This document shows, in pieces, positions 1-39,374 of a stretch of 39,374 nt of DNA. Below the pieces are notes generated by a model that saw nothing but the letters and a program-made list of their open reading frames with translations, did not search any database and was not told the DNA's origin. The stretch is taken from contig WFZW01000232.1 of the NCBI GenBank assembly GCA_015489365.1, forward strand, positions 1 through 39,374, read 5' to 3'. The position numbers and the translations under genes are program-made. Position 1 is the stretch's first letter; every line of letters starts with the position of its first letter. This DNA comes from Deltaproteobacteria bacterium (GTDB lineage Bacteria > Desulfobacterota > Dissulfuribacteria > Dissulfuribacterales > QOAL01).

Positions 1-143
1 ACGTCGGCTATATACCTTGCTATCACCTGGGCATTATCCCGGCTTATGCTCTTACAGCCTACCTGGGCCCATGATGGCCCTGCCATGGATACAAACGCCA
101 AAATAATACCTGATAGAACAAAAATACGTTTTAATCTCAACAT
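1..143 (-). CDS. N-terminus of an exported protein, cut by the window edge
   Basis: Only the first 47 codons are present; the gene runs off the left edge. The ATG at 143 follows a GGAGG Shine-Dalgarno 9-10 nt upstream. The peptide has a textbook Sec signal: basic MLRLKR, a hydrophobic core (IFVLSGIILAFVSMA) and a likely cleavage after ...PSWA before QVGCKS. The product is therefore periplasmic or secreted. Too little of the mature part (QVGCKSISRDNAQVIARYIADV, split here for reading: QVGCKSISRD NAQVIARYIADV) is present to name a family. A family-A repeat lies about 20 nt upstream of the start, so it is probably in the 5' leader. Confidence 0.7.
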   Translation of the reverse strand, partial: MLRLKRIFVLSGIILAFVSMAGPSWAQVGCKSISRDNAQVIARYIAD

Positions 144-164
144 GGTCGTACGTCCTCCATTCGA

Positions 165-250
165 TTTACCGTGAAAATACAGAGTCTATGGGCTGTATCT
201 TCATGTATTGAGGGTATGGCACCAAGGTACGGGCCAGCATGGAAGTTTAG
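165..250 (-). repeat. family A intergenic repeat, full copy
   Basis: The reverse complement matches the family-A pattern: starts TAAACTTCCATG, contains the ACCTTGGTGCC block, then ATACAG - 10-nt loop - CTGTAT, and ends TTTTCACGGTAAA. It sits 22 nt upstream of the start codon of the exported-protein gene and has the same orientation as that gene. One arm base of the GCGGC/GCCGC hairpin is altered (GGGCCAGCATGG on the plus strand). Confidence 0.9.
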
Positions 251-398
251 ATCTCGTTGTATCGACCTCGCTGTATTCCTTGGCCAGTAGAAGGCCTTGA
301 TAAGGATTTCAGCACAACTCGATTTGCTAGCTACCTGGCGCTTGCAACAGACAATACCCCTTAAAAACCTGTAAAAGGCCGCTGTCGGCTAGGAAATG

Positions 399-431
399 AA
401 AAAAAACTCTTAACCGCCTGCGTGGGTTAAG
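399..431 (-). terminator. intrinsic terminator of the lgt transcript
   Basis: On the minus strand there is a perfect 7-bp stem, CTTAACC/GGTTAAG (425-431 with 409-415), a 9-nt loop, then AG and eight T residues (406-399). It lies 183 nt past the lgt stop and points the right way to end the minus-strand transcript. No convincing gene is seen between it and lgt, nor in 251-398. Confidence 0.8.
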
Positions 432-613
432 GCATAATAGCAGTGTTTCCTGCCCTGCAATTCATAGTTTCAAAGGGCTCATCGGAAACATCGAGAAAAG
501 CCTTTAGCAAGAACCTTCGTAAAAAAGGCCCAGGATATGGAAAGGCCCAAAGAATAGTAAGCCAGGGGGGAATAGCCCTGGTATTGGCATATGCCAGAGA
601 GGCACATGGAGGG
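432..613. other. gene-free 3' stretch between lgt and its terminator
   Basis: A GTG-initiated 64-codon frame crosses this stretch on the plus strand, but it has no ribosome binding site and runs into lgt, so it was not called. A short inverted repeat CCAGGG/CCCTGG lies at 562-581. The stretch is probably the 3' untranslated part of the lgt mRNA. No tRNA or known RNA fold was recognised. Confidence 0.4.
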
Positions 614-1432
614 TTAGTTCAAAGGGGATACACCTGAACGCCCGCGATAAAACCACAGGAACAGGCCTGCTAGAAAGAAGCCAGCGCTTAGGATCTGCCC
701 CATGGTCAGCCAACCCCAAAGGATAAAACCCAACTGGGGATCGGGTTGTCGGAAGAACTCTACGACAAACCGACATATTCCATAACCTATTAAGAGTAAG
801 GCCAACTTCTTCCCTGGTATCCACGGTCTTTTACGCAACGGCCATAGGATGGCAAACAAAACGACCCCTTCTAGAAAGGCCTCGTAAAGCTGGGAAGGGT
901 GCCTAGGAACCGGGCCACCCTGTGGGAAAATCATTGCCCAAGGTACATTGCTAGGTCTGCCGAACAATTCACCGTTGATGAAGTTTCCAATCCTGCCAAG
1001 ACCAAGCCCCACAGGGGCTGTAACACTGAACCGATCGGCCCATCTCCAGAAATCAAGCCCGTGTTTGCGGCAATAGAGCCAACCAGTTATCACGGCCCCT
1101 ATTGCTCCACCATGGAAAGACATCCCACCATGCCAGGTGGCCAGTATCTCCCCAGGGTTCTCCATGAAATAAGAAAGGTTATAAAAGAGGACGTAGCCAA
1201 GGCGACCGCCAATTATTACCCCTATGATCAAGGCAAAAAGCAACCCGTCAAGGTGCCTCAACTCGGCTGCATGCCCCTTCTTCCCCTGGACACCAGGGTC
1301 AACCTCAAGGATTTGCTTTCGCACCAAAAAATATGCAGCCAGAAAACCCAGCAGGTACATTAGGCCGTACCAATGAATGGCAACCGGCCCTATCCGTATC
1401 AATACTGGGTCGATTTGGGGATAGGGGATCAT
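614..1432 (-). CDS. lgt: prolipoprotein diacylglyceryl transferase
   Basis: Lgt transfers diacylglycerol from phosphatidylglycerol to the lipobox cysteine of prolipoproteins in the inner membrane, the first step of lipoprotein maturation. The 272-aa product is of normal family length, is rich in membrane segments, and contains the Lgt signature GLGRIGNFINGELFGR, preceded by HGGMSFHGG and followed by PRHPSQLYEA. The ATG at 1432 gives the usual N-terminus (MIPYPQIDPVLIRIGPVAIHW, in pieces MIPYPQIDP / VLIRIGPVAIHW). It begins 15 nt after the stop of the upstream 146-aa gene, so the two are probably co-transcribed. The partner enzyme Lnt is also encoded in the window (24115-25728). Confidence 0.97.
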   Translation of the reverse strand: MIPYPQIDPVLIRIGPVAIHWYGLMYLLGFLAAYFLVRKQILEVDPGVQGKKGHAAELRHLDGLLFALIIGVIIGGRLGYVLFYNLSYFMENPGEILATWHGGMSFHGGAIGAVITGWLYCRKHGLDFWRWADRFSVTAPVGLGLGRIGNFINGELFGRPSNVPWAMIFPQGGPVPRHPSQLYEAFLEGVVLFAILWPLRKRPWIPGKKLALLLIGYGICRFVVEFFRQPDPQLGFILWGWLTMGQILSAGFFLAGLFLWFYRGRSGVSPLN

Positions 1433-1447
1433 GGGATAACGAACAGG

Positions 1448-1888
1448 CTACTTCTTTTCCTTGTGATCCCTAAGGGGTACTACCCTTGGACCACCGGGTG
1501 GTTTAGGCTTGTCCGGATTGTCATCGGAATCCGTAACCTGTCCACGAGGTGGCGAGACCTGTCTGGACATCAACGTATCAAGTAGCATGTTGTACTGCTC
1601 AATCAAGGAGGTATTCAGATCCGTTTCCAGGACAAAACAAGACACCTTGCTGCGTTGTATCCTTATGGAGGAACTGGTAACAGTAGTCATGATATGCGGC
1701 CTTACTAACGGCCCCTGTTGCTGATCATATATAACCGCACATGGGAAATAAAGATCAAAGAATGCCGCCTTTTCCAGGGCAAATAGCACCGTTTCCGTCT
1801 GACGGTTATAGCGTATTTCTCCCAAGAGTAAGCCCAGTCCATCTACCTGGACCAGCACCATCTCCCTAGCATTTTGATGAAGTTTCAT
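1448..1888 (-). CDS. conserved-looking hypothetical protein upstream of lgt
   Basis: The 146-aa product has no signal peptide or membrane segment. I do not recognise the family. The first ~100 residues look like a compact alpha/beta fold (MVLVQVDGLGLLLGEI..., TVLFALEKAAFFDLYFP). The last ~40 residues are a proline- and charge-rich, probably disordered tail (SPPRGQVTDSDDNP ending RDHKEKK). It is the first gene of a two-gene unit with lgt (15-nt spacing), so a link to the envelope is possible but not shown. A family-B repeat lies upstream at 1911-2012, in the likely promoter/leader region. Confidence 0.7.
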   Translation of the reverse strand: MKLHQNAREMVLVQVDGLGLLLGEIRYNRQTETVLFALEKAAFFDLYFPCAVIYDQQQGPLVRPHIMTTVTSSSIRIQRSKVSCFVLETDLNTSLIEQYNMLLDTLMSRQVSPPRGQVTDSDDNPDKPKPPGGPRVVPLRDHKEKK

Positions 1889-1910
1889 AACCTACCCGTT
1901 AAATTAACCC

Positions 1911-2012
1911 AAACCTTCATGCAGACCATATCCTCTGGGTTGCCCCGGCGATATTTTGCCCTTTGTCCGTGCATGTCCTTGTGTGTCCCATGGCTAATCA
2001 AGAATGCATTTT
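1911..2012 (+). repeat. family B intergenic repeat, copy 1
   Basis: Begins AAACCTTCATGCAGACC, which resembles the start of family A, then diverges. The B core follows: TTTGTCCGTGCATGTCC, then CCATGGCTAATCAAGAATG. The stem CCGTG (1967-1971) pairs with CATGG (1989-1993) through one G-T wobble, around a 17-nt loop. It fills most of the gap between the 146-aa gene and pcnB; the rest of that gap shows nothing else. Confidence 0.75.
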
Positions 2013-2092
2013 CGGATAAAAATTATACAACCCGTCTCCTCGTCACTGCTTGAAGGCTTGGACCTATGGGACCAAAGATCTTGTCAACTAGT

Positions 2093-3472
2093 TTATCCCT
2101 TTCGCCTCTTACCTCTATTCCTGCCTGATCTCTGGCGCCTTTTGCGCGATGCCTTGGCGGGCACGGGCCTCAGATGCGGATCAGGACCTACTACAGGAAG
2201 ACCAGACATCTCACGGACCCAGTCAAACAGTAAAAGCGCCTCATTGAATGTAGTCTTCCTCCATACCCGCTTAGGCCAAGAATTCCTGGCAACGCATGTA
2301 CGAAGTGCCCATTGACTGGACAAGATCTGGGCGGTTTGATCCCTTACAGCCCGTCTGAAATCATAGGGGAAAAATATTTCATTTATCAAGGCACGCACCT
2401 CAAAGGTGGGCCAACGCAACTTCTCCGTCCTGAGACTGTGCCACCCTGGCATGGAATTCAAGACGGGATAGGCAAGTACCGCAAGGATGAGGGCCTCGCT
2501 AACCTCATGTCCGCTAACAATCATATCGTCTATACGCCTGAGTAACCCAGTGAGTATAGACTTGGTCGTCCCAGCTGCCTCACCTTCCAGAACAGGGGCA
2601 TAGGACAAAAAGACATGCCGAAGTAACCCTGTTTGGAGCATCAATTCCGCCCACGCACAACTGGCACCGGAACGAAGGTCCTTCAACCACTCATCCCGTA
2701 CCCGTGGAATAGCGCAGAGGCGGATCTTGTCTGCATTCGCCCTTATTGCCTTCCAGGTAGCTGGTTCTATCTCAAATCCTGTTCTGGCTGCATGACGCAC
2801 TGCCCTCAACATGCGAACAGGATCACGCAGAAATCTACGTTCAGGATCACCGATGACCCTTATGATACCTGCCCGCAGGTCCTTCATTCCTCCCACGAAG
2901 TCTATAACACTGAAGTCGGCTATGTTGTAGAATAGGCCATTAATGGTAAGATCCCGCCTGAATGCATCCTCCTGGGGGCTGCCGAATATATCCTCATTTC
3001 CCATTCCCTCCCGCATCGCCTCCCTGTCATCGTAATCGGTCTGACGCCGAAAGGTGGATACCTCTATCACCTTGCCGCCCTTAAAATATACATGGACTAG
3101 CCTGAAACGTTTACCTATTATCCTGCTATACCTGAAAAGCCGCTTCACCTGCTCAGGCCTTGCATTTGTACCTATATCGAAGTCCTTGGGCCTTTTCCTC
3201 AACAATAGATCCCTCACACTTCCACCAACGAGATAGGCGATAAAACCATGATCCTTTAACCGATAGAGGACCTTAAGTGCCTCCCGATCTATATTCTTAC
3301 GGCTTACACAGTGATCTGGGCGCGGGATGATAAGTGGACTGGAGGAGATGTCTTCGAAGAGAAATTCCTGAACCGCAGGCGGTTTCTCTTCCTTGATTAC
3401 AGGAGGCCGCCAGCGACGACGCCTAGCACAGGATGATGACATGGATTTGTTCTTGGAGAAGGGATGAGACAT
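2093..3472 (-). CDS. pcnB: poly(A) polymerase I family nucleotidyltransferase
   Basis: PcnB adds 3' poly(A) tails to RNA and so promotes RNA decay. The N-terminal part has the nucleotidyltransferase core: YLVGGSVRDLLL at 81-92, then KDFDIGTN with catalytic aspartates D98 and D100, and RFRLVHVYF..VIEVSTFR. It is preceded by the PcnB-type lead VSRKNIDREALKVLYRL. That lead and the strongly basic C-terminus (RRQRSGRNRGKRRKG) favour poly(A) polymerase over CCA-adding enzyme. I chose ATG 3472, giving 459 aa; a TTG lies one codon upstream. It starts 24 nt after the nifA-like gene and is the last gene of the thi4 operon. Confidence 0.88.
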   Translation of the reverse strand: MSHPFSKNKSMSSSCARRRRWRPPVIKEEKPPAVQEFLFEDISSSPLIIPRPDHCVSRKNIDREALKVLYRLKDHGFIAYLVGGSVRDLLLRKRPKDFDIGTNARPEQVKRLFRYSRIIGKRFRLVHVYFKGGKVIEVSTFRRQTDYDDREAMREGMGNEDIFGSPQEDAFRRDLTINGLFYNIADFSVIDFVGGMKDLRAGIIRVIGDPERRFLRDPVRMLRAVRHAARTGFEIEPATWKAIRANADKIRLCAIPRVRDEWLKDLRSGASCAWAELMLQTGLLRHVFLSYAPVLEGEAAGTTKSILTGLLRRIDDMIVSGHEVSEALILAVLAYPVLNSMPGWHSLRTEKLRWPTFEVRALINEIFFPYDFRRAVRDQTAQILSSQWALRTCVARNSWPKRVWRKTTFNEALLLFDWVREMSGLPVVGPDPHLRPVPAKASRKRRQRSGRNRGKRRKG

Positions 3473-3496
3473 CAATTTATTGTTTCAACGGGAATA

Positions 3497-5113
3497 TCAA
3501 GGCCGATCCTTATAGGCCTTAGGATTTATGCCGTATTTGTTTATTTTGTAATTTATGATGCGAAGACTTGTATCCAGTAGCTTGGCAGCCTTGGTCTGGT
3601 TGCCCTTGGTCTCGACCAGTGCCTCGATTATGAGTTCCTTTTCAAACATCGCAACGCCCTCGGCAAGGGAACGCATGGTTCTGCCTTTTTCTGAACAATC
3701 CTCAGAAACCTGAAGATTCGGGGGGAGGTGATGGATCCTGAGAACGTCCTCATCGCATACCAATATGGCCCGTTCGATACAGTTTTGCAATTCTCTCACG
3801 TTACCAGGCCAATGATAACGCATGAGGCAATCGATGGCAGGGGCTGATATGCGTTTGATAGGTTTGTTGTTTTCCTTTGCAAACCTTTCCATGAAATGTT
3901 CTGCCAGCAGCAGCAGATCTGTACGTCTCTCCCTCAGGGGTGGAAGATAGATGGGGAACACATTGAGTCTGTAATAGAGGTCCTCCCTGAACTGCCCGTT
4001 TTCCATGGCCTCTTCCAAATTTTTATTGGTTGCGGCAATGATCCGGACATTACACTTGATGCTTCGTGCAGAACCAAGCCGTTGGAATTCTTTTTCCTGG
4101 ATGACATGTAATAACTTCACCTGCACTGCATGGGGCAGGTCCCCAATCTCGTCCAGAAAGATAGTTCCTCCCTGGGCCAGTTCGAACCTGCCCTTTTTCA
4201 GGCTGCTTGCCCCGGTAAAGGCGCCCTTTTCGTGGCCAAAAAGCTCACTTTCTATCAGCGTCTCTGGAAGGGCTGAGCAATTGACCATTATAAATGGCTT
4301 TGATTTTCGACGGCTGTTGAAATGAATGGCCTTTGCTATCATGGACTTTCCGGTGCCGCTTTCTCCACGCAACAATACGGTGGCATTACTACCGGCAACC
4401 CTTAACACCATGTCGAACACCTCTTGCATCCGGCTGGATTTGCCAATGAGATTGCCAACATGGTATTTCTCTGCCAGGGCTCTGCGAAGCGTCTTGTTCT
4501 CGTTTAAAAGGGATTCCTTCTCGGCGTTTGCTGCTTGCAACTTGCTTACTGACAGGGCCAAGAGCCCGCTGATAATGGTCAACAGGCGCAGGTCCGATTC
4601 AAAGGATGCATCATCACTAAAGGGCCTGTCCACACTGAGCGCACCGATGGTTTCATTATCATGCTTGATGGGCACACATATAAAGGATGTATCCTGCTTG
4701 CGGGCCCTGCCCCTGCTACGGGTCCTGTTCAGAAACCTGGGATCTTCACCAATCCTTGGTATCACCAGGGCTTCGCCTGTGGCTACTACACGGCCTGTAA
4801 TCCCCTCCCCTAACTTGTAACGCCCCCTTCGCCTTGCCTCTGCAGACAATCCATGGGCCACCTCGATCTGAAGCTCAGAGGTGCCTGGCTTCAATATGCT
4901 TATGGTTCCCCGGGTCATGCCCATTCGGGAGGCCAGAATATTCATGACGTCCTTCAAGGCAGCCCGGAGATTCAACGTGCTGGAAAGCGCCTTGGTAACC
5001 TCGTAAAGACAACTTAACTCCTCCAGTTCGCGATGCCTCGGATCCAGGAGGGATGAGGTTCCAGCGCTGGATGATTCCTTTTCTAAACCTGTGTTATGCA
5101 CTAAGCCTTTCAT
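3497..5113 (-). CDS. NifA-type sigma-54 enhancer-binding regulator
   Basis: A 538-aa activator of sigma-54 RNA polymerase with three parts. Residues ~28-195 are a GAF sensor with the stretch RRRGRYKLGEGITGRVV and FICVPIK...IGALSVDRPF, which is typical of NifA. Residues ~218-450 are the AAA+ motor, with Walker A GESGTGKS (250-257), the sigma-54 contact loop GAFTGA (297-302) and FLDEIGDLP. Residues ~490-535 are a Fis-type helix-turn-helix (KGNQTKAAKLLDTSLRIINYK). Architecture and sequence are closest to NifA, but no nif gene is present, so its target may differ. The start overlaps the end of thi4 by 20 nt, so translation is probably coupled. The GAF ligand is unknown. Confidence 0.9.
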   Translation of the reverse strand: MKGLVHNTGLEKESSSAGTSSLLDPRHRELEELSCLYEVTKALSSTLNLRAALKDVMNILASRMGMTRGTISILKPGTSELQIEVAHGLSAEARRRGRYKLGEGITGRVVATGEALVIPRIGEDPRFLNRTRSRGRARKQDTSFICVPIKHDNETIGALSVDRPFSDDASFESDLRLLTIISGLLALSVSKLQAANAEKESLLNENKTLRRALAEKYHVGNLIGKSSRMQEVFDMVLRVAGSNATVLLRGESGTGKSMIAKAIHFNSRRKSKPFIMVNCSALPETLIESELFGHEKGAFTGASSLKKGRFELAQGGTIFLDEIGDLPHAVQVKLLHVIQEKEFQRLGSARSIKCNVRIIAATNKNLEEAMENGQFREDLYYRLNVFPIYLPPLRERRTDLLLLAEHFMERFAKENNKPIKRISAPAIDCLMRYHWPGNVRELQNCIERAILVCDEDVLRIHHLPPNLQVSEDCSEKGRTMRSLAEGVAMFEKELIIEALVETKGNQTKAAKLLDTSLRIINYKINKYGINPKAYKDRP

Positions 5114-5873
5114 GTATCAAATCAGCCACCCTTTCGCCTGATAGCAGCATACCCCCAAAGATGGGACCCATCCTGAACGATCCAAAGGTGGCATTTGCCG
5201 CCATACCGGTAACATATACCCCAGGGAAGGCCTCACGGGTATTTTTAAGGGTGGTATTTTCAGCGACTTCTGCCCACATGGAACGTTCTCCTACTATCTG
5301 CCCACTTTCTGTAAGCAGCTTTGCGTCGCCCTTCCTCTGGATAACCTTTAATACCTCGGTGGCATGGCCAGTGGCCTCTACTACAAATTTGGATCTCACA
5401 GTCAATGGATCCACATGGAGATTGGCCATCTCGACAGCAGTCCAGTTGATCACGAGACCTGTGACCTTGTTTTCCCTGACCATCACGTCCTCTACGCTAA
5501 TTAGATTAAATATCTTCACACCGGCCTTGCAGGCCAAGCTCGCCAGGGTAGTCGTACATTCTACCGCATCTGCAGTATAATAACCATCGCCTGCATCTTC
5601 TATACCAATGCCCAGGGCCTTCAGTATAGCGGCCCCTTCTTCCTGCACGACTATCTCGTTGAACATCATACCCCCGCCCCAAAGGCCGCCTCCCAGGCTT
5701 AATTTCCTCTCGAAAACTGCCACCTTGTGGCCCTTCTCTGCAAGCCTGAGCGCTGCCATAAGACCCGAGGGACCAGCACCTACCACCGCAACATCGAGTT
5801 CCATACAATCCGAGAGCTTGTTGAAGTAACGATTCAAAATCGCCCGGCTAATCTTAATTTCATCTAGTGCCAT
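5094..5873 (-). CDS. thi4: sulfide-dependent thiazole synthase (Thi4 / ribulose-1,5-bisphosphate synthetase family)
   Basis: Thi4 makes the thiazole half of thiamine from NAD and glycine. The 259-aa product has an FAD/NAD-binding GxGxxG (VVGAGPSG, 30-37), the Thi4 segment GGGLWGGGMMFN, and the C-terminal TGMAANATFGSFRMGPIFGGM (split TGMAANATFG / SFRMGPIFGGM). At the site of the sacrificial Cys205 of yeast Thi4 it has His153 in the motif NLHVDP, as in archaeal enzymes that are true catalysts using free sulfide. ATG 5873 was chosen because AAGGAG lies 8 nt upstream; a longer in-frame extension to 5990 has no such site. It is first in the operon with the nifA-like gene and pcnB. I looked for a TPP riboswitch in the leader and found none; a GGCC-ATCA-GGCC hairpin (5921-5932) lies in the leader. 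Confidence 0.92.
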   Translation of the reverse strand: MALDEIKISRAILNRYFNKLSDCMELDVAVVGAGPSGLMAALRLAEKGHKVAVFERKLSLGGGLWGGGMMFNEIVVQEEGAAILKALGIGIEDAGDGYYTADAVECTTTLASLACKAGVKIFNLISVEDVMVRENKVTGLVINWTAVEMANLHVDPLTVRSKFVVEATGHATEVLKVIQRKGDAKLLTESGQIVGERSMWAEVAENTTLKNTREAFPGVYVTGMAANATFGSFRMGPIFGGMLLSGERVADLIHERLSA

Positions 5874-5969
5874 CTGATAAACTCCTTTTTTATAATTAAT
5901 CAAAAGAACATCATTTGTCGGGCCATCAGGCCTTAATTTTACTGTAAAAACACGGTAGCACCCAGGCCC

Positions 5970-6036
5970 AAACCTTAATGCAGCCCACATCCCTGGATAG
6001 AAAACATAGTCCTTACCCAGGATATGGTTTCACAAC
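5970..6036 (+). repeat. family A repeat, decayed copy
   Basis: Reads AAACCTTAATGCAGCCCACATCC, split AAACCTTAATG / CAGCCCACATCC, then GAAAACATAG...GGTTTCACAAC, following the family-A order with an internal deletion. The distal hairpin is still possible: ATA-TCC (6006-6012, one bulged G) with GGATAT (6020-6025). It lies about 100 nt upstream of thi4. Confidence 0.6.
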
Positions 6037-6072
6037 CTGGATATCTGCATAATACAGGCGAGCAGGTATGGA

Positions 6073-6102
6073 TTTTGGATTCCAAAAACTACCACATTGT
6101 GG
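6073..6102. promoter_or_regulatory. two adjacent short palindromes in the thi4-fbp intergenic region
   Basis: TTTTGGA-T-TCCAAAA (6073-6087) is a perfect 7-bp inverted repeat around one base. Four bases on lies CCAC-ATT-GTGG (6092-6102). They lie about 200 nt upstream of thi4 and 550 nt upstream of fbp, the divergent gene. They could be operators or leader hairpins. No known operator was recognised, and the role is open. Confidence 0.35.
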
Positions 6103-6126
6103 GTGGTCATGTCACGCACTGAAAAT

Positions 6127-6180
6127 CTACCGTGAAAACAGGAACTGATCCATGAAAACATGGGCTGAATATAAGCTTCA
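6127..6180 (-). repeat. family A repeat, decayed fragment
   Basis: Contains TACCGTGAAAACAGG, then CCATGAAAACATGGGCTG and AGCTTCA. These correspond to the reversed 3' end and hairpin region of family A, with rearrangement. The rest of the copy is not recognisable. From here to 6326 I see no gene. Confidence 0.35.
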
Positions 6181-6326
6181 CCTCTCTATCCAAGCAAGCA
6201 CCCATGGAGACCACAAATCCTTTTTCAACTTTTAAACAAGAGATCCATTGCCGGATGGACATCGGGTGACAGGCGGGCAGTCTAACTAGATCTTATCAAT
6301 TTGCAATCCTCAATGTGCTAATATCG

Positions 6327-6421
6327 GATCTTTTGCATCCAAAAAAGATACCTCTGGGAACATCTTGCCTTTTGCCCATGTATGTCCCGGTCTATCCATG
6401 GCCAAGCAGAAATGCATCTTG
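6327..6421 (+). repeat. family B intergenic repeat, copy 2
   Basis: The core TTTTGCCCATGTATGTCC is followed by TATCCATGGCCAAGCAG and AAATGCATCTT. The stem CCATG (6376-6380) pairs perfectly with CATGG (6397-6401) around 16 nt. The TACCTCTGGG segment before the core is shared with copy 1 (CCTCTGGG). The left boundary is uncertain. 6422-6552 holds nothing I recognise. Confidence 0.65.
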
Positions 6422-6552
6422 AATAAGACCCATTGAGGGATACATTGGCAAGTAGCGCATGGGAAAGACCGCCCATGAAAAATTTGCCAGGACCGAGCAC
6501 CTTCGGGTATTTTATTCATGAAATTCCAGAGACAACACCAAACAGACCTCGA

Positions 6553-6640
6553 TTTACCATGAAAATACAGCGCCTATGGGCTGTATCTTCATGTATTGGG
6601 GGTGCGACACCAAGGTACGGGCCGCATATGGAAGTTTAGA
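6553..6640 (-). repeat. family A repeat, full copy abutting the fbp ribosome binding site
   Basis: A near-consensus copy in reverse orientation (TTTACCATGAAAATACAG ... GCATATGGAAGTTTAGA). It ends at the base before AAGGAGGAGG, the fbp Shine-Dalgarno, so it must lie in the fbp leader or contain its promoter. The ATACAG/CTGTAT stem is intact around a changed 10-nt loop (CGCCTATGGG). Confidence 0.92.
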
Positions 6641-6652
6641 AAGGAGGAGGCA

Positions 6653-7660
6653 ATGGAAGGTATTGGTATTACCGTAACCGAACATCTCTTGTTGCATCAA
6701 AAGGAAAGTCCCATGGCAACGGGCCGGTTTACAAGGCTGCTAAATGAACTCATATTTTCCGCAAAGATAATCGCCAGGGAGGTCAAAAAGGCCGGCCTAG
6801 TAGATATCCTGGGCCTTACAGGGGAAATAAATGTCCAAGGAGAACAGGTAAGGAAGCTGGATGACTTTGCAAACCGGGTACTCATTCACAGGATGCAACA
6901 TGCCGGCGTGCTATGTGCCATGTCATCCGAGGAAAACGCGGATATCATAGAGGTACCGGACAACCTGCCCAAGGGCAACTATCTGTTGATCTTCGATCCG
7001 CTGGACGGTTCTTCAAACATAGATGTCAATGTCAACATAGGCACCATCTTTTCCATTCACAAAAAGGTGAGCCAACGGCCCTATGTAACCCTGGACGATT
7101 TCCTTCGCAAGGGATCAGAGCAGGTGGCTGCAGGCTATTTCCTCTACGGTCCTAGTACCATGCTGGTTTATACCACTGGAAATGGTGTCAATGGCTTCAC
7201 CCTGGACCCATCGGTCGGTGAATTTCTCCTGTCACATCCGGATATAAAGATACCCGAAAGGGGTAAGGTCTATTCCATCAACGAATCCTATACCTGCTAC
7301 TGGGATGAAAAAACCCGAAGGGTAGTGGACTACTTCAAGAGCCCTGACAACGAACGTGGCAAACCCTATGGTGCCAGGTATATTGGTTCGTTAGTGGCAG
7401 ATTTTCACAGGAATCTGTTCTATGGCGGCATATTCATGTACCCAGCAGACTCCAGGGATCCGGCAAAACCCAGGGGCAAATTGCGCCTATTGTGCGAGGC
7501 CTCACCCCTTGCATTCGTGGTTGAGCAGGCTGGAGGGGCTGCAAGTGATGGACAGCAGCCCATACTCGACATAAGGGCATCCGGGCTCCACGAACGTGTA
7601 CCGCTCTTCATAGGAAGCAAATTGGATGTGGAACAGGCAGTTAAGATATTAAATGGGTGA
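6653..7660 (+). CDS. fbp: fructose-1,6-bisphosphatase class I
   Basis: Hydrolyses fructose 1,6-bisphosphate to fructose 6-phosphate in gluconeogenesis or the Calvin cycle. The 335-aa product has the class I metal/substrate motif [20 protein letters not shown] (starting about residue 121), SSEENAD, the [15 protein letters not shown] segment and the active-site region [24 protein letters not shown] (split KPRGKLRLL / [15 protein letters not shown]). ATG 6653 was chosen because AAGGAGGAGG lies just before it. A longer reading from 6596 would translate the family-A repeat and is not credible. The histidine phosphatase follows after ~40-150 nt, depending on its start. Confidence 0.96.
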
Positions 7661-7687
7661 TCTTGGAACATCTTCCCTGATCTTATC

Positions 7688-7775
7688 CTAGAGCTTCGTG
7701 CGGGCCGTAACCCCGTATCGCTTCCCGGAACATGAGGATACGGCCCGTTTCCTTAAAATACATAGGCTAACCGTA
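7688..7775 (+). repeat. family A repeat, decayed copy overlapping a gene start
   Basis: Reads AGAGCTTCGTGCGGGCCGTA, then GGAACATGAGGATACGGCCCG, split GGAACATGAGG / ATACGGCCCG, then TAACCGTAG. This matches family A segment by segment with many substitutions. It overlaps the first codons of the longest reading frame of the downstream histidine phosphatase. Confidence 0.5.
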
Positions 7776-8399
7776 GCTAAATTCAAGTTTACAGAAACGG
7801 CAAATAAATTGGCTATACATTCAAGGCTCTATCTATTTAGACACGGGCTCACAGAGGCAAATAGGGAAGGACGTTTCGTCGGACACACCCGGGCACCGCT
7901 TTCCAGAGAAGGAATAGATTATGCCAGGAAGATCGCCCAGCAACTAACAGAATTTCCGGTCTCAGCCGTGTATTCAAGTCCTGTTTACAGGGCATTGGAG
8001 ACTGCCACGATAGTGGCTGAGACACTCAAGCTCCCGGTAAAGAAGATCAAGGGCCTTGAGGATATAAACATCCCCGAGTGGGACGGAAAACGAAAGGATG
8101 AACTCCTTGATGATCCCTCAACAGGTTATGCAATCTGGAAAAGGGCCCCCGACACCTTCATTGCCCCGGGTGCTGAGACCCTTGGACAACTGCAAAAAAG
8201 GGGCATAGAGACGGTGGAGCGGATTCTTGTCGATCATCCTGGCCAAACAACGGTTGCAGTGACCCATACCGTTCTGTTAAAATGTATTATACTCCATTAT
8301 TCAAAAAGGCCGCTTTCTGATTATAGATCTATCCAGATAGCGCATACTTCTCCCCTTGTCTTGGTATGCCATGATGACAATATTTATATTGATTCCTGA
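7698..8399 (+). CDS. histidine phosphatase (phosphoglycerate mutase-like) family protein
   Basis: A branch-1 histidine phosphatase, which forms a phospho-histidine during phosphate transfer or hydrolysis. The core starts at LYLFRHGLTEAN (catalytic RHG) and includes VYSSPVYRALETA, an acidic EDINIPEWDG segment and the second His in VAVTHTVLL. Substrate unknown; alpha-ribazole phosphatase, phosphoglycerate mutase-like or sugar phosphatase are all possible. The start is uncertain. GTG 7698 gives 233 aa, but its first ~25 codons come from a decayed family-A repeat. TTG 7809 (codon 38) would start just before the domain, though neither has a good Shine-Dalgarno. Follows fbp on the same strand. Confidence 0.82.
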   Translation: MRAVTPYRFPEHEDTARFLKIHRLTVAKFKFTETANKLAIHSRLYLFRHGLTEANREGRFVGHTRAPLSREGIDYARKIAQQLTEFPVSAVYSSPVYRALETATIVAETLKLPVKKIKGLEDINIPEWDGKRKDELLDDPSTGYAIWKRAPDTFIAPGAETLGQLQKRGIETVERILVDHPGQTTVAVTHTVLLKCIILHYSKRPLSDYRSIQIAHTSPLVLVCHDDNIYIDS

Positions 8400-8550
8400 A
8401 AAACAGGAACTTGACCAGTGCCAATCCTTGTCATCCCAGGCAAATTGACCTGATCATGACATTTAATAATAGCCGCCATCGAGCCTGATCATCCTGTAGC
8501 AAATGTTATAAGAAAGTTCTAAGAGGCTACATTTAGGGCCTTGGCGGAAA
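8400..8550. other. gene-free stretch after the histidine phosphatase gene
   Basis: No reading frame with a ribosome binding site and no RNA gene was seen. It leads into a repeat-filled gap before htpX. Confidence 0.4.
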
Positions 8551-8636
8551 TTATTGTGAAGAGGCAGCCTACTACCCATGGGCTGCATCTTTCACACCCT
8601 GGAGTGCGATATCAACGAAGATGATATGGCCTAAGA
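8551..8636 (-). repeat. family A repeat, diverged copy with a rebuilt hairpin
   Basis: Aligns in reverse with family A (TTATTGTGAAGAGG... CCCATGGGCTGCATCTTTCA ... GGCCTAAGATCT). The distal stem is GCAGCC (8564-8569) with GGCTGC (8581-8586), a perfect 6-bp pairing. It differs from the usual ATACAG/CTGTAT at positions on both arms. Confidence 0.6.
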
Positions 8637-8667
8637 TCTCTGGCCTAATCAAATGGATATCAGCCCA

Positions 8668-8790
8668 AACCTTCTGCGGTCCGCATCCCTTGGAGCCGCG
8701 CCCCCAAGGTATGAAAACACATCCGAAATAAGGTCTGTATCTTCATGCCCTGGGGTGCAACCCAGGGAATACGGGCTGCATGAAGGCTTG
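8668..8790 (+). repeat. family A head-to-head composite (forward copy joined to a reversed partial copy)
   Basis: 8668-8742 follows the forward family-A order (AAACCTTCTGCGGTCCG, CCTTGGAGCCGCGCCCCC, ATGAAAACAC, TCTGTATCTTCA). It then runs directly into the reversed 5' half (CTTCATGCCCTGGGGTGC ... ATACGGGCTGCATGAAGG). The whole is an imperfect ~120-bp inverted repeat about 95 nt upstream of htpX. Confidence 0.6.
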
Positions 8791-8884
8791 GGACCAGGGG
8801 ATCATGAAAACCGGGATGAAAGGGATTGGAATGCAGATCTAACTAAAATGGACATTTATTATCTATATACGAGGAGAATCATTA

Positions 8885-9742
8885 ATGTCGAACATCCTTA
8901 AAACCTTTATCTTCCTTGCTGCGCTAACCGGGCTATTCATGGTAGTTGGCCAGGCCATTGGAGGACAGCGGGGTATGGTCCTCGCCTTCGTATTGGCCGG
9001 CGGGATGAATTTTTTTGCCTATTGGTATAGTGACAAGATGGCACTGGCCATGAGTGGGGCCAAGGAGGTCTCTGAGGCCCAGGCGCCGGAGCTTCACAGT
9101 GTGGTCTCAAATCTTGCCATGAAGGCAGGTCTTCCCAAGCCCAGGGTCTTCATCATACCCAAACAAACACCGAATGCCTTTGCTACAGGCAGAAATCCCG
9201 AGCATGCCGCAGTAGCAGTGACCGACGGCCTCTTGAAGCTGCTCAATCGCGACGAACTGGAAGGTGTACTCGCCCATGAGATGTCACACATAAAAAATCG
9301 TGATATCTTAATAAGTTCCATTGCCGCTGTCATAGCCGGCGCCATAGGTTACCTGGCCAACATGGCCCAATGGGCGCTCATTTTCGGTGGATTTGGTTCA
9401 AGGGACGATGACGATAACGGAGCAGGACTGATAGGTTCCCTTGCCGTCATGATCATCGCCCCGATAGCAGCTGCCCTTATCCAGATGGCCATATCCCGGA
9501 GCAGGGAATACCTGGCCGATGCCACCGGGGCCAAGCTCTGCCATTGCCCCATGTCACTGGCAAGTGCGCTCAAAAAGCTGGAGGATTGGAATCACCGGCT
9601 TCCCATGGATGTAAATCCATCCACTGCCCAGATGTATATTGTTAATCCCCTAACTGCCTCTACCATGGCACGTCTGTTCAGTACACACCCGCCCACGCAG
9701 GAACGTATCAAAAGGCTGCTTGCGATGGCAGGAAGGGTGTAA
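8885..9742 (+). CDS. htpX: HtpX membrane zinc metalloprotease
   Basis: M48-family inner-membrane protease that degrades misfolded membrane proteins. The 285-aa product has two N-terminal membrane segments ([20 protein letters not shown], in pieces [11 protein letters not shown] / TGLFMVVGQ, and [17 protein letters not shown]), the zinc motif HEMSH within [13 protein letters not shown], the third zinc ligand in [11 protein letters not shown], and further hydrophobic segments between them. ATG 8885 has GAGGAG about 8 nt upstream. The stop is 9 nt before the EamA gene, and that gene is 3 nt from the radical SAM gene, so htpX probably leads a three-gene operon. Confidence 0.95.
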
Positions 9743-9751
9743 GACAGGACT

Positions 9752-10657
9752 TTGGAGCCCGGCTGGTTCCCAATTGCCCTGGTGACGGCACTGGCCACGG
9801 CTACTGGCGACATGGTCTTGAAGGCGCGGTTCTCACGCCTGTCTGCTGCCGGCATGGCCGTCGTGCGGTCCGTGGCACCCGTGCCGTTTCTTTTACCATA
9901 CCTGCTGTTTCGACCTTGGCCAGCAACCGATCATATCTTCTGGCAAACACTTGCCATCCTGCTTCCCTTCGAGGTCCTTGCCCTTATCCTATACATGGAA
10001 GCACTCAGGTCCTCCCCGCTTTCCCTGAGCGTACCCTTCCTTGCCTTTACCCCTGTCTTCATTATACTGACAGGGTGGACAATCCTTGGAGAGAAAGTCA
10101 CCACCACGGGGCTTCTGGGGATCCTGCTTACGGTAACAGGTGCCTATTGCCTGCATCTCAAGGCAGGCAGAAAACAATGGTCTGCACCCTTCAAGGCCAT
10201 CATTAGGGAAAGGGGCTCTAGACTTATGTTGGCAGTGGCTGCGATCTACAGTCTGACGTCTGTCCTGGGTAAAAGGGCCATACTCCACTCCGAGCCGTTC
10301 TTTTTCGCATGTTTCTATTTCTGCTTGCTCGGGCTGGTGGTTCCTACTTCGGTATTTATGGCACGCCATATCGGTCTTGGCTCACCAAGGAGGCTTGCTG
10401 CCACCGGAATTCCGGATCCCCGAAGCCAGCCCCTTTCCTGGACAGCAGTGGGACTTGCCCAGGCCGTTATGGTCCTGTCACATATGTGGGCAATACACCT
10501 GGTAAACGCCGCGTACATGATAGCAGTAAAAAGAACCAGTCTCCTATTTAGTGTAGTCTATGGCAAGATTATCTTTAACGAAATCGATTTCAAGGAACGT
10601 ATCAGCGGAGCCGCTTTAATGGTCATTGGCGTTGCAATAATAGTATTGGCGAGCTAG
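9752..10657 (+). CDS. EamA/DMT-family membrane transporter
   Basis: A 301-aa integral membrane protein with about ten predicted segments in two halves, the normal EamA layout (WFPIALVTALATATGDMVLK..., ILLPFEVLALILYMEAL, SVPFLAFTPVFIILTGW, FYFCLLGLVVPTSVF, ISGAALMVIGVAIIVLAS). EamA proteins export or import small metabolites; the substrate here is unknown. The start is TTG 9752, just after AGACAGGA. It sits between htpX (9-nt gap) and the radical SAM gene (3-nt gap). If the radical SAM enzyme makes a small product, this is the obvious exporter; that is inference. Confidence 0.85.
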   Translation: MEPGWFPIALVTALATATGDMVLKARFSRLSAAGMAVVRSVAPVPFLLPYLLFRPWPATDHIFWQTLAILLPFEVLALILYMEALRSSPLSLSVPFLAFTPVFIILTGWTILGEKVTTTGLLGILLTVTGAYCLHLKAGRKQWSAPFKAIIRERGSRLMLAVAAIYSLTSVLGKRAILHSEPFFFACFYFCLLGLVVPTSVFMARHIGLGSPRRLAATGIPDPRSQPLSWTAVGLAQAVMVLSHMWAIHLVNAAYMIAVKRTSLLFSVVYGKIIFNEIDFKERISGAALMVIGVAIIVLAS

Positions 10658-10660
10658 CCC

Positions 10661-12493
10661 ATGGACATCTTGCTGATAGCACCGCCATGGCCTCTCTTTA
10701 ATAGGCCCTCCATCCAACTGGCAACCCTAAAGGCCTTTATCAGCCAGAAGAGCCCGGACACGAGGATACGGATACTACATCCATACCTATTCCTGGCCGA
10801 GGCCATAGGTTTTTCCACCTATCATGCCATCAGTCAATCAAGTTGGGCGGCAGAATCCGTTGCCGCAGGTCTTCTATTCCCTGAAAACCTAGCGGCGTGC
10901 AACAAGATCTTCAAGAATTCGCTCAAAAAAAAGAGGGGAATGGACGACAACAAGCTAGATCCTCCCTCGCCTGATCCTATCCGTCGGATAATGGCTGACG
11001 TCCTGGGATCCGTCGTGCAGGATAGCCTCTTTGATGACTGCAAGCTAGTAGGCATAACTACCTGTCTCAACCAACTCTCATCCGGGCTCTACCTGGCCTC
11101 GTTGATCAAGGACAAGAAACCGGAGGTTAAGGTGGTGATGGGAGGCACGAGCTGCACCGGCCCGCTTGCCTGGGACATCCTTTCTTGTTTCAAGCAGGTG
11201 GATTACATAATAAGTGGAGAGGGTGAACTCCCCCTGTTGGGCCTGTGGAAGTTCTTGACCGGCAAGCTGGAAAGATTGCCCCCGGGGGTAATTCATCGCA
11301 TGACTCATGGTTCCACCAACAATCACCGCCTGAAGAGACCCATCCAGGTAAAGGACCTGGATGAACTTCCACTTCCGGACTTTCACGACTATTTCAGAGA
11401 ATTGGCCTCTATTGCACCGCAGCACAGGTTTTCCCCACTCCTGCCCATAGAGGCATCGAGGGGATGCTGGTGGGGAAGGTGTAACTTCTGTAACCTCAAC
11501 CTCCAATGGTCAGGCTACAGGGCCAAGTCCCCTGAACGGATATCCTGGGAAGTGGATCAACTTGCCAGGGAATTTGGGGTAATTGACTTTGCGTTCATGG
11601 ACAACGTTCTCCCAAGGAAGGAGGCGACAAGGATCTTCACTAAGCTATCGGGCCATGGCAGGGATTATACCCTGTTTGCAGAACTAAGGGCATGCCATAG
11701 CAGGAAGGAACTGGCCCTGATGGCCAAGGGCGGCCTAAAGGACCTGCAAGTAGGCATCGAGGCACTTAGCGACTCCCTCCTAAGACGCATGAACAAAGGG
11801 GCCTCGGTTATGGACAATGTGGCAATCATCAGACATGCATGTGAATCAGGCATTGAACTTGCGGGAAACTTGATCATCCATTTTCCAGGCAGCACGGGAA
11901 AGGAGGTGGCTGAGACGCTGGCAGTCCTGGATTTTCTTTGGCCTTTTCCACCGCTAAAGACCGTTTCATACTGGCTTGGTCTTGGCAGCCCGGTTCAGAT
12001 CCATCCAAAGAAATTCGGTATAAGGGCTATAAAGTCCCATCCATTTTTTTTCGAAATGTTTTACAATGCCAAGTGTAACGAGCCGCCTTCCATTGTACTG
12101 ACCTACAGGGGTGACAAACAGGTCCAGAGAAGACTTTGGCGTCCTGTAGAGAAAAAGGTGGCCCTCTGGCAAACAGAAGGTAGACGCCTGAGAAAACAAC
12201 ACGGCAGCCTGCTTACCTTCCGTGATGGAAAACAGTTTATGCGGATAAGGCAGGTCTTGCCTAATGGCAAGGTCCTCACCCATACATTAAGGGGGCTTTC
12301 AAGGCAGCTATATCTGGCCTGCCTGGAAGGAATCTACCTGGATGATCTTTACCGGATGGCAAAGGATCTGCCAGAGGAACGAATCGAATCCTTCATAGCG
12401 GGGCTTGTAGAAAAAAAATTGCTTTTCCAGCATGGTAAAAGGATCATAGGGCTGGCCGTTAGAGAAAGGGGGCGGTCCGCCGGCTCGATATAA
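10661..12493 (+). CDS. B12-binding-type radical SAM protein resembling RiPP-maturation C-methyltransferases
   Basis: A 610-aa protein in three parts. Residues ~1-200 look like a cobalamin-binding Rossmann domain (LVGITTCLNQLSSGLYLASL, VVMGGTSCTG, DYIISGEGE) without the DxHxxG motif. A radical SAM core follows, with cluster cysteines C269, C274, C277 in SRGCWWGRCNFCNL, then RAKSPERI. The C-terminal ~80 residues look like a winged-helix recognition domain (LRGLSRQLYLACLEGIYLDD ... FIAGLVEKKLLF). The GCWW...C.FC motif, RAKSPER and the TTCLNQ/GGTSC pair resemble RiPP-maturation radical SAM protein 1. The Cys spacing is Cx4Cx2C rather than Cx3Cx2C. No precursor peptide was found nearby, so substrate and reaction are unknown. 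Last gene of the htpX-EamA operon. Confidence 0.82.
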   Translation: MDILLIAPPWPLFNRPSIQLATLKAFISQKSPDTRIRILHPYLFLAEAIGFSTYHAISQSSWAAESVAAGLLFPENLAACNKIFKNSLKKKRGMDDNKLDPPSPDPIRRIMADVLGSVVQDSLFDDCKLVGITTCLNQLSSGLYLASLIKDKKPEVKVVMGGTSCTGPLAWDILSCFKQVDYIISGEGELPLLGLWKFLTGKLERLPPGVIHRMTHGSTNNHRLKRPIQVKDLDELPLPDFHDYFRELASIAPQHRFSPLLPIEASRGCWWGRCNFCNLNLQWSGYRAKSPERISWEVDQLAREFGVIDFAFMDNVLPRKEATRIFTKLSGHGRDYTLFAELRACHSRKELALMAKGGLKDLQVGIEALSDSLLRRMNKGASVMDNVAIIRHACESGIELAGNLIIHFPGSTGKEVAETLAVLDFLWPFPPLKTVSYWLGLGSPVQIHPKKFGIRAIKSHPFFFEMFYNAKCNEPPSIVLTYRGDKQVQRRLWRPVEKKVALWQTEGRRLRKQHGSLLTFRDGKQFMRIRQVLPNGKVLTHTLRGLSRQLYLACLEGIYLDDLYRMAKDLPEERIESFIAGLVEKKLLFQHGKRIIGLAVRERGRSAGSI

Positions 12494-12512
12494 CCGATCA
12501 TAGATTTGATCC

Positions 12513-12595
12513 TAAACTTCCATGCGGCCCGTACCTTGGTGCCGCCCCCCAATACATGAAGATACAGCCCATAGACTCTGTATTTTTATGGTAAA
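12513..12595 (+). repeat. family A repeat, full copy
   Basis: Near-consensus: TAAACTTCCATGCGG, ACCTTGGTGCCGC, CAATACATGAAG, ATACAG - loop - CTGTAT, then TTTTTATGGTAAA. It begins 19 nt after the radical SAM stop codon, in the forward orientation, so it would be transcribed as the 3' end of that operon. Confidence 0.93.
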
Positions 12596-12634
12596 TTAGG
12601 AGAAGGCCTGGGGCATACACATACCGCATGGAAA

Positions 12635-12722
12635 TTACCTTAAGAATACAAGGACAATATGGACTGTATCTTAATGCCCTGTGGTTGCAGCATAGAAGAT
12701 ATGGGCCACATGAAAGTTTGAG
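12635..12722 (-). repeat. family A repeat, decayed copy
   Basis: Reverse orientation, facing the copy at 12513: TTACCTTAAGAATACAAGG ... GGACTGTATCTTAATG ... GGGCCACATGAAAGTTTGAG. The ATACA/TGTAT stem is kept although much else has changed. It lies 26 nt upstream of the 285-aa gene. A short GCATGGAAA remnant at 12627-12635 may belong to a further fragment. Confidence 0.7.
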
Positions 12723-12748
12723 TTCAACAATTAAGGATAATTTAATCC

Positions 12749-13606
12749 ATGGCTACATCAAACAAGGGTAGTTGGATAGAGGAGAGGCGGGACCTTTTCA
12801 TAAAAAATATCGTAAGGGACTTTGTAAGATCCCATAGGTTCTTTTGTGACCTTGAGGCAAGATACAAGGAAGAAGGTATTAGTTACAAAGGCCTGGATGA
12901 ATGGATCGGCACAGAAACCGACAAGGGATCGCTTTGGGAGTTGAAGGATCTGGCACACGATCTATGGAAGCACGTCAATCCACGGAGGCAACCCAGACAT
13001 TTCCTGATGGATTGGATGTTGGGAACAATCTTTCACGAGGCCATGAAATTAAAGGAAAACGTATACATGGTTCATCGTTACCAGCCTACATACCGTATGG
13101 CCCAAATTCCCTCGGAGGTTGAAGATGGGGAGGCCGATAAGTGTGATGGCTTTTTCCAGGATACGGTAAACGAGATATCCAAGGGCATGAAGCGACTACG
13201 GTGCCTATTTAACAAGGCCAACAATCATCTCAAACACATCGTCCATGAGGAGAAGGACAACGCCATATTGATAAGATATATCCTGGAAGAAAAATGGCAT
13301 GCCGGTGACAACTGGTCAGGGGATACAGGGCTTGGGATGCTGTTACATTCGACCTTTCAGGGCCAGCTTGACAGGGCCTATTGTCTTGCAGGTGAGAGCT
13401 ACCTGGAGGGAAGCTGGTACACAGAGGCCAGGATGGCCTTTGATGAGGCACTTCGCATAAATCCATATTGCATGGAGGCCCGTTCTGGATTGAGGATACT
13501 TGAAAAACGGCTCAAGGAATTAGCACTAATGCTTGAGCGGGAATACGCGGTCCAGACCAGCAATCTATGTGGCAACCGGGGGGCAATGGGTCACCATATC
13601 AAATAG
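12749..13606 (+). CDS. unrecognised 285-aa soluble protein with a C-terminal TPR-like region
   Basis: I do not recognise the family. There is no signal peptide or membrane segment. The sequence is rich in Trp, His and charged residues, and mostly helical by appearance. Residues ~215-260 (YCLAGESYLEGSWYTEARMAFDEALRINPYCMEARSGL, in pieces YCLAGESYLEGSW / YTEARMAFDEALRINP / YCMEARSGL) look like one or two TPR helices, followed by a coiled-coil-like RILEKRLKELALMLEREY. Conserved-looking polar patches are FLMDWMLGTIFHEAMKL and EEKWHAGDNWSGD. It stands alone, with repeat copies on both sides. AAGGAT about 11 nt upstream is a weak ribosome binding site. Confidence 0.65.
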   Translation: MATSNKGSWIEERRDLFIKNIVRDFVRSHRFFCDLEARYKEEGISYKGLDEWIGTETDKGSLWELKDLAHDLWKHVNPRRQPRHFLMDWMLGTIFHEAMKLKENVYMVHRYQPTYRMAQIPSEVEDGEADKCDGFFQDTVNEISKGMKRLRCLFNKANNHLKHIVHEEKDNAILIRYILEEKWHAGDNWSGDTGLGMLLHSTFQGQLDRAYCLAGESYLEGSWYTEARMAFDEALRINPYCMEARSGLRILEKRLKELALMLEREYAVQTSNLCGNRGAMGHHIK

Positions 13607-13630
13607 GAATCCCTTTATCCCCTTTTTATC

Positions 13631-13713
13631 TAAACTTCCATGCGGCCCGTACCTTGGTGCCGCACCCCAATACATGAAGATACAGCCCATAGACTCTGTA
13701 TTTTCACGGTAAA
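13631..13713 (+). repeat. family A repeat, consensus copy
   Basis: The best single example of family A. In order: TAAACTTCCATGCGGCCCGT; ACCTTGGTGCCGCACCCC; AATACATGAAG; ATACAG, 10-nt loop, CTGTAT; TTTTCACGGTAAA. GCGGC (from TGCGGCC) can pair with GCCGC, giving a first hairpin; ATACAG/CTGTAT is the second. It starts 25 nt after the 285-aa gene. Confidence 0.95.
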
Positions 13714-13797
13714 ATGTATTTTTTGATTAGCCATGGATACATAGGGACATACGTGGACAAAGGGTAACATTAAAATACGGGCCGTATGAAAGCTTAG
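13714..13797 (-). repeat. family B repeat fused to a family A end
   Basis: Continues without a break from the family-A copy. TGATTAGCCATGGATACATA then GGGACATACGTGGACAAAGGG, split GGGACATACG / TGGACAAAGGG, is the reversed B core. CCATG (13731-13735) pairs with CGTGG (13752-13756) by one wobble. The last ~28 bases (AATACGGGCCGTATGAAAGC and TTAGG) are the reversed 5' end of family A, as in family-B copy 1. So B elements carry an A-like end. Confidence 0.75.
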
Positions 13798-13804
13798 GTT
13801 CAAT

Positions 13805-14470
13805 TCAAGAAAGGACCGCATGGGAGGATATTATGGCCCTGGCTAGATCTTTCAACTTTATGCGCTGCCGGCGGCTCTCCTTTTGCATCATACGCATAGC
13901 ATCATCTTCGTCCACTTTTAGGTGTTTCATCAAGATCCCCTTGGCCTTTTCTATCAATTTTCTTGCCTCGAGTTCCTCCGACAGATTCTCCACCATGCCC
14001 TCGAGCGTGGTTATGGTCTGGGAGGCTGAATGTGCCATCTCTATGGCAGGCACCAAATCATCTACGTGAACAGGCTTTACCAGGTAACCGAGCACCCCAC
14101 AACTTTTTGCCTTTCTTACAAGCTGTTGATCAGCATAGGCCGTTACGAGAATTATGGGAATAGAATTATTGCCAAGTCCACCATTGATGGTCCTGGCAGC
14201 CTCTATCCCGTCCATCCGGGGCATCTTTATGTCCATGAGGATCATCCCTGGATTAAGTTCACTGGTCAATTCCACCGCCTCGACCCCATCATGGGCAATA
14301 CCTATGACCTCATAGCCCGCATCCTCCAGGATGAGCTTGAAACCCTTTGCCACGGCAATATCGTCTTCGGCCAATAGAATCCTAAGCGGGGCAGATGCGG
14401 CACGCCATGAGTGCTGCCTTTTTACCTTTTTGTTGGGGACAACGGTTCTTCCGTTCATTTCAGATTGCAT
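13805..14470 (-). CDS. response regulator with C-terminal ANTAR RNA-binding domain
   Basis: AmiR/NasT-type regulator: a receiver domain controls an ANTAR domain that binds paired hairpins in nascent mRNA and prevents termination. The 221-aa product has a receiver at ~30-150 (ILLAEDDIAVAKG, phospho-acceptor Asp in MILMDIKMPRMDG, ILVTAYAD, VLGYLVKPV), a short coiled linker, and ANTAR at ~168-217 (EARKLIEKAKGILMKHLKVD, DAMRMMQKESRRQRIKLKD). No cognate kinase lies next to it. ATG 14470 has no clear Shine-Dalgarno; ATG at codon 5 is an alternative. The tRNA-Gln gene is just upstream. Family members often control nitrogen metabolism, but nothing here fixes the target. Confidence 0.9.
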   Translation of the reverse strand: MQSEMNGRTVVPNKKVKRQHSWRAASAPLRILLAEDDIAVAKGFKLILEDAGYEVIGIAHDGVEAVELTSELNPGMILMDIKMPRMDGIEAARTINGGLGNNSIPIILVTAYADQQLVRKAKSCGVLGYLVKPVHVDDLVPAIEMAHSASQTITTLEGMVENLSEELEARKLIEKAKGILMKHLKVDEDDAMRMMQKESRRQRIKLKDLARAIISSHAVLS

Positions 14471-14519
14471 TTGCTATAGATGATTTGAGATGCGACCAAG
14501 AGGAAAGAAGAGGATATAT

Positions 14520-14593
14520 TGGCTGGGGGACTAGGATTCGAACCTAGACTAGCAGATCCAGAGTCTGCGGTCCTGCCATTAGACGATCCCCCA
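14520..14593 (-). tRNA. tRNA-Gln (anticodon CUG)
   Basis: The minus strand folds as a full cloverleaf. The acceptor stem TGGGGGA/TCCCCCA has the U1-A72 pair typical of tRNA-Gln, followed by discriminator G and encoded CCA. The D-arm contains TCTAATGGCAGGA. The anticodon stem is GCAGA/TCTGC with loop CTCTGGA, giving anticodon CTG. The T-arm is CTAGGTTCGAATCCTAG. It reads codon CAG. Between this gene and the Memo-family gene (14594-14712) nothing else was seen. Confidence 0.97.
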
Positions 14594-14712
14594 GCAAGAC
14601 TTCAATTATCCTGGGCTTATATAAAAGATAGTCCTGGTAGATGTCAAGCGCATATTGCCCAACGCCCTTATACCTTTCCTCCTCCAAGGCCGTACGCCCC
14701 TGTGGTCTTTAT

Positions 14713-15516
14713 CTACTGTATGATAAAACTTGCGTATCCGACTACCCTCTGGTAATCACCAGACACATCACCGGACGTGGCATATTTTATGAGCCTGGCC
14801 ACTGAAGGCCCCAGGGCTCTTGCAGCCACCATGGTAACCGTAGTAGGGATCACGCCACACATAGATATCCCGTTCCTCCTCACTGTATCGAACAGACCAC
14901 GGGCATCCATCTCCAGCACCCTGTCTATGGCAAGCCGGTCCTTGGCCTCTGCCTGGGCCTGAGGTTCATAGTGTGTCATGTCGGTACTTGCCACCATGAG
15001 AACAGGGGCATCATAACGGCTGATCGCCTGGGCCACCTTCATGCCTATCTCTTCACACGCCTCAAAGGGTATCGAGGACAGACAGATCGGGACAATCTTG
15101 AGATTCGGCTGTTTGTATTGCAAAAACGGCACCTGCACCTCAAGGGAATGTTCATAAAGGTGGGCCTGTATATCGTTTTCGAGATACCGCGAATTGTCCA
15201 CCAAGTCCAAGGCCAATTCCTCTGCTATTGGTACGATACCAAGGGGCATGTCCCACTTCCCCGTTGCCATGACCGCGGCAGGGGCCCCAAAGCCTGTATG
15301 GTTGGGCCCTATAACTATGACCGTTTCAGGCACCCTCACCTTCGCATATGCCGCACCAGCCACGTGACCAGAATACATGTAACCGGCATGGGGTGCTATA
15401 ACCGCCTTGGCAGTCATCTCTTGCACCTCTTTCCCCATCAAGGTTGCCAGTTGTCGACGAAGCCTTGTAGGGTCACCCTCGTAAAATTGATTTGCTACTG
15501 CGGGTTGACGCACCAT
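14713..15516 (-). CDS. Memo-family protein (AmmeMemoRadiSam system protein B)
   Basis: The 267-aa product matches the MEMO1-like family throughout: RQPAVANQFYEGDPTRLRRQ at the N-terminus, VIAPHAGYMYSGHVAGAAYA, VIVIGPNHTGFG, LEVQVPFLQYKQPNLKIVPI (Glu-His region EHSLEVQ), and VASTDMTHYEP. Family members have an extradiol-dioxygenase-like fold with conserved histidines that can bind metal. In bacteria they co-occur with an AMMECR1 protein and a radical SAM enzyme, neither of which is adjacent here. ATG 15516 starts at the usual position relative to the family. It is divergent from the biotin-ligase-like gene, with a family-A repeat between them. Confidence 0.92.
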   Translation of the reverse strand: MVRQPAVANQFYEGDPTRLRRQLATLMGKEVQEMTAKAVIAPHAGYMYSGHVAGAAYAKVRVPETVIVIGPNHTGFGAPAAVMATGKWDMPLGIVPIAEELALDLVDNSRYLENDIQAHLYEHSLEVQVPFLQYKQPNLKIVPICLSSIPFEACEEIGMKVAQAISRYDAPVLMVASTDMTHYEPQAQAEAKDRLAIDRVLEMDARGLFDTVRRNGISMCGVIPTTVTMVAARALGPSVARLIKYATSGDVSGDYQRVVGYASFIIQ

Positions 15517-15629
15517 GGTTTATTATAGATTCCCCTCACAATTTGAACAATGTATATAGGATCATCGCAAGGCCCTACGCTTACTGGATTCTTAGGCCTT
15601 GCACCACCTTCAGCCTGTTAACTATATGA

Positions 15630-15713
15630 TAAACTTCCATGCAGCCCGTACCTTGGTGCCGCACCCCCAATACATGAAGATACAGCCCTTAAACCCTGTA
15701 TTTTCACGGTAAA
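15630..15713 (+). repeat. family A repeat, full copy
   Basis: TAAACTTCCATGCAGCCCGT, ACCTTGGTGCCGCACCCCC, ATACAG - CCCTTAAACC - CTGTAT, TTTTCACGGTAAA. The loop differs from other copies while the stem does not. It lies midway in the divergent gap between the Memo-family and biotin-ligase-like genes. The CACATAGGGACAG directly after it may be a family-B remnant. The rest of the gap (15517-15842) shows nothing else. Confidence 0.93.
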
Positions 15714-15842
15714 TCACATAGGGACAGATAATAAGAACCTATCACCTGCCACAGGCCTTGGCCAGTTGATCGATTAGAAAATAACCGCCTACACATTGAA
15801 TATGGATATGGAAAGAAATCATGTCAAGGAAATGGAATCGAT

Positions 15843-16796
15843 ATGGATGCATACACTACACAAGCAATTAGGATAGGCCAGTTGATAAGATCGTTCATGG
15901 CCAGAGATCGGCACCTGGTCCGATATCACGACAGGGAGCAATGCATCCGCGTACATGAAAGGACAAGGGGCTTTCCGCGTAGCATCCATTATCTCAAGAA
16001 GACCAATAGACTCATGAGTATTGCAAGGGACGAAATCATTAATGCAGACCTACAGGGTAGGGACTTGCCATCAAACCGCATATGGTGGGCAGACAGACTC
16101 AGCGAGGCAAAGGGCCGAATGGCACGGCAATGGTGGGCCCCAGATGGCGGGATCTATCTATGTATCTCCATATATCCCGAACTTTTACAGGAACATTGGG
16201 GACTGTACAACCTGGCAGCAGGGGTGGCAATTACCCAGATTCTAAGGGAGTGGGGGGTAGAGGCCACTGTTCGATGGATAAACGACGTGCTCCTGGATGG
16301 ACAAAAGATTGCAGGTGTACTAACCGAGGCGGTAAATGCGCCCAATTCAGGCCAGACCTACTTGGTCTTTGGCATGGGTCTGAACGTAAACATACAGGCA
16401 TTCCCCGATTACCTGCCGGAGGCAACCTCACTCATGAGACATACCGGATCCAGGTGGCCAAGGCTCACCCTGGGCGCCCATGTCCTGGCCAGGCTTGGCT
16501 GGCTTTTTGCCATGTTACACGACTGGGAAGCAGGATATATCGCTGCCACGGCCAGCGGAGAAAATCCGACATCCAACCCCCTGCTCAGGGCATGGAAACT
16601 CGTAAGCGACACGCCTGGAAGGATGGTCCATTACGGCAATGACGTGGACATGGCACCTGAGCTAGTGGCCAAGGCCCATGAGATTGCCAGTGATGGTAGC
16701 CTGATCCTGCTCACCGAAGCGGGAGAGAAGATAACGGTCAATACCGGTGAAATTCGATACATAAATGACAAATCCGCTCAGAAGGTCCGGGGTTGA
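15843..16796 (+). CDS. divergent biotin/lipoate ligase (BirA catalytic domain) family protein
   Basis: Residues ~85-235 follow the biotin-protein-ligase core: AKGRMARQWWAPDGGIYLCI in place of the usual GRGRxGRxW...GG, then LYNLAAGVAITQIL, and RWINDVLLDGQKIAGVLTEA in place of KWPNDVLL.GKKIAGIL.E, then FGMGLNVNI. A C-terminal ~60-residue beta domain follows (IASDGSLILLTEAGEKITVN). The usual core Lys is Arg here and the first glycines of the biotin loop are changed, although the Arg matching BirA R118 is kept. There is no HTH; the first ~80 residues are unrecognised. It may be a functional ligase with changed specificity or a relative with another role. 317 aa from ATG 15843. Confidence 0.75.
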   Translation: MDAYTTQAIRIGQLIRSFMARDRHLVRYHDREQCIRVHERTRGFPRSIHYLKKTNRLMSIARDEIINADLQGRDLPSNRIWWADRLSEAKGRMARQWWAPDGGIYLCISIYPELLQEHWGLYNLAAGVAITQILREWGVEATVRWINDVLLDGQKIAGVLTEAVNAPNSGQTYLVFGMGLNVNIQAFPDYLPEATSLMRHTGSRWPRLTLGAHVLARLGWLFAMLHDWEAGYIAATASGENPTSNPLLRAWKLVSDTPGRMVHYGNDVDMAPELVAKAHEIASDGSLILLTEAGEKITVNTGEIRYINDKSAQKVRG

Positions 16797-16840
16797 CATC
16801 CCAGAAGGGTAAAAAAATTAGCCAAGAGCAGGATACATTT

Positions 16841-18295
16841 TCATGGTAGATCGACAGACCTCCATCCACCACCAAGGGCCTTGTAAAGACGTATCACATC
16901 AGTGGCCAAGCCCCCTTCACTCTGGACAAGCTCATCCCTTAGTGACTGAAGCGCCTGTTGTGCGTCTAGGACATTGGTAAAATCCACCAGGCCTGCCTGG
17001 TATTCATCCAGGGCCAATTCATAGGCCCGCCTTGCCGCAACCGCCGCAGCCTTGAGGGAATCCCGCCGGCGCTGCTGCCTAGCATAAGATACCAAGGCAT
17101 CCTCCACCTCTTCCTGTGCCTTGAGCACTGCCGTCTCATAACGAACCAGGGCCTGTTCCTGGCGAACGCTCTGCACCTTGATACCTGCGCGCAAGGCGCC
17201 GGCGTGAAAGATCTTCCACGAGACAGAAGGGCCAATACCCCAGATCCGGCTGGGCCATTTAAAAAAGTCCCCACTCGAGATGGATTCAAGACCTATCGTG
17301 CCTGCCAGATGAAATTTTGGATAGAGTTCTGCCGTGGCCATACCAACCCTGGCGGTGGCTGCTGCAAGATCCCGTTCAGCCCTACGTATATCCGGCCGGT
17401 GGCGCAGGGCCTCGGCCGGGATTCCAACGGCAATGGTGAGGGGAGGGACAGGAATGGGACGGGAGCTGCCAAGTAATGGATCAAGGGTGCCAGGGCGTTG
17501 GCCCAAGAGAATAGCCAAGCGGTTTTTGGCCTTCTCGAGATCTGCCTCGAGGGATGGAATCAAGGAACGCGTGTGTTCCAGGTTGTAAAGGGACTGACGC
17601 ATGGGCAGTTCATTGATAATCCCCGCATGGTAACGGGAACGATTAAGCCTGTATATCCCTTCCTGGGCCTTTATGTCAGCCCTTGTTACCGACAGCCTGG
17701 CCTGATAGGTCCGCACCTTTACGTAGTTCAAGGCCACTTCGGCAAGAAGGCTCACCAGCACATCGTGCAGATCCTCTTGGGCAGCCTCGAGACCTGCCTG
17801 GGCGGCCTCCACTGCCCGACGTTTTCCACCAAAAATGTCCAATTCCCAGCCTGCATCAAGCCTTGCATTAAAAAGGCTGCTTTCCCTCCTCATCACAATG
17901 GGTTCACCGTTACGCTGTCTCGTGACCGATCCGTTTGCATCAATGCCGGGGAAAAGGGCCGCGCTTTTGATAGCTCTCAAGGCACGGGCCTCACGAATCC
18001 TGAGCAAGGCCACCCTCAAATCAAGATTTCCCTTTACAGCATTCTCCTCCAGTTTCGTCAAGGTTGGATCATTGAGGGTGGTCCACCAATGGGCCAGTGT
18101 ATCAGGGCTGGGCTCCAGGGCGCTTAGGCCACCATCGAGCCTGGTGTACCATTTTTGAGGGCAAGAGGGTTTTACCCCTTTGTAATTAGGGCCCACGGCA
18201 GCACATCCCGAAAGGATAAATACAATAGCCATGGCCAGCAGGGAAAGGGACAAAAAATACGATTTATCCCTAACCGGCATGTAATACATTATCAT
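16841..18295 (-). CDS. RND efflux outer-membrane lipoprotein (OprM/NodT family)
   Basis: TolC-like outer-membrane channel of a tripartite pump. The 484-aa product has a lipoprotein signal with lipobox LSGC (FLSLSLLAMAIVFILSGC), the family's N-terminal GPNYKG...P..W and WWTTLNDPTLTKLEENAVKGN (split WWTTLNDPTL / TKLEENAVKGN), and two repeated helical-hairpin halves. The second half ends YELALDEYQAGLVDFTNVLDAQQ, split YELALDEYQAG / LVDFTNVLDAQQ. Starts 11 nt after the pump gene; ATG 18295 has AGGAAG upstream. Its lipid anchor would be added by Lgt and Lnt, both encoded nearby. Convergent with the biotin-ligase-like gene. Confidence 0.94.
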   Translation of the reverse strand: MIMYYMPVRDKSYFLSLSLLAMAIVFILSGCAAVGPNYKGVKPSCPQKWYTRLDGGLSALEPSPDTLAHWWTTLNDPTLTKLEENAVKGNLDLRVALLRIREARALRAIKSAALFPGIDANGSVTRQRNGEPIVMRRESSLFNARLDAGWELDIFGGKRRAVEAAQAGLEAAQEDLHDVLVSLLAEVALNYVKVRTYQARLSVTRADIKAQEGIYRLNRSRYHAGIINELPMRQSLYNLEHTRSLIPSLEADLEKAKNRLAILLGQRPGTLDPLLGSSRPIPVPPLTIAVGIPAEALRHRPDIRRAERDLAAATARVGMATAELYPKFHLAGTIGLESISSGDFFKWPSRIWGIGPSVSWKIFHAGALRAGIKVQSVRQEQALVRYETAVLKAQEEVEDALVSYARQQRRRDSLKAAAVAARRAYELALDEYQAGLVDFTNVLDAQQALQSLRDELVQSEGGLATDVIRLYKALGGGWRSVDLP

Positions 18296-18306
18296 TGCCC
18301 ATCTTC

Positions 18307-21300
18307 CTATACATCGTCACCCGACGTCCTGTCATGCCCGCCTTGCCATATACGGCCTTCCCGGATCGTTTGAAAGATATAATAGAGGACCGGTATCAGG
18401 AAGATCCCGAACACCGTTGAAACGAGCATACCCGAAAATACCGTGGTGCCGATAGCCCTGCGGCTTCCTGCCCCTGCACCACTTGAAAGAATTAGAGGCA
18501 GTACACCAAGAATAAAGGTAAAGGCGGTCATGAGAACGGGTCTGAATCTGATACTTGCCCCATTCACCGCCGCCTCAGCAACGGGCAAACCAGCCTCATG
18601 GCGCTCCTTGGCGAATTCGACTATCAGGATAGCGTTTTTTGCCGCCAGGCCAACGAGCAGAACAAGACCAATCTGGGCATAGATACTAAGGGGAAGGCCC
18701 ATGAGCCACAGGCCTGTAAGCGCCCCAAGAGTAGCCACTGGAACGTAAAAAATGATGGAAAAGGGGATATTCCAACTTTCGTATTGGCCCACCAGGAAAA
18801 GGTAGGCAAAGACCAATGCCAGGGCAAAGAGCCCTGCTACCTGGCCACCGGCCTTTTGTTCCTGAAAGGACATGGATGACCAGGCATATCCATAACCTGA
18901 CGGGAGTATCCTGCTGGCCAGTTGTTCCATGGTAGCCATGGCCTGGCCGGAAGAAAAATGAGGGGCAGCGCTTCCATGGAATTCCGCACTCATAAACTGG
19001 TTGTAACGTTTTATGATCTGCGGCCCCAAGATCATGGATGTGGTTGTCAGGCTACTCATTGGAACCATGCGTCCCTTGTCACTGCGGACGTAGAGCCGGC
19101 CAATATCGGAAAGGGTATCCCGGTACGGGGCCTGGGCCTGTATCTTGACCTGGTAGGTGCGCCCCTTCAAGTTGAAGTCATTGACATATATAGAGCCCAG
19201 ATAGGCCTGCAGGGTAGAAAAAATTCGGCTAACCGGCACTCCAAGGTACTCGGCCAGCGTGCGATCTATGTTCAAAAAAACCTGAGGTGTATTGGCGCTA
19301 TAGGTAGTAAAAACCCGTGTAAGGGCGGGTTCCTGGTTTGCGGCCATCATTAAAGACATCGCCACCCCAAAAAGCTCACCAGGACTCTGCCCCTCCAGGG
19401 CCAACAACCTGAAATCGAAGCCACCGCTTGTACCGATACCCATGATAGGTGGAGGAGCAAAGGCAAAGCTCACTGCCTCTGAAATAGCGGCCAGCCTACC
19501 CTGGGCCTGACCAATAATGGAATCGAGCTGCAGATCGGGCCGTTTGCGTTTATTCCAGGGATCAAGGATGGCAATGGCAAAACCTACGTTATCGGCATTG
19601 CCGCTCAAGAGGCTGAAACCACTTACCCCGATGACGTTCTTTACCCCGTCAATGGCCTTGATATCAGCAGTGATCCGCTGCAAGACCTTGCTGGTCCGGG
19701 CAAGGGAGGCAGCCTCAGGAAGTTGGATGTTCATGAAAAAATAGCCCTGATCCTCCTGGGGCAAGAAGCTGGTGGGCCTGGTTGAGAATAGAAACCAGGT
19801 GGTACCAATGACAGCAAGGATGATAAGCAACGCCATTGGCAGGCGCCGGATGAGCCATGCAGAACCAGCGACATACCTCTTACGCGAGGCATCCAGCAGC
19901 CTATTGAACCATGCAAAAGGTCCACGGCGTACAGGCCTGTGCGTTCTTAACACCGTGGCACACATTGCAGGGCTCAAGGTAAGGGCACAGAGCGCTGAGA
20001 GAAAAACCGAGGTACAGATGGTCACGGCAAATTGCCTGTATAACTGACCTGTGATGCCCGGCATGAAACCCACCGGTACGAAGACGGCAAATAACACCAA
20101 GGTGGTGGCAACGATAGGCCCTGTAACCTGCTCCATGGCCCGGATGGCCGCCTCCTTCGGTGGCAGATTATCATCGTCCATGACCCGGTAGACATTTTCC
20201 ACCACCACGATGGCATCGTCCACCACCAGGCCAATGGCCATGATCAGGGCAAATAGCGAGATGGTGTTCGCATTGTAACCCAAGGCCATAAGCACTGCGA
20301 AGGTACCGATCAGGGAGACCGGTATGGTCACTGCTGGGATCAGGGTAGCCCTCCAATCCTGAAGGAAAACGAACACCACCAGGATCACCAGCAGGGCCGT
20401 AAGCCCCAGGGTCATCTCGATTTCATGGATGGCAGTCGAGACATACCTGGTGGTATCGAGAATGATCCGGTACCGGATATCAGGAGGCATCCTAACGGCA
20501 AGGCGTCTGAGTTCTGCCCTCACTGCCTGCATCGTATCGAGGGCGTTGGCGCCGGTGGCCCGGTAGACCGCGATGGTAGCTGCCGGCCTTCCATCAAGGG
20601 TAGACTGATGGCTGTAGGATCTGGCAGCAAGCTCTACCCTGGCAACGTCTCGCAGGCGCACCAAACCGCCTTGCCCGTTGCGGCTAACAATGATGGCCTT
20701 GAAGTCTTCGACATCTGCAAGGCGGCCCTTGGCCCTGAGTATATACTGGACTTGTTGACTCGCACTGCCTGGCTCCTGGCCTATGGCCCCTACAGCCGCC
20801 TGGATGTTCTGTTGACGGATCGCCCTTATGACATCCTCAGGGGTCAGACCCATGGCAGCCAGGCGGTCCGGGTCCATCCAGATACGGATGCTATATTCCT
20901 TCTCACCGAATATGAAGACATCACTCACCCCCTTGAGACGCACCAGGACATCCTTGACATAGTTGCTCACATAGTTGCTGAGAAAGAGCATGTCACGGCT
21001 GCCCCTTGGGGAATAAAAGCTAATGGCAGCCATCATGTCGGATGAACGTTTACGGACATCGATACCCTGGGCTACTACCTCGCGAGGGAGTTTGGCAGTA
21101 GCCAGTTGCACCCGATTCTGGAGGTTTACCTGGTCTATGTCCGGGTTCGTGCCCACTGCGAAGGTAACGGCCAGTTCATATACCCCTGCATTGGAACATG
21201 TAGAGGACATATAGAGCATGTTATCAACGCCGTTGACTTCCTTTTCAATGGGGGCAGCCACGGTATCTGCCAACACCTGGGCACTGGCACCTGGATAGAT

Positions 21301-21444
21301 GGCAGTGACCCTGATCTGGGGTGGAGTGATCTGTGGATACTGGGCCACCGGGATATTTAGCAGGGCAATCAATCCGGCAATGGTGATGACGATCGATATC
21401 ACAGCCGCAAGCCGGGGACGACGGATAAAGATCCGTGAAAACAT
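18307..21444 (-). CDS. RND-family multidrug efflux pump (HAE1/AcrB type)
   Basis: Inner-membrane proton-driven exporter of 1045 aa, the normal length for hydrophobe/amphiphile efflux pumps. It starts [20 protein letters not shown] with TM1, has two large periplasmic loops and twelve membrane segments. The TM4 proton-relay motif is [20 protein letters not shown], and the second half has [22 protein letters not shown] lies before ATG 21444. The gene sits 3 nt after the adaptor gene and 11 nt before the channel gene, so all three form one operon. Substrates cannot be read from sequence. No local regulator gene is present. Confidence 0.96.
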
Positions 21445-21447
21445 CTA

Positions 21448-22644
21448 TTATCTCCCCTGCTGAACGCGGATCTTGCCCTGTATCTTCTGGCCGGGACGTA
21501 CCTTCTGGAGTCCCTGCACAATGATCCTTTCACCGGCCCTGAGTCCTGATTTCACCGCCCAAAGGGTGCCAATGGCAGGCCCTATGGTGATAAAACGGGC
21601 AACAGCCCGGTTATCGCTGTCCACGACCAGTACATAGCGGCCCTTACGGTTTATGAGAACAGCGGACTGGGGCACTACGGGCATGATCTTTGGTTTTCTT
21701 CTTTGTACGAGGACCGTAACGTATTGGCCAGGGATCAATATACCGTCAGGGTTGCTAAAAATAGCACGTACTGCAATGGTGCCGGTGGAGGGATCTACCT
21801 GGTTATCCACGAAATCTACATGCCCTGTCATCTTGTATACCTGACCATCTGGAAGCCTGAGCCTTGGGGCAAGCAGAAGGTCCTGACCTCCATGGGTAGC
21901 ATCATGAAGGGCCCTCCGGATCACCGGGATGTCGTTTTCGCTTACCGAATAAACCACCCTGACAGGATCCATCTGGACGATTCTAGCCAAGGGACCGGAT
22001 AAAAGGTTTACCAGATTTCCCTTGGTATATGCCGTCTTGCCAATGCGGCCGCTGATAGGGGCCTTTATAATCGTGTAGCCCAGGTCGATCCTGGCGATCT
22101 TTAGCCCGGCCCTGGCCGCCTTAAGCCGTGCCCTGGCCTGGTATTCCTCGGCAATAGCATCGTCCATCTCCGTGGCAGGCACGCTTTCAGGACGTGCGGC
22201 CCTAAGTCTCTTAAGGTGTTGGGTTGCCTTCTGAAGCATAGCCCTTGCCTGGGCTACCTGGGCACTAGCGGCATCTACCCTTGCCCTGTAGGGTGCCTGC
22301 TCGATCACGTAGAGCAGATCCCCGGCCTTGACATTTCCGCCTTCCTTGAAATCAACCCGTTCCAGAAAGCCCTCGACCCTGGCCCTAAGATCCACGTACT
22401 GTATGGCCTCCACGTGACCTACGTATTCCGTCGGTGGATTCACATCCTGTTCAGTGACCACTGCGACTGTTACGACAGGAGGCCTCCCACGACTCGGCCC
22501 TGGGGGACCTGCATCTGAGGCAACAGGAAACACCAATATCAGGATCAGCAACATTGCTACAACAGAAAAAAGACCAGGGGCATTATATGATCGTCGAGGT
22601 CTCTTCTCTGCCACGTATTTCTGGCTAAACCCCGTAGGATCCAT
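21448..22644 (-). CDS. RND efflux periplasmic adaptor (membrane fusion protein)
   Basis: Links the RND pump to the outer-membrane channel. It has an N-terminal anchor or signal segment (LFSVVAMLLILILVFPVASD), then EYVGHVEAIQYVDLRARVEG, the lipoyl-like half VEGFLERVDFKEGGNVKAGD, an alpha-hairpin with AQVAQARAMLQKATQHLKRL, and the beta-barrel part YTIIKAPISGRIGKTAY. I chose ATG 22644 (398 aa) because AGGA lies 5 nt upstream; ATG 22686 is an in-frame alternative. The longest reading, from 22809, starts inside the family-A repeat and is unlikely. First gene of the efflux operon. Confidence 0.92.
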   Translation of the reverse strand: MDPTGFSQKYVAEKRPRRSYNAPGLFSVVAMLLILILVFPVASDAGPPGPSRGRPPVVTVAVVTEQDVNPPTEYVGHVEAIQYVDLRARVEGFLERVDFKEGGNVKAGDLLYVIEQAPYRARVDAASAQVAQARAMLQKATQHLKRLRAARPESVPATEMDDAIAEEYQARARLKAARAGLKIARIDLGYTIIKAPISGRIGKTAYTKGNLVNLLSGPLARIVQMDPVRVVYSVSENDIPVIRRALHDATHGGQDLLLAPRLRLPDGQVYKMTGHVDFVDNQVDPSTGTIAVRAIFSNPDGILIPGQYVTVLVQRRKPKIMPVVPQSAVLINRKGRYVLVVDSDNRAVARFITIGPAIGTLWAVKSGLRAGERIIVQGLQKVRPGQKIQGKIRVQQGR

Positions 22645-22770
22645 ACAATCCTGAAGGTGTCTCCCGAATATGTATTGGAATTTCATGGTTGGGGAGAATC
22701 TGTACAATAAAATGCCCCTATTCACCCGACGCCCGATGCCTTGATAAGGCCCTCGGCCTAGAGAAAAATC

Positions 22771-22851
22771 TAAACTTCCATGCGGCCCACACCTTGGTGC
22801 CGCCCCCAATACATGAAGATACAGCCCATAGACCCTGTATTTTCACGGTAA
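22771..22851 (+). repeat. family A repeat, full copy touching the prfB stop codon
   Basis: TAAACTTCCATGCGGCCCAC, ACCTTGGTGCCGC, ATACAG - CCCATAGACC - CTGTAT, TTTTCACGGTAA; the next base begins the prfB stop codon. It separates prfB from the efflux operon and, read with prfB, is the immediate 3' end of its mRNA in reversed orientation. On that strand the element is followed by TTTAGATTTTTC. Confidence 0.94.
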
Positions 22852-23992
22852 TCAAGCGGCCTTCTGGAGATAGCCCTCGATGAATCTGTCTAGGTTGCCA
22901 TCAAGGACATCATTTACATTGCCCACCTCTATGCCCGAGCGATGGTCCTTGATCATCTGGTATGGATGCAATACATAGGAACGGATCTGGCTACCCCAGG
23001 CGATCTCTTTCTTTTCGCCGTGCATCTTTTGCTTCTCCTCATTCCTTTTTGCCTCCTCCAGCTCATACAGCCTGGCCTTAAGTATCTTCATGGCTATGGC
23101 CTTGTTCTTGTGTTGGGAACGCTCGTTCTGGCACTGGACCACTATGCCTGTAGGGATATGCGTGATCCTCACAGCAGAACTCGTCTTGTTGACATGCTGG
23201 CCTCCGGCCCCGCTGGCCCTGTACGTATCTATCCGCAGGTCCTTTTCATCTATGTCGATCTCTATGGTATCGTCTATCTCAGGAGCCACAAATACCGATG
23301 CGAAGGAGGTATGGCGTCTGCCCGATGCATCGAATGGTGAGATACGCACCAGTCGGTGGACCCCTGCCTCTGACTTAAGATAACCGTAGGCAAAGGGGCC
23401 CTTGACCAGAAAGGTCGCCCCCTTTATTCCTGCCTCATCTCCGGGCATATAATCTAGCATGTCCACTTCGAACCCGCGGCGTTCGCACCATCGCATGTAC
23501 ATCCTGAGCAACATCTCCGCCCAGTCCTGTGCCTCTGTTCCGCCTGCACCAGCGTGTATCGTAACGATGGCATTGTTCTTGTCATGCGGCCCTGAAAGAA
23601 GCCTTGCCAGCTCGGCATGCCGCACATCCTTGTCGAGCCTGGCCAAATCCCTCTTCACCTCTGCCAAGGTCGCCGCATCATCCTCCTCCTGTGCCATTTC
23701 AAGTAGCAAAGAAAGCTCCTCAAAACGCTCTTCCAGCCTAGACAGGGTCTCCTTTTGATCCAACAACAGGGCCCTTTCCTGCAGGATGCCCTTGGACTTT
23801 GGATCCTCCCAGAAGCCTGGCTGTAACATCTGCTTGTCTATCTCGGCAAGGCGTATATCCGGTTGAAGCCGATCAAAGATAACCTCGCAGGAGCTCAAGC
23901 CTCCGATGTATGTCACGGATATATTCCTTGAGTTCCTGTATATTGGCCGCAGTAAAATCCTTTCCTTTAATTTTCGTATCTAAGGTATCCAT
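22852..23992 (-). CDS. prfB: peptide chain release factor 2, with programmed +1 frameshift
   Basis: RF2 releases finished peptides at UAA and UGA codons. Translation starts at ATG 23992 (MDTLDTKIKGKDFTAANIQE...), reads to RRLELLRGYL and meets TGA at 23873-23875. A +1 shift at CTT TGA then gives RGYL-DRLQPDIRLAEID and continues to 22852, for 379 aa in all. Motifs in the shifted part: the peptidyl-transferase loop GAGGTEAQDWAEM with GGT..., GAGGQHVNKTSSAVRITHIP (the GGQ motif) and the codon-recognition region with SPF (VRISPFDASGRRHTSFAS). The shift site is listed separately. Annotation programs that ignore it will report a truncated gene from 23916. Confidence 0.96.
23873..23884 (-). other. 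prfB: prfB programmed +1 frameshift site
   Basis: The minus strand reads GAGG-TTAT-CTT-TGA-TC. The slippery Leu codon CTT is followed by in-frame TGA (23875-23873), with an SD-like GAGG just upstream. This is the known RF2 autoregulatory layout: low RF2 favours the shift and so more RF2. Confidence 0.93.
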
Positions 23993-24114
23993 ATAAAACC
24001 CCTATAAGTATTGTCATTTTTTTTCCGCAGGACCAAACGCTGTTTCAGCCTGCAACGAACTATCCTATGTGCAACTATAGTCGAAGACGGCAATGAAAAA
24101 AAGCTGGAAACGAC

Positions 24115-25728
24115 CTAACGAATTGACAGGAAAACCGCCTTAATACAACAACCCACTGAAAGCAACAGAAAGACTACAATAATCCAGGCATCCCCATACC
24201 TTGCAAACAAGGTAATATCATTACGAAGTTTGGCAACATGGGTAATATAGGTCCTCACGAAAATGGGTGTCCTCCCATATTCCTCACCCCACGGGGCAAT
24301 TATCTCGCTTACCCCTGTATTGGCCGCCCTTATGAGCCATCTCCTTGACTCCACCGCCCTGAATACCGCCATGTCTGCATGTTGAAAGGGGGCACCGGTT
24401 TTCCCAAACCAGGCGTCATTGGTTATGACAGCCAATAGATTTGCCCCATCACGGACACTTTTCCTGGACAACCCTGGGAAAATACTTTCAAAACAGATCA
24501 ATATGCCTAGGCGCAGCCGCTGCCAAACCAAAGGCCTGTCACTTGTTCCAGGAACAAACTCACCTGCCGAAGGCAACAGGCCCTTGACCCACCAGGTAAT
24601 CCATTTCCAGGGTAGATATTCACCAAAGGGAACAAGGTGTCGTTTGTTGTATTGCCCATGTACCTTGCCATCGGGGGCAAGAAGAAATGCACTGTTGAGG
24701 TAGCTTACTTCATTGCCAGGGCTAATCAGATAGGCAGGACTTCCAACGAGCAGCGCGCACCGATGTTTTATAGCAAAGTCAAGGAGTTCCTCTTTCCTCT
24801 TTCCGGATTCCTGAAAATAGAAGGGCATTGCGGTCTCGGGCCATACCAACAATCTTGGTATGTCCCTTTTGAGATCCCGGAGCGCCTGGATACTCAGTTT
24901 TTCGTAGATACCAATGGTTTTCGAGGCAAAAGATGGGGCCCATTTTTGATCCTGTGGGATTGCTCCCTGAATGGCTGCCACCCCTAGGGATCGATACCTT
25001 ACTTCACTAAGGTGAACCCTATCCATCGACCACAAACCGTAACCTGCCATGCCTCCGAGCACAACTACTACAGCCCCGGCACTAACCGCCACCTGCTTCC
25101 AAGGTATAAAGGGATGAATATAATTTTGCCTGGTAGAACCTGCGACCCGCAACAAGGAAGGCACACCAACCATCAGGGAGATGCCTAGCAGACACAGGTT
25201 TATGAATACCACCAGAAAGCTAATGCCGTATGGCCCCCACAGATCAGCGGTCTGGATAAGTACAGGGATTGGGGAAAGGCCGTAGGCAAGCAGTCCCCAT
25301 GGAAATCCACTGAATAGATGCCCCCTTATCCACTCAAGAAGCACCCAAAGGGCAGAAAGGCCTAAGGCAACAAAGGGACTCCAGCCCAAGCGGGAGCTCA
25401 CAAAACCGGAGATCCCGGCCCATATGGCCGGGTAGATAGCAAGATAACATACCAGAAGGCCGACCACCGGCCATGACGCCCATGCAGGTAGATGTCCATA
25501 TCTAGAAATGGTAGGAACGATCCACCATATCAGAACCCCAAAAAAACCAACCCCTGATATGAAGCCATATTTTCCAGCCTCTCTCCAGTTCCTTCCCCAT
25601 ACCACCCATAGCAAGGGTACCAACCCACAAAAGACCCCAAAACTCCAATAAAATGGGGCAAAGCTGGTGCCAAGAATGAGGCCTGACAATAATGACGCTA
25701 GGTAAGGCACCTTTTGTACACCCGGCAT
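24115..25728 (-). CDS. lnt: apolipoprotein N-acyltransferase
   Basis: Adds the third acyl chain to the N-terminal cysteine of lipoproteins at the inner membrane. The 537-aa product has about seven N-terminal membrane segments (to ~235), a periplasmic nitrilase-like domain and a last membrane segment. The catalytic triad is visible: Glu298 in LLVWPETAMPF, a Lys in YNKRHLVPFGEYLP and a Cys in GILICFESIFPGLSRK. It follows the HsdR-N-like gene by 45 nt on the same strand and precedes prfB by ~120 nt. The gap to prfB holds a GCAGG/CCTGC inverted repeat followed by a run of eight A on the minus strand, of no clear role. Confidence 0.95.
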   Translation of the reverse strand: MPGVQKVPYLASLLSGLILGTSFAPFYWSFGVFCGLVPLLWVVWGRNWREAGKYGFISGVGFFGVLIWWIVPTISRYGHLPAWASWPVVGLLVCYLAIYPAIWAGISGFVSSRLGWSPFVALGLSALWVLLEWIRGHLFSGFPWGLLAYGLSPIPVLIQTADLWGPYGISFLVVFINLCLLGISLMVGVPSLLRVAGSTRQNYIHPFIPWKQVAVSAGAVVVVLGGMAGYGLWSMDRVHLSEVRYRSLGVAAIQGAIPQDQKWAPSFASKTIGIYEKLSIQALRDLKRDIPRLLVWPETAMPFYFQESGKRKEELLDFAIKHRCALLVGSPAYLISPGNEVSYLNSAFLLAPDGKVHGQYNKRHLVPFGEYLPWKWITWWVKGLLPSAGEFVPGTSDRPLVWQRLRLGILICFESIFPGLSRKSVRDGANLLAVITNDAWFGKTGAPFQHADMAVFRAVESRRWLIRAANTGVSEIIAPWGEEYGRTPIFVRTYITHVAKLRNDITLFARYGDAWIIVVFLLLSVGCCIKAVFLSIR

Positions 25729-25773
25729 CTATTTGCAGAGGAGAACGTCACCTGACGTCTTGAACCTACTCCT

Positions 25774-26340
25774 TCAGCCGTGCGTATCATATGAATATAA
25801 TATCTGCTGTTCAATAGGCACACGTTCCGCAGGCAGCTTTGGCGGAGGCCACTTGGAACACATATCCAAGAGCTTTGCCCGGGTTGGTATGGCCTCCCAC
25901 CCATAGGCCAGGGCCTTTTTCCGTCGCACGTCCAGGAAGGCTGCATCAAACAGGTTTGCCTGCACCGCCCATGGTACTATGTATTCAGGCTCTATCAGCC
26001 TGGCAGCAGCTATGGTACCCGATTCTCTTGTCACTATCGAGCCAGGCCCGCCCCTAAGTATCATGAGTGAATGCCCATCTATACGGACAGTGATGTCTAC
26101 AAAGGAAATTACCTTCTCATTATTGCATTCCAGGGGGATTTGCCTGTCCAGGACAAAGTCATCGATTCTGTAGCCCTTCTCGTATACAAGGTACCTGGCA
26201 AGTTTTTGCCGAATCCTTTCCCGGTCCGTATCCAATACTAACTTGCCGGTTATGAAACAAGGGATCTTTACGAAGATGGAGGACTTAGTCCGGCTTGCCA
26301 AGGGGGTTTCACATGTTTCGTTATTTGCCACCTGTTTCAT
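25774..26340 (-). CDS. HsdR-N-like domain protein with degenerate nuclease site
   Basis: A 188-aa soluble protein resembling the N-terminal PD-(D/E)xK domain of type I restriction R subunits: RQKLARYLVYEKGYRIDDFV, IPLECNNEK, then VDITVRIDGHSLMILRGGPG, and RESGTIAAARLIEPEYIVPW. D82 lies where the first catalytic acid is expected. At the E-x-K site, where active enzymes read like VVECKAPG, this protein has MILRGGPG, so both E and K are missing and cleavage activity is unlikely. No hsdS or hsdM is nearby, so this is not a restriction system. GAGGA precedes ATG 26340. It is 45 nt upstream of lnt. Function unknown. Confidence 0.68.
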   Translation of the reverse strand: MKQVANNETCETPLASRTKSSIFVKIPCFITGKLVLDTDRERIRQKLARYLVYEKGYRIDDFVLDRQIPLECNNEKVISFVDITVRIDGHSLMILRGGPGSIVTRESGTIAAARLIEPEYIVPWAVQANLFDAAFLDVRRKKALAYGWEAIPTRAKLLDMCSKWPPPKLPAERVPIEQQILYSYDTHG

Positions 26341-26752
26341 TCTTCTATCCTCACTGGTTCCCCAGGTGTTTACCCTGGATCATGCAACCTGACTTTTCAA
26401 CACGAATTTGGTGGACTCCATAACTTAGTGTTAAAATCCACCTCGGCCCGGGACGAATATTTTTGTAATTGTGTGTCCTGTGGGCCCATGACTGCGTAAG
26501 TACACGGCATGATTCAAATCATACGGATATGTTCATCGACAATATGTTCTGGATCTTGACTTTAATGCATTCGTTATCGATTGTCCAAGATGTAAGGATA
26601 TACATTTCCAGGGGCCTTACACCCCCTTCATTGGGCTTACCTGCACCATGTCGGTTCCTAAGGGGGGGTTCCAGGACTTAAGACATTTTTGCTGACAAGA
26701 AATACAACGATCAATTAGAATAGTCTTCATTTAAGCGCCCCGGGAGAAGGAC
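26341..26752. other. divergent gene-free region between the HsdR-N-like gene and trmJ
   Basis: Must hold the promoters of both divergent units. Inverted repeats seen: CCAGG/CCTGG at 26362-26378 and GGTGGA/TCCACC at 26410-26442. No clear family A or B copy, no reading frame with a ribosome binding site and no RNA gene was recognised. Confidence 0.4.
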
Positions 26753-26790
26753 AGCAGGCACATCTTCGCTGCTCCCCAATCGTCTGTGCC
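26753..26790 (+). promoter_or_regulatory. trmJ leader with two mutually exclusive hairpins
   Basis: AGCAG (26753-26757) can pair with CTGCT (26769-26773). GGCACA (26757-26762) can instead pair with TGTGCC (26785-26790). The first arms overlap at one base, so the two stems compete sterically. They end 14 nt before the trmJ start codon. No U-run follows, so this could affect translation rather than termination. Confidence 0.3.
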
Positions 26791-26804
26791 AAGTACGAGG
26801 GATT

Positions 26805-27539
26805 ATGCGTGTAAATCTTATGAATATATGGATAGTCCTGAACGAGACAAGGTATCCTGAAAATATCGGCGCAGCGGCTAGGGCTTGCTGCAATATGGGA
26901 ATCACCAGGCTGGCCGTGGTGTGCCCAAGGCGTCTTGACCGCTCAAGAATTCTCAAAATGGCCACCCATGAGGCCTCCCATATCGTGGAAAACATGCTTC
27001 TGTTTGGCGATCTCAAGGAGGCCCTATCGGACTTCAACTTCGTAGTTGGCACCACGGCCAGGACAGGAAGGCACAGATTGCCTACCCATGGTCCCAGACA
27101 ACTGGCCCGCACAGTGGCGCCTATAAGCCAAACGAATAAGGTGGCCTTGCTCTTTGGATCTGAAAATTCCGGTCTCACAAACAAACATCTGGAAATGTGC
27201 CAGGCCATCGTCACCATACCCACTGCTGGATTTTCTTCCATCAATCTTGCACAAAGTGTAATGATACTGTGTTATGAAATGTTTTGTGCCCGTCCTGAAA
27301 CCGTCAAGAGTGAACCAAAACTTGCCACGTTATATGAGCTGGAAGGGATGTACCAACATCTTTCAGAGATGTTTGGTGCGGTTGGCCTTGTGAATCCACA
27401 ACATCCTTCATATTGGTTGAACATGACCCGGCGCTTTCTGGGCAGGTATCATCTCAAAAGCAAGGAAGTCCGGCTGATCCGCGGCCTGTGTAGGCAGATC
27501 CTTCGAACGTTAAGTTGTGCAAAGCAAGAGGGGTTTTGA
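26805..27539 (+). CDS. trmJ: TrmJ/SpoU-family RNA 2'-O-methyltransferase
   Basis: A SPOUT methyltransferase. TrmJ methylates the 2'-OH at position 32 of the tRNA anticodon loop. The 244-aa product has motif 1 IVLNETRYPENIGAAARA, motif 2 VALLFGSENSGL and motif 3 IVTIPTAGFSSINLAQSV, which form the knotted SAM site, plus a C-terminal helical extension (~165-244) of the TrmJ type. ATG 26805 has GAGG upstream; ATG 26820 is an alternative. It is the first gene of a plus-strand series. The next gene begins after a decayed family-A repeat, so co-transcription with the signalling cassette is possible but not certain. Confidence 0.9.
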   Translation: MRVNLMNIWIVLNETRYPENIGAAARACCNMGITRLAVVCPRRLDRSRILKMATHEASHIVENMLLFGDLKEALSDFNFVVGTTARTGRHRLPTHGPRQLARTVAPISQTNKVALLFGSENSGLTNKHLEMCQAIVTIPTAGFSSINLAQSVMILCYEMFCARPETVKSEPKLATLYELEGMYQHLSEMFGAVGLVNPQHPSYWLNMTRRFLGRYHLKSKEVRLIRGLCRQILRTLSCAKQEGF

Positions 27540-27560
27540 CCTTGTGTCCTGGATTCGCAC

Positions 27561-27644
27561 TAAACCTTCATACAGCCCCTGTCCTTGGCGCTGCACCTTT
27601 GGATATGAAAGCACAGCCCTCCTCAGGATGTATCTTCACGGTAA
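27561..27644 (+). repeat. family A repeat, diverged copy running into the next gene
   Basis: TAAACCTTCATACAGCCCCT, TCCTTGGCGCTGCACC, ATGAAAGCACAGCCC, then GATGTATCTTCACGGTAAA. The distal hairpin is reduced to ACA-CC/GG-TGT with mismatches. The only ATG upstream of the binding-protein signal peptide (27605) lies inside this copy. Confidence 0.75.
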
Positions 27645-28606
27645 ATGGACCGGCAAGATGGGACCGTGGTATCCAAGGGTGCCTGCATCTACTCCTATTT
27701 TTCATATGCCTGGCAACCACCTTCATTCCGACCATTGCACACGGGGCAGAACGCGGTAAGGAGCCACGGATAGCAGTGGTCGTTTCATCCCAGATCAGGC
27801 CATATATCCTGGCACTGGATGGGCTGCGTTCCAAATTGGATTACCCGGTTACAGTCTATTATATGACCACCAATCCAGAGATAGTAAAACGTGGACTCGA
27901 ACAACGCAATTTTGATCTTATCGTGGCTATTGGTCCCAATGCGGCACGTCTGGTATGGGAGATCCACAGTCCTCATACAAGCAAAATAGCTCTCATGGTG
28001 CTTGACCTCAAGAATTTCCTAAGGCCCCTGACACCTTGTGGAATCGACCTCAGGATCCCCTTGGTACAGGAGCTACAGGCCATCTCAGCCAGGTTTAAAA
28101 ACAATCAGAGGATAGGTATCCCCTTCAGCCAACCAGAAAACCGGTTGCTCGTAGACCAGGCAATAGGTGCAGCAGATGAATTTAACATCCGGGTGCTTCC
28201 CATCCCCATAGAAAATGTCCACGACGTCTTCCTTGACCTGGCCAGGATGTACAATCAGATCGACATACTATTGTGCATACCAGACAGGATATTCATCTCA
28301 GAGGCAATCGTAACCCACCTCATAAAGGAATGCCTTCTCCATGGTGTTGCAGTAGTGGGGTATAACCATTTCTTTATCGAAAGCGGTGCACTCATGGCAT
28401 TTACCATTGATTATAAACTGGTAGGTACCAAGGGTGCCGAACTTATCCGGCAGATCATGGCCGGTAAATCATGCAGGGTCTATACTCCACCCTTTAAGCT
28501 GGAATGGAATGAGAGGGTATGGAACACCTTGAAAAGGATAAGGTCAGAGGCCATTACCACCCATCCAGGCCCAAGTGATAAACTGTCTGGCAACGGTTTG
28601 GAATGA
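27605..28606 (+). CDS. periplasmic ABC-type substrate-binding protein, ABC_sub_bind family
   Basis: Exported binding protein. After the hydrophobic segment CLHLLLFFICLATTFIPTIA and HGAERG it shows the two-lobe fold: IAVVVSSQIRPYILALDGLR, FDLIVAIGPNAARLVWEI, ALMVLDLKNFL, IGIPFSQPENRLL and VAVVGYNHFFIESGALMAF (the last is typical of the family). No ABC permease or ATPase gene is present. Its stop overlaps the start of the histidine kinase gene by 4 nt. This argues that it presents a ligand to the kinase rather than to a transporter. The start at ATG 27605 (333 aa) lies in a family-A repeat and lacks a good ribosome binding site, so the true N-terminus is uncertain. Confidence 0.8.
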   Translation: MKAQPSSGCIFTVNGPARWDRGIQGCLHLLLFFICLATTFIPTIAHGAERGKEPRIAVVVSSQIRPYILALDGLRSKLDYPVTVYYMTTNPEIVKRGLEQRNFDLIVAIGPNAARLVWEIHSPHTSKIALMVLDLKNFLRPLTPCGIDLRIPLVQELQAISARFKNNQRIGIPFSQPENRLLVDQAIGAADEFNIRVLPIPIENVHDVFLDLARMYNQIDILLCIPDRIFISEAIVTHLIKECLLHGVAVVGYNHFFIESGALMAFTIDYKLVGTKGAELIRQIMAGKSCRVYTPPFKLEWNERVWNTLKRIRSEAITTHPGPSDKLSGNGLE

Positions 28607-29994
28607 AGATACTCAATTTCCAGCAAAGGCTCTTAGCCGGGGTTATCATGCTCATTATAACCACAACCATTACGCTGGGTTTTGTGGGCAGCCATCTTGC
28701 CGCCTCCTTCCTGCGGCAACGCTTTGAGGATAGGATGTCTTTTCTGGCCAAGTACCTGGCATTAAACGCGGAACTGGGGATACTGATAGACGATAGGGCC
28801 ATGCTTAAAAGACTTGCCCAAAACCTGCTTTCGGAAAAGGATGTAGTAACCGTCATCATCACGGGCCCAAATGGCAGGGAACTTGTCAAAGCAGGGAAAG
28901 AGGCAATAGACAGCTCTAGTAGAGGAATCGTCAGTACAGCGGTCAGATTGACAAACCAAGGTGAAAACCTGGCATTCCTCAAGAATTCGACTTACAACCG
29001 GCTTATAGGGAAGGTTACACTGATATATTCGGTAGCAGGAATAAAACAACTCCAGACACGACTTAGGAATCGGTACATTTTGGCAGCACTTGGCCTGGGA
29101 TTACTGGGTCTTATCGGCTTCTTCCTGTTTAGCCGTTCGCTGCTCGCCCCGCTGAGCACCCTGGTAAAGGCCTCTAGGCAGGTGGCAGCAGGGGATCTTA
29201 GCACCAGGATCAAGGGGGGAGCGCTTCCCGAAACCCAGGAACTTGCAGAGGCCTTTAACTCCATGCTGGAATCCCTGGCAGAAAGCCGGCGCAACCTGGA
29301 GGAGACATATCAGGAGATGATAGAACAAAGGTCTCTGGCAAAGGTAGGACGGTTTGCGCTGACCGTTGCCCATGAGGTCAAAAATCCCCTGGGAATCATA
29401 AAGGGGGCACTAGACATACTAAAAAAGCCAGAGATTGACCAGGAGCTACGCTCTACCATGATTCAATACGTAGAAGACGAAATCAGAAGACTGAACAAGT
29501 TGATACAGGATTTCCTGGACTTCTCAAGGCCTCGAAAGCTTACATTCCAGGATACGGACATGGGTGCATTGCTAAGCGAACTGGTAGAGCGTATGCGCCT
29601 TGAATGGGATAGTAAGGGCATGAAATTAAATACGCAATTACCCGATGCCCCCTGTGTCGTCCAGGCCGATGCCGACATGTTGTCCAGGGCAATCCTCAAT
29701 ATAATAAAGAACGCCTGTGAGGCCTGCGGTGAAGAAGGCAACGTCCTCATCAAGGCATGGCACCAAAACCCAAACCTTGTAATAACCATAAGCGATACAG
29801 GGACGGGTATTGATCGAAAGGCCAGAGAAAGGTTGTTCGACCCCTTCTTTACCACCAAGGCCAAGGGGACCGGCCTCGGCCTTGCGTTTGCCAGGCAGGT
29901 GATAGAGGCCCATGGAGGACGGATAGATCTCTTGGAAGAATCCAAGGATGGAACCACCTTCAAGATAGTGTTACCTGGATCAAGTAGTGGATAG
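28603..29994 (+). CDS. membrane sensor histidine kinase
   Basis: A 463-aa kinase. TM1 (~10-34) and TM2 (~159-177) flank a ~120-residue periplasmic sensor. HAMP follows (LLAPLSTLVKASRQVAAGDL), then the H-box FALTVAHEVKNPLGII with phospho-acceptor His257, an N-box (ILNIIKNACEACGEEG), and G-boxes DTGTGIDRKARERLFDPFFT and GTGLGLAFARQVIEAHGGRI. The VAHEVKNPLG type is common for kinases paired with NtrC-like regulators, and such a regulator follows 69 nt later. The 4-nt overlap with the binding-protein gene means coupled translation and suggests the periplasmic domain may dock that protein. Confidence 0.95.
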   Translation: MKILNFQQRLLAGVIMLIITTTITLGFVGSHLAASFLRQRFEDRMSFLAKYLALNAELGILIDDRAMLKRLAQNLLSEKDVVTVIITGPNGRELVKAGKEAIDSSSRGIVSTAVRLTNQGENLAFLKNSTYNRLIGKVTLIYSVAGIKQLQTRLRNRYILAALGLGLLGLIGFFLFSRSLLAPLSTLVKASRQVAAGDLSTRIKGGALPETQELAEAFNSMLESLAESRRNLEETYQEMIEQRSLAKVGRFALTVAHEVKNPLGIIKGALDILKKPEIDQELRSTMIQYVEDEIRRLNKLIQDFLDFSRPRKLTFQDTDMGALLSELVERMRLEWDSKGMKLNTQLPDAPCVVQADADMLSRAILNIIKNACEACGEEGNVLIKAWHQNPNLVITISDTGTGIDRKARERLFDPFFTTKAKGTGLGLAFARQVIEAHGGRIDLLEESKDGTTFKIVLPGSSSG

Positions 29995-30063
29995 GCAACG
30001 TATCTCAACAAATGGGAGTGCGGTCTTTAAGGTAATTACACTGCACAAGGAGTAGCAAAACAG

Positions 30064-31422
30064 ATGGCATCTATATTGGTGGTAGACGACGAGCCCAAGA
30101 TCCGCCACATTCTGAAAATCATGTTGGGCTTCAAGGGGCATGAGGTCCAGGAGGCCTCCGATGGGGAACAGGCCCTGAGCATGATAAATAATGGTGCATA
30201 TGACCTTGTGATAACGGATATTCGTATGCCCAGGCTTGATGGGCTGGAACTCCTCGATGAGATCCAGAAGATGGAGATCCCCTGTCCAGTAATATTCATC
30301 ACCGCCTTTGCCACGGTGGATACGGCTGTGGAGGCCATGAAAAAGGGCGCTGTTGATTACATAACCAAGCCCTTTGAAGAAAACAGAATCATCCTGACGG
30401 TTGAAAAGGCGCTTGGCATATCGGAATTATTGAAAGAAAACATACAACTAAAGGAGGAACTGGAAAGATATTCCGAAAACGAGGAGCTGGTCTGTGTATC
30501 CGATGCCATGAAAAAACTCATGGACATGGCGATAAAGGTGGCTGCCAAGGGTGAAACGACCGTGCTTATTACGGGTGAAAGCGGTACAGGAAAGGAGGTA
30601 ATCGCCAGATTCATCCATGATAATAGTCCCAGGAAGGATGGCCGATTTGTAGCGGTCAATTGCGCCGCCATCACGGATAACCTGGTGGAAAGTATACTTT
30701 TTGGTCACGAAAAGGGCTCATTTACCGGTGCTGACAAACGAAAACAGGGGGTCTTCGAGTATGCCACAGGGGGAACGCTATTTCTGGACGAAATCGGTGA
30801 CTTGCCACTGGAGGCGCAGGCAAAGCTGCTGAGGGCATTGCAGGAAAAGGTAATCCAGAGGGTAGGGGGCAACAGGCCAATAAAGGTAGATGCAAGGGTC
30901 GTGTGTGCTACCAATCAGGATTTGGAAGGCCTGGTGGAGAAGGGGCGTTTCAGACAGGATCTATTCTTCAGGATCAATGTATTTCCCCTCCACATTCCCC
31001 CCTTGAGGGAAAGGAAGGAAGCGATCATACCCCTGGCCGAACACTTCATTGAAAAATTTATGGAGAGACGGTGTCAGGGGCCGTACCTGACCCAGGGAGC
31101 AAAGAGGATCCTCATGGAACACACGTGGCCCGGAAACGTCAGGGAACTGGCAAATGCCATAGAAAGGGCCGTAATCCTTGCTGGTGCCCCTCCTATCTCG
31201 GCTGATACATTGTCATTCTTGAAAAATTCAAGGACCCAACGTGAATACACCGAACAGTTGAAGCTTCCGCCTGAAGGGTTAAACCTTGAAGCGCTCGAGA
31301 AGGACCTAATCCGGCAGGCATTGCAGGCCACAGGCCACAATCAAAGCGCTGCTGCCAGGTTGCTCGGGCTTACGAGGTCCAAGTTGAGAACCAGGGTGAA
31401 ACAATTGGAGAACGGATCTTGA
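30064..31422 (+). CDS. NtrC-family sigma-54-dependent response regulator
   Basis: A 452-aa activator. The receiver (1-120) has acidic pocket D8/D9, phospho-acceptor D52 in VITDIRMPRLDG, and K102 in YITKPFEENRI. The AAA+ domain has Walker A GESGTGKE (171-178), a GSFTGA contact loop (218-223; the consensus is GAFTGA), and TLFLDEIGDLPLEAQAK. The C-terminal Fis-type HTH contains HNQSAAARLLGLTRSKLRTR. CAAGGAG precedes ATG 30064. It is probably phosphorylated by the kinase just upstream. The TonB receptor gene overlaps its stop. The only clear sigma-54 promoter I found is far away at 36652, so its target is not established. Confidence 0.95.
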   Translation: MASILVVDDEPKIRHILKIMLGFKGHEVQEASDGEQALSMINNGAYDLVITDIRMPRLDGLELLDEIQKMEIPCPVIFITAFATVDTAVEAMKKGAVDYITKPFEENRIILTVEKALGISELLKENIQLKEELERYSENEELVCVSDAMKKLMDMAIKVAAKGETTVLITGESGTGKEVIARFIHDNSPRKDGRFVAVNCAAITDNLVESILFGHEKGSFTGADKRKQGVFEYATGGTLFLDEIGDLPLEAQAKLLRALQEKVIQRVGGNRPIKVDARVVCATNQDLEGLVEKGRFRQDLFFRINVFPLHIPPLRERKEAIIPLAEHFIEKFMERRCQGPYLTQGAKRILMEHTWPGNVRELANAIERAVILAGAPPISADTLSFLKNSRTQREYTEQLKLPPEGLNLEALEKDLIRQALQATGHNQSAAARLLGLTRSKLRTRVKQLENGS

Positions 31423-33467
31423 AACCTTTTAAAAGGCCGATGTACTTCAGAGTCACCTCCTTTCCTCTAGGGGCAATTGCCATTGCAGTGGCGCTCTCCC
31501 TGATCGCCCCTTGGGATTGTCTTGCAGTGGATACCTCACTGCTTTTCGTTGGTGAAGATCTTTCCGTGCTCACAATAGCCTCAAGACACGCAGAGACCCC
31601 GAAACAGGCACCTGCCATCGCCCAGGTCATAACAAGGGAGGAGCTTGAGAAAAATGGCATAAGAACCCTTGGGGAAGCGCTTTCAATACTTCCAGGCTTC
31701 TACCTCTCTCCCAGGGAATGGGGTACGCAGCCCTATCTTAGGGGTCTCCCGGACAGTATCCTGTTTCTCTACGACTCCGTACCATTGACCTCAGACAGTA
31801 CCAAATCCATTCACCCGCTGGATGAAGAACTGTCCCTTGCAGCCATCAAACGAATAGAGGTTATCAGGGGACCAGGTTCAGTATTATGGGGGCCTGACGC
31901 CTTTGCTGGAATAGTCAACATCGTCCCTGAAAGAGGGCGGGATGTCGAGGGCATAAGGCTAAGCGCCAGGGCCGGCACACCAAACCGCGAAAAAAGCCTC
32001 AGCCTCAATTGGGGCAGGGCCACAGGGATATGGGAGGGCTTCCTTTCCCTGACAGCCACCAGCATAAGGCCCCTTGAAAATCGCTATAATGTGGTAAGAT
32101 TTTCCAGCAGTGCCTCCTCCACCCCACTTCCCCCGCAGAAACGTCTTGGGCTTTCCCACGTTGACGATTCAAAATACCTCGAGGCGATATTCAACCTATC
32201 ATGGCAGGATCGGCTCCGCCTTTCCGGGCGATGGTCCAATTCTGAACGAAACTATGTGTTGGGCGAGACGAGTTCCGATCTAAAATGGTCGGGTAAACGA
32301 AAGGCCCCTTTCCGTTTCGTTCGTATCGAGACCCAACGTCCCATGGGACATTATAACCTACGCCTCAACGCCTATTACAACGAACTCAACTATAGGGAAA
32401 AACAGGTGGACATATCATGGCGCCAGAAAAGCCACCTTTCCTATGCGGAACTCCTACTAGACAGGGAGCTGTGGGACGCCAAGGGCATCTTTACCCTGGG
32501 GGCATCGTACCGCTATGACCGGATAACCGGGGCGGTAATATCCAGGACATACCTGCCGGATTTTCTCGAACCTGACAATATCTTCTTTACTCCAACGGTT
32601 AATCAGGAGGATTACAATACTTACCTGACTTCCTATTTTGGCCAGATCAAACGTCACTGGAGGAGCGTGGACGCTTGGTTGGGCCTCAGGTTGGACGACC
32701 ACAGCCAGTACAGCCAGACCATAAGCCACAATCTTGGTCTGAGCTGGCATCCGGGTAGAACCTGGTTCTTGAAGCTCCTCTATGGAACCGCCTTTAGAAC
32801 CCCCTATAACCAGCAACTAATAAATGCCAAGGACCTTGATCCAGAACAGATCGAAAACTTTAGCGCCCAATTTTCCTGGCGAAGGAGCAAGGCCCTGGGG
32901 TTTTCAGTAACGGCCTTCTGGAACAAGATATTTCACCACATCAATGAAGATCCCTATGGTGGTCTTTCAAGGCCAGGGGCAGAGGACATCTATGGGCTCG
33001 AACTCGAAGGAAGCTGGCAGGTAAAGCCATGGCTGCATCTATGGGCAAATGGCAGCCTGTATTCCCAGTATGGAGACAAGGAACGTTACAAGGTACTCAA
33101 TTTCATAGATATCAGCACAATGGAGGAGCACTATTCCTCATGGAAGATACCCTTTGACACAGGACCAAGGAACCTCTTTAATGCTGGTGCCGACTGGAAT
33201 ATCTCCGATCGGCTCAACCTCTCCCTTAGACTCAATTACAGTGGTACCAGGACTTACTACTATAAAAAAGGGACCGTACACTATTGTGCACCTGCCCTGT
33301 GGCTTGTCGATCTTACGGCAACGGCCAAAAACGTGATGTATGATGGCCTGAATCTGAGACTGGCTTTAAAGAATCTTTTTGACAGAAAATATTCTGTACC
33401 AGGCACATACAGCCCGATCAAAGGGGCCCCATTCCAGGCCTATATCAAGATCGATTTCAAATTCTAA
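31419..33467 (+). CDS. TonB-dependent outer-membrane receptor
   Basis: A 682-aa receptor. It has a signal peptide (SFPLGAIAIAVALSLIAPWD CLA, cleaved near AVD), a possible TonB box (DLSVLTIASR), a plug domain (APAIAQVITREELEKNGIRT, TLGEALSILPGFYL, YLRGLPDSILFLYDSVPL, IKRIEVIRGPGSVLWGPDAF) and a beta-barrel ending in KIDFKF with the C-terminal aromatic residue needed for insertion. TonB receptors import siderophores, cobalamin, haem or sugars; the ligand is unknown. The TTG start overlaps the regulator's stop (TTGA) and has GGAG 8 nt upstream; ATG 31440 is an alternative. The stop TAA is the first three bases of a family-A repeat. Confidence 0.94.
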   Translation: MKPFKRPMYFRVTSFPLGAIAIAVALSLIAPWDCLAVDTSLLFVGEDLSVLTIASRHAETPKQAPAIAQVITREELEKNGIRTLGEALSILPGFYLSPREWGTQPYLRGLPDSILFLYDSVPLTSDSTKSIHPLDEELSLAAIKRIEVIRGPGSVLWGPDAFAGIVNIVPERGRDVEGIRLSARAGTPNREKSLSLNWGRATGIWEGFLSLTATSIRPLENRYNVVRFSSSASSTPLPPQKRLGLSHVDDSKYLEAIFNLSWQDRLRLSGRWSNSERNYVLGETSSDLKWSGKRKAPFRFVRIETQRPMGHYNLRLNAYYNELNYREKQVDISWRQKSHLSYAELLLDRELWDAKGIFTLGASYRYDRITGAVISRTYLPDFLEPDNIFFTPTVNQEDYNTYLTSYFGQIKRHWRSVDAWLGLRLDDHSQYSQTISHNLGLSWHPGRTWFLKLLYGTAFRTPYNQQLINAKDLDPEQIENFSAQFSWRRSKALGFSVTAFWNKIFHHINEDPYGGLSRPGAEDIYGLELEGSWQVKPWLHLWANGSLYSQYGDKERYKVLNFIDISTMEEHYSSWKIPFDTGPRNLFNAGADWNISDRLNLSLRLNYSGTRTYYYKKGTVHYCAPALWLVDLTATAKNVMYDGLNLRLALKNLFDRKYSVPGTYSPIKGAPFQAYIKIDFKF

Positions 33468-33548
33468 ACTTCCATGCGGCCCGTACCTTGGTGCCGCACC
33501 CCTAGGCATGAAAACATAGCCCTTATTCAGGGGCTATTTTCACGGTAA
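33465..33548 (+). repeat. family A repeat with compensatory hairpin change; supplies a stop codon
   Basis: TAAACTTCCATGCGG begins at the TAA stop of the TonB receptor gene. The first hairpin region is consensus. In the second, ATAGCCC (33516-33522) pairs with GGGCTAT (33531-33537): seven pairs, with several bases changed on both arms from ATACAG/CTGTAT. It ends TTTTCACGGTAA. Confidence 0.93.
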
Positions 33549-33565
33549 CAATCGGTCTCGAGAGG

Positions 33566-33762
33566 GTACGCAGACGTACTTGGGTAATTCAAGTGCGCGA
33601 TAATGCAGCAGACTCGGTAAGCTTGCGAGCCCCTTGTGGCCTCAAATACCGAATAATTTTGTTGAGATATTGATGCACCTTTTGGGTGCATCAAAGAGGG
33701 CACTGATTTGTCTGTAACCTCTTGTATTCTAAATACAATTACTTATTCAGCACTTTAAGTGC
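33566..33762. other. hairpin-dense non-coding tract
   Basis: Between two facing family-A copies. Perfect inverted repeats in order: GTACG/CGTAC (33566-33579), ACTTG/CAAGT (33578-33594), CGGTA/TACCG (33615-33651), TTGATGCACC/GGTGCATCAA (33670-33694), TTGTATT/AATACAA (33722-33738), GCACTT/AAGTGC (33750-33762). No frame with a ribosome binding site. It lies between convergent genes, so the 10-bp stem could be a bidirectional terminator, although no strong T-run follows on either strand. It could also be a structured RNA. Confidence 0.5.
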
Positions 33763-33841
33763 ATAATCACATACCAGAGTCTTATAGGCTCTATCTTCAT
33801 GTACCGGGGTACAGCACCAGGGTACGGACCGCATGGAAGTT
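33762..33841 (-). repeat. family A repeat, diverged copy next to the TPR gene stop
   Basis: Reverse orientation: CATAATCACATACCAGAG, CTCTATCTTCATGTACC, CACCAGGGTACGGACC, GCATGGAAGTT. Stem AGAG/CTCT replaces ACAG/CTGT. It ends 4 nt before the stop codon of the TPR gene and faces the copy at 33465 across the hairpin-dense tract. Confidence 0.8.
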
Positions 33842-33845
33842 GGGA

Positions 33846-34295
33846 TCAAAAGTCCACCACCTTACTGGATTTTGTCTCTTCCTTTCTAAGGTTCAAGGAC
33901 TGGCTAAAATCTGCAGCGGCAGCCTCTTCCTCTCCCAACTTTTCAAAAACCTGGCTCCTTAGCAGGTAGGCCGGAGCATAATCAGGGGCAAGGGTAATTG
34001 CGTGGCTCAATGCCTCTATTGCCTCATCTAGTTGGTCGAATTGCATCAATATTGCCCCCTTATGATAATGAAGGCGTGGATTCGATGGCTCCTTTTGTAT
34101 TGCCATGTCTATATCTTCCAGTGCCTCTTGCCTGTTATCTAGCCTGAGATTGGCAATGGCCCTGGCCTGATAGGCCTTTACGGCATCAGGATCCATCTCT
34201 ATGACCCGAGAAAAGATGACAATGGCACCCTGGAAATCCTCATCCATAAATTTAAATTGTCCCTCAATGAATAGCTCTTCAATCTCCTGTTTCAT
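33846..34295 (-). CDS. small TPR-repeat protein
   Basis: A 149-aa cytoplasmic protein made of about three to four tetratricopeptide repeats (IEELFIEGQFKFMDEDFQGA, FSRVIEMDPDAVKAYQARAI, EDIDMAIQKEPSNPRLHYHK, LSHAITLAPDYAPAYLLRSQ), with a short tail ending SKVVDF. TPRs bind other proteins; the partner is unknown. ATG 34295 is preferred: AGGAG lies 6 nt upstream, while the codon two positions earlier is TTG. It lies downstream of the ppaC terminator, so it has its own promoter in 34296-34427, where I see no clear motif. Confidence 0.88.
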   Translation of the reverse strand: MKQEIEELFIEGQFKFMDEDFQGAIVIFSRVIEMDPDAVKAYQARAIANLRLDNRQEALEDIDMAIQKEPSNPRLHYHKGAILMQFDQLDEAIEALSHAITLAPDYAPAYLLRSQVFEKLGEEEAAAADFSQSLNLRKEETKSSKVVDF

Positions 34296-34427
34296 ATGCA
34301 ACTCCTGACCCTCTTATGCAGCACTCCCCAAGGACACGAAAGAACCACCAAAGGGAGAAATAAGTCTATTTAAGAACACCATATAAATAGGTACAAAAAG
34401 CATGGGCACCTTGCAACTGGGCCCTGC

Positions 34428-34457
34428 AAAAAAAGGCCGGGGAGATACCCCGGCCTT
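34428..34457 (-). terminator. intrinsic terminator of ppaC
   Basis: On the minus strand AAGGCCGGGG (34457-34448) pairs perfectly with CCCCGGCCTT (34442-34433), 10 bp around a 5-nt loop. The T-run extends on to 34428. It lies 37 nt past the ppaC stop. Confidence 0.95.
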
Positions 34458-34493
34458 AATCCCAAATTATGTACTTCAAATACAATAAATTAT

Positions 34494-35420
34494 CTATGCC
34501 GCACAGGCCTTCTCAAGATTCGGCACCATCTGTTTTTTACGGCTCATGACGCCAGGCAGCCATACAGTCTTACCCTCCAGTGTCTTACCAAAGGCCTTCT
34601 CAATGATGCTGGGGTCATCGGTAACCGCCATCAGATCCGTACCTTCCTTCATGATATCAGTTAGCATCAAGAAAACGCTATGGCGATTGCCCTCCTCCTT
34701 GACCTTCTTGAGCTCTTCATAGAGATCGTCACGGATCTTGTCTACAAGGTCAAGGGAGACAAGTTCAAGTTGGCCAATACCTATGGCCTTGCCGCTCATG
34801 TCGAAGTCCTTGTAGTCGCGGAAGATCAGATCCCGTGGGGAGACGCCTTCCACTGCGCTCTTGGCCTTGGCCATCTCCATCCCCCAATCCATCATGTTGT
34901 CGATCCCTGCGATCTTGGCCAGTGCCTCTGCAGCTTCCTTATCCTCAGGGGTACAGGTCGCAGACTTAAACAATACCGTATCACTTAAGATGGCAGACAT
35001 CATAAGCCCAGCAACATTGGCAGGGATTTCCTTCTTGTAAAGATCCACATAGAGCTTGTAAAGGATGGTGCCAGTGCATCCTACAGGCATGGCACAGAAA
35101 AAGATTGGATTGGGCGTGGTTATGTCACCTATCTTATGGTGATCCACCACTGCCAACAACTCTCCCTTGTCCCAGTTATCAGGGGCCTGTTTGATATCAC
35201 TGTGGTCAACCAACATGTACTGTTCATTTGTAACATCGGTCCTCAGCTCAGGGGCATCAAATCCAAATTTCTTTAAAACCACCTCTGTCTCAGGATTGAG
35301 ATCACCCTGCCTGCATGGAACTGCGTCAACGCCCAACATCTTTTGTAACTCGGCAAAGGCTATTGCAGCGGTTACGGAATCAGTATCAGGGCTCTTGTGT
35401 CCTAGTACGTATACGGCCAT
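34494..35420 (-). CDS. ppaC: manganese-dependent inorganic pyrophosphatase (family II)
   Basis: Hydrolyses pyrophosphate to phosphate, driving biosynthesis; a DHH-superfamily enzyme active with Mn. The 308-aa product has the first motif YVLGHKSPDTDSVTAAIAFA, LVDHSD, the DHH motif AVVDHHKIGD, a CTGTILYKLY segment and ILSDTVLFKSATCTPEDKEA, followed by the C-terminal DHHA2 part with MSRKKQMVP, which binds the second phosphate. ATG 35420 was chosen because AAGGAGG lies 8 nt upstream; an ORF extension to 35441 has no such support. It is a single-gene unit with its own strong terminator. Family II enzymes are less common than PpA and occur in many anaerobes. Confidence 0.96.
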   Translation of the reverse strand: MAVYVLGHKSPDTDSVTAAIAFAELQKMLGVDAVPCRQGDLNPETEVVLKKFGFDAPELRTDVTNEQYMLVDHSDIKQAPDNWDKGELLAVVDHHKIGDITTPNPIFFCAMPVGCTGTILYKLYVDLYKKEIPANVAGLMMSAILSDTVLFKSATCTPEDKEAAEALAKIAGIDNMMDWGMEMAKAKSAVEGVSPRDLIFRDYKDFDMSGKAIGIGQLELVSLDLVDKIRDDLYEELKKVKEEGNRHSVFLMLTDIMKEGTDLMAVTDDPSIIEKAFGKTLEGKTVWLPGVMSRKKQMVPNLEKACAA

Positions 35421-35917
35421 TGTCAATTCCTCCTTAAACATGCGATTAAAATTATTCTGAAATTCCTCTCCTGTTCCGGGAATCTCTTATGAAGCGCCAT
35501 TCAGTAAAATCTCAAAAAAATATCCTGACCAAGAATTTATATTAAATAGATACGAAAAATTTGTCTCTTGTGTAGCACAATGGTGGATTTTTGCCAAGGT
35601 CTTTTTGGCAAACAGGGGCCAGGCCAACACCTATTCTAGGCATCCATATCACCGGCCGTGACACTTGCACCAGCACCATTGGCGGCAGCGTCTCTGGACA
35701 TAAAAACCTACCCCGTATCGTAGAGTATGCCTTGGGCAAAACTTTTCTATATGGAATTTTTTTTCCATAAAATCAAGAAAATCTTTTCCACTACTTCCCC
35801 ATCCCATTAATTTTTATCCATTATGATGTGGTTCATCAGGTCAAAATCCTGGATCTTCCTGGGCATACTTTTTGAAGTCCTCTTTAGTAAACCTTGCATA
35901 GGAAAGGAGAAGGAAAG
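35421..35917. other. gene-free divergent region between ppaC and the small membrane protein gene
   Basis: Holds TTGCCAA/TTGGCAA (35591-35597 with 35605-35611), a 7-bp hairpin with a 7-nt loop. It must include the ppaC promoter. A 65-codon minus-strand frame (35542-35739) lacks a ribosome binding site and was not called. No family A or B copy recognised. Confidence 0.45.
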
Positions 35918-36265
35918 ATGTCTATTACCTACTGTGCTGAACGTGCCTGGTGGAGGTTGAATTCTCCGCTTGATCCAATAGAGGTTGCCTTCTTTTCCTT
36001 CATCTTTATAGCATCACTGCTTGATTTTGGATTTACATGCTACCATCTGGCCCATGGTGCCACCGAGCTAAATCCTCTTTTGGCACCATTTTTTAACTCT
36101 GGGCACTTTATGGAGGCCTTCTGGATAAAGACAGGGCTTACCGCCTCTGGCCTTGCAATCCTGAGACTGTTTTCCGGCAAGAAATTGGTACGCCAGGCAT
36201 TGTTTTTCCTCTCCTTTGTATACACGGGACTTATTTATTATCATCTTGCCTTTATCTCGATTTGA
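35918..36265 (+). CDS. small membrane protein, DUF5658-like
   Basis: A 115-aa protein with three probable membrane segments: ~25-45 (EVAFFSFIFIASLLDFGFTC), ~69-88 (AFWIKTGLTASGLAILRLF) and ~94-113 (ALFFLSFVYTGLIYYHLAFI). The pattern LLDFGFTCYHLAHGATELNP, with the acidic residue, the GA.E.NP motif and a Lys in the second segment, resembles DUF5658. The function of that family is unknown. ATG 35918 follows GGAAAGGAGAAGG and is preferred over a codon 24 nt upstream. No obvious operon partner. Confidence 0.78.
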   Translation: MSITYCAERAWWRLNSPLDPIEVAFFSFIFIASLLDFGFTCYHLAHGATELNPLLAPFFNSGHFMEAFWIKTGLTASGLAILRLFSGKKLVRQALFFLSFVYTGLIYYHLAFISI

Positions 36266-36273
36266 TTACAACA

Positions 36274-36350
36274 AAACCTTTCTGCACCCCAGCACCCTTG
36301 GCGCTCCTCCCGGAGCATAAACCTTATTCAAGATACATTTACACGGCAAC
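36274..36350 (+). repeat. family A repeat, decayed copy
   Basis: AAAACCTTTCTGCACCCC, AGCACCCTTGGCGCTCC, GCATAAACCTTATTC, GATACATTTACACGGCAAC follow the family-A order with many substitutions. The distal hairpin is no longer convincing. It starts just after the small membrane protein gene. Confidence 0.55.
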
Positions 36351-36375
36351 AGACATTCTAGTGGCGGGCATAAAC

Positions 36376-36422
36376 ATTTTGTTTCCATGTATGTCCTTGT
36401 GTGCCCATGGCTAATCAAAAAA
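36376..36422 (+). repeat. family B intergenic repeat, copy 4
   Basis: ATTTTGTTTCCATGTATGTCC, split ATTTTGTTTCC / ATGTATGTCC, then TTGTGTGCCCATGGCTAATC and AAAAAACG. CCATG (36385-36389) pairs perfectly with CATGG (36406-36410) around 16 nt. Confidence 0.75.
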
Positions 36423-36423
36423 C

Positions 36424-36458
36424 GGCCCATGCATGAGGTTGCATAGAGCAAATGGGCC
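36424..36458. other. perfect hairpin between a B and an A repeat
   Basis: GGCCCAT (36424-36430) pairs with ATGGGCC (36452-36458) around 21 nt. It lies exactly between family-B copy 4 and the next family-A copy. No T-run follows, so a terminator is unlikely. Role unknown. Confidence 0.45.
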
Positions 36459-36470
36459 AGGATAACCTCC

Positions 36471-36556
36471 TAAACTTCCATGCGGCCCGTACCTTGGTGC
36501 CGCACCCCAAGTGCATGAAGATACAGCCTATATGGGTACTGTATTTTCACGGTAAA
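36471..36556 (+). repeat. family A repeat, full copy
   Basis: TAAACTTCCATGCGGCCCGT, ACCTTGGTGCCGCACCCC, ATACAG - 12-nt loop - CTGTAT, TTTTCACGGTAAA. The loop is longer and can add an inner CC/GG pair. It ends 12 bp before the palindrome upstream of the sigma-54 promoter. Confidence 0.93.
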
Positions 36557-36568
36557 ATGAACATCATG

Positions 36569-36582
36569 CGGCAGACCTGCCG
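36569..36582. promoter_or_regulatory. candidate upstream activating site for the sigma-54 promoter
   Basis: CGGCAG-AC-CTGCCG is a perfect 14-bp palindrome about 83 bp upstream of the -24 element, a usual distance for an enhancer-binding-protein site. A second palindrome, GGTTT-C-AAACC, lies at 36588-36598. Neither fits the NifA site TGT-N10-ACA. I saw no second copy of the 14-bp site in the window. Confidence 0.55.
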
Positions 36583-36651
36583 GATTAGGTTTCAAACCAT
36601 ATCGATTGGATCAGGCAGGGCTATGGGACAAAATGTTCAGAATAGAGTATC

Positions 36652-36667
36652 TGGCACAACTTTTGCG
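36652..36667 (+). promoter_or_regulatory. sigma-54 (RpoN) promoter for the ParA-LC7 gene
   Basis: TGGCAC-AACTT-TTGCG matches the sigma-54 consensus TGGCAC-N5-TTGC exactly, with GG at 36653-36654 and GC at 36665-36666, ten bases apart. It predicts a start near 36678 and a ~105-nt leader to the ATG at 36783. It would need an enhancer-binding protein; two are encoded in this window. Confidence 0.82.
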
Positions 36668-36782
36668 ATAATTTTTTATCTCTGTATGATGATGTCGGGT
36701 GTTATCGGAGACAACAACCATTCTTGTCGGAATAGCAGCTTACTCTTGTAAATTTTTAATATCTTAAGGTCACAGGGAACCG

Positions 36783-37994
36783 ATGCCAGAGTCAAAAATC
36801 GTAACTATCGGCAGCCAGAAAGGGGGCGTTGGCAAAACCACAGTAGTACTCAACCTTGGAATCGGCCTGGGCAGGATGGGTTGGAAGGTCCTATTGGTGG
36901 ATGGAGACCCCCAGGGTGGCTTGGGGATCTCCTGCTCCCGGGCTAAATACCACGGCCCAGGGCTGATAGAGATACTCATGGGCAAGGCTGATAAATCCCA
37001 GGCCGTCCAGGAACTCTCCGATTCCATAGCCCTTTGCAGGATTGGAAGCAAAGCCCCGAATGAAATCCTTGTCTATGAAAAAAAAGCGATTAATGGCAAC
37101 CTGGGGAGGCTGATTCGAGATATTGCTAGTGACTTCGATTGCGCACTGGTCGACACCCCGGCAGGGACCGGAACCGTAACAAGGGCCTTCCTGGAAATAA
37201 GCGATAGGGTAGTGCCTGTCATCAATTGCCTGGCTGGCACTGTCAGATCCATGCCGAGATTCATAGCCCTTACCGATTGGGTAAAGGAAAAGATAAATCC
37301 TGACCTCAGACTGGGTGGTGTTGTCATAAACATGTTTAACGAAAAAGACCCATCTGAAGAAAGGATCTGCAAGTACCTGCAATCAAGGCTTCATAAGGAC
37401 TTCTTCTACAATACGATAATCCCTAGGGACAAGGCCTTTGACACGGCCCATACCAGGGCAATGCCGGTGTCCCTACTGCCAGAAGGCAAAGGGGCTTCAA
37501 GGCACTTCGAGGCACTGGCAGAAGAATTCATCAGACGTGATGCTGCCATGGCAAGGACAAGTCCAGGCACTCATGCCACTACCACCAGTGCCATGCACGA
37601 TGAAATAAAGGCCACGGACAGCTCCCAGGCATTCCAGGCAGATCCGTTTGAGGGCCTTCTCTCATCCATATGCTGCCAGGCCGGATTCAATGCCTTAGTA
37701 CTTGCAGATGCCATGGGTTTCCCCATATCTGGACATAACAGCCCAACGTATGTGGACGAAATGGCTGCATTTGCTCCGGTACTTGGGGATTCCCTGGAAA
37801 AGGCCCGTGCCATCCTGGGACTTGATCAGGCAGAGAGCATTGTCCTCGAGGCAAGTGGCGGGGAGAGGCTTGCGCTTAGGATGTTCAAGATGCAGGAGGA
37901 AACATACTATCTGCTTGCCAGGTGCCAACCCGGACTGGATGCAGAAAGTGAGCTGGAGCTTGCAGTGGAAAAAATAAAGGCAGTCCTGTCATAA
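36783..37994 (+). CDS. ParA/MinD-type ATPase fused to a roadblock/LC7-like domain
   Basis: A 403-aa two-part protein. Residues 1-250 are a ParA-type ATPase: deviant Walker A KGGVGKTT (13-20) with signature lysines K13 and K18, A' motif VDGDPQGG (39-46) and Walker B ALVDTPAGTG (D124). A polar linker (~252-288, with HATTTSAMHDEIKATDSS) joins it to residues ~289-403. That part looks like roadblock/LC7: FEGLLSSICCQAGFNALVLA, DAMGFPISG, LGDSLEKARAILG, SIVLEASGGERLALRMFKMQ, YYLLARC. ParA ATPases position cargo; LC7 domains dimerise and often regulate small GTPases. No ParB or parS is visible, so plasmid-type partition is unlikely. Expression is probably sigma-54 dependent. Confidence 0.85.
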   Translation: MPESKIVTIGSQKGGVGKTTVVLNLGIGLGRMGWKVLLVDGDPQGGLGISCSRAKYHGPGLIEILMGKADKSQAVQELSDSIALCRIGSKAPNEILVYEKKAINGNLGRLIRDIASDFDCALVDTPAGTGTVTRAFLEISDRVVPVINCLAGTVRSMPRFIALTDWVKEKINPDLRLGGVVINMFNEKDPSEERICKYLQSRLHKDFFYNTIIPRDKAFDTAHTRAMPVSLLPEGKGASRHFEALAEEFIRRDAAMARTSPGTHATTTSAMHDEIKATDSSQAFQADPFEGLLSSICCQAGFNALVLADAMGFPISGHNSPTYVDEMAAFAPVLGDSLEKARAILGLDQAESIVLEASGGERLALRMFKMQEETYYLLARCQPGLDAESELELAVEKIKAVLS

Positions 37995-38050
37995 AAGGCC
38001 ATGCTACCCAAAAATTACCGCGCATTCCTACAACATTTACATCCTGGATA

Positions 38051-38110
38051 GGGCTGTATCTTCATGTATTGGGGGGCGGCACCAAGGTACGGGCCGCATG
38101 GAAGTTTAGA
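38051..38110 (-). repeat. family A repeat, truncated copy
   Basis: Reverse orientation; the plus strand reads GGGCTGTATCTTCATG, GGCACCAAGGTACGGGCCGC, ATGGAAGTTTAGA. The 3' end of the element, including one arm of the second hairpin and the TTTTCACGGTAAA end, is missing. It lies between the convergent ParA-LC7 and 207-aa genes. Confidence 0.88.
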
Positions 38111-38122
38111 CTTGACATAACA

Positions 38123-38746
38123 CTAGCGTTTACCATCTACACCGATAAAATAGCAACACATGTAGTCATCAAGGGCCTTTTCCACGGTATGCCTGGAAAT
38201 CCCTGCCTCATTGAGCCATCTGCTGGCGATTCCCTTCTCTCCGCTACCAGATCTACATCCAAGCTGGTATATGTCCACCTTCTTTCTGCCTATCTTCACC
38301 TTATCTCCAAGAGCGCTTCTGAGGGACTGATGGACTGCACAAAACGGGCTCACCCCGGCTCCCTCCCCTATCCTGTACCTGGTGGTAACCATGCTGGGTT
38401 TATTGAATTCCCTTGTAATGTCGCTGTAGCCATCCGGAAGGCTCCCGAAGACCTCCCGATAGTTGGCAATAGAAGGGGCAAAGGGACAAAATTTCAAACC
38501 GAACAATGAATCACCCAGATGGGTTGCCCTGCCTTCTATCTGTGCTATCGGATTAGAGGCCCCTTCTATGGAGGCGATAAATTCCTCAAGACTATCAAAT
38601 TCCACCTCATCTATCATATTAGCCGCATTCAAGGCATTTCTTATGAGTACCCCCTTTGCGTTTGCAGCACCACTTTGGGCAATGAGGACCTTTATCATGT
38701 CAAGAAAACTGATGTGGGCGATATCAAGAATCTTTCCTTCGACCAT
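38123..38746 (-). CDS. unrecognised 207-aa protein paired with an LC7 gene
   Basis: I do not recognise the family. It is soluble, with an N-terminal SFLDMIKVLIAQSGAANAKG segment that looks helical. Five cysteines lie in notable settings: C87 (LKFCPFAP), C136 (SPFCAVHQSL), C164 (YQLGCRSGSG) and C197-C198 (YMCCYFIG), with H139 near. This could be a metal or cluster site, or a hydrophobic-ligand pocket; that is speculation. AGGAG lies 8 nt before ATG 38746. It follows the LC7 gene by 43 nt on the same strand, so the two are likely one operon, convergent with the ParA-LC7 gene. Confidence 0.7.
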   Translation of the reverse strand: MVEGKILDIAHISFLDMIKVLIAQSGAANAKGVLIRNALNAANMIDEVEFDSLEEFIASIEGASNPIAQIEGRATHLGDSLFGLKFCPFAPSIANYREVFGSLPDGYSDITREFNKPSMVTTRYRIGEGAGVSPFCAVHQSLRSALGDKVKIGRKKVDIYQLGCRSGSGEKGIASRWLNEAGISRHTVEKALDDYMCCYFIGVDGKR

Positions 38747-38789
38747 TTTGTACTCCTAGTAGCGTTCAGGGCCTGTGCCCGGCCCAATT

Positions 38790-39149
38790 CTAGATAGCTG
38801 CGACTTCCTGGATCTCCTTAGCGTACTTCCTGATCTTCAGCCTGATCATCCCAAGGTTGGAGCCCTTATCAGCAACTATGACAAGGAAGGCCTCATCCCC
38901 TACTGGGGCCAGCATGACAGGGCCGTTTTCATATTCGATCATACTCAGGGATAAAGGTCCCTTATCCAATTGGGCCCCCATGGCCTCCGAGGCCCCAAAA
39001 CCACTGGAGGCTATGGCCCCCACCATTTCAGAATCCACCCCTGCCATGGTCACGTCTTCCACCAGGAATCCGTCACGCCCCACTAGGCAGGCGGTATTGA
39101 CTCCCGGTATGTTGGTAAATTCCATTAACAAATCCTTTAATGTTGACAT
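38790..39149 (-). CDS. roadblock/LC7 domain protein
   Basis: A 119-aa protein covering one roadblock/LC7 domain: MSTLKDLLMEFTNIPGVNTA, CLVGRDGFLVEDVTMAGVD, MVGAIASSGFGASEAMGAQL, LSLSMIEYENGPVMLAPVGD, EAFLVIVADKGSNLGMIRLK. Bacterial members such as MglB form homodimers and act on Ras-like GTPases; no such GTPase gene is in the window. ATG 39149 has AAGGAG 8 nt upstream and matches the natural domain start. The frame stays open upstream to the window edge (listed separately), so this may instead be the end of a larger protein. Confidence 0.88.
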   Translation of the reverse strand: MSTLKDLLMEFTNIPGVNTACLVGRDGFLVEDVTMAGVDSEMVGAIASSGFGASEAMGAQLDKGPLSLSMIEYENGPVMLAPVGDEAFLVIVADKGSNLGMIRLKIRKYAKEIQEVAAI

Positions 39150-39374
39150 GGCCTTCTCCTTTGTATTTGTAGAATCTAATGGATGGACACAGACGCCTTC
39201 ATCTATCCGCCCCGCGCCTTCATCCGGGGCAACCGCAAGACTTGAAGATTCAAAATCTATCTCAAGATCATCGATATCGGTGCCGTCTCCCACATCCGGC
39301 CTGCCCGGTTGCATTCCATCTTCATCATCCCTTCTTACGCCTTCTATCAAAAGTGCGGCTACCGTCGTATGGAT
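39150..39374 (-). other. in-frame open stretch upstream of the LC7 gene, possible partial CDS
   Basis: All 75 codons up to the window edge are open in the LC7 frame, while the other two minus frames close within 50 nt of the edge. The peptide is acidic and linker-like (GTDIDDLEIDFESSSLAVAP, DEGAGRIDEG) with many GNN codons, as in coding DNA. It may be the linker of a larger protein ending in LC7, with an internal start at 39149. Its own upstream part is outside the window. Confidence 0.45.

Follow-up and report, generated by a model that had tools for sequence, protein, structure and literature searches.

Between the genes of the window, the 39,374-nucleotide stretch of DNA analysed here (contig C232 of an uncultured marine bacterium), there are nine copies that are full or nearly so, and six to seven recognisable diverged stretches, of an approximately 83 bp repeat, family A, with the sharp ends TAAACTTCC...CACGGTAA. 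The reference copy, AAAC...GGTAA with its flanking T/A, is at 13630–13713 (+) and is absent from the corresponding gap in the sister species. Recent copies are present at 165–250 (−), at 6553–6639 (−), directly upstream of an FBPase-like gene, at 12512–12595 (+), at 15630–15713 (+), and at 22770–22851 (+), directly at the prfB stop codon. The copy at 33464–33548 (+) gives a TonB-dependent receptor gene its stop codon and is altered on both sides of its second hairpin, that at 36470–36556 (+) has a longer second hairpin, ATATGGGT, and that at 38038–38110 (−) has a truncated 3' end. The stop codon of the receptor gene, TAA (33465–33467), is the first triplet of the copy, while the gene of the sister species ends with TAG in the same place.

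Older copies lie among these. A diverged copy at 12635–12719 (−) faces the 12512 copy and a truncated, diverged one at 33775–33841 (−) faces the 33464 copy; an old diverged copy at 27560–27645 (+) has an empty site in the sister species, and decayed partial copies are at 5970–6033 (+) and 7689–7751 (+). At 8667–8789 there is an old palindromic form of approximately 125 bp in which two left halves, 8667–8747 (+) and 8712–8789 (−), are face to face. All nine of the full or truncated copies claimed in the sequence-only reading of this DNA were found where it had placed them. Of its nine diverged copies, those at 5970, 7688, 8668, 12635, 27561, and 33762 (33775–33841 by profile) were recovered, while those at 6127, 8551, and 36274 fall below the profile threshold.

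Two other repeats share these intergenic regions. A second family, a MITE of approximately 254 bp with the terminal repeats CCCGGATTATGCA...TGCATAATYYGGG, is at 33562–33768 in the window and also in stretches L163–L181 and L255; the sister species has about 40 copies and this genome few, decayed ones. The copy in the window lies between two facing copies of family A, and the whole block of approximately 378 bp is absent from the sister species. A third repeat, around TTGATTAGCCATGGACACACAAGGACATACATGGACAAAGGGC, is at 1955–2001, 13723–13767, and 36383–36418, has 28 matches in approximately 0.9 Mb, and often adjoins family A. Where left halves of family A are 120–380 bp apart, ten convergent pairs, two of which had been chosen for their convergence, stand against one divergent pair; examples are at 8667–8789 and 13629–13797 in the window and at 986–1153 in stretch L116. 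The convergent pairs are clearly in excess, as if palindromic composite forms of the element also spread.

The element is laid out as AAACTTCCA-TGCGGC-N12-GCCGCA-CCCCAATACA-TGAAGATACAG-N10-CTGTATTTTCA-CGGTAA, its approximately 83 bp including the flanking T/A, and it is too short for a transposase, with no ORF within it. There is a palindrome near each terminus. In the reference copy, hairpin 1 (13641–13664, +) pairs TGCGGC (13641–13646) with GCCGCA (13659–13664) and hairpin 2 (13675–13706, +) pairs TGAAGATACAG (13675–13685) with CTGTATTTTCA (13696–13706); the two are unlike each other. The fixed ends and the GCGGC/GCCGC hairpin had been described in just this form from the letters, and the ATACAG/CTGTAT hairpin proved longer than was claimed, with an 11 bp stem. 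Folded as single-stranded DNA, the reference copy forms both hairpins (z = −3.7 for the + strand and −2.2 for the other). The palindromes are kept in 69 diverse copies, including those from the sister species, in which 87% of pair cells show pairing (86% in hairpin 1 and 88% in hairpin 2) compared with 33–58% when one arm is slid. One pair of hairpin 1 has changed from G-C to A-U in 17 sequences, other double changes are few, and pairs changed on both sides are not above shuffles, so that the structure is conserved with modest covariation, a weak covariation signal. RNAalifold predicted no structure from the diverse alignment, probably through misaligned loops, and the named hairpins were counted instead.

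A genome-wide search, one of the checks put forward with the sequence-only reading, finds copies far beyond the window. In the source assembly of 2.49 Mb (239 contigs, judged 99% complete) a strict 16-base pattern of the left end, with at most one mismatch, has at least 225 matches and the reversed pattern has 0; the same strict pattern has 61 matches in the sister species. Since 40 of the stretches making up the approximately 0.9 Mb examined were picked for holding copies, densities were taken from 178 kb of unselected contigs only. These contain 32 profile matches, approximately 1 per 5.6 kb, from which the whole genome is estimated to hold roughly 450 copies or more, decayed ones counted. 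The family accounts for roughly 2% of its DNA. The window is richer than these contigs, at approximately 1 copy per 2.5 kb. Among 60 relatives, family A was found in this genus only, with one match in a sister genus; one further match of 23 bases in a distant genome is probably due to chance. Neither Rfam, at gathering and at permissive thresholds, nor a plasmid-collection search gave a match; the sequence-only reading, too, could assign the element to no named family.

It had also been claimed that the copies are essentially only between genes, and this holds. Few are inside called ORFs, mostly as over-extensions of start codons or at ORF ends, and the element accounts for various false starts and stops of genes, such as the TAA stop at 33465. 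Its density per kb of gap is equal between tandem, divergent, and convergent gene pairs, which suggests a parasite filtered only by the damage it does to coding sequences and argues against both a terminator or mRNA role and REP-like behaviour.

The sister species (G001) is collinear over most of the window, with about 80–90% DNA identity. Seven well-preserved copies, at 6553, 12512, 13630, 15630, 22770, 33464, and, truncated, 38038, are missing from its matching gaps, a comparison that leaves out the copies at 165 and 36470, and the old copy at 27560 is likewise missing. Recent copies agree exactly in their ends and lie in unrelated flanking sequence, and copies may be arranged in tandem or nested. 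Identities to the master sequence form a bimodal distribution, reaching at least 90% in 77 of the 153 full copies and lying at 60–79% in most of the other 76. This confirms family A as a genuine, recently active, lineage-specific mobile repeat, and both the mixture of ages and the continued spread suggested from the window alone are borne out, the latter by gains at orthologous gaps. A few decayed copies appear to be common to both species (8718 and 18991 of stretch L104 against L253, as read from coordinates). Given these and the recent copies that the sister species lacks, the family would be older than the species split, with a new burst after it.

The 6553 copy has the clearest empty site, where the complementary strand of the sister species reads CAGACTCAATTTA/GAAAGGAGG, the slash marking the junction, and that of the window reads CAGACCTCGATTTA/CCATGAAAATAC...GGAAGTTTA/GAAAGGAGG; the short form of the filled site on the putative active strand is CAGACCTCGATTTA/CCATG...GAAGTTTA/GAAAGGAGG. 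This is the only very clean site, the empty sites of 22770, 27560, and 33464 matching less perfectly, but all four usable sites suggest that the element inserts beside a TTTA/TTA of the other strand. Read on this complementary strand, 46 of 52 recent copies have TTTA as their left junction, and in the reference copy the probable target with the first bases of the left end, TTTA/CCG, is at 13707–13713 (−). The variants ATTA, GTTA, and CTTA seen at the left junction of these 52 copies are not mirrored at the other end, and because this fourth base does not co-vary between the ends there is no 4 bp target duplication. Nor do the flanks of family A copies match over 5 bp or more at a rate above chance. 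A fixed 3 bp TTA duplication and no duplication at all would give the same junctions here. Tandem copies have one common junction, GTTTACC, as is expected if the TTTA at the tip of one copy serves as the target of the next.

It had been suggested that the element might be a MITE using TA sites with duplication of the TA. Conservation is lower at the left T than in the interior, the two ends show no co-varying duplication, and AAACTTCC and, reverse-complemented from the 3' side, TTTACCGTG do not form a pair of inverted repeats, which rules out a MITE of this kind. Indeed, the lack of evident terminal inverted repeats had been remarked on in the same sequence-only reading, where it counts against that suggestion, and it is this absence that excludes a MITE and favours a reading akin to IS200 and to the palindrome-associated transposable elements (PATE). 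A related alternative is a miniature element of the DDE type whose terminal repeats are very short or have diverged, and which is moved by a double-strand cut-and-paste transposase with a fixed 3 bp TTA/TAA duplication. A strictly fixed duplication would also leave TAA at each end of the element and a single TAA in the empty site, and palindromic left-left forms with true inverted ends do exist (8667–8789 in the window, and in contig C205). Such an element nevertheless seems unlikely, as AAACTTCC and TTTACCGTG form no inverted pair, the fourth base shows no co-variation, and the double hairpin on the same strand is left unexplained. The approximately 254 bp MITE of the sister genome serves as a positive control in this respect, giving a normal duplication of 5–6 bp in 8 of 12 copies in the same kind of test.

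Same-strand subterminal hairpins, no terminal repeats, no duplication, and a fixed 5' tetranucleotide are together read as transposition of the IS200/IS605 type. On balance, family A is probably a non-autonomous PATE-like element that is moved as a single strand by an HUH (Y1, IS200/IS605-type) enzyme. The active strand would be the complement of that taken in the sequence-only reading, namely TTTA/CCGTGAAAATACAG-loop-CTGTATCTTC...TGCGGC-loop-GCCGCATGGAAGTTTA/, immediately 3' of TTTA. By analogy with IS200/IS605, the enzyme, supplied in trans, would recognise both hairpins as single-stranded DNA and cut after the TTTA of the left flank and after the TTTA of the right tip, the predicted circle junction of the excised form being GGAAGTTTA/CCGTGAAAATAC. 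The strand would then be joined 3' of a TTTA where DNA is exposed as a single strand, probably on the lagging-strand template, and the target would be left unduplicated. Hairpin binding, guide and target tetranucleotides, and a preference for the lagging-strand template have all been described for IS200/IS605 (PMC6006769).

The orientation of the copies is consistent with this. Of 202 copies, 128 oppose the GC skew (128:74, contig-clustered p = 3e-4), which would place the active strand mostly on the G-rich strand, the lagging-strand-template direction. This bias is modest and is correlated with gene direction (p = 0.01), and recent copies alone are not significant (p = 0.08). There is also a preference for G immediately after TTTA at the 3' junction, in 40 of the 52 recent copies, which the single-strand model does not need. 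The ends of IS605 elements are usually alike. The unlike hairpins of family A, together with the extra G and the absence of IS605 enzyme genes, count against the single-strand mechanism, which is the best reading rather than a proven one.

Pfam models found no IS200/IS605 tnpA, no TnpB, and no Y2 (IS91-type) transposase in this genome or that of the sister species, and the Y1 genes of other relatives have no ends related to family A beside them. A transposase gene with matching ends, which had been named as a thing to look for, was not found in either genome. The only HUH/Y1 gene found in this genome encodes a 309-aa protein (G000:C122:12290-13216) that matches Y1_Tnp and, below the cutoff, the NCBI REP-associated tyrosine transposase. 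It is read as a TIRYT, TnpA-REP subclass 2.1, because its homologues in several relatives share the ends GGGGACAGGCRAAT...ATTTGCCTGTCCCC, which fit the GGGGWSAS motif that marks TIRYT genes (PMC3733652) and subclass 2.1 of PMC6006769. Because tnpA, TnpB, and Y2 are all missing and the sole HUH gene has ends of its own, the enzyme can be assigned to family A only by inference.

There are family A sequences on both sides of the TIRYT gene within approximately 330 bp; one copy is inserted into the 3' terminal palindrome of the TIRYT (GGGGACAGGCAAA...TTTGCCTGTCCCC) and an old palindrome of the family A type is upstream. The TIRYT homologues have a patchy distribution among the relatives, where a genome has as many as three copies or fragments. 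Family A might be a REP/REPIN-like element that is the normal substrate of this resident RAYT-class enzyme, as enzymes of this kind move REPs, which are hairpin repeats found between genes (PMC6006769, PMC3116915). This is decidedly doubtful. The gene and all of its homologues with visible ends, in several relatives, carry terminal repeats of the GGGGACAGGC type, unrelated to family A; no homologue elsewhere has family A flanks, and homologues are present in other genera that lack family A. Two-sided flanking is expected by chance for 4% of genes, and given this and the shared ends, proximity does not identify the gene as the cognate enzyme. Furthermore, no REP-like repeats have been found for TIRYT or subclass 2.1 (PMC3733652, PMC6006769), the feet of the hairpins on the putative active strand are CCG(T) and GGGG/CATGG, with no GTAG or GTGG foot, and, unlike REPs (PMC3733652), family A is not reduced in divergent gaps.

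For an element moved as a single strand in trans, the enzyme would be either the TIRYT, or an IS605 partner that has since disappeared or is encoded in DNA absent from the assembly, or a different enzyme. That the amplification of an unrelated two-hairpin element is driven in trans by the TIRYT, or else by a so far undescribed single-strand enzyme in a genome without IS200/IS605, is put forward tentatively, as rather less than probable. No autonomous element was found between inverted copies, the pair in contig C75 enclosing an ordinary ferredoxin-type gene and those in C205 and C32 no gene, and no transposon was found at orphan family A half-elements. Family A seems to be parasitic, using a borrowed enzyme that works on single-stranded DNA.

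Two stable hairpins whose structure is kept in diverged copies might instead mark a non-mobile RNA or DNA element under selection, such as a terminator, an mRNA stabiliser, or a regulator, but this is highly improbable given recent copies that are absent from orthologous sister gaps, unrelated flanks, orientation and gap type untied to transcription, and tandem or nested copies, though single copies may later have acquired effects.

Among known systems, Correia (NEMIS), ERIC, and other MITEs are likewise short intergenic repeats in hundreds of copies, but family A has no terminal inverted repeats, no TA duplication, and no Rfam match. It resembles REP/REPIN with RAYT in its abundant intergenic hairpins, its size, and the presence of one such HUH tyrosine transposase in the genome, but has no GTAG/GTGG foot, is not an inverted REP pair, and is not depleted in divergent gaps, and the TIRYT (subclass 2.1) here carries ends of its own, unrelated to family A. 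With IS200/IS605 (IS608, ISDra2) it shares subterminal hairpins on the same strand, insertion 3' of a fixed T-rich tetranucleotide, and the orientation bias expected for insertion into the lagging-strand template. It differs in having no tnpA or tnpB inside, TTTA with a preferred G next to it, and unlike hairpins, and is at most a derivative of IS200/IS605 rather than a member.

The closest likeness is to PATE, described in Haloquadratum walsbyi (PMC3119063), with one PATE-like sequence in Halanaerobium hydrogeniformans (PMC7290912). Both PATE and family A have palindromes near both ends, no terminal inverted repeats, and no target duplication, are too short for a transposase, and have many intergenic copies that differ in presence between strains or species. 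Family A differs in being bacterial, shorter (83 bp), present in several hundred copies, and provided with two unlike hairpins. The palindromes of PATE are related to those of IS605-type transposons of the host, whereas no such transposon was found in this genome or the sister genome; 'PATE-like' is used here because that relationship, which was not seen for family A, is an observation from Haloquadratum and not a strict criterion. The kind of element is therefore already known (PMC3119063), and what is new is family A itself, its scale in a bacterium, and its missing partner. As far as the literature searched shows, PATE-like elements are on record from one archaeon and, with a lone example, from one bacterium. 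With hundreds of copies, a recent burst, empty sites in a sister species, and one candidate HUH enzyme, family A provides a testable case for the spread of transposase-free single-strand elements and for the role of TIRYT proteins.

Follow-up and report, generated by a model that had tools for sequence, protein, structure and literature searches.

The window analysed here is contig C232, a stretch of 39,374 nucleotides from a genome (G000) of 2.49 Mb in 239 contigs. Three genes adjoin one another at 36783-39374, as they do in related loci. The first, on the plus strand at 36783-37994, encodes a ParA-family ATPase of 403 residues (Pfam AAA_31, E 2.8e-22, and CbiA) with a C-terminal Roadblock-like domain. 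Convergent with this parA gene is a minus-strand gene for a conserved protein of 207 residues (38123-38746), called protein H in this manuscript. The third, an LC7 (Roadblock) gene on the minus strand (38790-39374; Robl_LC7, E 3e-17), runs off the end of the contig; the remaining 5' part is found on contig C192 (6-176) and is 89% identical to that of the sister species, G001.

The N-terminal part of the ParA protein matches Soj (VIA Z 31.7, 242 residues, rmsd 2.0). FleN/FlhG, the MinD-like ATPase that partners the activator FleQ, shares the ParA/MinD fold, and the FleN structure 5j1j_B also aligns to the window protein (VIA Z 26.4, 240 residues, rmsd 3.0), but Soj aligns better and the window ParA has the additional Roadblock-like domain at its C-terminus. 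Roadblock/LC7 proteins have the order alpha-beta-beta-alpha-beta-beta-beta-alpha. In the AlphaFold model, residues 290-402 of ParA follow the order helix-strand-strand-helix-strand-strand-strand-helix, with a long second helix, so that the predicted order is that of a Roadblock domain. Pfam gave no LC7 match in this C-terminal part at E 0.001, and the fold matches listed for the protein were filled by the ATPase domain, with no Roadblock structure among them, and barely probed the C-terminal part.

Protein H matches no Pfam and no NCBIfam family. Its model is confident (pLDDT 87) and has no significant match in the PDB; the best Foldseek matches, to phenol-sensor domains and BcsD, had E values of 0.12 or worse and were rejected as too weak. 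A search of 84,980 species, with one genome each, recovered protein H at 32 loci, with 56-86% identity among the 31 of 32 that were aligned. Cysteines 87, 164, 197 and 198 are invariant in the alignment. Within the phylum of the window species, 4 of 395 genomes encode the protein at a cut-off of 1e-20.

A sigma-54 promoter core, TGGCACAACTTTTGC (-24 TGGCAC, five nucleotides, -12 TTGC), occupies 36652-36666 on the plus strand. As the preliminary description had claimed, the match is exact, with no mismatches and the correct GG-N10-GC spacing. The parA ATG at 36783 begins 116 nt past the end of the core, and from the usual geometry of the -12 element transcription would presumably start at 36677-36679 on the plus strand. 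When the 223-nt leader was shuffled 20,000 times with dinucleotides preserved, a fraction of 0.00025 of the shuffles contained a perfect core. Across the whole genome the perfect core occurs 12 times, against about 4.8 expected from base composition alone, and the mirrored control pattern not once. RpoN is encoded in the genome (Sigma54_DBD, E 1.5e-62). The predicted structure of the leader RNA is nothing special (z = 1.2).

The 12 perfect cores are a mixed set. One precedes nifH and is kept in the sister species, one comes after an activator gene, and one overlaps an open reading frame in its final 21 nt. Three lie within coding genes, namely the SSB gene, a 366-residue frame and a 537-residue frame; the last of these, at 25658-25672 on the minus strand, is the other perfect core of the window. 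(The names SSB and nifH were assigned by reading the sequence.) Four of the cores that lie outside gene bodies, on C36, C70, C167 and C227, align to a TGGCAY core in the sister genome, and so does the core in the SSB gene. Separately, we observed at locus L146 (G000:C36, 276-290) and at L185 (G001:C33) a conserved sigma-54 core directly past an activator gene. Beyond the core come a strong GAAGGCCTTCTTGG-type hairpin and a T run, with no evident open reading frame. This element looks like a small RNA that would be under sigma-54 control.

The usual gene order in the 32 loci is a histidine kinase, an NtrC-type activator, a receiver-DUF4388-LC7 protein, protein H (about 205 residues) and often a ParA-LC7 protein. 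Relatives of ParA-LC7 occur in at least 12 of the loci, a lower bound because some contigs stop soon after the gene for H; the parA and H genes share a strand in four of these (L082, L084, L095 and L096) and lie on opposite strands in eight. The arrangement of kinase, NtrC-type activator and receiver-DUF4388-LC7 gene in L085, L086, L094, L102 and others was also seen to be common to metagenome-assembled genomes titled Nitrospirae/Nitrospirota and Deltaproteobacteria/Desulfobulbales.

Strict cores, defined as 9 of 10 positions or better with the GG and GC kept, precede the LC7 gene in 11 of 26 loci. Within these loci they stand before 3 of 159 other genes and before none of the 60 genes for protein H, kinase or ParA. 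Of the 10 loci titled Nitrospirae, Nitrospirota or Thermodesulfovibrio with an LC7 frame longer than 250 residues, 9 carry a core that matches at 9 or more positions, the exception being L107. The last position of the -12 element is A or T in some loci, and the pattern TGGCAY-N5-TTGH, which was set after the strict-core results had been seen, precedes 17 of 26 LC7 genes and none of 219 other genes. Where an NtrC-type gene lies directly upstream of the LC7 gene, the proportion is 15/18. Palindromes of the form GGTCA..TGACC or GTTCA..TGAAC, a pattern picked after the sequences had been viewed, occur in 10 of 26 LC7 leaders compared with 12 of 217 other genes; none was found before parA of the window. 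Sigma-54 control of the Roadblock/ParA module, as predicted from these cores, is thus recurrent.

The core before parA has a different distribution. In the relatives, all 12 ParA orthologs lack such a core in front of their genes, the 78%-identical sister included, so the parA core is known in one species only. The leader of the window parA does not align with that of the sister at the core, and similarity starts only beside the ATG. These observations would also fit a core that arose by chance or has decayed, with parA transcribed instead from a sigma-70 promoter or another one. A sigma-70-like element (TTGCGA-16-TATGAT, 9 of 12 matches) does overlap the -12 box at 36663-36690 on the plus strand and is the main rival, and the perfect cores inside coding genes, at least 3 of the 12, have the look of chance matches. 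The leader contains just this one sigma-70-like site, however, where shuffled leaders average 1.3, whereas a perfect sigma-54 core is rare in the same kind of shuffles and the module has come repeatedly under apparent sigma-54 control elsewhere. We therefore regard a fortuitous or decayed core as unlikely, if worth keeping in mind, and the sigma-54 core as probably a real promoter.

The window lineage also differs on the LC7 side. G030 belongs to the same order as G000 and its sister G001; in all three genomes the LC7 protein begins with its DUF4388 part and has no receiver domain. The adjacent kinase and the NtrC-type activator of the module clades are absent from the window lineage. Close upstream of the G000 LC7 gene no core reaches 8 of 10, and in G001 none lies within 600 nt upstream of that gene. 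The parA core is therefore the only core of the module in the window species. Since cores on the LC7 side recur in the relatives and the window has its core only at parA, sigma-54 control has probably moved to parA.

The activators of the two genomes were placed in a tree. Sigma-54 activator domains (PF00158) gave 22 matches in G000, of which 20 entered the tree; none of these 20, and none of the 21 from G001, falls inside the two clades of module activators (7 and 12 members). The two activators encoded in the window, at 30064 and 3497, were considered as the module's own and ruled out by BLAST scores and the tree. Of the G000 activators, 19 of 20 pair with a G001 ortholog, both window activators included. 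The remaining one, L150 (G000:C110, 1111-2433, 440 residues), is the only G000 activator with no close G001 ortholog in the tree. As a lead, L150 is a candidate activator for the species-specific parA promoter.

Upstream of the core lies a perfect palindrome, CGGCAGACCTGCCG (36569-36582), whose arms CGGCAG and CTGCCG are separated by AC and which starts 83 bp before the core. Its letters are present as the preliminary description gave them, and it could be listed as a weak candidate for an activator site. The palindrome taken alone is not beyond chance: when the 92 nt separating the upstream repeat from the core are shuffled, 15% of the shuffles contain an inverted repeat with arms of at least 6 and a spacer of at most 10, and for the 230 nt upstream the figure is 45%. 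The perfect form has one copy in the genome, the window's own; forms with one mismatch occur in 5 further places, and those of the mirrored control in 2. As a regulon site it was rejected, there being no copy other than the window's own on a contig with a perfect core. The genome search that had been proposed for further CGGCAG-N2-CTGCCG sites upstream of sigma-54 promoters returned none, and the palindrome is near no other core. The sequences upstream of the parA core and of seven others among the 12 perfect cores were compared for CGGCAG/CTGCCG half sites and TGT-N10-ACA, and no site was shared. A reading as a terminator was also rejected, the stem being 5 bp and lacking a real T run.

The preliminary description had gone further, with a sigma-54 promoter and a palindrome bound by the regulator at 30064 or the one at 3497. 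The distance of 83 bp is plausible for such a site, and the ortholog of the 30064 activator is on the contig of the sister's module, about 7 kb from the sister parA. Against this, the sister keeps close orthologs of both activators and has neither palindrome nor core before its parA, both activators lie outside the clades of the module activators, and the palindrome itself is unique and unlike the palindromes near the module activator gene of the relatives. We consider this combined model very improbable. Sigma-54 control of parA, the part of it that stood, is backed by the core, RpoN, sites of the nifH type and the LC7 cores of the relatives; the palindrome as an activator site found no support.

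A dispersed intergenic repeat of about 84 nt has a copy (36470-36560, plus strand) that stops just short of the palindrome, in a leader with no homologous counterpart in the sister. An inverted copy on the minus strand (38051-38110) lies between the stop codons of parA and the protein H gene, and together the two copies give the appearance of a 41-nt inverted repeat flanking parA. We considered this as a mobile element and rejected it, the arms being two of about 143 dispersed copies. The repeat is often found directly past stop codons, in both orientations. Its copies in the window are at 161-235, 6549-6627, 12512-12595, 13630-13713, 15630-15713, 22769-22852, 33464-33547, 33787-33841, 36470-36560 and 38051-38110. 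With up to 3 mismatches allowed, its 24-nt core has 143 copies in the genome versus 4 in the sister. It has no Rfam match at the gathering threshold and looks like a lineage-specific expansion.

The orp operons, which hold MinD-type ATPases, are one known system to set beside parA. In Desulfovibrio vulgaris these divergent operons are under sigma-54 with the activator DVU2106 and IHF and are thought to position the septum (PMC3897727, whose main text contains neither "MinD" nor "ATPase"). In the account given there, the likeness lies in sigma-54 control of septum-positioning genes and in palindromic activator sites. The difference is that a dedicated activator and IHF sites have been shown for orp, whereas the parA leader has no IHF-like site at one mismatch or fewer between palindrome and core.

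The Desulfovibrio sigma-54 promoters are described in PMC4641369 with the taxon motif tGGcacg / tTGCt, and regulator genes are reported there to be co-localized with their targets in many cases. Motifs given as figures aside, CGGCAG and CTGCCG are absent from its main text. The parA core has the same -24 and -12 elements and spacing as these promoters, is intergenic and on the correct strand, and belongs to a genome with RpoN and activators; it differs in that it is not kept in the sister and that the site upstream is a candidate. The preliminary description had called sigma-54 control of a ParA gene unusual. This was overstated: according to PMC12316311, the predicted sigma-54 regulons of three classes (gamma-Proteobacteria, Desulfobacteria and Desulfuromonadia) are enriched for COG1192 and COG0455, in a ParA/MinD context. 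It is thus not very uncommon for ParA/MinD ATPases to be under sigma-54. The parA switch looks real but of a known type, and for the window species it is an ordinary sigma-54 promoter prediction.

A further comparison is with the receiver-DUF4388-LC7 operons of the 32 loci. The LC7, H and ParA-LC7 proteins are encoded side by side in the window too, but the window lineage has neither the adjacent kinase and activator nor the receiver domain, and its core stands before parA rather than before the LC7 gene. The literature searched, most subscription journals being outside it, yielded no paper devoted to this module; DUF4388 is nearly absent from the same literature, occurring in one paper that, judging by its title, concerns another subject.

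Our preferred reading is that the core is a genuine sigma-54 (RpoN) promoter of the ParA-LC7 gene and that the module's ancestral control, on the LC7 side, has been relocated to parA under another activator. We put its probability at about 0.7. Promoter activity, the identity of the activator and the history of loss and then relocation are what we infer, along the following lines. Ancestrally, the neighbouring histidine kinase and the NtrC-type activator would probably have controlled the receiver-DUF4388-LC7 gene through a sigma-54 promoter in front of it. The window lineage would have lost this LC7-side control, and sigma-54 control would then have relocated to parA, answering to another activator. 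There, RNA polymerase with sigma-54 would sit on the -24/-12 core in a closed complex. Opening would await remodelling by an ATP-driven enhancer-binding activator, for which the palindrome may or may not be the site; ParA would therefore be made only under that activator's signal. A different promoter would serve the genes for LC7 and H on the far side of the convergent junction. The fullest version of this history, in which the kinase-NtrC-sigma-54 module of Nitrospirota and Desulfobacterota was rewired here with loss of kinase, activator and receiver, a move of the promoter from LC7 to parA and a switched ATPase, is possible, with odds somewhat short of even.

That the system responds to an environmental cue, as had been suggested, may fairly be inferred from sigma-54 control. 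What the comparison adds is the recurrent sigma-54/NtrC circuit in the relatives and its apparent rewiring in the window lineage. If the preferred reading is true, a positional module consisting of a ParA-type ATPase, Roadblock proteins and a conserved protein would be made on demand and not constitutively. At 18 of the 26 loci whose LC7 gene is long, the probable activator could then be pointed out, which would give a direct handle on the function of the module.
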